Shown: one piece after another, positions 1 to 64,000 of the stretch
Position numbering within the stretch: the stretch's first letter is position 1
How the letters are laid out: every line of letters starts with the position of its first letter
Assembly (NCBI RefSeq): GCF_963675165.1
Contig: NC_087384.1
Coordinates: 4,333,182-4,397,181, forward strand
Direction: 5' to 3'
Source: Halichondria panicea
Taxonomy: Eukaryota > Porifera > Demospongiae > Suberitida > Halichondriidae
DNA length: 64,000 bases
Translations under genes and position numbers: made by a program
Notes under the pieces: generated by a model
What the model was told of the DNA's origin: nothing
The model's input: only the letters and a program-made list of their open reading frames with translations
Databases searched by the model: none

Positions 1-141
1 AGCAAGTCTTCTCGACAACGCAATAGAGAGCATAAGCCACAGCTTCATAGGAGACAAGTATTTGTTAAAATTAATACGGAAAGAAACTAGTAAACAAACT
101 AGTTTACGGTATAATTTTACAAAGGTTTACTAAAGTATAAC

Positions 142-240
142 GAGTTACCCAGATTCTGGGTAACTCAGTTCGCGCATGTGCACTATCACCCATGCAATAG
201 AGACCAGGCCGTATTTTAATCGGCCTGGTCTCGCGGCTAG
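142..240. repeat. Short double-hairpin repeat
   Basis: Two stems are visible. Stem 1 (142-166) has an 11-bp perfect arm around ATT. Stem 2 (202-230) pairs GACCAGGCCG with CGGCCTGGTC around a 9-nt loop. Between them lies a GCGCATGTGC-like spacer. The same order (palindrome, GCGCATGCGCA, CCAGGCCG/CGGCCTGG hairpin, then CGAGGCTAG) recurs at about 62095-62182, so this is an interspersed family and not a single hairpin. Its origin is unknown. Confidence 0.6.
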
Positions 241-354
241 TACAAGGTATACTGGAGGCCACGCCCTTTTTCGCATGCGGAATGGGACTGGTAAGCTACT
301 AATAAAACAGTTGTCCTGCAATTAGAAAAACCACATAATAGCTTCGGTTACAGG

Positions 355-694
355 TAGTTGGGCACCACTCCAATGGTATTAGGGTGTGGCTAAGCATGAA
401 TATGATCAATCCCAAGTGGGCGGTAACTGCAAAGCTCAGTTAGAATGCTCTGCAGGAGTCACTTTTGCATGCCACTAGCACTAACTGATGTTCCTGGATC
501 AAGCTGGCTTGTCTTACTTACTGGTGCATTTTGATTTGACTAAAGAGAATTACTAGTCGTTCATTAATGAGCCACGCCTTCAGCACTTAATGAACTCTGC
601 AATCTGATTGGGCTGCAAAATTTCTGCAGTGGAACAAAACCTGACATTGGAGTGGTGCCCAACCCTACGCAGAGGGTTTGACTCCGCCCAACTA
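355..694. mobile_element. MITE, TAGTTGGGC family, 9-bp TSD
   Basis: The element starts TAGTTGGGC and ends GCCCAACTA. It is flanked by perfect 9-bp direct repeats GGTTACAGG at 346-354 and 695-703. A second inner inverted repeat (TTGGGCACCACTCCAATG against CATTGGAGTGGTGCCCAA) is present. There is no open frame, so it is non-autonomous. Another family member is at 32171-32411. The 9-bp duplication suggests a Mutator- or Merlin-like source, which is inference. Confidence 0.85.
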
Positions 695-1152
695 GGTTAC
701 AGGCCGCCATTTGTACTTAACTGGTAATATTTATTTTAACATGTATCCCATATTGATTAATAGAAGCCGTACAACACACCATACAAAACCCTGTTACATA
801 AGCTGTAAGTTGATATTAGTGACACATCTTGGTGAGTGAAACTGTCTGGGAAAACGGCAACATTCACGTGGCCATACCTCAGAAGCCATAGAATAAATAA
901 CCCTAAATTCTTACGTGATGTATTACCTCACCATACTCTATCTACCCTATTACTAGAATATTTTGCGGGTGAAAAACCTTTGCGAATGAGCCAAATCAGC
1001 AGAAAATTTGACCCTTTGCGATCTAACTATTGCGTTCTGGCAAAGATTGTGTGTGTTTACTAGTAATAATTTAGGTTTTGCGGATTTTATTGATGCGAAT
1101 TGATCAACCCTCGCAAAATTCGCAAATGTTTGATGCTCGCAAAACATTATAG

Positions 1153-1464
1153 CAGAGGAGGGTGGACAGGGTCAAAAGCTACTGCGCCCCTCCAGAGAAA
1201 TCGTGCAGTGCCTAAAAGGGGTGACCTCTCACAAAGGTCGTAATTCTGTCATGTCAAACTGACCTCTGACCTTATAAAGTAGGAGCTACCGTGCTGTAGA
1301 GTGAATGTATACATGTAGCTTAGTTATATCATCATCTAAGTATACTCTTGTTTCCAGAATGAAAAGGTGGCCTGCTGGCTAGAAAAGAGCTTGTTAAAGT
1401 AGGTTCAAGGTTAATAAAGACTACGTCATTATTAACTTTTTGGCTTCGTGTCCAACCTCCTCTG
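1153..1464. mobile_element. MITE, CAGAGGAGG family, 9-bp TSD
   Basis: The termini are CAGAGGAGGGTGGACA and the complement of CAGAGGAGGTTGGACACG. Perfect 9-bp target duplications ACATTATAG flank it at 1144-1152 and 1465-1473. Ends and TSD length match the autonomous element at 39476-45012. No gene lies inside. Confidence 0.88.
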
Positions 1465-1479
1465 ACATTATAGTAATAC

Positions 1480-2120
1480 CAAGGGCGTATGAAGAGAAGA
1501 GGGCATGCAACTACTATCTATCAGAAAACAAATGGGCGGGGTCTTATATCTAAAAATAGCATTGCACGTGCACCGTTTTTGTGCGTGCACGGTGAAGATA
1601 TACGGAAACTTACAGAGAAAGTAGCTATTCTAGCTAAGCTAGCTAAGCTAACATACTGCAGATGATTGTAGCTCTCTATACTAGTAGTAAATGATGCTAA
1701 CAATGCTCAGTGACACTAGAAAGTGCGTAGCATAGTCGTACTAGAAGCAACAAGCCAGAAACCACAAACTTTGAGTTGTTGCCTCAAATCCTTGGTTTCT
1801 TTGACTCCTGTCTTGATGTAGCAGGTATAGCAATCATAGTGTTAAACTACTACGACTCATAAACTAACAGGAGATGTTATACAAGAGAGATAAACGAGCT
1901 AATCGAAGAAAGTAGATAAAAAGTGCCGACTCAGCAGTTTGGATGGGTTTGGAGTTTTTACATAGAAAACATAAGCTCACGTGAATCTTAATTAATCGTG
2001 ACCAACCTCCTCTAGTGGGCGGTTGGCTAAGTATAGCATATCCTGCTGACTCATCAATTTTTTGACGCATACACAGTTTAAATTGTGAGTTGCATGCCCT
2101 CTTCTCTTCATACGCCATTG
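1480..2120. mobile_element. MITE, CAAGGGCGTATG family, with nested CAGAGGAGG-type insert
   Basis: Inverted ends CAAGGGCGTATGAAGAGAAG are flanked by a perfect 7-bp duplication GTAATAC (1473-1479, 2121-2127). Compared with the 237-bp copy at 3447-3683 it carries an extra insert of roughly 430 bp (about 1580-2016). That insert ends in CCAACCTCCTCT and matches the interior of the 7503-7971 element, so an older CAGAGGAGG-family copy with a decayed left end is nested inside. Confidence 0.85.
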
Positions 2121-2336
2121 GTAATACGGTATGTATGAAATTTGGAAGAATTCTGACAAATTATCCGTTTAGGTAATGTTGAATTCACATGGAATGGCAT
2201 AAAGACTACGTCATTATTAACTTTTTGGCTTCGTGTCCAACCTCCTCTGACATTATAGTAATACGGTATGTATGAAATTTGGGAGAATTCTGACAAGTCA
2301 CCCGTTTAGGTAATGTTGAATTCGTATGGCCTACAG
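2121..2336. repeat. 137-bp tandem duplication interrupted by a MITE
   Basis: The block starting GTAATACGGTATGTATG at 2121 recurs at 2258. The block starting AAAGACTACGTCATTATT at about 1417 recurs at about 2202. If the 1480-2120 element is removed, two copies of one 137-bp unit stand in tandem, so the duplication preceded that insertion. Confidence 0.75.
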
Positions 2337-3439
2337 GCATGTCAATAACTGCACCAACTTGTATTGCAAAGTCAGTATTTTCTGATCCCATGAAGATCCC
2401 ACCACAAAACTTATACAAGGCGGCAATAGTACCTAAAGACTAGTTTGGTAAAAAATAAAAAAATAAAGTCGTCATTTTTGTGTAATGCTTAATTAAAGGT
2501 TACAATAATAACCTTTGACCCTTTAACAAGTGCCCTCCCCCTTCAAGCACGTCACCTGAAAGGGGGCCATATCATAAAGAGTACGGTGGTACAGTTTTTA
2601 TCTGCCATAATTAATCATGGCAGAAGTTATGCTCTAAAAAGCGTAAGTGGGGTCACCGAAATTTATAAATTTTGGTGAATTTTCAAGGGCTCGCAACTAA
2701 GAAGCCATACGACACATGGGGCTAAAATTGGGTGTGGTTATATAACTTATATTCTTCTCTATTTAGTTGGGTGTGACCTGATGCATAGAAGAAGCTAGTT
2801 TAGCGAAGAATAAGAACTGTCTATAGGTTTAGACCAGAATAGCTCACAATTTAGAGACTAAATCGTGTTGCTTGCCTACTAGCTAGCTAACTGCAGCAAG
2901 ATTCAGAAGAAAGAGAGTGCTCAGCAAGATAATCAGCTATACACTAACCTCAGTGAGCTGAGCTGAGTATAGTAGAGATCCAGAAAAAGGGGGGGGGGGC
3001 ATTTGCCCACTTTGCCACCCCTTGACTACGCCACTGCACATAGACATGTGATACCTCACTGCGCATGCGCACCCGAGGCATAATTATACAATAGATAAGT
3101 ACGTACAGTACACAAGTATATTTTCTTCTCTTTTTTTTACAAACTCTTGTTATATTATAGATACTATTTTCTGTACTTAAATTCCCTTTTTAATTCTTAC
3201 AGACTATAATATGCGTTAGGAATTCGTTCCTTGTCAACAATTGCGAATGCAAACATATATTTCTAGCATAGCGCAGCTTGCACCACTCATTGTGCAGTAG
3301 TAGTAAACGCATAGCACGTCAGTATTTGTGTGTGACGTCTGCATTCTTATAAGAGTTATTCATGAACGGAACAACTTCTTGATAAGTTTATACTAATACT
3401 TTTCAGTAAAAAGGGTGTGGCCTCCAGTCTATGTACACG
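2337..3439. other. Non-coding spacer, with poly-G tract
   Basis: No gene is supportable. A run of ten G at about 2990-2999 stands out. A minus-strand open stretch at 2206-2418 looks mildly protein-like but has no recognisable domain, and I do not call it. Confidence 0.4.
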
Positions 3440-3446
3440 GTAAGAG

Positions 3447-3683
3447 CAAGGGCGTATGAAGAGAAGAGGAGAAGAGGGCATGCAACTAATATCTATCGTA
3501 TTATAAAATAATGGGCGGGGGTTTATTTCTAAAAATAGTTATTGCACGTGCACTTATACTTACTCTATTCCCTAGTGGGCAGTTGGGCTAAATATAGTAT
3601 ATCCTGCTGACTCATCAATAATACGACGCATATATACAGTATACATTGTGAGTTACATGCCCTCTTCTCTTCATACGCCCTTG
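3447..3683. mobile_element. MITE, CAAGGGCGTATG family, intact
   Basis: Inverted ends CAAGGGCGTATGAAGAGAAG are flanked by a perfect 7-bp duplication GTAAGAG (3440-3446, 3684-3690). It is the undisturbed 237-bp version of the element at 1480-2120 and shows what the family looks like without an insert. Confidence 0.88.
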
Positions 3684-3746
3684 GTAAGAGTATACAACAT
3701 TAAAGATAGGGCTACAAACCACTAAATATACCCCCAAAAAACTCAC

Positions 3747-6700
3747 CAAGATGGTGGTCCTTACGTATGATAGCCAGTTCTTCTTCAGGGACGTTGAGTT
3801 GTATCCCAAACCGTATGGGGTCAGTAAGAGTCTTCAACTCCACTGTCAAGGTGTGCAGGCTCCACTCTGGAACATCTGAGTGAACACAGAGGAGGTTGGT
3901 TAAATATTATACGAGGAATCAACATGCGTGCATAGAAAGAAGAAGAAAAGATACGGAAACTTGAAGAGAAAAGTATAGCTATCCTACTGAATAGCTAACT
4001 GCAAACAATCCTTATACTATAGTAGCCCAGAATCCAGGCAATCTGATTGGTCAGTACAGGGTTTATATTTCCCACATTAACATATAAATTCTCCTGTAAA
4101 CCTGTAACATCCACATGACATGGACATGGCTGTTCAATCTTTACTTGCACCATGCTTGCAGGCATGGTGTGTATTTAGTATATGCAGTTGTCCTTATTTC
4201 CTGCACCGTTTGTGCTTATACTCACGGGTGGGATGGGTTTGGGCCTAGAATTTGAGGTTACAAAGAAGAATCGTGATCAACCTCCTCTGGAGTGAACAAA
4301 AGTGTATTGATTACAAGTGAATTGCGAGTGCACAGACAGTGACTATACAGTGATACAGTGTACTGTATCACTGTATACACAGGGAACTTCCATAAAACGG
4401 ACACCATTGGGAAACAGTCCACTCCAAATGACATTCTGGTTTCTGGTCCTGAAGTTTCTCTAATTTGCGGGCGGCAGGCTATTGTCATTACGTCATTATT
4501 TGCTTGTTCCAACTTGTGTAAGAGTTATAACATGGGCACGAGGGATTGTATATGGTATATATATATTGCACTGAAGCACAAGGGCGCCAGCCCTGAGGGC
4601 TGAGTGCAATATACACCATGCACCCCGAGTGCACATGTTATAACTAGTTTATATCCCTAGCAACACAAAATACACCACAGCTTCTACAAATATTACTAAA
4701 GAGACTAGTCGCAGCTGCTTGCATCTTTGTTCAAAGACACCAGTATCTAACCGTTCAAAATTACTGTCATTGGCACGACAAATGGCTTGATTCACAAAAC
4801 GTTAGGCTCCTCGCTCGATGCTACAAGAGTAAAGCAGCCCCACCCCCCCCCGAACGTTGCAAAACACTCTCTTCTCAACACTGCTGCTGCAAAACAGCCC
4901 CATCCCAAAGACAAAGCTGCAGAGCAACTCGAGTAGCCCCACCTCAAACACTACTGCAAAAAAGCCGCTCTCAATTCTGACATGCCTCCAACCAGTGATT
5001 GTGTCCTGGATCCTAGGATCTAGGACCGTTCAAGCAGAAGTAATGAACTAGAGATATAATTATTTCTACTGTATATGCACATGCTTATATACATGCTTAT
5101 ATAATATAACGCGGCATTTAATTTTTGCTATGTAGATCATTAAATCCTCCTTTGTGTGTGGTCAGTGCAGAATATGAGATTTAGGCACCATATTGCACAT
5201 AGCAACAACATAGCAACGAGATATAAGTAATAAAATATTGAGATAGAAATCCAGCAATAAATCTAATGTGCATGCATGGGCGGTGGACCAGAAACCACAG
5301 TACAGTTGAGCCTCGATTCTCCGAACCCCAATCATCCGAATTTTCGATTATTCGGATGAAAGATTCGACCAAATATAAAAGCTTCAGCTTAGCTTAACAG
5401 TATAGCATGCTGCCTTGCTCTATCCACTGATGCATTATGTCCAGTCCAAAACTGGTACATTTGTAAAAGCTCTGGACATAATTCGCTGATTTTGCATGCG
5501 AATTATTGATGGGCATGGCTCATTTAGAGTCATTCTGAATATTTCAGCCATCCGGATGAGGTTGGGACATCAGGTGTTCGGATAATCGAGGCTCAACTGT
5601 ATTATTTGGAGTGCATGGCTTTATATATAGGGAGGTGGTCTTAGGTTTCGATTGCCATCCACATCAATGCTCTACGCTCTAACAAGTGAATCTTGGCTTC
5701 TCTATATAGGGCATACAAGGGCTGTATAGGGACGAGGTTTTCACTATTGTGTAAAAATAATGCATATCTCAGCAATAATTTTCTGCTGGTTCAGAGTGTG
5801 GCTGTTAGGGGCTGGCAGAATAATGTGCTGCCATAATTTTGAGAGTAATAGGCACATTTTTTGGTGAGAATTATGCTGGAGGTCAATCGAGTCAGTATAT
5901 AGGATAAATTTAAACTAGACTGTAACTAAAAGACATGCAGAACAGGCATGGATGCACCAAATCAAAGGGGTGGTGCTGAAGTTTAAATGGTCTAGCATGC
6001 CCGAAATTGTAGGTACGCTCCCCCCCACCCTTACAGATGTTAAATTGGGTCTTTTAGTATAGGAGAAATTAAGAAACCGATATATAATTATAGCATCAGG
6101 AGTGCATTCATTTAGTGACTAGTTTTTGATCTATAGCTGGCAATAAATAGCATTATAAGTAACCACTATTATGATATTATTGCTTAGCAACCAAAATGCA
6201 GGTTGAATCTGCGCATGCGCGATGCGGTTGCTTTGTCAACCAGAAGGATGCGTAGCAGGTTTCCCCCAGTTGAAGACGAGTTTAAGAGAAAGAAAACGGC
6301 TAAAAGACAAAGAAATAAGATTCTAGAACACCAGGAGAGCTTGCAGAAGGCTACTAAAAGATTTTGTAGAGAACAGACAAGAAAAAAAGACAAGAAAAAC
6401 GTTGACAACCAGCAACCCCTTTTGAAAATGGATAATTCTGACGGATAAACAGCGTGTGCTTGCTTTCTATCATGCTCCAGTGTATCAGAAGAAGAAACAT
6501 AGACCGCTATAGCCAAAGAAAAGTGTGACAACCATTTTGAAGCGAAACGACTTACAAGAGCCTGAAAAAGACTTAAATGGTGGTGCAGTACACTTCTACA
6601 TGTGCAATATTTCGCTCAAAGCATTCATTCCCAACACTGATGCCTGTTAGATGCATTAAATATGACTGCTAAACTGAACACTGACAACCTCCTGACCCTC

Positions 6701-9700
6701 AGCCTCACTGTAAAAGAGCAAAGAAGTTATACAGAGCATCAGAGAGCATCAAAAAACATGAAAGAGACTGATAAACATTGCATTGCATGATCATAAGTGT
6801 GTAAATTATTGTTTTTCTTGTTCTTTCACTGCTGAAAAACGTTTCATTCCAAATAAGAATCACTTCCTAGTGTGCAATAAAATAATACTTCCGGGTGTAC
6901 GATATGGAAAAATATCTGCACACTTGGTGATAAGTCACTTCCTGTGCAATTTGAATGTAAAACACTGATGTCAGCACTTATTAAAAAGCCTACATTATAC
7001 TCGATATGACTTAAATCAAGAGTACTACTCTTGCTTAAATTAATTGGTGCTTTTTGCTGTTCTTAACGCAACGCCATGCATACTTGCAACGTGTAATACT
7101 GAAGCAACGGTATGATACATTTCTTAATACGCTGACAAAACGGAAACGCTTCAAACGTTACTACGTGGATATATATTATACTACACGTAAACAGAATAGG
7201 AATTAACCTTTAATATAATTATTGATTGCTACTATACTGTAGATATAGGCATCCATGCAGAGCTGATATATAAGGCAACCCTAACTGGATCTATTATGTT
7301 ACAGTTCATTTTATAGTTCATTTACATCATTTAAATTCATATTATAAAAACATTCATATTGATCAGGAACTTGGAATAAAAGGACCTCATCCATGTCTCA
7401 CATTCTCTCAGCATGATCAGACAAGGTAACAGCATGCCCAGAGAGTCCTTACAGATGGATATCACCAGCTATATAGCTATCATGCACTGTACAAGCTAAC
7501 TACAGAGGAGGTTGGACACGCGTCATAATGGTTTACGGAGGAAATGTGTGTGCATAGAGAAACTTGCAGAGAACAGTAGCTATTCAGCCAAGTTAAAAGC
7601 CTGCAAGCGATTTTAGCACTCCATACTAGTAGTAAATGACGCTAAAAATACCCAGTGAAACTAGAAACTGAGTAGCATAGTCATACTAGAAGCAATGAGC
7701 CAGAAACTTAGATTAGTCACAAACATCGAGTTGTTGCTGCACTTGCCTTTGTTTTTTTTTTTACTCCTGTCTTGATGTAGCAGGTATAGCGATCATAGTG
7801 TTAAACTACTACGACTCATTAACTAACAGGAGATATAATACAAGAGAGATAGACAAGCAAGAATGGAAGAGTTAGGTAAAATGCTGACTCAGCAGGATCG
7901 AAAAGGATCGATTTTAAGCGTATTCATGGGATTATTGATGACTACGAATGACGCGTGTCCAGCCTCCTCTGAGCTAACTAGCTCATAGATAAACAAAATT
8001 AGCTGAATCAATTCTAAAATTACACTAATAATCTTCGCATAATTGGAAAGCGCTTCAATTCGAGTATAAAAAGCTTGCAGTTGAGCATGCGCTTAAAATA
8101 AAGAACGCTTATAATCGAGTATAAGCGCTAATAATCCAGTTTCTACGGTATGAACAAAATACTCACAGCTGGCAACAGTGTGGATGACAATCATCCGAAC
8201 AAAGTGAAAGCTGACACTAGCCTATATGGATGGCCACGCCCATAGACTCTATCCGAAGCTGCTGCAACAAATCTACAGCTCTGTCTCTAGTTAGCTAGGT
8301 ATAACAATACTGTACTTCTTCTAAATAAGGCGCCGCTTTTTAATAATTACCTTTTCGAGACTTAGTGTATGCAAAACAAGAAATAGCAATGATGGTGCCT
8401 TATGAGAGAAGTCTCCAGGTGGCGCCTTAATAGAAGAGGGTCTGTTTTAGAAGAAGTACGGTATATAGCTGTGTAGGACTTTAATGAATTTGTATTCTTT
8501 GTCTGTAACCTTAAGGTGACATATTTTCGCGTGTGCTATTTCTGCGAATGAGAGTAAAATCGCAAAAATGAGTACTCGCAAATAATTGGCCGCCCTATTG
8601 TTTTAATGTATCCAGATCGACATTTCGCAAAAAAATTATACCAGCAAAATGCACAAAACTGTAAAAACGCAAACAAATCTGTGGTGAGCCTTTTGTTTCA
8701 AAATGGTGATACAAAATACCATGTGTTGGTGTCCCAAAAATCAACTCAATTTTATCGACTTTATCTGGTAGGGATCGACTCGATGTGTTATAATCAACTC
8801 GATTTCATCTGGTAAGGATCGACTCGATGTGTTTTATCAACTCGATTCAAGGCCGCTGGGGGGAAAAGGTGAGTTTCAAGGGCGGCTTGATATCGAGGCT
8901 AATTATGGCTGTACTCTTGCAACAAAGGTGCTAGGCTCAGACAAGGCACTGAGACTCTTGAGGCCACAGGCAGGCCTACAGCAGGTCAGAGTAGCTAACC
9001 TTCCAGGCACGCCTGCAGAAGGTCACAGCAGCTTACTTGTGCTGGATCACAGTAATTAAATCACTAAATGCTTGTCTACTTGACTCTTGAGTTCATGAAA
9101 CAGAGCAAGTAGCTGCTGTGTGATCTCAGGCTGCACGCTAGAGTACAGCGACTACAGCCATATCAGGCCGCCCTCGAAACACGCCTTTCCCCCAGCGACC
9201 TGGAATCGAGTGGATCCTTACCAGAAGCAGTCGCTAAATCGAGTTGATAAAACACATCGAGTCGATCCCTACCAGATGAAGTCGATAAAATCGAGTTGAT
9301 AAAACACATCGAGTCGATTTATCCTTCCAGTTTGGGACACCAACACATGGTATTTTGTATCGCCATTTTGAAACAAAAGGCTCACCATACAAATCTACCT
9401 GTGAAAATATGTTACCTTAAGGTATTTATTCAGGATATTTTTCCGGTAAAAATTTCAGTTTAATGGGAAAATAATCGAATAACTTTGCGCATGTGGAAGC
9501 AGTTAGTAGCATGCAGGCCTCCTTTCTGAGGCCTTGTGAAGGAGGCTATATATCAAAGTGCGTGACTATTGCGGCAAATGTCATTTTTTGCATGCCTGTG
9601 CATGATATTTGCCACAATAGTCACGCACTTGTATGAAAACCACACATCATTTTTTTATAACAATGTGACGTAACAGGTGTGGTCCATGCAAGGTAAGCGC

Positions 9701-12700
9701 CAAAGGGGTAACCTCGATCAATACCAGTACCAAAACATCTCCATTTATATATATAAATACGAAAATATACATGTTATTGCTTTGTGTATAAAAATGATAT
9801 GTTGCCTCGATTCCAGCACTTGCATGAGAATCAAAGAGGGCCTGCCTGGTATTCAATGTTCATGCGTAAAATCAAAATCAATGCTAAAAAATTGTAGGAA
9901 ACTCTCTGCATGTAGATTCAATTGAGCATAGGTTAGCCATGGAGCGAGTGTATTAATGGAAAATCCACGTGTCTAATGGAGATGTGAATAACGTATAATT
10001 ATATAGAGGCACATCCATGCAGTCCAAACAAGAAATAGCAATTTTATGATAAATTTATTTAAAGAGCTATATATTATGCGGATAAGACCTAAACGTCAGT
10101 CATGTGTAAAGTGCCTGCATGTCTTTCTGCAGACTAAATAGAGCAATTGGCTAACAAAGTACTCCATGTTTGCTGATGATCTATAGTTCCTCTGATCACC
10201 ATAATGGTGGATCACAACACCAGAGAGAGAAGAAACTAGAGTAGAAGAGAAGGTAGAAGTATAACAACAGTATAGTACTACGTCAATTGAGAACTAGCTA
10301 TATTTATATTAATTGTTGTATATAAATGACATGATTTATATATAAATACACATTGTTTTACAAACCAACGAATATACTGACAAATAAGATTCGTGGTAGT
10401 TGGTACGCATGCGAAAACATTGAATACCAAGCCTCTTTTCTTCTCTCTTTGCGGCCTGGAATCGAGGCTAAATTAATGCCATTGGTATATAATTATACAT
10501 GTAAGTCAAACGGGCAAACAAATGCACCTGCAGTGAGAGCTGCCAGATGTGAGGTGACTCGGGTGCCAGATGCATTTTCAGCAGCACACCAGTAAATACC
10601 TTTATTCCTAGGAAGGAATTTTAATATCTGGAGACAATTTGATGTCTGACCATTGCAGTCAAGATTTCCAATCGTTATTGATTGATTTTGAAAATACCAC
10701 TGATATGTACATGTAGAAGCAGTTGGTGATGTTGATACTGTAAACTTAGCTTCTTCCCCAGGTTTACAAGAAACATCTTTAGGTTGAATGGAAATAATAA
10801 ACTGTGACCCTGCAAGGTACAAATTTTAATTAACACATTTTGATCACATAAACATAATGCTGCAAGTATAATTATAATAACAAACATATATAGCTTCACA
10901 TTGAAAACTCGTTACCAAGAGCTTTGTGATGATGTGAATATCTGTCTTTAGCCCCGTGCTTCAACAAGAGTTGAGTAATGTCATTGTTCCGTGAAAGAGA
11001 GAGTGGCTTCACCAGGCCAGCTAGGTGTATATGAATGCATGGGGGGGGGGGGGGGGTAGGTACGTTATATTCATTTGATAATTTAGTATATAAGTTGTGA
11101 TGGCTTATGGGCCATGGGTAGCTAGGCCTTGCCCAATTATACTAGCATAATTTTGAGACTAATAGGTGCGGTGGAGCATTGAGCATTATGCCAGCCTAAT
11201 AGGCAAAAAATATTAGCCTATTAGGAAGCACTATATAGCCTCAATAGCATGAGTAATGCTAATACCGTAAAAAAATATAATAATATACACATGCATGTAT
11301 ATATATAATAATAATAGTGTAACTACTTATTCAAAGCATACTAATTAGTACTGAAGTATCAATAATTCTAAGGAAGTACAAGCGCTAAGTTCATAATTTG
11401 CCACAATCTTGTTCCATAGTTCTATGAGAAAAAGAAGTAGACCGACGTTCTTAATTAACATGTCCTGTATTGTGTGTAAGTGTCTCTTCTTATAATTGAA
11501 AAGGTGCTTCAATTCGAGTACAAAAAACCTGCAGTTGAGCATGCGCTTAAAATAAAGATACGCTTATAGTATAGAGTAAGCGCTAATAATCCAGTTTCTG
11601 CGGTAGTGCCATAATTATTCTCAATACAAATAGCACAATTTGTTTATATTGTTAAATTGCCAGGAAATGTACATAAACACAATACCATCAGGGTAACATT
11701 AATTTTATTTATGGCTGACTTGTGATACTCCGACTTGTTACCCGAGGAGCGCGTGGGCGGCCACGGTCTGTTAGTTTGTCTGTTTGCAATAATTATATGA
11801 GTCTACTCACCTGGATGCCATAGCACTGCGTTTACAGCATGGATAGCCTAACACAACAAGTTATTAGTTTTAAAAGTGGCAGATTTCGATGTTAAAAGCT
11901 TCGTTGTCCTGTAAAAGCGAGCAGAAGCTAAGAAGCTAAGGGTACATTGCTGCTCTACACACAGCCTTTATTCGAGGTAGATCTACATGTTTCTAGCTGA
12001 AGTGATTCCGTACCAGAAACAATGGAAAAGGGTCACTAGAGTAGAAAGCTAGAATTGTGACCGGTTTGTTGTCTCGGGAGGCTTTATACTGATTCTGGAC
12101 CAGGACTGGAGCCATACTTCTCTAAGATTCCAGGCCTAGTATCATAATCATGTATAACTAAACAAATATTCAGCATGCCTCCAGTCTGTTTTTATTGCTC
12201 CTGAGTTGCTGGCTAAACAGCTAAGTCATACCGTATAGCGGGTAATTTTCGGGGGACAAAATATTCGTGGTTCAGCAATCTTGAGACATTTCGTCGGTAA
12301 TATTTTCGTGGTTGGAGTTGCACTACAGGTAAAGGTAGACAAGGTCGCTTTATTCAGGGGTAAAATATTCGCGGCCAGACCTTCAACTGCGAAAAACACG
12401 AATATTTTGCCCCGCGAAAATTACCCTCTATACGGTATATACATTCACTACATTCACTGCATTATATCACTCCTCCGGTTTCTTTATAATCATGTTACCA
12501 GCTGAGGGTTTGCACTTTAGTGCTCTAGTTGCTCTTTAGTAATAATTAACTTACCACAGACATCCACATTGAATTCAGAAACGAGGCACTTGACAGTGTC
12601 CAGGCGCCCCCTCCTGACTGCCTCTCCCAGTGGAGTAAGTCCCTCACTGGTCATAGCTCCTATAGCGAGGGAGCATTGAAACTTGTACATTAACGTAATA

Positions 12701-15700
12701 CAACAGTTCTTCTTAATTACCGTATGGCTTTATTGATGCCTTTTGAACCTACATGTACTATACTGGACCAATAAACTCTTTGTGGCACTCATTGCCATGC
12801 ACAGTAGAACCTCGATTCTCCGGAAACCTGGTTTCAGAGGCAGGCCAGATAATCGAATGGATAAACCACGCCTTGATATACCACATTATTGAAAAACAGC
12901 AGTGCAAATTTAGTAAACATGAGTGTCTGCGCATGCACAGAAGATAAACACGCTTGTGTCCATGGTAACAGCTGTAAATATCGCATTCACATTAAGGGAC
13001 AAGCCCGTTTTCAGAAAAAAATACCAACGAATAATCGAGGTTCTACTGTAATGACTAATAATTGCTATAATACCACACATTTGTGAATATCTTATGACTA
13101 GAACGTCACTAAGAAATGCGTCTACTGGCTAGATAACTAAGCAAAAGTTTTATGGTAGCCGTCCAACATCTCTACCTCTTCATGCCCTATAGTCTCATGA
13201 ATCAGCCACTCTTCTTTCACGAAACCTCCGAGCACTCTTTACATGAACTCATGGGCCACGGTGGAATACCAACTGCTCACAAGTATCAGGTAAAAATAAT
13301 GAACCTTTACATGCGGTTGAGCAGCAAGCACTTATGTGGCTAAGCAGAGATGTGGTCACATTTTTATGGTTTTGTTAGCTTGTACAGTGACGTAATATGC
13401 AGGGTTTTGCAGAATTTTTGAAATAGAGGGTGTAGAGCGCACATTTTGTTAGCTTGTACAGTGATGTAATATACATGTATACATTCCATTGTGCCATGAC
13501 TTCACGTAAAGAGTGCTCAGACGTTCCTCCCTGAGAGGTGCCGCTGATTCATGATACTTTCATGCATGGTCATGCATGCTTCGTCACCCTTCTACCCTCA
13601 CGTGACTTTGTAGAATCAGGGGGTAACTAGACATTTTACAGGAAGGAGGCAGACAGGGTGCTTGCGCCCCAACAAAATGTTTAACGGAAACCATACCCAC
13701 TAATTAACGCATAGAAGGACATGTAAATGGGAGTATTAAACTGCTATTTACCAGCTCTTTTTCTGCTCAGTCTACAGTGGCTAGCTAACTCCAAAAGTTA
13801 GCTAGCCAGAGAGAGGTATATTAAAAGCTACATGTATAGACTCTACTTTTTCTTAACTCTAACTCTATTTCTTTCTTTATTAATACCGTATTTTTTTTAT
13901 CTTATTTGAACCATTGTGACAAAGAACAGAAAAACGAAGAGCCTGATGTGTAGAGGCTGGCTAGAGACCTTCTGGATATATAGCAATAGAATCAGCAAGC
14001 CCTTACATGCGACATGTTTATGCTTACTCGACCAAAGTAGAGCCTTCTAAAAATACAGTTAGACTTCTCATTAATCCGGTCACTTGGAATAGTGCAGTTT
14101 GGCCGGAATAGTGAAGGTAGCTGCATTTCAGAAAACAGTCGCTTATAGGCTAAAAAGTGATCCTACCTTGAATCTAATTTTGCGGTTCTGTCTCAAGGAT
14201 ACATGTAATGAATCATTACATGTACAGTGCATCCAGTCTAGAGAGTAGAATACTACAAATAGGTGAGTAGTTGTACTTAAATTATCTCAACATCGGAACA
14301 TTTCTGTGCTGATACCATTGTATAGGTGAATACAACATTATTCAAAAATATTTCCCCAAAAGTTGTTGTAGTGGGAAATCATTTTAGGTGAAAATGGGGG
14401 TGATCGTAAAAAAATGTGTGTAACATCAACTATATCTGAAACTAAAATATTTCTGGACAATCTTAGACAATTTATTCAAGGAAACGACCAGCCTATCAAG
14501 GTAACTTCAGAGAGCGGGATTAGTGAAAAGTCTACTGTAGTTCCATAGGTAACAGCAAGGCGTATATCCCTCATTTCATGGTCTTTAAGCTAAAGGTAAG
14601 GATTGTTGCCTTTTTCATAGGCCCCTGCTCATACATGGAGTTAATCCACAACTCCTACAGTAGTGGGTCAGACTAGAATCAGTGACAGCTATTATGATAC
14701 ATTTCTGCACACTATAAGCAATGGTAGGAAGGGAAATATACACAGATCAATTCTGCATGTCACCAATGCAAACTACAACTTTTCCTCTTTAGCAGCCTAC
14801 AAAATGTTGTGTCTACGCTGCTTTAAACAGGCTGAGATTCCCGTACTTAGCAGGTAACTTTCCTTTCAAATATGTTAGCTAGTTGTAACGAGTGTTCAGG
14901 CACTGCAAGACTGTCAGCTTGGTTGTAAATGTACACTATACACTCACCCAGAAGCTACAGTGGTGCTAAATAGTTAGCTGCTTCCCTAGCAAGATGCCCC
15001 AACATATAGAGTGGTTGTCAACACATAGAGCAATGCAGTTGCTGTCATATGCATTACTAGGCTCCACTTGACAATAAAATGTTCCTATAACAGGTTAATT
15101 GATTCCACTGGCTTGACTTGTGAAGGAAGCCAGTTGACAGACTGAAACCGACATAGCTAGCTTTTTACTGTCATGTAAAAACTTCCTAAACAGTATAGAG
15201 TTACGACATAAATAGTACAGCCATGCACTAGACAAACTACATTGTATAACTGGCTACGCGCCCCACACACGGAGCCCCCTGATGAAAGTCCCCCACTAAA
15301 TCCCTTACATACTTCACATGCGTCCGGGGTAGAGCCTAACAATATCAACAGATGTATCACTTCGTACGAATGTACTCTGTCAATTATCCCCACACCGGAG
15401 AGAGAAAGGTGATGGTCAAATCACGTGCAAAATCTGACGTTTATACTTACTTTCAAAAACACAGACTTAAAGTCTTCATGACACTCACACTGACTTACCT
15501 AGGGCACACTGTCCAGTTGCCATCAGTAGCTGGACACACTTCAGGTGTCCCCCCCAGCAGGCCCAGTGAAGGGGAGTGGACCCAAGAGTAGTACTCTGTA
15601 CATTGACATCGATGCCATCTTGCTCTGCCAGTATCTTCACTACAGCAGGATGGTTGCAGAGGCATGCTGCATGGAGAGCGGTCCGCTCAAACACAACACT

Positions 15701-15800
15701 GTTCCTCCAGTTTACAGGAGCTCCTCTAGCCAGAAGTCTCACCACCTCATGCACATGACCGCCACAGGAGGCCACATAGAGTTGCTTACCCAGATCATCA
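3747..15800 (-). CDS. Gene B: ankyrin repeats, Ig domain and start of a Death domain (partial, multi-exon)
   Basis: Five minus-strand exons join in phase through GT-AG borders: 15800-15499 and 12659-12555 (ankyrin), 11020-10916 (ankyrin), 10809-10528 (Ig), 3875-3747 (first half of a Death domain). Ankyrin signatures include ALHAACLCNHPAVVKIL and STPLHWACWGGHLKCVQLL. The Ig exon has the CTYQW strand and GIYWCAAENASG around the second cysteine. The last exon reads FGIQLNVPEEELAII, typical of a Death domain helix pair. Neither the start codon nor the stop is visible; the 3' exons must lie left of the window or are lost. The first exon begins two bases into a codon, so more 5' exons exist. Domain content suggests an intracellular signalling or immune adaptor (inference). 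Introns are packed with MITEs. It may continue gene A (35.1-23.2 kb). Confidence 0.7.
3887..4289. mobile_element. MITE, CAGAGGAGG family, 9-bp TSD
   Basis: The ends are CAGAGGAGGTTGG and its complement (partly decayed on the right). Perfect 9-bp duplications GAGTGAACA lie at 3878-3886 and 4290-4298. The left end is only 12 bp upstream, on the minus strand, of the Death-domain exon acceptor at 3875, so the insertion sits in the branch-point region of that intron. Confidence 0.87.
4300..7490. other. Intron or intergenic stretch rich in repeats
   Basis: No exon is supportable. It contains a 34-bp palindrome (4344-4377), an inverted repeat built on GTTATAAC (about 4521-4655) and a pogo/Tigger-like MITE (5303-5599). 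A Lys/Arg-rich open frame on the plus strand (6203-6448) could encode a short basic helix but has no start, splice or homology support that I can see. Confidence 0.45.
5303..5599. mobile_element. pogo/Tigger-like MITE
   Basis: Inverted ends CAGTTGAGCCTCGATT and its complement AATCGAGGCTCAACTG are flanked by TA on each side (5301-5302, 5600-5601). The CAG...CCTCGATTA-type terminus and TA target are characteristic of pogo/Tigger elements of the Tc1-mariner superfamily. There is no coding capacity. Confidence 0.8.
7503..7971. mobile_element. MITE, CAGAGGAGG family, with T-MARE motif
   Basis: Inverted ends CAGAGGAGGTTGGACACGCG and CGCGTGTCCAGCCTCCTCTG are flanked by perfect 9-bp duplications AGCTAACTA (7494-7502, 7972-7980). 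A perfect TGCTGACTCAGCA palindrome is at 7882-7894, as in the ends of the autonomous element. It is the best preserved non-autonomous copy in the window. Confidence 0.9.
8041..8150. repeat. Interspersed repeat, GCGCTTCAATTCGAGTA family
   Basis: This roughly 110-bp repeat begins AATTGGAAAGCGCTTCAATT and ends CAGTTTCTACGGTA. Near-identical copies are at about 11494-11606 and 22706-22792. It contains the partial inverted motif CGCTT...AAGCG. It is non-coding and probably a MITE fragment. Confidence 0.7.
8511..9423. mobile_element. CCTTAAGGT-ended MITE hosting a foldback element
   Basis: Inverted ends ACCTTAAGGTGACATATTTTC (8511 on) and GAAAATATGTTACCTTAAGGT (to 9423) enclose the 708-bp foldback at 8681-9388. 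Removing the foldback leaves an element of about 200 bp. Confidence 0.7.
8681..9388. mobile_element. Foldback transposon with 8-bp TSD
   Basis: The ends GTGGTGAGCCTTTTGTTTC and its complement extend into long inverted arms of about 200 bp. The arms hold tandem units built on ATCGACTCGATGTGTTTTATC. Perfect 8-bp duplications ACAAATCT flank it (8673-8680, 9389-9396), which fits a hAT-type mobiliser (inference). The open frame at 8829-9059 lies in the loop and resembles no known protein. Confidence 0.85.
9430..10520. other. Non-coding intron sequence
   Basis: I see no gene. An imperfect hairpin at about 9550-9630 pairs AAGTGCGTGACTATTGCGGCAAAT with its complement. A GGCCTGGAATCGAGGCTAAA motif at about 10453-10472 is the end of a repeat also seen near 62160 and 62905. 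Confidence 0.45.
11040..11057 (+). repeat. Poly-G tract
   Basis: A near-uninterrupted run of about 17 G follows the ankyrin exon acceptor region. Comparable tracts are at about 2990, 18730, 32578 and 51060. It could form a G-quadruplex and its length may be unreliable. Confidence 0.8.
11740..12150 (-). repeat. Exon-like repeat, inverted copy of 27310-27730
   Basis: About 400 bp, from CCCGAGGAGCGCGTGGGCGG onward, match 27310-27730 in opposite orientation. Both contain a conserved segment, AG|GCTATCCATGCTGTAAACGC...CATCCAG|GT, with intact splice-like borders that could read AIHAVNAVLWHP, an ankyrin-helix-like peptide. At 11.8 kb this peptide would start in phase 0, which does not fit gene B's neighbouring phase-1 exons, so I treat it as a repeat that captured or resembles an exon. 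Confidence 0.55.
12229..12437. mobile_element. MITE, TACCGTATAGCGGG family
   Basis: Inverted ends TACCGTATAGCGGGTAATTTTCG and the complement GAAAATTACC...TATACGGTA enclose about 200 bp. Other members: 22088-22220, 31981-32470, 36419-36619, 48003-48166, 52511-52740, and fragments near 50100 and 59106-59302. It is the most frequent repeat family in the window. Confidence 0.8.
12802..13048. mobile_element. pogo/Tigger-like MITE
   Basis: The ends CAGTAGAACCTCGATT and AATCGAGGTTCTACTG are inverted. TA follows the right end. It is related to the 5303-5599 element but with a different interior. Confidence 0.75.
13165..13610. repeat. Imperfect foldback repeat
   Basis: The arm at about 13186-13260 (ATGAATCAG...GAGCACTCTTTACATGAA...CATGG) is repeated inverted at about 13490-13560. 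The small open frame over the left arm (13152-13343) is therefore unlikely to be a gene. Confidence 0.6.
14056..14537. mobile_element. pogo/Tigger-like MITE
   Basis: CAGTTAGACTTCTCATTAATCC at the left and the related TTAGTGAAAAGTCTACTG at the right are inverted, flanked by TA on both sides (14054-14055, 14538-14539). It has no coding capacity. Confidence 0.7.
14540..15490. other. Non-coding intron stretch
   Basis: Nothing recognisable is seen on either strand between the MITE and the ankyrin exon. Open frames here (14663-14857, 15157-15393) show no domain or splice support. Confidence 0.4.
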
Positions 15801-16001
15801 CTACAGTGTTTAGTGTGGACGGTAAATAGTGAACAATGAAAGGCAAAAGTACCGGTAAGTTGTAACGACAATCTTAGGAGCTAGCTAAATATATACCTTT
15901 ACTTGCTAGCTATACCCACATCTACACCAGAGGAGGGAACCAATTAACTATTGCATGCTCATTAATGCCTTGAGGCGTAGCCGCACAAGAAATAACGAGG
16001 A

Positions 16002-16003
<2 letters not shown>

Positions 16004-16034
<31 letters not shown>
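16004..16034 (+). repeat. (GT)n microsatellite
   Basis: About 15 GT units followed by GCGCGCG. It sits next to a GCCTTGAGGCGTAGCCGCAC fragment, which in other copies (16822, 23783, 23869) is also followed by GT repeats, so the microsatellite is part of that repeat family. Confidence 0.85.
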
Positions 16035-16042
<8 letters not shown>

Positions 16043-16821
16043 CACGCGTTTGGAATGGGGGTATAGTGAGCACGAGGCTAACTACACGGGCTAGATGGAA
16101 CCTCGCCCGCTGAATCATACCTTTATACTTAAACGGGATGAACATTTTATTGTTATAAAGGACATGCATCCAACTTAAGCAATTTACAGTCAATATAGGG
16201 GAGCACCAATCCCGTCTTTGCAAGTCCACAAGTTTTGGTCCCCTTAATAGAAAAAAAGCTTTCAGCACTGGTCAAGGTATCGTGACGTTGCTGTGCTGTG
16301 AGTAAATAATTATGGAGAAAATTGTATAGGTAAGAGAAGTTCAAGCGTGAGAGGTCATCTGCATGTTTGTGATTTAATTCAGGTTATATAATTATAATTG
16401 GGGCGAGTCCCATAGTTTCGAGTACTGTAGAAAAAAGCTCAGCGACCGAATATCCGTCTGTCGCTTAGCATGACGATCTCCATTTGCACGCTTTTTAGCG
16501 TGACGATCGCTGCAAGACATTAATTTTTATTTCTACTCAAAATGATACAGCTCAACAACTAAGGCAGTGAGGCAATGGCGTTGGGATATCAAACACACCA
16601 TTTGCTGGCAAGACTAAGGGAAGTTTGACAACAAAAAGGAGCTAATGAGACAGAAGCTTAGCTCGTCTGTCGTCTGTCTAAAGAGGAAGAGAGAACAGTT
16701 AGAGAGATCTTTAGGAAACGAAGGAAACAGCAAGTCGAAAAAGTGATTACTACTCACTACAACTTATTTGTCTTTGCTAAGGCTAGGCTCGCCCCACACA
16801 ATGCTTCCAGCATCCCCTAGT

Positions 16822-17130
16822 TATGCCTCGAGGCGTAGCCGCACGAGGGATATGGTAAAGCTGACTGTGTGTGTGTCTGTTCCAACTGTAACTGCTCAAC
16901 GGTTGCAATGCGACGAAAACTAACAGCTTCTATAGGCTTCTAGCCACGTTCTCTTGGATTTTGATTCCTGGATTAGCAAACTAAAGCTTCTTTCTCGAGT
17001 TATGGCTAGTTTGATTCACATTTAAGGCTGTTGCAGTGTTTTCAGAATTTTTCATATCATCATCTGTTTGCACAAACTTTTTATTCAACTAATGAGTTAG
17101 CCTTGCACTAAAGCGCTAGCTTTTTGTTAT
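16822..17130 (+). repeat. Interspersed repeat, CTCGAGGCGTAGCCGCACGAG family
   Basis: The copy begins TAGTTATGCCTCGAGGCG, continues through a GT-rich stretch to CTGCTCAACGGTTGCAATGCG. Other copies: 23783-24055 (with a duplicated head), and inverted copies at about 28300-28590 and 62215-62410. The constant head, internal microsatellite and lack of inverted ends resemble a SINE, but I cannot identify an RNA ancestor. Confidence 0.65.
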
Positions 17131-17134
17131 AAGT

Positions 17135-18365
17135 CGTAGGAGTGGTGTTTCTCCCTCTGTGTCGGTATCTCTCTCTGCATGCCATCGTAAATATAGTATC
17201 TATTTATTTTATACAATAGTCAGCTAAAGAAGCTAGCTATTTTTAATAGTAGCCATTATTAATTTTGTGAACTTGCGGACACACCTCTTATTACCTCTTA
17301 TTCCTGGATGTAATGCGCATGCAAGCTTCAATATCACGTGTAAGAGAATCCATTTTGAACCCCAGATCGATCCTGGCAGAATAAATTTTTACTTTGTTGA
17401 GGTCCTGGTAAGCCACAAACCAATGATAACTCTTTTTAGATTCCTTGTTATACTAGTTACTACTTTCTGTGATTGAATTCTGTAATTAAACTTTTAGACT
17501 GCTCGTTATATAGATATATACTACTTTCTGTGATTGAATTCTGTCTTCAATAATACTTATCTCACAGACTACTGCTATGCCTTTGACAAAGGTGTGCTCC
17601 CACTGTTCGGCTACAGGCCATTTAAGACGATCAGTATGCACTATTATCTGTGGACACCCCTTTCTTGTAAAACAATCAAAGCACGTACATTGCATTATTT
17701 ACCTCTTTTATAACACTCTAATACTTTTGAGCGAAAGCAAAAACATGGCGAGAGGCATTATAGCAAGCGCACACTTGCAACACTCGTTATATATAGTCGT
17801 TTGGAAACGCGTGCAGAATGTCCTGAAAACGGTCGTACTTAAAAAAAACTGCTGCTTGAAAAATTCACATGGGCTATTTTGTACATTTTGCGTATAAATA
17901 TGAAGAGAGTAGTTTCGTTGCATAATCAGTGTGTAGGCTTAAAATCATACAAGTATAATTTGCGTTTGCGGCTTAGCCTCGATGTCAGGCCGCTGCTGCT
18001 GTGCCAAGTTACATGTAGTGTTGATGACGGATGAAATTTGTTAGATGGCATTTGAGTCATACTCTGCATGTACAAACTGTTATAAAGCTAGGGTATCATA
18101 TCGGGGAGCTTTCTGTTGGAGAATTATGATATAATTATAGCTTGTGCAAGAGAAGTTGGTAATGTTCATGACCCTGCTGTTGTTCATAGGGATCACTGGT
18201 GGTCACGTTCCTCGAGCTATATCTGCTGTTTGTTCAGAAGAAAATGGTGTAAAATTATTGGAGTCAGAAAATATTCTGTTGATCTACTGTGTTTCCTAGT
18301 GATGAAGAGGGTGGGTGTGTCTTTGGTGAAAGGGAGGGGCCTGACTTAAGGTGGATTAGGTGGAA
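17135..18365. other. Spacer without a recognisable gene
   Basis: The stretch is A+T-rich. A local duplication of TACTTTCTGTGATTGAATTCTGT lies at 17460-17483 and 17521-17544. No supported exon is seen. Confidence 0.4.
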
Positions 18366-18367
18366 AT

Positions 18368-18441
18368 CAGAGGAGGTCGGACATCACTTGAACTTTCACT
18401 AATTATGACCTTTTAATGACATTCCAGGCCAAATTGCTTTT
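18368..18441 (+). mobile_element. Solo terminal repeat of the autonomous HIRAN/SANT transposon
   Basis: CAGAGGAGGTCGGACATCAC and the following ~55 bases are essentially identical to the terminal repeat at 39476-39549. No matching right end is found nearby, so this is a truncated copy or one end of a deleted element. The close match suggests recent activity (inference). Confidence 0.85.
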
Positions 18442-19041
18442 CGTTTTTGCTATACTATACTATAACTCTATCTATGATTCAATAATAATTATACATAGCT
18501 GCTATCAGGCGTGCCCGCACCTGCCCGTCCCCAACCATAAAATGGGGGGACGGGTTTCAGCCCTATCTAGCATTCGTTCTGCTGCAGAAAATCATGCAGC
18601 ACCAATCAGATTGCAGACTACTTACGTGGTGCACTTGAGCACCAATCAGATTGTATAGCCCTTATGTACGTAATGCATTCCTTGGCTTCCCCATCCAATT
18701 TCCCATGTTGGCCTGACTCATCCCGGGGGCGGGGGGGGGGTTAGTAGGGCAACACATTGATAGGTATAAACTATTATAGATTTAACTAACTACGAATAGG
18801 GTAGATCTTTTATAAGATAAAAAATATCTAAGGAAGCTCACCTTGTTTCCATAGTCCTGATACTTTTGGCATATACTTTTGGCTTTGCTGAGCACTTATA
18901 TAAACACCATGTGTACTAGGTGTACGTACAAGCCTAGGTACAAGCATAGATCAAAGAATTACAAGCAACTGCATAGACCATAGAGCTAGAGCTAGAGCTA
19001 GATACACCAAAGAAAGGGATAGGCAACGCCCCACGTGATGC

Positions 19042-22000
19042 TACTCAAGTGAACTTCAATTATTGTTGATTCAGCTAAAACGAAGCTCCGCCCACGCTTT
19101 TTACTAGCAATTGTGCATAAAAACTGCTTAAATCTTTAGCTCTAATTCCGGAGTCCTAAACGCTCCTTGAAGCACTTACTTTTTAGTGTAGTAGTTAGTT
19201 CTAAGGCTAGTACACACAGTAATATTCAGAAGGAGCCGTCTGCACTACGTAGAGTAAGTTATTAGCTTTTACATGTAAAAAATTAAGGAGCTCTGGTTCT
19301 ATTGCCAAGAGGACCTTATCCGGCTTGATTTTGACCCAGTTCAGCTGTTTAACACTGTTCTCTCTGACCTTTTGCAAGCTTTTGATAAACTAGATCTTGA
19401 GGAGTGTCTTCCGGCTATTTTTCGTGAGGCTAATGATCTCTTGTCCTTGCTTATACCCTTGACCTTGACCCGATCTCTAAACAACTGGAGCTAAACACCT
19501 GTGCTGTTAAGAACTTAACTGACACAGTGTTAGGTCTGAAAAACACCAATGCACCGGCCACCCCTGATATTGCCTCAAATCTTTCTACTAGTCTAGACTC
19601 GCTGAAAGAGTTAGTCAGGACGGCTGAGAAGATCAAGGATGAGCTGTCCAGTTCTGTTAGAGATGCCATCTTCTCTCTCTCTAGTACAGGGTCCAATGGG
19701 AGTCGTCCCCCAGAGGCCAACAGAGGGGCTGCTCATAAAAAGACTCAGCCTATCCCATCAGATAGACGCTCAAACATTATTCTATTTGGACTTCCTGAAA
19801 AAGACAATCTTGAGGATACAAAATCAATTGTTGATGAGGTGTTTTCATTTGTGGTCGGCAAGGATGTTAACTGGTCTGATGCTTTTCGGTTGGGACGTCG
19901 TAAGCCCGGTGGTTCTTCTGACCCGCTACCTCCTCAACCCCTTCTAGTAAAGTTGGTCAGTGAATGGGATAAAAGGCTTCTTCTTTCTTCTAAGTACAAG
20001 CTGAAAATTTTTTACGAGTGCCAGAGTGTTGTTTCTAAGGGAGGATCTTCCCCCTGAGGTTAGAGTTGCTCGTGCTAAGCAACGTAGAGAGGAGCAGGAG
20101 CTCACACGTAATCCACCCCCCCTGCTACCTGGCAATCGTACTAGTAGATCCAGATCTGTTTCGGAATCATCTGATCATTCGAACTCATGACTATTGACAT
20201 TCGCATGATGAGTTATAACTGTAGGGGTTGGATATCCAGTTCAGCGTTTGTTGAGTTTCTTTTGTGTGAAGTTGATTTACTTTTGATTCAGGAGCATTGG
20301 CTATTTACAGAGAATCTTGCATCGCTCAATATTAATGATGATTTTACTTCATTTGCGGTTAGTGGTATGGATAGTGGGGCCATTATTAGAGGACGACCTT
20401 TTGGTGGTTGTGGTTTCCTCATTCGAAAATCACTCCTTCCCTTTATCAAACAAATTAATTCTAATTCTAAAAGATTCTGTGCTATTACGATCACTACAAA
20501 TTGACTGTCTTGCTTCTTAATGTATACATGCCCACAAAATAATTATGGCACTGCACACTCACATGACACATATCTTGAAACTCTTGGAGAATTGAAGGGT
20601 ATTATTGAGTCTCACTCATTTGATAAGATTGTTATTGCGGGTAATTTTAATGTTGATATGTTACGTCCATCAGTTTTTCGTGATAGTCTTTTGTCCTTCA
20701 TGTCTGACTTTAATCTCTGTTCTGTGGACCTTTTTTATAGAGAATGTGTAAAGTTCACGTATGAACGTGATGGAGGTTCTGTCAGGTCGTGGCCTGATCA
20801 CATTCTCACGCTGTAACATCACACTGATATAATTTGTGGTGTCCATAGTGTTCACTCTCCAAGCAATTTTTCGGATCATGCACCACTCCCGTTTGTGCTT
20901 AAACTGGATTCTAGTGTCAACGATGTTTCCGGAAGACTCACTAGTAATTGTCCTATTCAACAGCCCGTTTGTGGTATCGATTGGTCGGTTTTAAGTGCAA
21001 ATAATATTGAGGATTACAGACAAATTATATTTCACACTCTACCACTTTTGTCACAGGACCTTCTTAATTGCGGCTCAACGTGCTGTTTATTACACCACGA
21101 GGAAATTGATTTGTTCTGTAATCAGCTTCTTTCCTGTCTCTCTGTTGCATCCAAACTTTGTTTCCCGGTCATAAGCAAAAGAGCTAGAACAATGCCTGGA
21201 TGGAATGATCACGTGCGTGAAGTAAGAGAATCTGCCATGGTTTGGAACAAGATATATATGGGTAGAGGCAGGCTGTCCTGAGGCTGGTGTCGTGTTTGAT
21301 CTGCGAAAGCAGACTAAGAAAGCTTACAAGTATGCGGTTAGGAGTGTCAAGCGGAGACAAAAACACATTGTCAGTGAGAAGCTTAGTAATGCACTTCTGT
21401 CGGCCAATAACTCTCTATTCTGGAAAGAAGTGAAGAAAATTAAGTCTCGCTCTAAACAGTGCAATTCCCCAGTTGTGGATGGTTTCAGTAATGACAAGGA
21501 GATCAGTGTGTACTTTCGCTCAAAGCTCTCTGGCATCTTGAACTACAGCGATACTATAGTACACACAGGAATGTTCTTTTAGATGAGGTGGCCTCCCAGA
21601 TAACGGTTTCTGACATTGAAGAGGTTGATATTTCAGTGGAACTTGTAGAACACTGTCTAAAAGATCTTGGCCGTAACAAATAATAGAATACCAGATCTTT
21701 TTTCTAACTTCATTTCACGTGCTTTAGCATCGAAATCCACCCTCATTAGATCGGTTTTCTCATGGGCATCTAGCCATGCATTCACAGCAGTCGGGGCTAA
21801 CAACCTGATCAAACGGAATTTTATAAAAGTTTATAGCAGTGACGACATGGTTTGTGCGGACTTTGTTCGGGATGTCAGGCTTGGCTGCATTTCATTCAAC
21901 TCGCGTGAAGATACATCAATGATAATTAACTCTATCTGCTGCGATTGACTTTAAGTTGGACTAACTATTCTTGCACTATAGCTATAGTACTATACTATTA

Positions 22001-22081
22001 CTATACATGTAATATAATTATATTATGTACACCTATTCTGGTGTGTTCAATGATAATTATTATTATTATTATTATTATTAA
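19042..22081 (+). mobile_element. Decayed non-LTR retrotransposon (LINE, CR1/L2-like) with RT core deleted
   Basis: Order on the plus strand: a 5' part (19042-19286) shared with the foldback at 57590-58118; an ORF1-like frame (about 19527-20186, one frameshift near 20037) with RSNIILFGLPE and a Ser/Arg-rich tail; an endonuclease (20187-20890, frameshifted) with MSYNCRGW, LLLIQEHW and SDHAPLPF; a linker (20895-21660) with the basic segment RKQTKKAYKYAVRSVKRRQK; then an abrupt change at about 21665 to a C-terminal fragment (to 21948). The YxDD reverse transcriptase is absent. The element ends at an ATT microsatellite (22060-22081), like the 3' ends of CR1/L2-type LINEs. It is dead. Confidence 0.85.
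20187..20890 (+). pseudogene. LINE endonuclease domain remnant
   Basis: This exonuclease-endonuclease-phosphatase fold domain would nick target DNA for target-primed reverse transcription. The N of SYNCRG and the E of IQEHW are present. The usual GDFN motif reads GNFNVD (about 20637-20657), losing a metal-binding aspartate. A stop and frame change at about 20504-20520 split the domain. Confidence 0.8.
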
Positions 22082-22087
22082 TTTGCA

Positions 22088-22220
22088 TACCGTATAGCGG
22101 GTAGTTTTCGTTAGGTAAAAATTCAAAAACGGTGATTTTCATGACTAAATTTCGTGGAGGTCAGCTTAACCACGAAAATAACAAATTTTTTACCCCACAA
22201 AAATTACCCGCTATACGGTA
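22088..22220. mobile_element. MITE, TACCGTATAGCGGG family
   Basis: A short 133-bp copy with near-perfect inverted ends TACCGTATAGCGGGTAGTTTTCG and AAAATTACCCGCTATACGGTA. It lies directly 3' of the LINE tail. Confidence 0.82.
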
Positions 22221-23165
22221 TATCAAAAAATGGTGTTGAGAGTGTAGTGACAGCTATAATTATATTATTATGCATGCACATTAATTCAAGTACATGCATC
22301 TAGATCTCTACAAGTAGACTAGCAGTGGTATATTATATACAGAGCACCTATTCTTTCGATGCAGCAACTTTTAAAGCATACAATTATGATTATATGTTGC
22401 TTCACCATGTCCATAGAAAACAAGGCAACAGGCAACAGCTATAGTTTATTTTAAAAATCATTATACGATAATTATATTATTGACCAGAAACTGGAACAAG
22501 GGTCCACATCCACCTTAATTTAATATCTATAATAATGTCACACATGCATTCTCTTAGCATGATCAGACAATTAAGGTAACAGTGTGCCCAAAGAGTCCAT
22601 CCGTATGGATATCACCAGCTATACAGCTACCATGCATGCACTGTTACAATTAAGCTAGCACAGATAAAAAGAAGTTAGCTGATAAATGTTCACTAATAAT
22701 ATCCTTATTGGAAAAGCGCTTCAATTCGAGTACAAAAAACCTGCAGTTGGTTAATCGAGTAAACGCTAATAATTAATCCAGTTTCTACGGTACTTTATGT
22801 ATTGTTTTACATCCCACTTTTTATTCCTGGTCAATGTATGAGACTGAACAGTTATGAACACACATGGAAAAGTCTCTGTGTTTTCCCCTGGAATCACCAA
22901 CATGTTGATTCCTAAATATTGAACTGCTCCCTCCAAAATGTACATGTATATAATACATAACAGCACACTCGACAAAAATAATAATTATAAACATGTAATG
23001 TTTCAAAGCAAATGCAAAAATGTGTACATGTAATTAAATACCAGTATAGCTAGCACCTGTGGTGTTTTCATTTATATCGTTAATGTTATATAATGTATAC
23101 ATATATGCTGTAAAGTTAAAAAACGTTGTGACTAATTTATAGCTGTAGGTGAACTACATGTATCT
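22221..23165. other. Intron stretch with repeat fragments
   Basis: It includes the GCGCTTCAATTCGAGTA repeat (22706-22792). A minus-strand open frame over about 22800-22970 reads NMLVIPGENTETFPCVF, faintly Ig-like, but its splice phase does not fit the neighbouring exons, so I do not call it. Confidence 0.4.
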
Positions 23166-23168
23166 TAC

Positions 23169-26100
23169 ATCTGGTTCATTACTAAGATCTTCAGCAGCAG
23201 AATAGTAGTCGGCATCATCACCGGAAGAATTTTCTAAATCTGTGTGCTGTGTGAGTACATTGATATGATAAGCATGCATGCATGCAGTGGTCCAGAAATC
23301 CCTGTTACCATGCACTCCTAAAGCGATATATAAAAGCCAGGTACCCCAGGACCCAAATTTAAACTATACTTCTGCATGACTTGTATTGGCCAACATTTTG
23401 TTCATCATTATATTAAAGGAGGTTCCACCATAATTATATAATAACACAACAAATCAACTGATAGGTATCGTTGCAATCACAGAGGGCCTTTGACATTGAT
23501 TTAATATACCTCTGATATAGTACTTGCACCGTCAGGTGATAGAGCATCTATTTCTGCACCAATGTTACTTTCTATACAGAGTGAAAAAAGCAAGTTAATA
23601 TTATTTTAATAACAGAAATGCACACTTTTGATTAATATACAGTCTGTTGCTATTAACAGGAGACAGTGCATGCACGCTATTAATAATGTGTTTGTACTTA
23701 TAATTATATACAGTGCATTAATTTTTAGTCTAGAGAGTAAAAAAAAAATACTAATTTGCTCCTATTAATTGGTACATAATACTAGTTATGCCTCGAGGCG
23801 TAGCCGCACGAGGGATACGGTAAAGCTGGCTCTGTGTGTGTGTGTATCTGTGTGTCTGGTACATAATACTAGTTAGAGGCGTAGCCGCACGAGGGATACG
23901 GTAAAGCTGGCTCTGTGTGTGTGTGTGTATCTGTGTGTCTAGCTGTATGTCTGTTCCAGCTGTAACTGCTCAACGGTTGCAATGCGACGAAAACTAACCG
24001 CTTCTATAGGCTTCTAGCCACTTTCTCTTGGATATCTGTTCAGCCCATTTTGCTTGATATTAAATTCTGCTAATTCTTGCAATTAATATTTGTTTCTAAT
24101 AGCCACGTGGAGCTCTATACGGAGATCTCAAAATTAATTTTCAGTCTAGGTGGCGCATAATTATAGAAGGGCGCCTCTTTTAGAAGAAGTACGGTAATAA
24201 ATACAGTGGAACCTCCATTAACGACCACCTCCAAAAAGCAACCACACGCTATATAACGGCCAAGAGCTCAGGTCAGAATTGGAACTACAATGACTGACTT
24301 AAATGTAAAGTAACCTCTCAGGAGCGACCACCTCTCTACTCCGTACAACGAACAGCTTTCTAGTCCCCAATCAGCTTTAGCAATGGAAAATAACCTCCCA
24401 GAACAGACAGCTACACCCAGAATTAGCAGGAAATTATTGCTGAGCTAGCATTATTTTGCACAATCGTGAAAACCTAGCTGTAGCTTGTCCCTACATATGA
24501 GCTAAATAAGTAGTTAGCAAAGCTCCAAGATTCATTTGCAGCAATATGGATATGCTTATCCTCCTGCGCATGGGCTTAATACGTCACCATGTGCACACAG
24601 TTCTGTAACATAGTTTTACATAATGTATAGTGCATGAGTGTGGATATGTCACCACACACAGTAACCTAGTTTTACATAGAGGGGGATCATTATCACCTAT
24701 ATACAGACACATAGCACAATTCTGGCAGTATATATACCTGTGCTTGGACAGTTTGCCGTTGGTATGGGAATTGGTACTAGATCATCACTAGTCTCTTCAG
24801 CAGCAACATCAGCCAGTTCCTACAAGGGCATGCACTATAATTATAAGGCTTGAGACATAAGAATTATAATAACTGAATGCACACCATAAGTTGTCTAGAA
24901 GGAGACACAGAGGAATAACTATGGGAGAATGCAACATGTTTGGGACGAGCGTGAACAAATGCATGGTGCACGTACATCTGGGTTTATACTGTTTTGGAGG
25001 TGTCTATATGGGATTTAGAATCCCAAAGCACTGATTAGTATCCTGAGCGTAACGAGGGTACTACAAGTGGCTGAGGGATTCTAAATCACGTGGACACCGA
25101 CAAAACTGATTTAGATACATGTATTGCCCTCAAAGCTTGACTACAATACAACAAGTTTACTTTGCTAGACAACGGGATACTAAGTAAGTTGCAGGTATAC
25201 TAAGTCCCTTCCCACGTACCGTATAATTACGCTTGATCAGAGGCCGCTCTTGTATAAAGGCAACACTCAAATATAGCCTACCAAGCCTTCAGTGCAATAA
25301 GAAGCCGCTCTCAAATGGTGGCCTCAGTGGCTATGTCTCTGCACGTGGCAGCCATATTGATACTGGTAGGTAAGTATCTACAGTAGAAGTAGATAGTGCT
25401 TTTGAAATACTTTCTCATTGCCGAGTTCGAGTTTGTACAGGTAAAAAGAACTTTTGATGACAAACTAAAGGTTTTTGAATTAGCAGGGACTTATAATAAA
25501 TAAATGCCTCTCTTGAACAATGGTCTCTCTCAAATTGTAGCCTCCTCTGTCAGCAAAATGAAACATTTAGTAGCCGCGGCTTCTGATTGGTACCTCCCAT
25601 GTAGATCTTAGTGATGAATTGATATTAAGAAACAATGAAGTGATAAATTGTTAGAAGGTTTAGCCATTCATTGCAATATTAGGAAATCGCTCTAAAATAC
25701 AATGTGAAGCTGCGAGTCCAAAGATGATAGCTTAGGGTGAAAGAGTGAACTTTAGCATCTTACAATGTGACGGAAATAATGCACAGCTGCAGCAGATGTA
25801 ATAACAAAAGAGCTGCATGGGTTCACAGCCTAAGAGCGAAGCAAGATTATCAACTAGATGGCACAAGCAGTGAACAATTGCAACCTTCTAGCAAGTCAGC
25901 TGCTCTAGCCTGTTGCAGGCGGACCTGTGACTTATGCAGGAGTCTGAGCTGTACGCCATCATGTACAATTATTGCTATAGCTTGCACATGCGCGTATAAG
26001 TTGGAAATGGATCACGACACCCAAAAGCAAATATTGTGTGCCGGTCCATGATGAAGATAAGACAATTAAGGTACACATTTTGTGAACTAGGACAAGATTT

Positions 26101-29100
26101 TAAGACATCTCAATGCCACTTGAAGCTAATATACGTACTGGGTGCAACCGATTGCCTTGTCAAAAATGCAGGCTGTAACTCTAAAAACTGACATAAAGTG
26201 TGTACTCACATTCTGAGCCAAGTACTGACAGACTCGAGCAGCTACTTCCACTCTATTCAGCCTCAGTAGCAGCTCCAACAGTGCTCTGAATGTTGCGTTG
26301 AATGAGTAGTGGCTTTTCCATATTGACAAGCAATACGCCATGGCTGTCTGAGCATCGCATTGAACGAGGGTAGTTCTCACAGTTGTTTGATCAGCGGGAC
26401 TCAGACTCATTGCTTGAGAGTAGAGATTTACACTGTCGAAATAGGCAGCTATGACTGGGATTTCATTATCAGGAATCTCTCGATCAAGCTTGACGGTATC
26501 GACATGGTACTTGTCCACCAACTCTTGTAAATCAGCTCCTCCCACATCACAGGCTGTGCCTACACAAATATACCACATGCATTTAAAGACTAAGAATTAC
26601 CAAACATATTTTCCCCATATTCCAAACTGGCAGTGCTTCAACTACTTACGCATGCACTATAGTTTCCAACAGAACATATCTTCCAATCCATATACATACC
26701 AGACATGCAACAAACGTCTAAAGCAGTTCATAGCATATTGCAGTAGAGTAAGTAACCAATCTTTGCCATGCAGACACCTATAATCGGCGGCTATTGCACG
26801 AAATACAAGACGATATTCCACAAAACTATAACTATACATGGACCTACAGATGAGTAATAAAGTAACAGGTTCAGGAAAAAATAACATGCTTGCAGACTGA
26901 ATGGTAGTCATGAGAAGTGAGAGGTAAAATTAAAACACTCATGAATATATCCCTCTATAATATAATATGAACACTAACAACAATACATGTGTATATAAAT
27001 CATGGTAACAAAGAACACACCCTGTGTAGATGAGTGTACGCGTTTGGTACTTAATGTTTCCCCAGCAGATAGATGTCTCTTCTGACTAGCTCCTCCTGAA
27101 CATTCTCCGGAATCTGTGATATCAAATAAATTTGGTCAATATACCGTATATACCGTTAATTAATCACAACACACTCATGCATACCCTGCCATACATGTAT
27201 AAACTAGAGCACTGAAGTGCTAACGCTCGGCTGGTGACATGATTATAAAGAGGCATGCTGAGAATAGAGTTTTAGTGGTATAGGCCTACATGAGACGATG
27301 AGACATGCATGTACTGGGGACTAGGATCACAGCAAAGAATCCTAGAGTCTTGGTGAAGTATGGCTCCTTGGAGTATCCGGACTGAGAGTCAGCTCCCCAA
27401 ACAAACAAACCAGTCACAATTCCAGCTTTCTACTTTAGTGACCCTTTTCGATTGTTCCTGGTACGGGATCACTTCAGTTGTCGAATAAAGGCTGCATGTA
27501 GTTAGCTAGCCAAGTCTGCCAACATGCAAGTTCAAGCTTCTTAGCTTTTGCTCGTTTTTATTCGACAACGAGGCTTTAACATCAAAATCTGCCACTATTA
27601 AAACTAATAGCTTCTTGTCTGGAGGCTATCCATGCTGTAAACGCAGTGTTGTGGCATCCAGGTAAGCAGACACAGACAAACAAACCAGACGACTACTATA
27701 CCCGTGGCCGCCCACGCGCGCCTCGGGTAACCAATCATGCATGTGTGCACATAATAATCAGCTAGGACACTAAAATGCACACCTTGTGGAGATATTGTCC
27801 GTGTGTGTTTTGCGCTGGACACAAGGTATATACGGTAGTGTGTGTGTGTGTGTGTGTAGACTGCTATACAGCTGCTCAAGGATTAGTGAAGTGTTTCTAT
27901 AGTCTTGGATTGTAATTCGTGGATTTCCAAAATAATGCTTTGTTCTCGAGTTATTCTCAAGTTATGCCTACCTCTTAGATCTACTACTACTGCACTTACT
28001 GTGTGTATAGTAGGTATCTTCAATAGTTTTGCTTACTTGGGATGCCCATATAGGAGAGGGATTGGAAACGGAAGTGGCCTCGGAAGACCTGATCACCAAG
28101 CATAAGGGAATGTATGCCTAAAATTTAAGTTCTGTTACGTTTTGGATACTCCCGAAAAAGAGATCTTTATAGTGGTGCTAATTTTTTTTCTAGCACTAAA
28201 TGGTACCAGCTGATGTATGACTAGGCTTGGGGTGATATACCAACAAGCAGACCAAAACCACTAATCATCTCATGCAAAAAAGAGGTGAAATACAAGTAGT
28301 TAGCTCTGCACTAGAACGCTAGCTATTGGTAGCTGCAAGAGTGAGAAGAGAGCTGCAAGGCTCTACTGAGGCAAAGTTTGTGCGAACAGATGATGCTATG
28401 AAAGATTCTGAAGAGACTGCAACAGCCTTCAATGTGAGTCAAACTAGCGAGAAAGAAGCTTTAGTTTGCTAATCCATGAATCAAAATCCAAGAGAACGTG
28501 GCTAGAAGCCTATAGAAGCTGTTAGTTTTCGTCGCATTGCAACCGTTATAGCTGGAACACACACAGACCCGCGGTGCAAAGCAGATGAGGTCTAGTGCAA
28601 ACCTAGCTATTTACATGACATTTTATGATTGTATGATTGTAATGAACTTACTGAGCTCATCTTTGTAGAGAGCTCTGTATGCAGTGAGGACTACTTTCCC
28701 AGCCCCCTTCACCTCACACCGGTAGTAGTCTAGGTCCTCCTCACTCACACTCTGGAAGGTCAGAATGTTGGGCTTGCAGGGATGAATTGGAGGTTGTGTG
28801 TCGTCCTCTCCCACTTTGCTCCAATTAAAAGAAAATTTCTTCAGAGACTGTTCCTTAACAAACCCAAAAACACCCAAGCTAGCACTCTGACCAATAGAGA
28901 TAGCCTGCAGGTAAGACAAAGCACATGATGTTCACGCATGCGTTACAGTCCAGTATAATTAATTGGTGTGATATTGGACTGACACAGCCACCCTTTCGTT
29001 ATTTGGCCTGATGTTTGCCTTAGACTATACACGTACATATACAAAAGTTGTAGAGCATACAGTGTCGATCATATCATAAAGTATAGTACATGCATGGTAT

Positions 29101-32100
29101 GTTGTAATTAACGTACCTTTCCAAGCCAAACCATTTGAGTCTTCCTCAAGGTAACAGGTTCCTTGGAGCTTTCACAAAGGAATCTGACTTCTGATCCTAG
29201 CGAAATTGAACAAAGATCGTTGAGATTGGGCTTTTCCGAGTGCTTAGGACAGTGGCACTGAAAAGCAATTTGTGGAACTAATCGCTCATAAAGGCCGCTA
29301 AGAATGTACTGAATTACAGACCAAACATATGCACAAATCTCATTGACAGATTTTTTCGATTTTTTCCAACAAACTCTTATTTCATAGTATCTTTCACGAG
29401 AGATAATAGTCGCTGTATGTACAGCATCGATAACAAATGAAACACAGTTTCGCTTGACACCATTTTCATTTTCTACTAACTTCCACGTCAATCCGAGGAT
29501 TCCATGAGGGCCTTGGGAAACTAGTTGAGTAATCAGACCACAAAAAGCTCCAGTTGGAACGTAACCACAGCTAAATGTGATGAGCAGTGGCTCTGGGTTG
29601 TTGGCATCTGGTGGAGGTGGGTTGGTCAGAGAAACACACTCCAAAATAGCGGGCATTAAATAGGTGCTTCGATATTTGCTCTTATTATTAACATCTATGT
29701 GAATAATTTCAGAGAGAAGATTTAGATGTTGAAGAAGTGTAATAAGAACCTTGGCTGGGATAAGTTCGTTGTTTCCCAACTTTTTGCTTACTTGAGCAGT
29801 TTTACAATACATTTCGATGGCTTCAGCTGAATATTGCCCCTTTCTAATCAACTCTTTTCGCTCATACTCGGTGAAGGTACCTCCAGAATGAAGTTCACGC
29901 AAAGAAGGAAGAATCAGCTGACTGATGCTATCGAAGACTACTTGAGGGGAGCAGATTACACGATTTTTAAGCCACTTTTCCTTATCATTTGTTATGTTTG
30001 TGTAATGCATGACAGTGCCAACGCAGTCGTGAAGATACCGCAGACAAAATTTCGTTTCATTTTCATCCATTTCTAGCTTCTTCCCCAACTCTAGACAATC
30101 TTCAACACTGGCAATCTTGTATTCCCTTCGTAGAATGAGTCCAAATAAAAGCCATTTTGGTCTAATCGGTAGCGAAGCATCCTTGAAGCGTTTGTGAAAG
30201 ATTTTACTCAAAAATTTACGAAGAGGGGCTATGTCCGACTGTTCAGTTCCAGTGTAGTTGTCCACAGTAAATAAAACCTTTGAGCTAGAATTAGCTGATG
30301 GAAAAATCATTACTTCATCAAACTTTTGTACAATGTCTTTTAAATCTTGGCTTTTTTCCTCGATCACCTCCTCAGGATTTTCCAGCTTATCTTTGTGAGT
30401 GCCTATCAACGCAGCCAACGGACTAACTTGTAAAAAACATTCAAGCTTCTCTCTAAATCCAGCAACTGTATCGGTCTTGAATGAAGAGGTCACTTGAGGG
30501 TTACAATGTACGCTGCTGATGGAAGAAAGGATTTGAGACACTGTGTCTTTGACTGTGTGTATAGAATCATAAGGAGTGATGATTGTTTCATCGCGACTGA
30601 AAGGGATCTTGTACGGCTTGTTTAACTCTTTTCGCAAGTCTAAGAAGACAAGATACATGGCCGGACCATTACTCAGGGCTGGGAGCATTTCTAAAAAGCC
30701 CGGCTGACCTCCAATATCATTAATGTTCAAAAATGTGCCCAGAGCATTGAAAAGGTTAGAATATTCTCCACTTTTGATCAATTTTTGGAAGCGACTAACA
30801 ATATCACTAATTCTTTGATCTTTACAAGCCTTTTTTTGGTCATCTAAAGTTTCGACTTGTGAATTTGGGGTGTGGGCTTGTTGAACACGTGGCTGTGTTC
30901 TGGCAGGTTTGGGTGGAGTAGTGTGTTCTTTACTAAGGGGTATGTCCAGCGGTGCCTCTTTAGCTATTTGTTTATGTCCACAGAAATAGTTGAATACAAT
31001 TTTTGCTTCACTGTCAAAGTCACTGGAAGACCGCCACTCTGCTGCGTCGTCACCAACAAAAGCAAATGCTTGAATACAGTTAGCGAGTAGTGTACTTTGA
31101 AGCTTTGCTTTGTCACCTGCTGAATGAATATTCTCAAATACTTTTAGCAGACGGCTTAGAGTGGTTGTTTTTCCCACAAATGGTGGGCCAACAAGAAAAA
31201 GTTTCAAGTAGCGAAGGTCGATGGTGTCTGCAGCTGTCATCAAATCCTTGAGTATCTCGAGATATCGCTGCTGCTCTTTGGCAACTGTGAGAATGTAAAA
31301 GAGTTTTTGATTGAATGAAAGGCAAGAAGCACTATATAAACACTAAAAATGTACATGTAACTCACTTTCTTTGAGTTTTGTCCTGAGATTCCTTGCGTCC
31401 TCGATGTAACCTTTCTGGGAAAATAATTGTTGAGCTTCTTCAAGAGTGATGCCTTGACCAGTAGCAATGAAGGTATCAATGTTCACTTCTGTCCCCTCGA
31501 TAAGCTTCTGTAGAGCATCAATCTCATCTTGTGTTAGAGGTGTGCGCTCTGGCAGTTGAATAATAGTGGGTGTTTGTAGCTTCTTCAACAACCCTGTACA
31601 TACGGTATGCTTGCATGAGCATGTGTATAGCATTGGTCACCATGCATGCAGGGGGTAAGCTAATGATAGCTCAAACTAATTTGTGTATATCATGCATGGC
31701 ATTGCTTGCTCCGGCCGGCCACCACTAACTGTATACGCACCTGGAGGCTGCTGGTAGACTGGAGGACTCTGGTCGTCAGAGAGTTCCTGTAGGATATGCA
31801 ACATAATATGCAGATGTTACAGTAAAGCAAAGTACCAGTTGTGTAATTATACCAAGGGCGTAAGGCGTGTAACTAAGCATCAGTCAACGTACTCAAGTGA
31901 AAGACTAGATATCCCATAAACGGATGCAGAGTGACACAGACTTTTCCTCAATTTATGGAGTAGGCTATAGTTTACAGAGTTACCATACAGCGGGAAATTT
32001 TCGAAGTTGCAAATTTTTTGCTATTTGGCTCCAGAGCCCTCAGCAGAAATGTTCGTGGGATCTAATACTCATGCTTCAATTTCAGGAAACCACACCCACC

Positions 32101-35100
32101 AATACTTGCATGTGAAATACTGGTGCATGAGAGTTTATCCCAGTTTTAATTTTCACGTCTTCTGTCTGCCTAGTTGGGCGGAGCCCGACCGTCCCTGATA
32201 GGAGGTCGGGTTTCAAGCCTATGTCAGGATTTGTCTTGCTGAATTATGTAACACGCTGATAAGCAGCTATGAATAATCATTTTATTCTATGAATATTATT
32301 ATTTTGAAGTGGGTGTTAACCAATTTTATCTTGCTTGAGGTTGCACAACCGGACGTGACATAGGCTTGAAACCCTACCTCCCGTCAGGGACGGTCGGGCT
32401 CTGCCCAACTACTGTCTGCCCTCAAAAAACTGCAATTTTTGACCTTACGAAAATTTCCCCCTGTACGGTAGTAGCTGTTATTGGACCATGGATCGTGACT
32501 ATGATGATCGTGATACTGATAGTGCTACAGTAACAATATGTTCTAGTGAGTGTAGATCTCTGGCAAAGCTAGCTCGGGGGGGGGGGAGGGGGGTCGGACA
32601 ATTACGTTACGTACCATATTGAATTCTTAGCCTCATTCCAAACCGATTCTTCTCCAATAGAGCATATTTTGCGTTAAAATGGGGGAAAATTGGTCTAGAA
32701 AGGAGGTTTTGCAAGCCTTTGTACCACAACTGAAGCTATCCTTGAGATTGTAAGCAGCTCCAATAAGTTTGTGAGCTACTATAGACACACAGACTGAATG
32801 TCTGGAGCTAAGAGAGATTCTACTGTCAATTACTCTCATCAGCTTGCAGCATCACAAAACAAGCGGGACAAGGTACCGTATATGCTTGATGAGGCCGTGG
32901 CTACAATTTGAGAGAGGCCATTGTTCAACTTTTAGTTTGTTATTTTCACCTACTTAAACTCGAACTCTGAAATCTTTGTAAAGCACTAACAAGCCGCTAC
33001 CTACATGTAGCTAGCTAGCTGCTAGTATTAATATGGCTGCCACGTGCAGAAATACTAGAGTCAAAGTTCACTGAGGCTACTATTTAAGAGCGGCTACTAA
33101 ATGTTTCATTTTGCTAGCAAAGGTGGCTATTATTTGAGAGCGCAGCCTCTGATCAAGCATATACGGTACTTCAAATAGTTTTATAGTACAGTAACGAGTA
33201 ATTTAGTCGACAAATTTCGCAATGTAAAAAAATTTGCCTGACTCAGCAATATTTGTGCTCATGTGATATTGTCCGGCTCCCCCTTGCTACATGTATATAA
33301 AGAGCTCCAAGCTAAACTGATTACCGGTAAACCCTACATATCTAGGTTCAATCGTGTGGGGTGCATGCTGCTAAAACTAGAACTATAATTATGTATGAAA
33401 TTCTTATGAATTTTGCTGAGTATGCAGTTGCATGCCTTCTTTTCTATATACCCACAATGACATGGTACTATACGTGCTCAATGTGTATTACATTACACAC
33501 ATGCGTACAACACAGCTTCCTGTCATTCAACAAGCGACAGCGAGCGACATGTGCATGTACATGTACACTCACTACATGTACATGTAAGCGCATGGTAAGA
33601 CACAAAGTTGGTAGGTTTGTGACATAAAATTACCCGTAATAATTAAGGGCACACACAAACCACTCACGGTCAAGTAGTGACAAATTTGTTCAGCAATCTC
33701 TTCTTTCCTCAGCTTTACTAACATCTCCAAAAGGGCCCTGAATGTCGCTTGTGAGGCCTTCCCTCTTTTCCAGATGGTCAAACACTCGATCATAGCTAGG
33801 TGGTTACTTTTAATTTTCTTCAACCGTACATCACTTTGTTCGCCCGGGGATAACTCCATTACGTAAATATAGAAATCTACATTGTCAAAATGGCCCGCCA
33901 ACAATGGTATGTCTTCCTGTTGGATTTCCCTGTTGATTTGTAAAGTAGTGAGCTGACATTTGTCCATCAGCTGTTGAAGAGCTGTACTCATTGGTTGAGG
34001 TTGAGGAGGCTACAATTTGAGAGAGGCCATTGTTCATCTTTTATTTTGTTATTTTCACCTACACTCAAACTCTGAAATCTTTGTAAAGCACTAACAAGCC
34101 GCTACCTACATGTAGCTAGCTAGCTGCTAGTATTAATATGGCTGCCACGTGCAGAAATACTAGAGTCAAAGTTCACTGAGGCTACTATTTAAGAGCGGCT
34201 ACTAAATGTTTCATTTTGCTAGCAACGGTGGCTATTATTTGAGAGCGGCCTCTGATCAAGCGTATACGGTACTTCAAATAGTTTTATAGTACAGTAACGA
34301 GTAATTTAGTCGACAAATTTCACAATGTAAAAAAATTTGCCTGACTCAGCAATATTTGTGCTCGTGTGATGTTGTCCGGCTCCCCCTTGCTATATAAAGA
34401 GCTCCAAGCTAAACTGATTACCGGTAAACCCTACATATCTAGGTTCAATCGTGTGGGGTGCATGCTGCTAAAACTAGAACTATATGTATGAAATTCTTAT
34501 GAATTTTGCTGAGTATGTAGTTGCATGCCTTCTTTTCTATATACCCACAATGACATGGTACTATACGTGCTCAATGTGTATTACATTACACACATGCGTA
34601 CAACACAGCTTCCTGTCATTCAACAAGCGACAGCGAGCGACATGTGCATGTACATGTACACTCACTACATGTACATGTAAGCGCATGGTAAGACACAAAG
34701 TTGGTAGGTTTGTGACATAAAATTACCCGTAATAATTAAGGGCACACACAAACCACTCACGCTCAAGTAGTGACAAATTTGTTCAGCAATCTCTTCTTTC
34801 CCCAGCTTTACTAACATCTCCAAAAGGGCCCTGAATGTCGCTTGTGAGAGCTCCCTTCTTTTCCAGATGATCAAACACTCGATCATAGCTAGGTGGTTAC
34901 TTCTCATTTCCTTTAACCGAACATCACTTTGTTCGCCCGGGGATAATCCCATTACGTAAATATAGAAATCTACATTGTCAAAATGGACCGCCAAAAATGG
35001 TATGTCTTCCTGTTGGATTTCCCTGTTGATTTGTAAAGTAGTGAGCTGACATTTGTCCATCAGCTGTTGAAGAGCTGTACTCATTGGTTGAGCAAATGAT

Positions 35101-35101
35101 C
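23169..35101 (-). CDS. Gene A: Death domains, Roc-COR GTPase, Ig domain, Death domain (partial, multi-exon)
   Basis: Minus-strand exons join in phase: 35101-34761 (Death), optional 34009-33668 (Death, duplicate), 31786-31741 (linker), 31593-31366 (helical), 31284-29117 (Roc-COR), 28904-28652 (Ig), 27113-27021 (Ser-rich linker), 26559-26210 (Death), 24819-24738, 23571-23510 and 23246-23169 (acidic linkers). Every border is GT-AG. Roc-COR proteins are GTP-regulated dimeric switches and Death domains recruit signalling partners, so a cytosolic immune or cell-death scaffold is likely (inference). The first Death exon starts one base into a codon, so the N-terminus lies further up, perhaps in the exons at 38290-37659. 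No stop is seen after 23169, so the gene goes on and may run into gene B. It could instead be two genes, split after the Ig exon. Confidence 0.72.
23783..24055 (+). repeat. CGAGGCGTAGCCGCACGAG repeat with duplicated head
   Basis: The head GGCGTAGCCGCACGAGGGATACGGTAAAGC occurs twice (about 23793 and 23879), each followed by a GT microsatellite, then the common body. Slippage at the microsatellite probably duplicated the head. Confidence 0.7.
24056..24735. other. Intron stretch with a pogo-like terminal repeat
   Basis: TACAGTGGAACCTCCATTAACG at about 24203 looks like one pogo/Tigger end, and no clear partner was found. The rest is unassigned intron sequence. Confidence 0.45.
24988..25115. repeat. 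Small foldback repeat
   Basis: GTTTTGGAGGTGTC...GGATTTAGAATCCC at the left pairs with GGGATTCTAAATC...GACACCGACAAAAC at the right over about 33 bp. It lies within a gene A intron. Confidence 0.65.
25220..25580. repeat. GATCAGAGGCCGCTCTCAAAT repeat
   Basis: This copy matches, partly inverted, the repeat found at 32875-33172 and 34003-34275. Recurring features are TACGCTTGATCAGAGGC, TGCACGTGGCAGCCATATT and AAAATGAAACATTTAGTAGCC. Confidence 0.65.
26210..26559 (-). CDS. Gene A exon: third Death domain
   Basis: The exon translates to a Death-domain fold: NEIPVIAAYFDSVNLYSQAMSL, then LSPADQTTVRTTL, CLSIWKSHYSFNATFRALLELL and AARVCQYLAQN, matching the W-K...aTfraLLe.l pattern of the copies at 33.7-35.1 kb. 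The acceptor follows TGTGTAG and the donor is AAT|GTGAGT. The exon before (27113-27021) ends on one base and this one begins with two, so the frames fit. As with the duplicated Death exons, the next exon begins EL.D, so Death exon plus EL.D linker is a reused module. Confidence 0.8.
27310..27730 (+). repeat. Exon-like repeat, inverted copy of 11740-12150
   Basis: Matches the left copy across a 9-bp-ended CCACGCGCGCCTCGGGTAACC terminus and the AG|GCTATCCATGCTGTAAACG...CATCCAG|GTAAGC exon-like segment. It lies antisense to gene A, within the intron between the Ig exon and the linker exon. Confidence 0.55.
27837..27858 (+). repeat. (GT)n microsatellite
   Basis: About ten GT units next to TACGGTA in an intron of gene A. 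Confidence 0.8.
28652..28904 (-). CDS. Gene A exon: Ig domain (C-terminal part)
   Basis: The Ig domain is split by an intron. The end of the Roc-COR exon gives the B-strand cysteine (VRFLCESS) and C-strand tryptophan (MVWLGK). This exon gives the F strand EEDLDYYRCEVKGAG. An Ig fold fused after a COR domain in a protein with no signal peptide in view is unusual. The exon begins in phase 0 and ends on one base, fitting its neighbours. Confidence 0.78.
29117..31284 (-). CDS. Gene A exon: Roc-COR GTPase domain
   Basis: A single 2.17-kb exon encodes about 722 residues. Counting from its MMTAADT: P-loop GPPFVGKT at 19-26, switch II DIGGQ at 176-180, and the guanine-specificity motif THKD at 282-285, all in Roc order. 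A COR-type region follows (RPKWLLFGLIL... through CAYVWSVIQYIL). A Pro-rich insertion of about 70 residues sits between the P-loop and switch II. There is no LRR and no kinase, unlike LRRK or typical Roco proteins. The real exon extends 5' of the first methionine, since AKEQQRYLEILKDL is in frame from the acceptor at 31284. All nucleotide-binding motifs look intact, so GTP binding is expected. Confidence 0.88.
31366..31593 (-). CDS. Gene A exon: helical segment before the Roc domain
   Basis: It encodes about 76 residues rich in charged helices, including LTQDEIDALQKLIEG and GITLEEAQQLFSQKGY. It starts with GG after an acceptor and ends on one base, which fits the Roc exon. I do not recognise the fold; a TPR- or UBA-like helical bundle is possible. 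Confidence 0.7.
31981..32470. mobile_element. TACCG-family MITE with a nested MITE
   Basis: The outer ends TACCATACAGCGGGAAATTTTCG and CGAAAATTTCCCCCTGTACGGTA belong to the TACCGTATAGCGGG family. The 241-bp TAGTTGGGC element (32171-32411) is inserted inside with its own target duplication, so the outer element is older. Confidence 0.85.
32171..32411. mobile_element. MITE, TAGTTGGGC family, 9-bp TSD (nested)
   Basis: The inverted ends TAGTTGGGCGGAGCCCGACC and GTCGGGCTCTGCCCAACTA run on into arms of about 55 bp. Perfect 9-bp duplications CTGTCTGCC flank it at 32162-32170 and 32412-32420. It shares ends and TSD length with 355-694. Confidence 0.9.
32878..35091. repeat. 1.1-kb tandem duplication carrying a Death-domain exon
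   Basis: Copy 1 (about 32890-34000) and copy 2 (about 34006-35091) are nearly identical along their length, from GGCTACAATTTGAGAGAGGCC through the shared MITE-like segment to the Death exon. Differences are small indels and substitutions (for example KKIKSNH against KEMRSNH in the protein). Both Death frames are open. The duplication breakpoints fall in the CTACAATTTGAGAG repeat, so repeat-mediated unequal exchange is likely. Confidence 0.9.
33668..34009 (-). CDS. Gene A exon: Death domain (duplicate copy 1)
   Basis: Death-domain hallmarks are EDIPLLAGHFDNVDFYIYVMEL, LTIWKRG...ATFRALLEMLVKL and AEQICHYL. The original acceptor was lost at the duplication border. However, TTGTAG|CCTCCTCAA, inside the adjoining repeat and preceded by a pyrimidine-rich stretch, gives a frame that starts in phase 0. 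The exon before it (34761) ends in phase 0 and the donor ACC|GTGAGT is intact, so a tandem Death-Death protein is possible. Confidence 0.65.
34761..35101 (-). CDS. Gene A exon: Death domain (copy 2, original acceptor)
   Basis: The acceptor CTGTAG|GATCATTTG and donor AGC|GTGAGT bound 341 bp. The product contains LQQLMDKCQLTTLQINREI, EDIPFLAVHFDNVDF, LIIWKRR...ATFRALLEMLVKL and AEQICHYLS. It joins in phase 0 to the linker exon at 31786 (ELSDDQSPPV). Confidence 0.8.
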
Positions 35102-35214
35102 CTACAGTATGGAATGAAAGGCCAGATAATTTAACACAATGCATATCTCGATCGCTATTATACTATGAACACTATCACTACAAAACTATACCGATGTATA
35201 ACATGATGTAGAAC

Positions 35215-36393
35215 CATAGATGAAGGAAGAGAAAGGGATTGGAAACGCACGTCATTTGACGTCACGTTTTACTATGTTTTGTACGTTGTGTGGGTGAAAC
35301 CCTTTGAAGTCTAGGCGCGTTACGCCTAGGCTGCTAAGCTAAGAACACTTATTTTCGTCTGTAATCACAAAAACAAGAGCTAGATATTGCGACTGAGATG
35401 TGCTTCATAAAGAAAATACCAAGTACAAAGTTGTGCTACTCTTAGAAAGTTGTCTGAATGTGAAATATATGTGCTGTGGGCCCTCTATGAGGCTACTCAA
35501 AGCTATCTTGCCTAGCTTCTTTCATGAAATAGACTCATGTACACTACTTCAATGTATGGTCTTTACCCTTTCTTGTTTGCTTTAGAGAAACTCGAGATTT
35601 CCACTAAAGTTTAGTCTAAACTGTAAAGGCCGTTATGCTTTGACTTTAATCGCTCTATTTACGACTGATCAATTATTAGCCCTTCTGGCATTCATAGCAA
35701 GGGAGAATAGCCTTTGCTGTATCGTAATGTACACTAGGAATATTAATGACACGCGGAAGATATCAGCATTGGAAAAAGGCTGCAAGAGATAGACGGCTGG
35801 CTTCGTATGCCAAAGATGGAAGTGCAAACGAAGTCCTCAAGTGACTCTAATATTACATTGTGTCCTTTGATAATTATAAGTCCTCTGATAATAACTTTTA
35901 CCGGTCATGAACCAACTACAAATGTATGTCTACGTCATCATTATTTTTTTTAATAACTATAACTTTTTAATACAATTGTAATATGGAAGTTAGTACTGTA
36001 TAGAACTTAAAGCAGAACTTGAAGCAGTATCTCATTCTAATCCTTTTCATTATCCTGCTGTGAATAGAGACCATAGCCATTCCTTTATTGAGCTCAAAAC
36101 TCTTCAGTGTATTATTATTCCTGTCAGAAGTTACCAGGTCTAAGCAGACTTCTCAGCATTCTGACTATTCAGCTTGTCAAGTCTATTATGACTTCTAATA
36201 TGACCTGTGCAAGATATCTTACCATATTAGCCCTTTGATGAGAAGACAAGCTTTGATTCACTGCCACAGCAACCTCTCTTATTGGCGCCAATCTCGCACG
36301 CAATGTCTCCCTAAATAATTATTACATCACCGTAACGCGCCTGGATTCAACCACGCCCATCGTTTCCAATCCCTTTCTCTTCCTTCATCTATA
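35215..36393. mobile_element. CATAGATGAAGG-ended DNA transposon, non-autonomous
   Basis: Inverted ends CATAGATGAAGGAAGAGAAAGG and CCTTTCTCTTCCTTCATCTAT extend about 32 bp. The flanks GTAGAAC and ATAGAAC match at six of seven positions, a target duplication. The interior has no convincing open frame. It is related to 36742-37623. Confidence 0.82.
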
Positions 36394-36418
36394 ATAGAAC
36401 TGCTCTACTAACAGGATA

Positions 36419-36619
36419 TACCCGTATAGCAGGTAATTTTCGTTGGTGCAAGTTTCGTACGAACGACCCATTTAAATATTTCGTATTTTTTATTTTCGCA
36501 CAGCTGAGGATAGTGACGTTGAATCTATTGCGGTTGAATCGTAGTTTTAATTTCATATGATGCTCTTCAATACGAAATCTATGAAAATTTCCACCATATG
36601 AAAATAACCCGCTATCGGA
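36419..36619. mobile_element. MITE, TACCGTATAGCGGG family (diverged)
   Basis: CCCGTATAGCAGGTAATTTTCG at the left and GAAAATAACCCGCTATCGG at the right form diverged inverted ends. Confidence 0.7.
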
Positions 36620-36741
36620 ATAGGGGTAGAGGGGAAGTCTGTATACAAAAAAGGTGCACTATGTGTGCGTATATATCGCATAATTTAAAATCTGTGTAAG
36701 AATTGCATGAGTATACTTTGGATCTAGTACACACATTCAAC

Positions 36742-37623
36742 CATAGATATAAGAAGAGAGAGGGATGGGAAACGCTACGTAAATAGCATTGACGATCCGC
36801 GTTTTGGTCAATGTTTTCTTCTTTATTTCCTCCAACCCATGCTTTTAGCTAGTACTAGGCTATAAACTAGCTATTGAGCTCATGTATTAGCAATGGCTAG
36901 TGGAACAGTCACAACAAGGTAGCAGCAATAGTTAGTGAGACCCTCCAAGCAGTAAAAAGCAGCTTGGACAGGCAAATTCTTGAGAGGAGCTCTGTCTGTA
37001 CCGTTGAGTATTCCAGTACAGTCAGAGACATGATAGAGAATTATAGAAATGTAGCAAAGTTCTGTCGTAAATTACTGTGCCGATACGATGAACCAACTAT
37101 CAATGAATACAAAGAGACATTTACCTACATTCAATCATTGATGTAACTTTCTAAATGGGTACACAAAAAGTCTGCTTTTAAAAACCAGCTTACTAAGACA
37201 AAAATGAACATTACTTACCAACCTAAAGCCAAGTGGCTTTGATTTTACTTGCATACAATGCCCAGCTACTTAAGAAAGAGGGAATCATTAATATTTTGGG
37301 CTGTAGTCACAGCCTCTCCTTGTAGAAGGTACACAAAGCCACTAGATAGAGCCGAAACGACAATACAACACTCAAAAAACTGCCTTTGAAAGTTTTCAAG
37401 CTCTTGGTGAGATACACAACGCTTCTATATGATGCACAGTAGGTGTGGATGCTCAGCACAGTACTAAGAGTCCCAGTGGGGAGCTGTGAATGATAGTAAT
37501 AACATTTCCCGCTGGGTTGGCGGGGTGTCTAGAGCCGAAACGCGGATCAACCTTTTGGCATTACACGGAAGTGATTGTGCGCACGTGCTCCGTTTCCCCT
37601 CCCTCTCCCTTCTTATATCTATG
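36742..37623. mobile_element. CATAGATATAAG-ended DNA transposon with 7-bp TSD
   Basis: The inverted ends CATAGATATAAGAAGAG and CTTCTTATATCTATG continue into GAGAGGGATGGGAAACG. Perfect 7-bp duplications ATTCAAC flank it (36735-36741, 37624-37630). A 60-codon frame at 36964-37146 (RDMIENYRNVAKFC...) may be a transposase remnant. The right end is 36 bp from the apparent stop of the gene at 37659-38290. Confidence 0.85.
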
Positions 37624-37658
37624 ATTCAACACAAAAAGTATGACTTCACTGAACACAA

Positions 37659-38290
37659 TTATGGAGTATTCCAACCTAAGAACATTTCTTGGGAATCCAG
37701 ATTAATAGTGATGCTGTTGTAGGGAGCCCTTGCACCCACTAGTCTGATTTGGTGTTGGTGGAACAGCATTGGAACAGACTTCTTGCGTTTGTTTGTCATC
37801 TCAGCCATTGTCATCTCAGCCATCAAGGAGCAGTGCGGAATTCTCTGTCCCGGCTTGAACTGATCAACATGCTTCTTGATAACCTATAGAGATGTCGTAC
37901 TAAGTACAAACTACATGTAATTATGAAATTTCTACCGTAGGATAAAACACTGGCGTTATTTTCAACTCTCCACTGACTTCAACACCAGCCATAGGAATAT
38001 CCAGTGTTATTCTGTCCTCCTCAAACTCAACAAGATGACTCACTCCGAGAATGGCTTCTTTAGAGGAGTACTCCTCCCTCACATGCTGTGGCAAAACAAT
38101 GCATTGACATTGTAAAATATATTGTCACTTACTGTTACATAAATCTCATGATTCAAGCAGACAACAAAATGTATTTCGCTCTTGTGCAGCTCTGAGCGAA
38201 GGTAGTAGAGGAAGGAAGTGTACTTTCTCTCCAAATCTGGCACAACCAGTCCACTCATATCAAAACAAGTATACCAGTCTTTTCTCTTTA
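37659..38290 (-). CDS. Unidentified gene, 3' portion, three exons
   Basis: Exons 38290-38133, 38085-37936 and 37883-37659 join in phase (2+156, 150 and 225 bases) with GT-AG borders and end at TAA. The peptide has DMSGLVVPDLERKYTSFLYYL, HFVVCLNHEIYV, a beta-rich stretch around EFEEDRITLDIPM and FHQHQIRLVGARAPYNSI. I do not recognise the family. More 5' exons must exist, since the first one begins two bases into a codon. The last residues run up to a transposon inserted 36 bp downstream, so the stop may be new. An alternative donor TTAG|GTTGGA at about 37673 would end in phase 1 and could splice into the Death exon at 35101, making this the N-terminus of gene A. Confidence 0.6.
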
Positions 38291-38299
38291 CTACAGGGG

Positions 38300-39466
38300 T
38301 ACAATTACATGCAATAATTTCTCGCTATGGTAGCCTAGATATAATTATTAGGGATGTCGTAATCATATAGTTTATTATTTATTACTATGTTGTGATGATC
38401 TATAAATATTAGTAAAACATGTAGCTACATAGTACCAGGAGTATATTACAGAGGAGCTTGTGCATGCATGGGTTCGGAAATCACATCTCGTGTGCTTTCC
38501 TAAACGCCGCATTGCCTTATAATAAAGTGTGTAAGTACTGTGTACATAAATTACAGGCCGCGTCAGCCTGTGAATATCATTATAAACGGATTTTGTATGT
38601 AGTGCAGCAGCAGAAGAGCTAGGTTGAGCCAGAAAGAGCTAAAATGAATAGCTAGATCTTTGATGTATGTTGGTATACATCATGGAAGAGACTGTCATTG
38701 GTGAGGTACAGAAAGTTCTAAAATAGGAGCATATCCAGTCACTTTGTACAGAAAAAATTTGCTAGACTTAAGACTAAAACATACTAGGTGTTTTGTTTTT
38801 GCAGTGGGAGTCTTACTGGGGTTCTTAGAAGAGAGAGCTTACTACCAGCCCTATAGCTAACTAGCTAGCTGTAGCTTTTCACTTTTATTGACCTATGCTT
38901 GGTAAAAGTGCACCGTCAGCTCAATTAGCACTCGCCCGCAGACCCACTCAGTGGTTTTGGTCATGCTTTGCAAACTTCCACGAGGTGCGATTCCCGAGGT
39001 AAGACGCTCCTTCTGTAACGTGCTCCTGATAGTACATAGTACTACATGTAGCTCTAGATTTTAAATCTAGTACTCTGTGTACTATTTAGTGACATGTACA
39101 TAGTACACTCTGCATATCGATTGACATAACGTCCCGTGATTGGATTACAGTGGCATCTTTAGCAGACCTCTTGCGATAGTTTAGCTAGCGATGGGCTGTA
39201 AAAACAGAACTTACAACAGAAACCTAGCCACAACCATTGAATTATGACTAGATCTATTTTTTTTTGATGATGTCTCATTGTTTAACCTGTATAGATATTT
39301 AGAGTCTACCTCACAATGCAGTCAGTCGGTCCGATGAGTCAAATGCAGTTCTCACAACGTACAACACCATTTACCAGTACAGTAGTATAGTAGTACACTC
39401 TCTGCCGCGCCAGTAGACCACAGAGCTAGAGTAGACCAGATGGAAGATGACCCAGATCGCTCACGG
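38300..39466. other. Spacer with a tRNA-like segment
   Basis: No coding exon is supported. At about 38915-39005 a segment has an A-box-like TCAGCTCAATTAGCACTCG and a B-box-like GGTGCGATTCCCG about 65 bases apart, as in a tRNA-derived SINE head. I cannot fold it into a clean cloverleaf, so it is not called as a tRNA. Confidence 0.35.
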
Positions 39467-39475
39467 GCACCAAAC

Positions 39476-39623
39476 CAGAGGAGGTCGGACATCACTTGAA
39501 CTTTCACTAATTATGACCTTTTAATGACATTCCAGGCCAAATTGCTTTTACGTTTTATGCTGATTCAGCACAAATAATGCTGACTCTAGCACAAATAATG
39601 CTGACTCAGCAGTAGCGTCTCCT
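39476..39623 (+). repeat. Left terminal inverted repeat with subterminal T-MARE
   Basis: The repeat runs CAGAGGAGGTCGGACATCAC onward and then contains three spaced CTGAnTC(T)AGCA motifs. The last, TGCTGACTCAGCA at 39599-39611, is a perfect palindrome identical to the T-MARE consensus bound by Maf/AP-1 bZIP factors. It lies about 80 bp upstream of the HIRAN gene start codon, where a promoter would be. Confidence 0.85.
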
Positions 39624-39691
39624 TTCGTTTCTGCATTGTGACAGAAACCCTAAACCAGTTGCATGCAGTTATATATATATATTAAGATCTG

Positions 39692-40258
39692 ATGGCTACT
39701 GGACCTAACCCTATGTCTATGAGCACCGACAGCGACAGTAGCAGTGAGGATGAAGGCAGCAATGGCAGAAACAGTGACAGTGACAGTGACCCTAACATTA
39801 ACAGTGACAGTGCTAGTGCTAGTGAGCCTGATAGTGAGCCAGAGGATGTTCGAGAGACAACATTAACACAGAGATGTCACAGACTAAAATTTAAGTGTAT
39901 TGGTAGCAAGAAGGAGCAAAGATACCAAGATGCTCTTCGATCAGCTCAGGATGTGCGACGGCTTGGACATACAATCCCTGTCTCATTATTCAAGGAACCT
40001 CTAAACCCTAGAGATGCACAAGCAATAGCCTTCAAATGTCAGTTGGATGGAAAATGGAAAACGATAGGATATGTCGTTAGTGAATTGTTAGATGAAGTCC
40101 ACACTGTAATGGATAATGGCAGAATAATATCTGTGGAGTTTGCCTGGATATCTTATGTTACTGACTGGAGATCAGGACCAGCATACTTCGCTGGTATATG
40201 GGTCGAGAAGAGGGGTGAGTGGTCAAACCTAGCTAAACGAAAAGCAAGTACAAGATAA
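39692..40258 (+). CDS. HIRAN-like accessory protein of the transposon
   Basis: A single-exon 188-residue frame. Residues 1-55 are an acidic Ser/Asp/Glu repeat (DSDSSSEDEG, NSDSDSDPN). Residues 65-175 resemble a HIRAN domain, with IPVSLFKEPLNPRDAQAIAF, WKTIGYVVSELL and a following beta strand. HIRAN domains bind 3' DNA ends in HLTF/Rad5-type repair proteins, so a role at transposition ends or in strand processing is plausible (inference). The C-terminus is basic (LAKRKASTR). ATG at 39692 is the first in frame. It converges on the SANT/DDE gene with 146 bp between stops. The HIRAN call rests on motif resemblance only. Confidence 0.75.
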   Translation: MATGPNPMSMSTDSDSSSEDEGSNGRNSDSDSDPNINSDSASASEPDSEPEDVRETTLTQRCHRLKFKCIGSKKEQRYQDALRSAQDVRRLGHTIPVSLFKEPLNPRDAQAIAFKCQLDGKWKTIGYVVSELLDEVHTVMDNGRIISVEFAWISYVTDWRSGPAYFAGIWVEKRGEWSNLAKRKASTR

Positions 40259-40401
40259 CTGGTTATTGAACTTTATGTTATGTGTATTTATTTATTATGC
40301 GTTCATGAATCTTTTTAATCCCTTGTTGTGTTGTATAATTTGATTTTCATATAAATTATTGCTTAATTGAACACAATAAGAAGTATATAATGTTGGAGTG
40401 A

Positions 40402-40409
40402 AGTTTATT
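40402..40409 (-). terminator. Polyadenylation signal overlapping the stop codon
   Basis: On the minus strand the gene ends CAATAAACTTC: the TAA stop lies within an AATAAA hexamer. The convergent HIRAN gene stops 146 bp away, so the two 3' ends share a very short spacer. Confidence 0.7.
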
Positions 40410-43400
40410 GAGCGTATGAGTGTTCAAATAGGTGATGTTGAGTGCTTTCCAGTGGTGGTGGCATTGGAATGGGTAAATTATGGAAGGTCATCCTAGTTGA
40501 ACGAGCACCAGATTCAGGGAGTGTTGCTCTTCCATACATAAGGTGAGCTGGTTGTTCTTTTCTTCGAACACGTTTCTTCCTCTTCTTTGAAGGTTTCTCA
40601 TCAAAGTGCGGTCTGCTTCCTTCATAAAAGCGGTCATGTGATGAAGAAAAGTAATAAAACCCCAGAGTTGGGTCTGACCTCTTGTCAAACTCGATGCACA
40701 CCTTCCTCCAGGTGTACCTCGCTTGCCGTAAGGTAAAGTGCTTTCCTGTCAAATCCCTCATGATTGAGAACATGCACTCAACATCATCAGTAGTGCTTGA
40801 GCGGGGATTCTCCATTGGCCTTCCAGTTTGGGCGTACTCTCGTCTTTTCCATTCAACACTTTCGATTCCTGTGGTGAGGGCATACACAATCTCCCTGGTG
40901 AATCCTAGGACAGTTACTTTCCTGTGTGGAAAAATTACCACTAGATCATTTTTGCTTCAATTCACATCAACAGTAAACTTTAGGTTACCTTGTAACTTCC
41001 ATCAAACTGAAGTCGTACTGGGCTGTATGCCAAGGCATCAGCTCATCTAAAATGAGATTCAGGAGGTCATAGTTGTACTTTGACCTCTGGAGAGATGACA
41101 GACCTCGCTCGTCACAAGAGCGCCTCCAATTCCTGATGACTCTAACGTACTTCTCTTCATACTCATATTTATTTTTTCTCATGAACAGTTCAACACCCTC
41201 AGAGAAAAGATTTTCTGCATCTTGGACTGACTGTTTTCTCTGGCCTGTCAATGCTGGGTACGTTAGTCCAGACTCGTCATCATATAATGCCTCATGAAAT
41301 CTTTCAACCCTGATTGGTTGTGGGCCTCCTTTCCTTGTGCACTGGCACACTCTCTATATAGAAGTATATTAAATAAAAACACACCCAAGCTAGTGAATGT
41401 ACTGTAAAAAAACATATATACCTTCATAATGTGTGCAAAATCTTCTCTCTCGTGGAATTCTTTGCCGGTAATGGGATGAATTTCAGGAACATACATGTGA
41501 GTAGAGAATGGCACACCCTTTTCAACCCAATGGCACACTTGATACTTGTACTCCATCTGAGAAAGAATGGCTCTTAGCTTGTCACCTTTGTCTTCTGCCC
41601 TCTGATCTACACATAATTATTATACGTACTTTCACGTAATTTTGGTTGGTCATTATTATCATACCTGAATTATATATAACATCATACCTGACCATGGGCA
41701 TGGAGTATATCCTGATGGTACTGTACGCAGTCTGAGCCTCCCTATCCAATCATCTGTATCGATGCCAGCATTTTTCCATCCCCAGATTTCAGACAGGACT
41801 CTCATAGGAACAGCTGGGTTTCCTTTCACAGCTTGAATACTACCATCTGGCATTTCTGAATGGAAATCATGCATGCGTACAATAATATTATACTGATGTA
41901 CAGTACATATACAACTTTACAAACCTGTAGGAGTCAACATGTTCATCATAGCGGTTACAGACATTTTGTCAAACTTCTTTTTTGCTTGTGATTTGATTTC
42001 AAGCACTGAAAGGGGACGAGTATATCCTTTTACCCTCATAGTGTTATACTCTCCATTAGAAAGGAAACCTAATAAAGAAAATGCACATGAACACACATAC
42101 ATGTAGAAGGTTCACAACAAGCACCTACCACTGACATCCATGTTTCTGTCTTTCATTGCTATCACAATTTTGTTGAGAATTGACCTCATTTGTGCAACAC
42201 TTATCCCAACGTAAGAAATACATTGAATCGGCAGGGCATAAGGCTTCTTTGACCGTGACTCCGTGCTTAGCAAAATGACGAGAATATGTGTAGCTGCTGT
42301 CCTCTTGTGCTTGTACAACCCTGTCAAGAATTACAATACTTAAATCTTATGTACTTAATACACTTACCTTTGACAAACTCCAACAATTTCTTGTGTACAA
42401 GTGTTAACTTCTTTGCGACATTAAGAGCGATGATATCGGCGTCAGCATCCTCTAGCACATCTTTTAGTGTTGCCAAGTCAGTGCGTAACACTCGACCACC
42501 AGCAGACAGCTTTTGTAGATCATCTACATTCCATGCAAGGTTTAAGAGAGTTTTCTCATGTGAGACGCCACTTCGAACTTTGGCTGAATATGCATCATTG
42601 CACTTCTTTAAAGCTGCAAGGAAACTATCCATCATACTTACTACGTATTTGGAATGTACATGTACCTTCAACAACGAAGTTAACATCTCCTTCGAGTTTG
42701 CCATACTCTTCATGGACAACGGTAACTAGAGCTGGACGTCTATCAACTATGGACTGGTTTGTGCAAAGCATATCAATTGCAGAACGACGTGTACGATACA
42801 TGTGGTAGAGTTCCTGGACAGCTTCAGTAGCATAATCTGCATCTCCGTTCCATTCAAGCCGTACAGACTCCTCCAAACCACTCACGATATCACAACCGTC
42901 AGCCTTGATCCACCATTTAGCCTCAGGATGCACCTCTACAGCATGGTCTAGTGTAGCCATCTGAAAAAAAAAGTTGAGTATAAAGAAACTTCAGAAAATT
43001 AAATTTACCTGAATGTTCCAAGAATTAGAGAACTGGGTATTCACAATGTGCCTTCTCATTGTGCGCTCACCTAGGGCAGGTACATTCACTCGAGCCTATG
43101 AGATCAATCATACAGATTTACACACATGATATTATACATGTACCTGTATGGGATCCAAAAAAACTACGTTTTCTTGTCCAGTTTGAGTTGTTGAGACCTG
43201 ACTCCACATTGGACCACATAGCATTTTTGAGAACTTAGTCCCAAATAGAGAGTACATGCTAACAAGCCACTTCTCGTAACCTTCTGAACACACAGCCTGC
43301 ATGTGTATAGGTTTAAATTGAACAATAATAAGTCTATACGCACACCTATTTAATACTTACATGAGTTGCATTTGTAGAAGTAAAAAAAGTCGTCATGTAC

Positions 43401-44859
43401 TGAAGTAACCCAAAAGGCATCCTTGATACTGGAAAGCGTGACTCGTTAGAGTTAGGTCGGAGTGTACCTAATCCTTTGGCAAGATGATACAATACGTTCA
43501 CTTTGCCGTTAGAGTCCAAGTGCTTCATTGCAAGCAGTGTCAACTCAAGAAAGTTACCATCCACGGCAACTTTATAGAAGCTGGTAGCGAGTTCACAAAA
43601 CAGCTCACTGATTAATTTCAGCTGGTCTGCAGGTGGAAGGTTTAGAACCTGCCGTTTGAAGTTCTGAAACTTGTCAACCATTACGAGATTAACCTGGCAT
43701 TCTCCAGTATCAACCTACATGGATAAAATAATAGTACACACAGCCTGTACATGATATACTTCAGTACGTACATAAGAGACACTCAGAGCTTGTGGCTCTG
43801 AAGATACTCTTGCAGGGAGTGTCATGAGGGGTGTTGTACTAGGGTGTTTAGAACGTGTAGCCGTGAGTGCTATTTCTGCTTCCCTCGGTGCTGTGTAGTG
43901 TTTGCTGAGAACCTTCCTCACTCGAGAGCTACACGCCAAACCTAGTCATATACATTTTAGTCATTATTTTAAAGTATTTTAACACACACATCCATGCAAC
44001 GGTATTTATTTCACTCACTGCTTCGCAATGGTTCTTGGCTTCTTTGGTGTACAAACAGAGCAGCTAACTTCCAGAAATTCTCAGACATTGCAGGCCAACT
44101 ATTGCTAGGTGTTGATAATAGAATAAACTTTACAATTGCTATATCTTCCTTTAATTTCCATTTCGATGCAGTAGTCGGAGAGGGTGTACACGAGGCACCG
44201 GATTGTTGAGCAACTGAGCTTGTGCTGTTTTTCACTGTGAGGGGAAGTCTTCGACTGCGGGGTCGCTTCTCCTGCTGCTTGGGTGTTATTCCAGTAGGAG
44301 TGGACAACTGTCGACATCGCTTTCTTTCACCACTAGCTCTAGCTCTGTCGACATGTTCAGCCATGGCTAGCTGGTTAGTGCTGCTCGGAATTCGACTCTG
44401 GGGTCGCTTCTCATGCTGCTTGGCCTTGGCCGCCCTGGGTACGGGTGTACATATTACATAAACACTGGCAGTAGGAGTGGACAACTGTCGACATTGCTTT
44501 GTTTCATCAATAGCTCTAGCTCTGTGTTCAACCATGACCAGCTGGTTAGATCTAGTGTTGCTCCTGAGGGGAATTCGACTCTGGGGTCGCTTCTCATGCT
44601 GCTTGGCCTTGGCTGTTACTGTACATATTACATCAACACTGGCAGTAGGAGTTGAAAACTGTTGAAATAGCTTTCTCTTGGCTCTGTGTTCAACCATGAC
44701 TAGCTGGTTAGATCTAGTGTTGCTCCTGAGGGGAATTCGACTCTGGGGTCGCTTCTCATGCTGCTTGGCCTTGGCTGCCTTCCGTGTTACATCAACACTG
44801 GCAGTAGGAGTTGAAAACTGTTGAAATAGCTTTCTCTTGGCACTGTCACGTTCAGCCAT
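40405..44859 (-). CDS. Putative transposase: N-terminal repeats, SANT/Myb-like domain, DDE-like core (13 exons)
   Basis: Exons 44859-44019, 43941-43772, 43714-43361, 43296-43144, 43095-43009, 42960-42666, 42640-42368, 42320-42129, 42068-41925, 41855-41688, 41606-41422, 41353-40989 and 40921-40405 join in phase to 1,247 residues without a stop. The N-terminus has four diverged repeats of about 50 residues (QLSTPTASV..., KAKQHEKRPQSRIP). Around 240-305 a SANT/Myb-like module has WKLKEDIAIVKFIL, ENFWKLAALF and SSLACSSRVRKVLS. Candidate catalytic acids are D556 (KADGCDIV), D782 or D786 (KDRNMDVSG) and E1124 (DDVECMFSIMRD). The last resembles the final glutamate helix of hAT/P-like transposases. 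The C-terminus is basic (KKRKKRVRRK). The catalytic assignment is inference. AATAAA overlaps the stop codon. Confidence 0.85.
44190..44850 (-). repeat. Tandem repeats inside the transposase first exon
   Basis: Four units of about 150 bp encode copies of a basic segment (AKAKQHEKRPQSRIP ... STPTASV). Units 1 and 2 are almost identical at the DNA level and units 3 and 4 are more diverged, showing ongoing unit expansion. Confidence 0.85.
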
Positions 44860-44891
44860 AGCTGGCTAGCTAGCTAGGATCAGGATTATGG

Positions 44892-45012
44892 TTTACTTTA
44901 CTGCTGAGTCAGCATTATTTGTGCTAAGTCAGCATAAAAAATGCAATTTGGCCTGGAATGTCATTAAAAGGTCATAATTAGTGAAAGTTCAAGTGATGTC
45001 CGACCTCCTCTG
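44892..45012 (-). repeat. Right terminal inverted repeat with subterminal T-MARE
   Basis: It mirrors the left end. TGCTGAGTCAGCA at 44902-44914 is the complementary T-MARE palindrome, about 45 bp upstream of the transposase start codon at 44859, so both genes have the motif in promoter position. Confidence 0.85.
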
Positions 45013-45021
45013 GCACCAAAC

Positions 45022-45360
45022 AAAGATCACCTAGCCACACCCACAGTGGGCTTTATTTAGAGATTTTGAAAATGAAAAGAAATTATCATGGAAGATTTAT
45101 CCACTCCTGGTCACAGCTATCGTAATAGGTAATGCTTCATGTTATATCTCTACCATACCATACTAAACCTTTCCTCCTGTTAACACAACAGTTGTCTTGT
45201 TTCGAGTTTAAACAGAGAGTAAGCTTAGGGCAGTGGTAGCTACTATGCATTACCAGTTTCATGAGCTCAATAAATGGCTGGATGCAGCTAGTGCTCATAT
45301 TTAATTTGATTAGAGCCATATTGTTCATCTGTTCACTGTTTTGTCCACACCCAATGCCCC
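45022..45360. other. Spacer between the transposon and LRRC56
   Basis: No gene is seen. It should contain the LRRC56 promoter and 5' UTR, but no distinctive promoter element can be recognised. Confidence 0.4.
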
Positions 45361-45381
45361 AGGTCTCCTACGACACAGGGT

Positions 45382-48300
45382 ATGAGCTCTCAGAGCATGT
45401 CCATAGTCCACACTCCAGAGCGGCACCCCTTAGAGGTCACAAACCTTCTACACTCGGCCAGTGTCTGCATCACAGAGTTCCCAGATGTCGTGAACCCGCA
45501 ACCCTGGGAGACGGAGTTTGGAGAGTTGTCTCAAGGACTGGGTCAGGACTATTTGTCCCCACGGAAACTGATAAAGATAACTGGAGAAAGAGACCTGAAG
45601 GGTGTGACCTACATGGACCTGACAGTGAACAGTAGTGAAAATAGTCTGGGAAACTTTGGTGAGTGGGGTTGTTGGTCTCCGTGTGAAAGCAACTTACATG
45701 TATCTATCATTACATGTACATGTATAAGGACATTTTAGGCTGTAATATTAAATAGCTCAGTCACATGTATATACCGTACTGGCGCGATTAAGCGAATGCG
45801 CCTATATATCCACAGCAAGGCACTCTGCGCTTAACAAAGAAATTATAATTAGTTGTGTAGGAACAGTGTAAGGAGTGCGCTTAACCCGGAGTATTAAACC
45901 ATTCGTGGCGCGCTAGATCATCAATGGTTCACAGGTTAAGAGAAAGTTAAGAGACATAACCTACCAAGAAGATATGGGTATGTAGTCCTGTTCTTTGATG
46001 CGTTAGTATACTACATCACGTGCGCGTGCATACATGTACATGTATGTGTTTGCTTTAAACTGACAAAACATAATTATAGTACATGTAGGTGTATCTAAAA
46101 TCGTTCTGAGGAGGATACAATTTTATAAAAGGAAAATTATATAATTCTTTATACTTGATGTACATCAGTGTCATCACTCCGCCTCCCAGGTTGCCACGTT
46201 CCTAACTTGTCCCAGCTGCGACTCAGTGGCAGTGTGGTCCCGTGTGTTCGTGACTTGGGCACTAGTCTGGGCCACCTCACCGTACTCTGGATGCCTCGCT
46301 GCAAACTGAGGGACCTTGACGGACTCCCGGCTCTGGCCAGTCTCAAAGAGCTCTACCTGGCCTTCAACGAGATCAGTGATGTGTGTCTCGTCTCAATGCT
46401 CTCCTCGCTTGAGGTGCTCGATGTTGAGAGGTGAGTTGGCACTCCTGGAGTCCTGGAAGTACCTATTATACATGCATTCATTGTACATATAGTGTACACA
46501 TACATGTATATACAAGCCACAGATCAAACAGTACATGTATGTAGGACAGTCTTCCCCTTATGATTATTAAGTCACCTTTGCAAAACAGATACAGGAATCA
46601 ATGTTACTACACATTTCTTCCTGCAGCAATGAGCTTGGTGACCTGGACCAGTTGGGTTACCTCTCCCTCTGCCCCGCCCTTTCTGTGCTCACTCTGGAGG
46701 GGAACCCCCTCTGCTCACTCCTCGCTCAACAGCAGGTACAGTAGCACTCATGCTGTAAGTGTGTTTGTACATGTTCCTTGTAGTACGTGGCATCAATGGT
46801 GTCGTGTTAAATGTTTAGAAAACAACCCGTATTTTAAAAGAGACGAGGGCATACAACGAAAATACAAGCGCTTCTCTTAGACAAATACAAGTACCAGCTA
46901 CACCCTAAGACATGTACAAGTACAAATCTGTTTAGCAATTTCGTGCCGTCCACTTCGCCTTGAACACTAGTTTCTGTGCATATTCCCTCTTCTTCTCTCT
47001 CTTTATACTCCCTTGGTGAATAATTGCCATATACATGACGATGTATAAGCAGGCAGCAGTCTAGCTACCCTCTATAATACAGCCAGTGAAATCGGTGAAT
47101 ATTGTGCCCCCTTAAAGCAGGTCTCCCTCTAATGCAGGCATGTTTAATAAACCCCAAAGTCTCCATAGCATGTGTTTCAAACCTGTGCGTGTAGTTATGC
47201 AGTCATGTGTGTTGTTGGGTGCATTCATGCTTTTGTTGGGCATGCAGACATTCACATGTGATTAATTATCTCTTCACTCACAGAAAGGCACAGAGAAGGG
47301 ATATCGTTCAGCCATCTTTGAGTCCATGCCTAACTTGAAATCCCTGGATGACAAGAAGCCAGTCTCAACGTCTGAAGATGGTCTGTCTTCCCATAGCTCT
47401 CTGTTTGTACTGAGTGAGGCTGGTATGGAGCGGGACTGGCAGCTGGTGAACGAGGGGATCAAGGGCGGGGCCGGGGTTGGGGAGCTCGATGAGCTGACAG
47501 AGGACGTGGATAGGGAGAGGACAGCTAGACCGACTACTGCTCCTCTCACACGTAGGTTTATTATTTAATGTGGATGTCAAGAATTGTTCACTTGCACAGT
47601 GGATATGCATGCAGTGAGCCAAGTTGTTTCTAAAATAACACTGGGTATAGGTCGCCGTTAGGCCAAGCAATGTTAATTGTTAGTTCTCATCAGAAAAATT
47701 GGAACGGGGGTAGGCTTTATAATTTAATGTTCATGTTGTACTAACATCACTTAGCTTTGCAACGGATTTGCTGCAGCACTAGCTCATATACAATAGTGTT
47801 AATGCACAATGCAGGTCGAGCTACAGGTAAGCTATATGTAGCTGATCAGGAGCCCTACACTGCACTGTCTAGCAATACATGGACGTTGCAGCACTAGTCA
47901 GTCACGTGACAAGGAATAAAATTTGAAGGGACGGTTTGAAGATCGTACGGAAGATGATGAGAAATATTTAGAACAATCGGCCTGGGAACGAAATAAGTGT
48001 ACATGTATAGTGGGTTATTTCGTATGGTGGAATCGTATTTTCATCTTGTAGAATCATCCAAAAATTGAAATTAATCAATCTACTGCAATCGATTCTACGT
48101 CACTATGCTGAGCTGTACAAATATTTTAAGAAAATTTCCATCAACAAAATTACCTGCTATACGGTGTACATGCATGTATATCATTGTGGGGTCTACATTA
48201 CCTCTTGGGTATTCCCAGTTAACAAGAAGCATATATAATTCTCTACTTCATTTTTCCCGGTTTGTCCGAGGTAGTGCACACCTGTATCCAGATTAGCTTG

Positions 48301-50557
48301 GCAAATTATGCTAGCATAATTTTTGGAATATAGGGATCGAGACTTCTAGCAACAAGCATAATTTGACCCTCAGAGTCTGGTAGACCTAATTTCAGTATTG
48401 TAGCTATAGATAGACATCTATTATAATAGATCTGTACTGTAAGCACTAGCCACTAAGCATGGAGGAGTATTTTCTCTTTCGGCACAGAGGATTATTTTTA
48501 TAATACTACTCTTCGGTCCCGGGCCGATTTTTTTTTAAGTTGAAAAATACTAGCTAGAGACAACGAGGCTGGGAACAAGGCTACCAATACAACTACAAAT
48601 AAATTGTCTTTTCGTTGATGTCTTTAATGGAATAATGGGTACACCAAACTGAGGCTGACTTTTTGAGAATAGTCAAAAAGAATAATAGGTAAAAAAAAGT
48701 ATAATTTGCCAAGGCCTAATCCAGATATTGATCGATGTACATTGTACATGTATAGGTACGTACGTAGTCATTCAATTTGTTATTATTTCCAGGAGGTAGA
48801 CAGTCGACCACGCCCTCTCCCCCGGCCCTCCCCTCACAGGACGACAGTAGCGAGCTGACACACGGTGAGACACTGACTATAGTTGTAGACTTATAGTATA
48901 GCAATAAGTTATGGGCAATAAAATTCGTGTTTGAGTACCAGAACATTATTATAATAATTATGGCTTAAACCCATCAATATGCCCATAGACAACGCCTCTG
49001 ATATTGTAAGTACACATGTATGGTTTCTTTAATATGTTGTTCCGTAAGGTGATTTACACATGTACATTAATGTGGACATGACACATACCAACATGCTTAC
49101 ATGCACACTAGCTGCCATGTGCAATTTTCTAAGCAACCTTGAGCGCAATATTGCACATGTACAGTACATACATGACTGAGTATCTTGTGCATTCCATTCC
49201 ATGGGGTGCAGGCTTGGTGCAAGTGATCTGTGGTAACCCCGTGAGAGCCCTGAGACAACGCAAAAAACAGACCCTCTCCAGTCAATCTACAGTCACTGAC
49301 ACATTCTCACCCTCCCACGAGCAGCAGCTGTTGGCACGAGTCCACGGATGGAGACTAGAGTGAGTGGGCGTATACGTTACCTACATGTGCATCGCCATGG
49401 TCTCCATGGATACTGGTAGCACAAGTATAGACTGGTGTATATTGTATGCGCGTGCACTGTGGTGGATCTTCCAATAAACATATTACACCTGTTCCATGTG
49501 TAATCTGTGACTCCCTACTTGAAGGACATGATATTATTTGCAAGCTACAACCTCAGAAGAAATTTTTTGCGGTTTTAATACGGTAGATCCAGCTCTCTGA
49601 AGCACGGTCACCTCGATATATCGGTCGTTTCATTTGGCATGGATTGCTAGCTTGATCGATCTTTACTGCACAAACCTCGCCCTGAAATGCAGCTTTCTGG
49701 ATACTGGGTCAGTTCTGGTTGCCCCAAAACTAGGTTTTTGTACATTTATATAACGGCCAGATATGAACAAGATAAAATAGAGAACATACATGTGTTTTGT
49801 CATTATCCTCGAGACAGAACTGCATAATTAGTCATTAGATTCGAGGTAGGTCGCTTTTTAGCCACGGTTATTTTCTGAAATGCAGCCACTTTGCTATTCC
49901 GGCCAAACTGCACTGTCCCCAAGGGTGACCGGATTAACGAGCTAGAGTCTACTGTATTCGCGCTTCAATGCCGGGAATCACACCCACCAAGAGCTTTGCA
50001 TGTGGTGCGTGGGAGTTTCTCCAAGTTAAAATTTTCTCGTTAACTGCTCTGCCCTCAAATCGAAAACACAAAATTTTGCAACCTCACAAGCATTTCCTGC
50101 TATACAGTATAGATTATACATAATTATATAGTGCCTTATGTGTATCCTACATGTAAGTGTAACCATAATTATATAGTGCCCTATGTGTATCCTACATGTA
50201 AGTGTAACCATAATTATACAACCAACGTAATGTATGTTCCTAACCTTAATTATGTACAATGTAATATAACTTCACCTGTACACACACACACACAGTGCCA
50301 TCAGCGAAGACAACACAGGAAACATTATACAACCAGCTCAGCAACCCGATCACTCTACCATTTCCCCTAGACTACCCACCCCTCCCAAAGCCACACCCAC
50401 CTCCCATTCACTACCACCGCGCCCCCAAACAGTAGCTGATTTCAGACAGCGCAGATATCGAAAAAGTTCTACTGAGCGAACATTCTCTCAAGAGCCAAGA
50501 GCCAGCAAAGGACTCAATCACAAAACCGCTGGTGACAATGTGGACACTATCTCTTAG
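45382..50557 (+). CDS. LRRC56: Leucine-rich repeat-containing protein 56
   Basis: Seven exons, 45382-45658, 46190-46430, 46627-46735, 47284-47551, 48793-48864, 49212-49359 and 50296-50557, join in phase to 458 residues. LRRC56 is a cilium-associated protein linked to intraflagellar transport and dynein-arm delivery. The match to the vertebrate protein is clear: ENSLGNFG, the block LSQLRLSG...RDLGTSLGHLTVLW, LKELYLAFNEISD, LCPALSVLTLEGNPL, then the C-terminal signature QVICGNPVRALRQRK. The LRRs fall at about 90-200. The start is the first in-frame ATG of the first exon; a splice acceptor-like AG lies just upstream, so an extra 5' exon is possible. Introns contain MITEs and ACATGTA repeats. Confidence 0.92.
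48003..48166. mobile_element. MITE, TACCGTATAGCGGG family (in LRRC56 intron 4)
   Basis: TATAGTGGGTTATTTCG at the left and AAAATTACCTGCTATACGGTG at the right are diverged inverted ends. Confidence 0.65.
49581..49954. mobile_element. pogo/Tigger-like MITE (in LRRC56 intron 6)
   Basis: CGGTAGATCCAGCTCTCTGAAG at the left and GGATTAACGAGCTAGAGTCTACTG at the right are diverged inverted ends, each next to TA. It contains a GCACTGTCCCCAAGGGTGACCGG block similar, inverted, to the 14056 element. Confidence 0.6.
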
Positions 50558-50559
50558 CC

Positions 50560-51415
50560 TATAATTATACACACGTGTTGTTTCTATATTTGTAATGTAC
50601 GTGTATTTGTGTATTTGTTTGTGATGGTTGTATTATACATGTATAAATTGACAAATTTATGGTATGATTTTCACAAAAAGCTCTGTAATATAAATGTATG
50701 TACATGTAGTATGTATGTACATGTAGTACAATTAATCATGTGCTCGCACTGCTCGGTGAATACTAGTTACCACGATAATATCTATATATAGTCTATTGCT
50801 AAGCAACAATCTATAAGCCATAAGTACGTGTACATCCGTGGCATGGCACCACACTGTCTGATGAAGCCAGTTTCTGTCTATAGTGTAAACATGGACTGAA
50901 TCAGCTAGCTATATATAGCTCTTGCAAGCTATAGTGTACGTATGCACAGAGCCAAAATAATACCACTGAAATGGCTATGAATAATTCTACTGAACAGGCA
51001 TGCAATCATGACGGAGCATTTTTGAAACATAATTATAGTTATTCAGACTGCAACAGGGTGGGGGGGGGGGGGGGGGGGGACACTTCTTATATTCAATCAA
51101 CTTCATGAATGTTTTTATATAGGTCTTCAATATTCACACAAGTATTTAAAATTTAATTTTAAAAGTATATGGGATATCACAATATGTCACAATTGTCAGT
51201 AGCAATATCAGGGCCTGGGGTGAGCAAAAAAATAAAGCACGCACTGCATGGCTAAAGACATAATGAAGTCATGATTCCATAAAAAAACAAGAAGTGGATT
51301 GTGATGTCTAACATCTTGACATTTGGCGACACATTACAACCACAAACTAACACGAACTAAGCGCACTTTCTTGTGTCTCACACACTCAACACAGAACACA
51401 GTGACCTAGCTCCCT
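50560..51415. other. Spacer between convergent LRRC56 and the oxidoreductase, with a long poly-G tract
   Basis: No gene is seen. A run of about 20 G (51059-51079) is the longest in the window. The rest is A+T-rich 3' flanking sequence. Confidence 0.5.
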
Positions 51416-51420
51416 CAAGA

Positions 51421-53541
51421 CTACAGCTTGCTATTGGGAGCAGTCAGACAATCAGCTAGGTGCATAGCCAGTGCAGTCATGGCACAGGTTGGATTCCAAG
51501 ACCCAGCAGTTGGCCACAGAGCACCACCAGTAAGGTACACATTGTCCATACCACGCACGGTATAGTCAAGACTCACAGGAGAGCTAGCATCATTACTTAT
51601 CCACATGGTAGAGGCTGGGTGCACTAAAGACTTGTGCTGGATTTGATCTTTTGGAGGACGACCTTCTTGCCATTTCCTAAAGTCAGAGTTCCAATATTCG
51701 ATTTGGTTAGGACTCAAATGTTCTAAGACCTGAAAAGTTGTTCGATCCATGGTATCCCAGAGTTCTTTGTCAGTGTCATTGGCCGTGAAGTGGAGAAATT
51801 GTTGGCCGGTTGTTTCATCAAGATAAAACTGATTATTTGGGTTATTGTGGTCGACCTGACCAAGAGTTGCACAAACAAAGACAATGTGATTGTGGCAAGT
51901 TTCAATCATTTCGTCCTTCGGTGTTTTGAGCAAATGACGCATTTTGTCCAAATTTGGTTTCTCGTTACCGGCAATGGACACGGCGTTAAGCTGTATATGA
52001 AACTGATGTCTAGATTTCTCACTTACACCAGCAATATAAAAAGCAGCCAATTCAAGATGTTCGGGAAGAGGGTCAAGAGCAAACGCAGCATAATTTCCTT
52101 CACACGGCACACGAGCAAAGATATACGTAGCAAAGTGACCAGTGAAACGTGTTCCAATACCGTGAACAGCAGGAGACAGAGAATTGAGAGTGAGAATTGT
52201 CGAAGGTAGGGTACTCATTGCTAGGATGAGTTTAGCTTGACCGAGGGGAAGTGTTCCTTTGCTAGTGACTAGTCCAGATGCTTTATCTTGATCCATTATG
52301 ATTTTAGACACTTCGCATTCTGTTAACAGCTTCACATTATCGAATTTCTTTATTTTTGCTCTGAGGGAATCTACCACAGAAAATTTTTGGTGGCTGCCAT
52401 ACCTGCAGGAAAGAAAGTTGTTATAGACACTTGTGGCGAACACAATAGTACAAGTACCAAGAATATTATTACAATGCACAGTTCTTTAATAGTGTAGTTC
52501 CTGGGAAGAATACCGTATAGCGCGAAATTTTCGAGGGGCTTAATTTTCGTGGATTTCGTGGGTTAGCAATCCTACACGAAAATTAAGTCCACGAAAATCG
52601 TTCTTTACCTGCTATAACGTGCAAGATTTAAAGGCGTGGCTTCCGGAAAGCAGTCATTCCGCGAACATTGTGCAACGAAAATACTTTTAGAGGCCAATCC
52701 ACGAAATATAAGTGCCTCGAAAATTTCGCGCTATACGGTATATACTTCCACAGTGCATGGTAATTACAGAGTAGTGAGCGGGGAAATACACATTGTTTAC
52801 TAAGCAAATTACCTGATAAGCCCGATAAAAATAGTACAAATGCAAAAATAGCAGTAATAAAACTCACTCTGAGTTCCTCTCAACAAGTGCAAGTGGAGCA
52901 TTCTCAACTCTTGTTATTGCCGTAAATTTATGCAAAGGCTGCAGTTGCAAAAAAAGGACCTCTTGAAGTCGGTTGAACTGATCTCCTTTAATTTTATCCA
53001 CATTTTTAACACTCAAGAGCTCTTTGGCACGAGGAAAATAATCATCTAGCAGCTTGATCACTGTTCCGGGCCATCCAGTCATTTCTTCTCTGGTGGGCTT
53101 TGGACACCAAGCTTTCCAAAAACTAGATCGTCCACCCACATAGCAATTCACTCCTCGTACTTCTTTGATAATACCATTTTCATCCGCTGTCTTAAACTTC
53201 CAAGATTGTTCCTCCGTCTTTTTTTCTTTTTCCCCTAAGTCAGCTGGACTGAGGCTCTCAATATCAGAACAATAGGAACCTTTCTCGATTATCAGCATTT
53301 TAGCGGTACAGTTATTCTTCAGTAGTTGCTCCACAAAACCGAGGGCACAAAATGAAGACCCAATAACAATATAGTCAAAATCCTCAGAAATGCAGTCGTT
53401 AAAACCAGACACGGTAGGTTTAATACTAACAGAGGTACTACTAGTCGCCATAGCGTATTCAGCTAGACACTTTCTAAGTAAACTTTCTAAATAGCTGCTT
53501 GATGTGGTTTTAAAGCACAAATAATCATTACTTGTGGTCAA
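51421..53541 (-). CDS. GMC / pyranose-oxidase-like FAD oxidoreductase
   Basis: Two exons (53541-52868 and 52402-51421) join in phase to 551 residues, normal for GMC oxidoreductases, which oxidise sugars or alcohols with FAD. The N-terminal FAD fold has DYIVIGSSFCALGFVEQL, a variant of the usual GxGxxG with serines, and IIEKG. GGRSSFWKAWCPKP resembles the flavin-proximal loop of pyranose oxidases. The C-terminus has VHPASTMW and LTGGALWPTAGSWNPTCAMTALA, the His/Asn active-site block. A second methionine at residue 31 (MATSSTSV) is an alternative start. The intron holds a TACCG-family MITE (52511-52740). The substrate cannot be told. The gene is patchy in animals by my recollection, so acquisition from microbes is a possibility, not shown here. 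Confidence 0.85.
52511..52740. mobile_element. MITE, TACCGTATAGCGCG variant (oxidoreductase intron)
   Basis: Inverted ends TACCGTATAGCGCGAAATTTTCG and CGAAAATTTCGCGCTATACGGTA are perfect over about 23 bp. An inner CGTGGATTTCGTGG...CCACGAAAAT repeat adds further symmetry. It takes up about half of the only intron. Confidence 0.88.
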
Positions 53542-53544
53542 GTT

Positions 53545-54340
53545 TAGGCCAGGCTCTTATATACCAGCTCAGACTAATGTTATTCATTGTTTCTGGTGTG
53601 AGAGTTTCTAATAAACACATGATACGGGTATAAATGCTGCGTGTATACAAGAGATATTCATACATTCAAAAAAGTTGTTATTCATACATTCAAAAGTACA
53701 CATGTTTAAATTGTACTGGGAAATACCAGGGACCTTGTGACTAAAGGGGCTTTACCAGGGGACTACATTCCTGCAGTAGGGAATTATATGCTTCCTGGTA
53801 ACTGGGAATACCCAGAGTTAGGTTTATACCCTATCCCATATATACCAGGGTAAACCCAGGGCATATAGGGAGTGATTAGTTTCTGGGGAATATACTACAT
53901 GTATGTGCAGTTTAGGGAGTTACTGGTTGTTGGCAACAAAGACCCAAGATACCAGGGTAAAGTCAGTTACCTTGGGAAAGGCTACAAACCTACCATGTTG
54001 CCTTAGGGAATTATGGTTATTTAAGGGCACATACATGTACTTGAATTAATATGCAAGTAGAATAACGCTATAAGTAAACATTGTAAGGTACCTAAATAAA
54101 CGCACTCAAATCAAAATATACAAACGGGTAGTACACAACACATGCAACCCCGTTAGTGTACATATATGTATTGCATGCATGTACTAGTCTGAGAGTACTA
54201 ACAGTCCTGTAGTTTTTATTGGTGCCATAATATCAAGTCAACTAAGCCCCATACGATTGCTTGCTACAATTCTTTCAATAATAGTATTGTAAATAACAGA
54301 GACTTCCAGAAATACAGTAAGTAGCTAAAACACAAGTTTC
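53545..54340. other. Spacer between the oxidoreductase and TP53RK
   Basis: No gene. It contains a diffuse run of TACCAGGG-like motifs (53720-53960), including CCAGGGACC, CCAGGGGAC and CCAGGGTAA, of unknown meaning. Confidence 0.45.
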
Positions 54341-54345
54341 AACTG

Positions 54346-55026
54346 TCACCCTACCATTGTTCTCTTCCTTCCTCTCATTCTCACCTCGTCTAGCTTGGCA
54401 ATGACTGCTCGCGAGTTGTCCATTTTCTCACTGTAACTCTCCAGTAGTGCTTTGAACAGCAACTCTGTGTTCGGGTGGGTGCTTAGAAACGCTCTTTCCA
54501 GGACGTACAAATCCACTCCTTTATCTTCAGTGAGAGTAGACACGGAACTGAGACCAAAATCGATTAGTGTGAGTTCTTTCTGGGCTGGGTCATATATCAT
54601 ATTGGATGTTGTCAAATCTCCATGAATGAGATCAAAATTATGCATCATTGCTATAATGCTCCCTACTATTGACACTGCTTCGTACAGTGCAGAACTGTCT
54701 TTGTCCATATCCAGTTGGCGTATGTAATCCCTGAGAGTCATACCATCTACGATGCACTCCATAAAGATGAGACGCTTGTTGAAATCAACGTGGTACACAG
54801 CAGGTGCCCTTACACCCCCTCTCCGACATCGAGCAATTGAACGAACCTCTTGACTCATTCGCTTCTGAGTTAGTTTCTTGTCCAGGGCTGGTACACGATA
54901 TGATTTAACAAATCGTTCTTTAACGATGGTGGGCTTTCCAAAAAATGTGGTTCGATAAATTTTACCTTCTGCACCTTGCTTTACGAGCTCCCATTCCGGA
55001 TGAAGTCGCTCTGAACCTACAGCCAT
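54346..55026 (-). CDS. TP53RK: TP53-regulating kinase / Bud32 (KEOPS complex kinase)
   Basis: A single exon of 226 residues, the usual length. Bud32 is an atypical small protein kinase and the ATPase of the KEOPS complex, which makes the t6A base in ANN-decoding tRNAs. Visible motifs: nucleotide loop KQGAEGKIYRT, VK at 35-36, LIHGDLTTSNM with the catalytic Asp at 137, IDFGLS with the metal-binding Asp at 156, and the basic C-terminus RGRKRTMVG. The ATG at 55026 gives the family's standard N-terminus. The start codons of this gene and the methyltransferase are 195 bp apart, so they share a bidirectional promoter. Confidence 0.95.
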   Translation of the reverse strand: MAVGSERLHPEWELVKQGAEGKIYRTTFFGKPTIVKERFVKSYRVPALDKKLTQKRMSQEVRSIARCRRGGVRAPAVYHVDFNKRLIFMECIVDGMTLRDYIRQLDMDKDSSALYEAVSIVGSIIAMMHNFDLIHGDLTTSNMIYDPAQKELTLIDFGLSSVSTLTEDKGVDLYVLERAFLSTHPNTELLFKALLESYSEKMDNSRAVIAKLDEVRMRGRKRTMVG

Positions 55027-55221
55027 CTAATGGTGCCCAGGGAATGAAAGACATGGAATTAGCTACCAAGAATACAAAACATTAATTAGGTACCTGCTCA
55101 ATGTGATATGTCACTGTAGTCTCGGGTCCACGCCGCGCCTTTCGGAATCGTAATGTCATGAGACATCTTTACCAAACCAAACTTCCTGATCTCTTTCGTT
55201 TACGGTAAAGATCGCATTCAT
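55027..55221. promoter_or_regulatory. Bidirectional promoter region, TP53RK / methyltransferase
   Basis: Two start codons face away from each other across 195 bp. The segment has a locally G+C-rich patch (GGGTCCACGCCGCGCC) and no TATA box that I can place. The function is inferred from the arrangement. Confidence 0.5.
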
Positions 55222-56166
55222 GTGATGCATAGTTTTGACACAAATAACTGCATGCAACACTTTTGGTCTATAACTTTTGGTCTCCTCAGATTAATATTCA
55301 CCCTCACCCAAAAGTGGAACAAGGTATTGTTGTGGAGAAAGACAATAATGAAACGCCTAGCTACCTTAGCCAAGCTGTCAGTGAGGAAACCTCACACATC
55401 CCAACTGACACAAGCAGGAAACTATGAATGTTTCAGCCAGTATCAAAAGTATGCAGGGATGCAGCTGATCAAAAAGCTCAAAATAAAGTCGGGAAGCACT
55501 GTTCTTGACCTGGGATGTGGTACAGGCTCACTTGCAAAGGTACTGTCAACACAAGTTGGGGCTAATGGAAGAGTGATCGCTGTTGACCCAGATGAGGAGC
55601 GATTGGAGATTGCAGTGCAAAAATACTCATCTGCAAATATCGAATTTATTAAAGCCAATGACAAAAGTTTTCCACTTGGAAATTACGATGTTGTGTTCTG
55701 CAATGATAGCATACAGTGGATCAGAGATAAGGAAGGACTGTACAGACGTGTGTATCAAAATCTTTTACCTGGTGGCTGCTTTGCAATCTCAACTCCTGAC
55801 ACTAGCTTCCCGATTCCACACATAGGGAAAAAGTTGTTTGACAATCTGCTTAGCCCAGGTTTTCTTCCCCGAATGAACAAGCAAGTCATGACCTACCTCA
55901 GTGCCAATGACTACAAGCACATGGCAGATAATACCGGGTTCCAGATTACCTCCATGACATCGGAGAACATTGCACTGTATTGGACAGACCTTGACCACTA
56001 TATCGATGCAATGTACGGCTGGTTTGGAGGAGAATTTGACCCGTCTCAGCTTCATGAAAATGCTCTTAACCAGCTAAGAAAGGAAAGTGGTTATGCCCCA
56101 ATCAGTTTACCTGAGCCTATAAAGAAACTGGAGTTTGTTCTAAGTAAATTTCTAGATCTAGTCTAA
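55222..56166 (+). CDS. Class I SAM-dependent methyltransferase
   Basis: A single exon, up to 314 residues. The Rossmann methyltransferase motifs are VLDLGCGTG at 94-102 (motif I), VIAVDPDEERLEIA (post-I acidic residue), YDVVFCNDSIQWI (motif II) and LLPGGCFAIST (motif III), so it binds S-adenosylmethionine. The layout resembles the Methyltransf_11/25 group, including juvenile-hormone-acid-methyltransferase-like animal proteins. The substrate cannot be told. The first ATG (55222) gives a long hydrophobic then basic N-terminus. Starting at residue 43 (MKRLATLAKLSVRK, position 55348) would leave an amphipathic mitochondrial-type leader, and I consider that start equally likely. Confidence 0.88.
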   Translation: MMHSFDTNNCMQHFWSITFGLLRLIFTLTQKWNKVLLWRKTIMKRLATLAKLSVRKPHTSQLTQAGNYECFSQYQKYAGMQLIKKLKIKSGSTVLDLGCGTGSLAKVLSTQVGANGRVIAVDPDEERLEIAVQKYSSANIEFIKANDKSFPLGNYDVVFCNDSIQWIRDKEGLYRRVYQNLLPGGCFAISTPDTSFPIPHIGKKLFDNLLSPGFLPRMNKQVMTYLSANDYKHMADNTGFQITSMTSENIALYWTDLDHYIDAMYGWFGGEFDPSQLHENALNQLRKESGYAPISLPEPIKKLEFVLSKFLDLV

Positions 56167-57370
56167 TATCACCCTTACAAAACATAGAATACCAAGAGTA
56201 GCTAGATAAGAGCTCTTAGAACTCTTGCCTATAGATATACATGTGTGTATGATTTACATGCATGTAGTCTTTACAATGATCATGTATATATAGTTATAAT
56301 TATTATTGTCTGCATATATATATAGTAAAATTTGCATTTTACGTTTATACTAAGGGTTGCTAGGATAAAGCTGTTGTGTATAAACTACAAGTATTATAAG
56401 TCAATAATTATACATCCATAATAATTGCAGTTGACATAGGTTTCATTGCAGAATTTAATGTGTGTACATGTTTACTTATCGGCATGGTAATTAAATGAGT
56501 ACGCATGCAATGCCATGCTCTGAGAATAACTAGTTTGTACTGGTTGCATTGGGTATTACCAGGAATACATGAAGATGCACTTCTGGTATTACCCAACAAA
56601 AACATGAAAATTACCTGATACATGTACATGTATACGAGGGTGCATTCTACGCTACAAGTACATGTATAATAGCTTTGATAATTATGGAGGCACAACTTTA
56701 TTACGGTAATAAAGTTGTGCCTCCATAATTATCAAAGGTAAATGGTACATGCATGACATGTACTTGTAGCGTAGAATGCACCCCCGTACACATGCATGTA
56801 CATTCATCAGGTAAATTTCGTGGGATAAAAGACTCTTAATTTTTGTTTGATTTCATTGCATGCGTTCCAGTAAACCACACCTACGTTTTGTGGGGGAAAA
56901 TTTTGTAGGTGTCAGCTTGCCAACGAAAATATGAATATTTACCCCCCCCCCCCCGCTCAGTAATACTGAGGGAATTATAAGGCGAGGAGGAATCTCGATT
57001 CAAGATGTGATGCATGCTTACCTAAGCATTGTAGATCCACAATTATAATTGCGTCGATTACTGCTACTGAGTATAGAAGCCATATAGATATCAAAGATGC
57101 CCGTATATTTTTCGTTATAAAATTTTATGCAGAGCATGAGGTGCATACCAAGTATATGTATTACAACTATCAGCTGAGAGCTAATACTAAGATAGACCAC
57201 ATGCCAGCCAGTCTCCAAGGAACCTCTAACTGTGTACAAAATCTTCAAATGTATCTATAATAATTGATTTTGGTACCCTCACGTCAGACACCATGGTAAG
57301 AATAACTTAATAATTGGAGACAATTCAAATCCATCATAAATTCAAGAAAACGAAAGCAGTACATAGGCTA
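56167..57370. other. Spacer between the methyltransferase and RPL6
   Basis: No gene. It contains the loop-free palindrome at 56611-56818, an imperfect MITE-like segment ending in a poly-C run (56941-56954), and A+T-rich sequence with many TACATGTA motifs. Confidence 0.5.
56611..56818. repeat. Long near-perfect palindrome without a loop
   Basis: The arm ATTACCTGATACATGTACAT...GGAGGCACAACTTTATTAC meets its inverted copy at TTACGGTAAT (about 56704). The arms are about 100 bp each, with the innermost 40 bp perfect and small differences outward (CGAGGGTGC against GCACCCCCG). It would form a cruciform. It is probably a foldback MITE of recent origin. Confidence 0.85.
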
Positions 57371-57371
57371 A

Positions 57372-59844
57372 TCAAAACTTCATCTTATGAGGGTACTGTC
57401 CATGCTTGAGCGAGAATCGTCCAGAGAGGTACTGTCTCATACTGGGCACATTCTTGATCAGAGTGAGTAACTGGGTATCAACGCTCTTCTGATCTTCCTT
57501 ACGCTCATCACTGACTAGGTAGGACTGAAGGGAGGGAGAACAGTAATCATATCAATCTGTCAACTAGAAAGGCAGAATAATACTAGAGATACTCAGGTGA
57601 ATTAAGGACTGGGTCCTTTAATTATTGCTGATTCAGCTAAAACGAAGCTCCGCCCACGCTTTTTACCAGCAATTGTGCATAAAAATGGATCTCAAACTGC
57701 TTAAATCTTTAGCTCTAATTCCGGAGTCCTAAACGCTCCTTGAAGCACTTACTTTTTAGTGTAGTAGTTAGTTCTAAGGCTAGTACACACAGTAATATTC
57801 GGAAGGAGCCGTCTGCACTACGTAGAGTAAGTTATTAGCTTTTACATGTAAAAAATTAAGCTAGAAAACTATGTTTTATAGCTTTAGTTGAAGGAACAGC
57901 TCCTTCCGAATATTACTGTGTGTACTAGCCTTAGAACTAGCTACTACACTAAAAAGTAAGTGCTTCAAGGAGCGTTTAGGACTCCGGAATTAGAGCTAAA
58001 GATTTAAGCAGTTTGAGATCCATTTTTATGCACAATTGCTGGTAAAAAGCGTGGGCGGAGCTTCGTTTTAGCTGAATCAGCAATAATTGAAGGACCCAGT
58101 CCTTAATTCACTTGAGTATTTAATTTTCTTACATGTCCATTTAACACAATAGGAGAAAAACAGCCTAAAACCACAAAAAAACTGGCCCTTAGGAAGAACA
58201 TAAATGCATTGCTAAGAAAATACATGGCAAATGAAGCTTTGTATTTGGGGCACAATAGGGACAGAATATCTCACATACCCCCAACCTGGCTATGTCATAA
58301 CTCACTTTTTTTGAGTCTGCAAAGAGGTCTCCTCCTTTGTCCTTCTGGCTTGAGGATCTTGTGAAATAGGTGTCACTAACCCCCTCAGGGATGTTGAGAG
58401 TACTGATGTCCAGTCGAGTGCTCGTAGCAATGACGTATGACTGACACACACGCCTTAGGGGGAAACCATTCACACAGAACGGACCTATGGGAAGCAGTGA
58501 CAAAACGATCCATAAACAAATTAACGAATAGCTGAAGGTGCTGTCATTCCATACACTTCTAGACCTACACAAAATCTCCGAAGCCTCTATAAACACAAGT
58601 TACATAATATCTACCATAATGAATCTGAATCTCCCATTGGTACTCTAGCAGACGGCTGTGTTAACACTTAGTGCACTTACCAGTCACTAGGAGAAGGCCA
58701 GACGCGAGCTGTTTCAAGAACACCACCCTCTTGCCCATGTGTCGCCCTGCTAGGATGATGAGCACTGTTCCGGGAGTGATGGACGAGCGGACCTTGCCAG
58801 GTTTGGGGTGCTTACGAGAGCTGATCCTACGCTTGACATCCTCTGTCGGGTAGTAACGAGGCTGTGGGAGAAATAAGGGAGTCAAAATACTGTTACGTAC
58901 ACTAGCAGATATGCGAAAGAGGGTGTAATTTTATAGACCATAAATAGCATAATTGATGTGTGAACATGTAAGTGTAATTTTATAACGAAATAACACAATT
59001 GATGTGTGTGCATAATGACCACACATACTGACTACGGAATTTGACGAATGACACAGTACTGTAAAAACAAGTTTGTTTGCACTTCATTCTTACTGGTACT
59101 GAAACGTACCCATATATATTTCGAGGATATAAACATTCGCAGAATGACCGTTAGAAAGGTTTTTGCAGATAATTTTCGTGGAATACCAGCCTTTCTGCAG
59201 CATGCATGCATGCATGCAATATTAACTTCGTGGGTCGCGGTAGATGCTTGATCAGCGAAAACTACGAACATTTTATACCCTCGAAATATACCCGCTATAC
59301 AATACTTTGGTACAAATACAGTAAAACTTAGCTCGCTCAGACTGAATGCAATTTTGGAATACCTAAAGAAAGCACGAACCGTTACCGCAATTAATTTGTT
59401 CTGATGCTTATACATTTGTGATATCAAAGGCGGGCAGTCGCCTTTTATGTTTTGGCCTAAAATAATAATGATACGCATGCATTAGCCTCGTCCCCATGCC
59501 GATTTTTATGAACCGGAAAGATAAAAATCCTGAATATGGGCCAAGCAACAGATTGGACTGAACGCTTTATAGAAGTGTAATTACGTCTGGGGAGCTGTAA
59601 TAACACCAACTAGCCACGGTATTAATGAACATACCGATTTCTTTAACAGGACATCTCTTGTCTTGCCGTTATCTTCCCCCTTGATGGGCTTAACCCTGTA
59701 GAGAGGCTCAGCTGGGTTATCAGCCTTGGCTGCCACCTTCTTACGCTTGTAGAGGAATCTCTTTCGATACATAGCAGACCTACTGTACCGGGAGATGCCT
59801 CCCAGAAGCACCTGGTTTCTTGGGCTATGAGGTTTACCAGCCAT
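57372..59844 (-). CDS. RPL6: 60S ribosomal protein L6 (eL6)
   Basis: Exons 59844-59635, 58861-58681, 58484-58306 and 57524-57372 join in phase to 240 residues. eL6 is a structural protein of the large ribosomal subunit. Family blocks are easy to see: PRYYPTEDV at the start of exon 2, [25 protein letters not shown] with [25 protein letters not shown], and the C-terminal [13 protein letters not shown]. It is shorter than the human protein, lacking part of the basic N-terminal repeat region. The first intron (59634-58862) holds a diverged TACCG-family MITE. The third (58305-57525) is filled by a 0.5-kb foldback. The start codon is 280 bp from that of RNGTT on the other strand. Confidence 0.96.
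57590..58118. mobile_element. Foldback element in RPL6 intron 3
   Basis: Inverted arms of about 230 bp begin TACTCAGGTGAATTAAGGAC and end in the complement, separated by a loop of about 60 bp near 57860-57920. The arms match the 5' portion of the LINE at 19042-19286 over most of their length. In the pre-mRNA this would fold into a very long hairpin, yet RPL6 must be spliced efficiently. No target duplication is obvious. Confidence 0.88.
59106..59302. mobile_element. Diverged TACCG-family MITE (RPL6 intron 1)
   Basis: ACCCATATATATTTCGAGG at the left and CCTCGAAATATACCCGCTATAC at the right are inverted. An internal ATGCATGCATGCATGC run is present. Confidence 0.6.
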
Positions 59845-60124
59845 CTTTTACTTCTATAGAAATTAAAATACCATAATGTGTTACCACTGCATAAGACCAG
59901 AGTGAAATTTATAGACAGTAGGAGCAGATTAATGAGGATAAAATTTACTTACCTTACCACGTTGGATGGCACAACTTGTAGAGAGGACGACCTCATTGAG
60001 CATGCGCACAAAGTAGTACCCACAATCACACATTTTTATTGTATGGCTAATTGGATTGACACCTTTATATCTATGGTTGCACTTGATAGAAGAGTGTCAC
60101 TGTTTACTTGGCGATACAGTTGGC
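59845..60124. promoter_or_regulatory. Bidirectional promoter region, RPL6 / RNGTT
   Basis: The two start codons are separated by 280 bp and point outward. I see no clear TATA box. A pyrimidine-rich start (TOP-like) motif expected for ribosomal protein mRNAs could be the CTTCT just upstream of the RPL6 ATG on the minus strand, but this is weak. Confidence 0.45.
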
Positions 60125-63100
60125 ATGTCCATTCCTAGAAGGTGGGAGCATTGCCCAAGAATTGGTCAGATAGTTGCTGGTGAGTTTGTATCTCTATGCT
60201 GTATGTTAATACAATCATGCACCATCGGATGGTGTTGTTTATAGTAAACACATGCTCAGTCAGTGTAGTTGTCATCAAGCTCATGCACCACAAAATGTAT
60301 TTTTTGAGGGTTGCTGAACCTCAATAGTTTTAAGTTGGATCACCTGGCTTGTACGGCATGACGTGGAAACGCCCTAAACTCATCATTTTTCTTTACCCTA
60401 TCTACGCCTACTAAATCAACATCCTGCGCCGTACATGCCATGTTGTTTGTGTCACTCGATTGCAGTATACACCACTTATAATTACGTACAAAGGATCTTG
60501 TTAACTACAAGCCAGACATATAAAACTACAGTATAAGACCTGTACCACATAAGGTATTATAAACCTGTCTTTGCTCATTGTAAAAGAATAAATGACCTCA
60601 ATCGCAAATTAACCCCCCCCCCCTTGCCACCCGTAGATATACGCATAGTAAAAGAAAGCGAGATCTTTCTTGACTTTACTAACTACTTTTTTGTAAAGAT
60701 ATTGGCTATAGAGAACTTCTCCAATGTCAAGATGGCTTCTTATTGAGTATCAGCTTGGCTAGCTAAGACAGCCTCGATTTAACCACACGATTTATCCACA
60801 CGGTAACACAGATGTAAATTTGAAATACATCCGTTTTGCTTTCTATATGCTGCCATCCTTCTTTCTTTCAGATATTTGCTTCCAATTTTCAGCTCAATTT
60901 TATGTATTTTATTTGTCACTATGCTCAATACATTGTGACACAGACAAGTTCCTTCCCTTCAAGACCCCACTGTCCTTCCAGTATGATGGAGAGGTTCCTA
61001 AGGAGAGTCGGTTTGACGTATCAGCATTGCTATAGTGTGTGGAGGGGCTGCAAAAACGAATGGGGATGGTGATAGACCTCACTAACTTGGACAGGTACTA
61101 CGACAAGAGAGAGCTCACTGATGACAAGAATATTAACCATTACAAGCTACAGTGCGAGGGGTGAGTATCAATGGTTTTTAGACAGGTGCCATCTTCATTA
61201 ATAATTGTGTTAACGAGTGATGCATCTGCGCTCAGAGGAGATACAACACGCATGCCTCGATTTAGCAATTAGCCTCTGCAATATAACGTTGAGCGTGTTC
61301 GGATAATTGAGGCATAATTACACCCACCACTCAACGTTATTGCAGTGGCTAATTGCTAAATCGAGGCACACGTGTCGTACCTCCTCTGAGCTGCGTTGTG
61401 CTAATGCCTCTCACCATGTTTTGCTTTGCTCAAAAGTGTTATAGAAGAGGTAATAGATGTACATGTAGAAGTTTTAAGCATTTCCTGTCAATGAAAAAAG
61501 GGGTGGACCTGCAATGAGGTCAGATTTCACAAGGCTGCTTCATGGCAGTGTACGTATAATTATGAACTTCTGATGATATGCATGCAGCTTTGTAGCCTCG
61601 ATCCCAGCCCCTCTCACTAGAGGGCCTGGTAACCACCGTTTGTGCGTGGGTGGATTCAATAGTAAATTTGTTAGTAAAACTCTTGTAGTTTATCAATTAA
61701 CCTTTTGTACTATGGTCACCCACGTGGTTGATTAAACTATACTATTAAGAGAGAAATCGCCATCACAACTCTAGGCTCATACAAGGAGCACTGATCTTAC
61801 TGAGATGGCATCAAACAAGCGTCTGGAAGCAAGTAGACTTGCCAGAGTCGGTAGGTACTGACAGAAAAACGCCCACTACTCTACCACAGTACAAAAGAAG
61901 ACAAAACCTGACTTTCCAACACTGGAGAGAGCTTGAGCAAGAGCAGAACAGAAGTAGAAGCCATCACAACAAAACTAGTCACTATAGTCTAGGTCATAAA
62001 TGTTGTGAGTAGCTGTGTTATTTCATTAAAACTGCTGTGATTTGTGCAATGACATTATTGTACAATATACTGACTAATTTACTAAGATATCTCGATCCCC
62101 AAGAATCTTGGGGCAATTGACGCATGCGCAGACAATGTATACCAGGCCGTCTCAACTGAGAACGGCCTGGAATCGAGGCTAGCAGCTTTGCAGCTCTTTT
62201 CTGACACTTACAGCTAACAAACAGCTAGCGCTGAAAATTTGTGTGAACAGATGATGCTATGAAAGATTCTGAAGAGACTGCAACAGTCTTCACTGTCAGC
62301 CAGCCAAACTAGCCATAATTTGAGAAAAAAGCTTTAGTTTACAAATCCACGGATCAAAATCCAAGAGAACGTGGCTAGAAACTGTTAGTCGTTTTTTTCG
62401 CATTGCAACCGTTGAGCAGAAGTATGGTGGCTATTATCAATCTTTAATCTCAATTCAACATACAAATTTTCCTTTTTATACGCAGGCCTAAGAGGTGGCT
62501 ATTTTATTTATTCTCCCTCTTGCCACTGAAATAATTCCCATACAGATTTGGAGAGATCCCTACTATGGAGCAAGTGGGAGAGTTTAAGCGAGTGTGCTCA
62601 CATTTTTTTGCTCATCATCCAGAGGAGATTATTGGTGAGTTGGTTGGATAGTTGACCTTGATGATTTAAACTTGGGCGCTCGAATTATATTTGTCTTAGC
62701 AACGTATTTTTTCTGTTCTGGTTTGTACATGCAGGTGTGCACTGTACCCATGGCTACAACCGAACTGGGTTCCTGCTAATTTCACATCTTGTAGAGGCTG
62801 ACAATTGGGGGTGAATACATAGGCTGTATGCGCATGGATGCTTAAATTGTGACTTTTTTTCACGACTCCAGCCCCTTACAAGAGCGCTAGTTTTCCCCTT
62901 CCTTGCGGCCTAGAATCGAGGCTAGTTTAAGTCCTAAGCCTTTACTCAAGACCAGGCCTCTAAACTGAATTTTACAATCAGGGGATTAGGATAGGCCACC
63001 TACTGTATAGTCATGCTGTTTGCTCATTAATTTTTATAGTGAAAAACTGCACCCCTGTAATCATTTTCTTGTTGATATGAAAGAGTGGCCAATTGTGATG

Positions 63101-63287
63101 GTATGCTCTCAGGTTGGAAGCTGCACTGGCCACGTTTGCCCAAGCTCGTCCACCTGGTGTATACAAGCAGGATTTCCTCGATGTGTTATCTCATTGCTAT
63201 GGTGATGACCAACAGCTGATTGCGTCTCTGTGGCCTGCGTGGTGTGAAGAGGGTGAGAGGTGTGCCGAGGGGAATGAGCATTACAAA
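60125..63287 (+). CDS. RNGTT: mRNA capping enzyme, N-terminal phosphatase part (partial; in-frame TAG)
   Basis: Five exons, 60125-60179, 60944-61160, 62546-62634, 62735-62810 and 63113-63287, join in phase. The capping enzyme's N-terminal RNA 5'-triphosphatase removes the gamma phosphate of nascent mRNA; the guanylyltransferase half would lie beyond the window. Conserved blocks: [42 protein letters not shown], the [10 protein letters not shown] phosphatase loop (C-x5-R intact) and [14 protein letters not shown]. Exon 2 has an in-frame TAG at 61033-61035, between SALL and [10 protein letters not shown], where the aligned human protein has an ordinary residue. If real it truncates the protein near residue 49. 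Introns contain a CAGAGGAGG-type MITE (61233-61388) and other repeats. Confidence 0.88.
61233..61388. mobile_element. Short MITE with CAGAGGAG ends (RNGTT intron 2)
   Basis: CAGAGGAGATACAACACGC at the left and CGTGTCGTACCTCCTCTG at the right are inverted, with a second inner inverted arm (CTCGATTTAGCAATTAGCC). The flanks ATCTGCGCT and AGCTGCGTT match at seven of nine positions, a decayed 9-bp duplication. Confidence 0.75.
61400..62540. other. RNGTT intron 2, repeat-rich
   Basis: No exon beyond those listed. It includes a double-hairpin repeat (62095-62182) and an inverted copy of the CGAGGCGTAGCCGCACGAG-family body (62215-62410). Confidence 0.5.
62095..62182. repeat. Short double-hairpin repeat, second copy
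   Basis: Stem 1 CCCCAAGAATCTTGGGG is a perfect palindrome. The spacer has GACGCATGCGCAGACA. Stem 2 pairs CCAGGCCGT... with ACGGCCTGG. It ends ATCGAGGCTAG. Its structure parallels 142-240. Confidence 0.65.
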
Positions 63288-63319
63288 GTGAGTGGGACCA
63301 GATAAGATTGCCGTATAAT

Positions 63320-63513
63320 CTGGTTAATAAGCGCACTTGGTTAATAAGCGCACATCAACTAATAGGCGCATACTGGTTAGCAGCTCAATATATTGTGTTA
63401 CTGCTGATATAACTATAGACCTCTTGCAGACAACGATTGAGATTCGCGTATCCGGATAATAGGTGCATAGAGGCCTGATCTTTCCCCTATAGGTGCATGC
63501 GCTTATTAACCAG
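63320..63513. mobile_element. MITE, CTGGTTAATAAGCGCA family
   Basis: The inverted ends CTGGTTAATAAGCGCA and TGCGCTTATTAACCAG are perfect, with an inner direct repeat TTGGTTAATAAGCGCAC. It lies just after the last visible RNGTT exon. Confidence 0.75.
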
Positions 63514-63647
63514 TAGCTATAGGAAGTTCATGTGATTCACCCAATACTTGATAATGAATAACACAATGTAGAATAATTTTATGCTAGGTATAATTATAAC
63601 GAACATGGTACACCAGCTAGTGCTGTGTATTGTTATAGTTATCAGAG

Positions 63648-63922
63648 TCAGTAGTGTAATAGCAACTTAGATGCAACATCATCCCGCCTCACTGTTGGAC
63701 CCTGAAGAGCTTCAATCACTTTTCTCCATGTGAGATCAGTGGGTAATTTTAATCGGAGAGATAGCATTTCTCGTAGACGTTCATTATTAGCATGTTTTTC
63801 ACGACCAATGTTATCTAAGTCCGGTTCAGTCACTCCCAGAGCTAAGCCTAATTCGTGCCAGTCTGCCCTTGCATCTATCACTCCATTGTACACAGTATGT
63901 AGATCCTCTAGAAGCAATTTTC
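63648..63922 (-). CDS. Death-domain protein, last exon
   Basis: The exon follows an acceptor (CATGCAG) at 63922 and ends at TGA (63648). About 90 residues form a Death domain: ADWHELGLALGVTEPDLDNI, NERLREMLSLRLKL, LTWRKVIEALQGPTV and VASKLLLHY. The order (LG.ALGV...I...W..V..AL) is typical. The rest of the gene lies right of the window. It is antisense to RNGTT, which should continue to the right, so it lies in an RNGTT intron or RNGTT is cut short. Confidence 0.78.
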
Positions 63923-64000
63923 CTGCATGTATGCGTAAGCAAACAAGATTGTCATTAATTTTGGTATGACTGCTTGTTAAGTTACATACGCTGGTCATTA

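Follow-up and report, generated by a model that had tools for sequence, protein, structure and literature searches.

A P-related transposon lineage in the sponge Halichondria panicea whose transposase gene recurrently faces a convergent HIRAN gene

A 64,000-nucleotide stretch of Halichondria panicea contig NC_087384.1 (hereafter the window) contains a complete transposable element of 5,537 bp (39476–45012) carrying two convergent genes. One encodes a small HIRAN protein; the other product is, as judged by its homology, a distant P-type transposase. It is probable that the element represents a full-length cut-and-paste transposon related to P elements, with the HIRAN protein as a conserved second component that handles 3′ ends. 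A P-related element owning a HIRAN protein would be a natural test case for the handling of long 3′ single strands, and the P group would gain a lineage that differs in target length, in its N-terminal part, and at one catalytic position. This lineage also makes up a large group of the genome's repeats, with 2,212 exact occurrences of its end motif (control, 2).

The ends of the element are inverted repeats at 39476–39591 (plus strand, starting CAGAGGAGGTCGGACA) and 44902–45012 (minus strand), with 93% identity over 116 columns and 99% over the outer 75 bases. A perfect target site duplication, GCACCAAAC, flanks them at 39467–39475 and 45013–45021; 9 bp fits here and no other length does. The outermost 26 bases have 98 exact matches genome-wide, and the reversed pattern used as a control has none. 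A search with the flanks for an empty target site gave only the flanks themselves. A sequence-only reading of this stretch had described terminal repeats of about 115 bp, a perfect 9-bp duplication, and a convergent two-gene layout, and all three are borne out; its view that this is a real transposon is confirmed.

The larger gene (44859–40405, minus strand) is predicted to comprise 13 exons that join in phase, with no internal stop, into a protein of 1,238 amino acids; the earlier exon count holds, but the accompanying figure of 1,247 codons was slightly high. All 12 introns are GT-AG and 47–81 bp long. Proteins from families C7, C8, and C10, whose own prediction had been guided by the window protein, were aligned with splicing to the window DNA. 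They gave scores of 1,936, 1,972, and 1,857 with zero stops; 18 shuffled or reversed controls scored no more than 129. Of the 12 introns, they reproduced 10, 8, and 9 exactly, respectively. The splice model is therefore supported by the relatives' proteins, although introns 1 and 2 drew no support from these alignments.

Exon 1 (44019–44859; this and all following exons on the minus strand) encodes basic repeats followed by a stretch whose counterpart in some relatives resembles Myb/SANT. Matches of this kind were found, below cut-off, in the N-terminal pieces of two of four families and not in the window copy; the SANT-like part proposed earlier thus survives as a weak match in relatives only. 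Exon 2 (43772–43941) is placed by the splice model, and exons 3 (43361–43714), 4 (43144–43296), 10 (41688–41855), and 12 (40989–41353) by the model together with the relatives' spliced alignment. Exon 5 (43009–43095), which has the same spliced-alignment support, includes a stretch that matches the helix-turn-helix region of P elements in profile alignment. The proposed first catalytic residue, D556, lies in exon 6 (42666–42960; WWIKADG); exon 7 (42368–42613), also supported by the spliced alignment, belongs to a large insertion not found in P, and exon 8 (42129–42320; ATHILV..KKPYALP) is where the alignment to the RNase H domain of P starts. The putative second catalytic position is Asn784 in exon 9 (41925–42068; LSNGEYN), which is Asp in some families. 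Exon 11 (41422–41606; HEREDFAH) contains the D939-x2-H942 motif and exon 13 (40405–40921; TTDDVECMF) the proposed catalytic Glu1115; these two sites and D556 sit in motifs conserved across families.

Queried alone against Pfam, the window transposase matched no transposase family, and a sequence search of the PDB returned nothing, a profile search giving two designed proteins (E 3.9 and 6.1). Among seven members of the lineage, four matched the P-type RNase H domain PF21787, the best at 26.6 bits (cut-off 24.6) and the remaining three below cut-off. Profile alignment with hhalign to four P elements of the same genome scored 41.7 (E 4.1e-5, probability 70%), above all 150 shuffles (maximum 28.5) and the reversed control (17.8). 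The helix-turn-helix stretch scored 17.2 against 13.5 for controls; the match at the C-terminal Glu stretch is weak, with a score that 3 of the 150 shuffles also attained. These profile comparisons demonstrate homology of the relatives to P transposases (as in Drosophila P, zebrafish Pdre2, and THAP9), the likeness covering both PF21787 and the preceding helix-turn-helix stretch, and they bear out the earlier assignment of a DDE-type transposase. Because the relatives align to the P RNase H domain, the transposase is no orphan, and the "undescribed superfamily" suggested by the sequence-only reading does not stand as put; the element is better described as belonging to a deeply diverged P-related lineage. 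The spacing from DxxH to the last Glu is 176 residues in the window transposase and 192 in P. P-element ends begin with CA, as do those of this lineage, and deletion derivatives are numerous in both.

All relatives were drawn from the element's own host genome (131 Mb); viral and prokaryote contig collections yielded none. Complete elements with perfect 9-bp duplications occur on C7 (5,695 bp), C12 (6,991 bp), and C15 (5,999 bp), and another on C10 (5,860 bp) has a duplication with one mismatch; together these four represent three other diverged families. Elements on C6, C5, and C13 have a HIRAN match, no transposase match, and perfect duplications, and every listed element of other families, on all seven of these contigs, starts with CAGAGGAGG. 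Sixteen copies from 88 loci were two-ended (at most three mismatches over 26 bases at both ends), a tally that includes two window-family rows on C14, counted once. Ten of the 16 have a perfect 9-bp duplication, two are off by one base and one by two, one (L071) has its 9-mer displaced by one base, and two have no duplication; no alternative length of at least 4 fits. Six of 20 loci chosen for the two-end test yielded no row, C1:14289023 (CAGAGTAGG, interior) is omitted from the duplication count, and partly covered loci (C14:3981480, C4, C16, C5:4959735, and two on C1) are left out of the end tests. No end pair was found at the 7-kb loci C8:4922500 and C6:6922223, and a copy on C9 lacks its outer left end and has no duplication. 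The other copies with matching ends that the earlier reading had called for are thus present, in several families with 9-bp duplications.

In 17 of 25 transposase clusters, the closest HIRAN match up to 3.5 kb downstream was a convergent gene; the other eight had no HIRAN match, and none had a same-strand HIRAN neighbor. The pairing is therefore stronger than when first noticed in a single element, and its recurrence across numerous copies and families suggests that the HIRAN protein genuinely belongs to the transposition machinery. Both proteins are conserved. Between families, third codon positions differ by 0.62–0.71 in HIRAN and 0.64–0.68 in transposase genes, and first and second positions by 0.38–0.48 and 0.32–0.44 across both genes, in alignments made as protein and so biased toward higher third-position difference. 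Left out of these ranges are the transposase comparisons with C12 and C15, which frame differences cut short, and the C10–C15 HIRAN pair, which is nearly identical and has hardly any changes.

The HIRAN open reading frame (39692–40258, plus strand) encodes 188 amino acids, with an acidic Ser/Asp-rich N-terminus followed by the HIRAN domain. The window protein scores 21.8–22.9 bits against PF08797, just under the cut-off of 24.7; seven of eight aligned transposon HIRAN proteins match this family (E up to 1; best 6.7e-10), and several relatives exceed the cut-off in the genome search. What had been called HIRAN-like is thus a real HIRAN domain. The HIRAN domain of HLTF grips a single-stranded dinucleotide (PMC4666394), and its P-N-N-P-Y-D-x-x-A-I region can be aligned with the transposon proteins. 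Equivalents of HLTF N91 and D94 are invariant in all eight; within the N90/N91 pocket pair only the second is invariant, and Tyr93 is replaced by Arg in the window protein, the alignment stopping short of the Tyr72 side. Unlike HLTF, the transposon proteins are small and stand alone, with no SNF2 or RING domain. Only part of the pocket is conserved, and the transposon proteins are putative binders of 3′ ends.

P-element cleavage is staggered by 17 nt and produces 3′ extensions (PMC7776569). In the reading we favor, which takes the element to be active at present, the Myb/SANT-like and helix-turn-helix-like parts of the transposase would bind the element ends, and the greatly expanded RNase H-like domain (D556, position 784, D939-x2-H942, E1115) would cut and join, presumably with a joining stagger of 9 bp. 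After P-type cutting, the ends of both transposon and donor would carry single-stranded 3′ extensions; the HIRAN protein may bind these and thereby protect the transposon ends that are to be joined or guide repair of the gap. It is also conceivable, though somewhat unlikely, that in the same P-related transposon the HIRAN protein acts outside the transposition complex, as a regulator or as protection from silencing or repair by the host. The long acidic N-terminus, a further N-terminal stretch on the HIRAN proteins of some families, and the partial conservation of the HLTF pocket are consistent with such a role, as is a 2,080-bp derivative, read at four places, that has the HIRAN open reading frame and no transposase match. 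However, the 17 convergent clusters and the conservation across families are at least as compatible with a core role.

The lineage departs from P elements in several respects. Its duplication is 9 bp in every clear case, as compared with 8 bp in P, and large insertions extend the distance from the first Asp to position 784 to 228 residues, from 73 in P. Whereas the P signature is D, D, DxxH, E, the second catalytic position is Asn in five of eight families, including that of the window, and Asp in three (C4, C5, and C14). Neither the full-length window protein nor any of four N-terminal pieces yielded a THAP match, the N-terminus of some relatives instead being weakly Myb/SANT-like. The P-element GTP-binding domain (PF21788) was not matched by the window protein or by seven members, yet the span from DxxH to the last Glu is 176 residues (192 in P). 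The ends of about 115 bp and the convergent HIRAN gene are further contrasts. It is unlikely but arguable that the lineage instead forms its own superfamily, a sister group of P with a 9-bp target, an obligatory 3′-end-binding HIRAN protein, and a Glu replacing the second Asp; there, a Glu two positions further along (NGE/DGE), found in each of the eight families, would have taken over and made the second Asp unnecessary.

The substitution could also mean that the window family is a passenger, its Asn784 transposase no longer cutting and the element being moved by Asp-containing relatives of the C4 and C14 types. We find this doubtful. Asp is kept in the C4, C5, and C14 families, and an Ala substitution at the equivalent site sharply lowered excision by the zebrafish P-type transposase (PMC10983969); but some Asn families have complete elements, perfect duplications, and conserved codons, which suggests working genes, the Glu two residues on might serve in place of Asp, and a D-to-N change may leave activity intact (PMC8230255).

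Membership of another superfamily with a similar outward look, such as MuDR, hAT, or Kolobok, is improbable. MuDR elements share the 9-bp duplication and long inverted ends, and hAT elements have CAGAG-like ends and an 8-bp duplication. The three are set apart here by Pfam scans and target duplications. In the scans of seven members, no match was found to a MULE transposase domain (E up to 10), to hAT families, or to KDZ or Merlin transposase domains; P, itself among the groups named for comparison in the earlier reading, supplied in PF21787 the only transposase family matched. The 9-bp target differs from the 8 bp of hAT and the 3 bp of PIF/Harbinger, and TTAA, the Kolobok target, is absent from all 20 listed 9-bp duplications. 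The second protein of PIF/Harbinger is Myb-like. Kolobok lineages with accessory nucleases or RecQ (PMC9587614), RAG1L/RAG2L, a convergent gene pair like that of the window element (PMC7204232), and PIF/Harbinger with its two encoded proteins (PMC2836001) resemble the present lineage in combining a transposase with a conserved second protein; however, their targets and transposases differ, and a HIRAN partner is not seen in the available portions of these sources. No description of a HIRAN-carrying transposon was found in the literature, Repbase and most subscription papers lying outside the search. Although transposons do catch host genes, a single capture of a host HIRAN gene without function for the element is hardly credible given 17 clusters with the pair always in the same orientation, conserved codons, and identities to the window copy that are similar for HIRAN proteins (38–50%) and transposases (40–48%).

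Sites of 27–49 bp running from CAGAGGAGG to CCTCCTCTG also occur in the genome, and six kinds were read: the 9-bp duplication is perfect at C5:3194652 and C3:414976, off by one base at C3:5439192 (repeated on C3), dependent on an indel at C12:3975310, and absent from the C1/C13/C15/C7/C14 repeat and C8:1060987. At first look these resembled P-type excision footprints, an interpretation that was dropped: with 11 sites of 59–80 bp they form a continuum of tiny deletion derivatives, and the short sites are therefore not used as proof of the cutting stagger. One of the 59–80-bp sites has its left end in common with C5:3194652.

Elsewhere in the window, three small members of the lineage have perfect 9-bp duplications: 1153–1464 (CAGAGGAGG ends; duplication ACATTATAG), 3887–4289 (GAGTGAACA), and 7503–7971 (AGCTAACTA). 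A lone end at 18368–18451 (plus strand) belongs to the element's own family, with 98% identity over 86 columns. The first of the small members has an alternative right end at 2249 with an identical duplication.

The element lies at 39476–45012 of the window (5,537 bp), where the sequence-only reading had placed it, and its ends and flanking 9-mers were recovered there. Aligned with each other, the two ends agree at 93% of 116 columns and at 99% of the outer 75; the same 9-mer, GCACCAAAC, stands on both sides, and every other length fails to fit, which bears out the perfect 9-bp target duplication originally described. The two convergent genes were likewise found intact: a HIRAN ORF (39692–40258, plus strand, 188 aa) and, across a gap of 146 bp, a stop-free transposase gene of 13 exons on the minus strand, with 12 GT-AG introns of 47–81 bp and a 1,238-aa product. 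When proteins from three diverged families were spliced-aligned to the window DNA, they reproduced the exact boundaries of 10, 8, and 9 introns out of 12, scoring 1,857–1,972 as compared with at most 129 in controls (n = 18). Over 44238–44860, exon 1 of the transposase gene is made up of repeats, approximately 140–183 bp apart, that encode a basic KQHEKRPQSRIP unit; the N-terminus of the HIRAN protein (39692–39840) is acidic and rich in Ser and Asp.

Copies with matching ends occur elsewhere in the genome (131 Mb; 39 contigs), in keeping with the initial designation of the element as a DNA transposon. Its short introns and compactness suggest that the genome belongs to an animal, perhaps a sponge. 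The first 26 bases of its end have 98 exact matches genome-wide, and the reversed pattern has none. Among 16 two-ended copies, the 9-bp duplication is perfect in 10, differs by one base in two and by two bases in one, is shifted by one base at locus L071, and is absent at loci L082 and L087. A common motif, CAGAGGAGGTNNGACA, occurs 2,212 times in the genome (two occurrences for the reversed control), and CAGAGGAGG is found 13 times in the window against 0.3 expected. Perfect 9-bp duplications also border three small elements in the window (1153–1464, 3887–4289, and 7503–7971), while the same procedure returned none from the reversed window; unpartnered ends lie at 15928, 18368, 25541, and 61380, together with 2241, which is shared with the first small element. 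Short CAGAGGAGG..CCTCCTCTG palindromes recur many times (C3:5439192 and eight like sites on that contig; C1:4307815 and like sites), apparently having been transported inside other repeats.

The pairing of the two genes recurs across families. A genome search with both window proteins returned 96 transposase and 66 HIRAN matches; the former group into 25 clusters, 17 of which have a convergent HIRAN as nearest match (within 3.5 kb on the 3′ side) and none a same-strand one, the other eight showing no HIRAN match over that distance. Complete elements with diverged proteins were recovered on four contigs (C7, C12, C10, and C15) and represent three families, since C12 groups with C8 and C15 with C10; transposase identity to that of the window is 48% for C8, 46% for C7, and 44% for C10. 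All four begin with CAGAGGAGG and are flanked by a 9-bp duplication, which has a single mismatch in C10 and none in the other three. Differences between families in both genes fall clearly more often at third codon positions than at first and second, as expected of genes maintained by selection, in a comparison built on protein-based alignments, which are themselves biased toward excess third-position differences. Shorter elements on C6, C5, and C13 have a HIRAN match without a transposase match, and perfect duplications. Four loci were read for a C6-type derivative of 2,080 bp, which keeps the HIRAN ORF and has no transposase match; its duplication is perfect at L046, has one mismatch at L047, and is absent at L044, and the copy at L045 is incomplete. 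The end pair was not found within the 7 kb examined at each of C8:4922500 and C6:6922223, and the C9 copy is missing its outer left end.

Profile comparisons give good reason to regard the smaller protein as a HIRAN protein, as first proposed. The HIRAN family PF08797 matches seven of eight aligned members (best 6.7e-10), scoring 21.8–22.9 bits for the window copy, just below the cut-off of 24.7, and 39 bits for the C8 and C12 partners in the genome search. The five best PDB matches of the eight-member profile are all HLTF HIRAN (E 0.07–0.10); the window protein alone yielded none. The HLTF domain is described as gripping a single-stranded dinucleotide between Y72 and Y93, with function fully lost only when N90 and N91 are both mutated (PMC4666394). 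In our alignment, two residues of the NNPYD motif are invariant (8/8), namely its second Asn and its Asp, and the Tyr position holds Tyr or Phe in five of eight members and Arg in the window copy. HIRAN ORFs on C4 and C14 have approximately 135–170 residues before the match, with a common stretch (FIP..F, VW/LWNW) that is missing from the window protein.

In profile searches of the large protein, some of its relatives match the P-element RNase H N-terminal domain (PF21787); the window transposase alone returned nothing notable in Pfam or PDB. Four of seven aligned members match PF21787, at 26.6, 23.2, 16.3, and 12.8 bits (cut-off 24.6), and the C4 match finishes at VTDGEWN, thereby locating the second catalytic residue. 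In hhalign comparison with four P elements found in this genome, the PF21787-type stretch scored 41.7 (E 4.1e-5, probability 70%), as compared with at most 28.5 in 150 column shuffles and 17.8 for the reversed profile; D-x2-H gives a second collinear match, insignificant alone (E 0.11). The stretch upstream of the domain, in the P helix-turn-helix region, scored 17.2, where no shuffle exceeded 13.5, and that of the last Glu scored 14.7, a level attained by 3 of 150 shuffles. Set against their shuffles, these scores give kinship to P elements good support in the middle of the transposase, moderate support upstream, and weak support at the last Glu. Ordinary P-type elements are also numerous in this genome (PF21787 up to 100 bits; eight from a single family score identically), and it thus houses two lineages related to P.

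The catalytic residues of P transposase are reported as D230, D303, D339, and E531 (PMC7776569, PMC8230255), whereas their proposed counterparts in the window transposase are spaced as D556, position 784, D939, and E1115. The equivalent of position 784 is Asn (NGE) in five of eight families, including that of the window, and Asp (DGE) in three; the Glu two residues further along is kept in all eight. In the transposase tree, C4 and C14 form a two-member Asp clade separate from the rest, and C5, which is damaged and has Asp, groups with the families that have Asn, at a branching that is poorly resolved. Either Asn is tolerated at this position, or the Glu of NGE has assumed the role of the second Asp, or the Asn families are mobilized by other families.

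Compared with P elements, the window lineage differs in duplication length, N-terminus, insertions, and HIRAN partner, and on account of these differences it represents at least a novel form of the P kind. Among the literature matches listed, none joins HIRAN to a eukaryotic transposon; Repbase, outside this search, may hold an entry. Other superfamilies also have known accessory proteins, among them the nucleases of Kolobok lineages, in the account of which the word HIRAN does not occur (PMC9587614). Most likely, the element ends would be bound by the Myb/SANT-like and helix-turn-helix parts of the transposase (the Myb/SANT-like match is weak, with none in the window copy itself), the RNase H-like domain would cut and join them, staggered by 9 bp, and binding of 3′ ends would fall to the HIRAN protein. 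P elements are reported to leave 17-nt 3′ extensions (PMC7776569); such ends are what a HIRAN domain would meet, so that, by analogy, a HIRAN–transposase partnership on 3′ extensions would be expected. Footprint-like sites are present in the genome and do not constitute proof of P-type cutting.

Copies of TGCTGASTCAGCA, the textbook Maf/bZIP site, lie inside the inverted ends (39558–39611 and 44902–44934). Within one mismatch, the motif occurs four times in the window element, once near the left end in the C10 and C15 elements, and nowhere in the C7 element; these copies may either promote expression of the two genes or serve as binding sites for the transposase.
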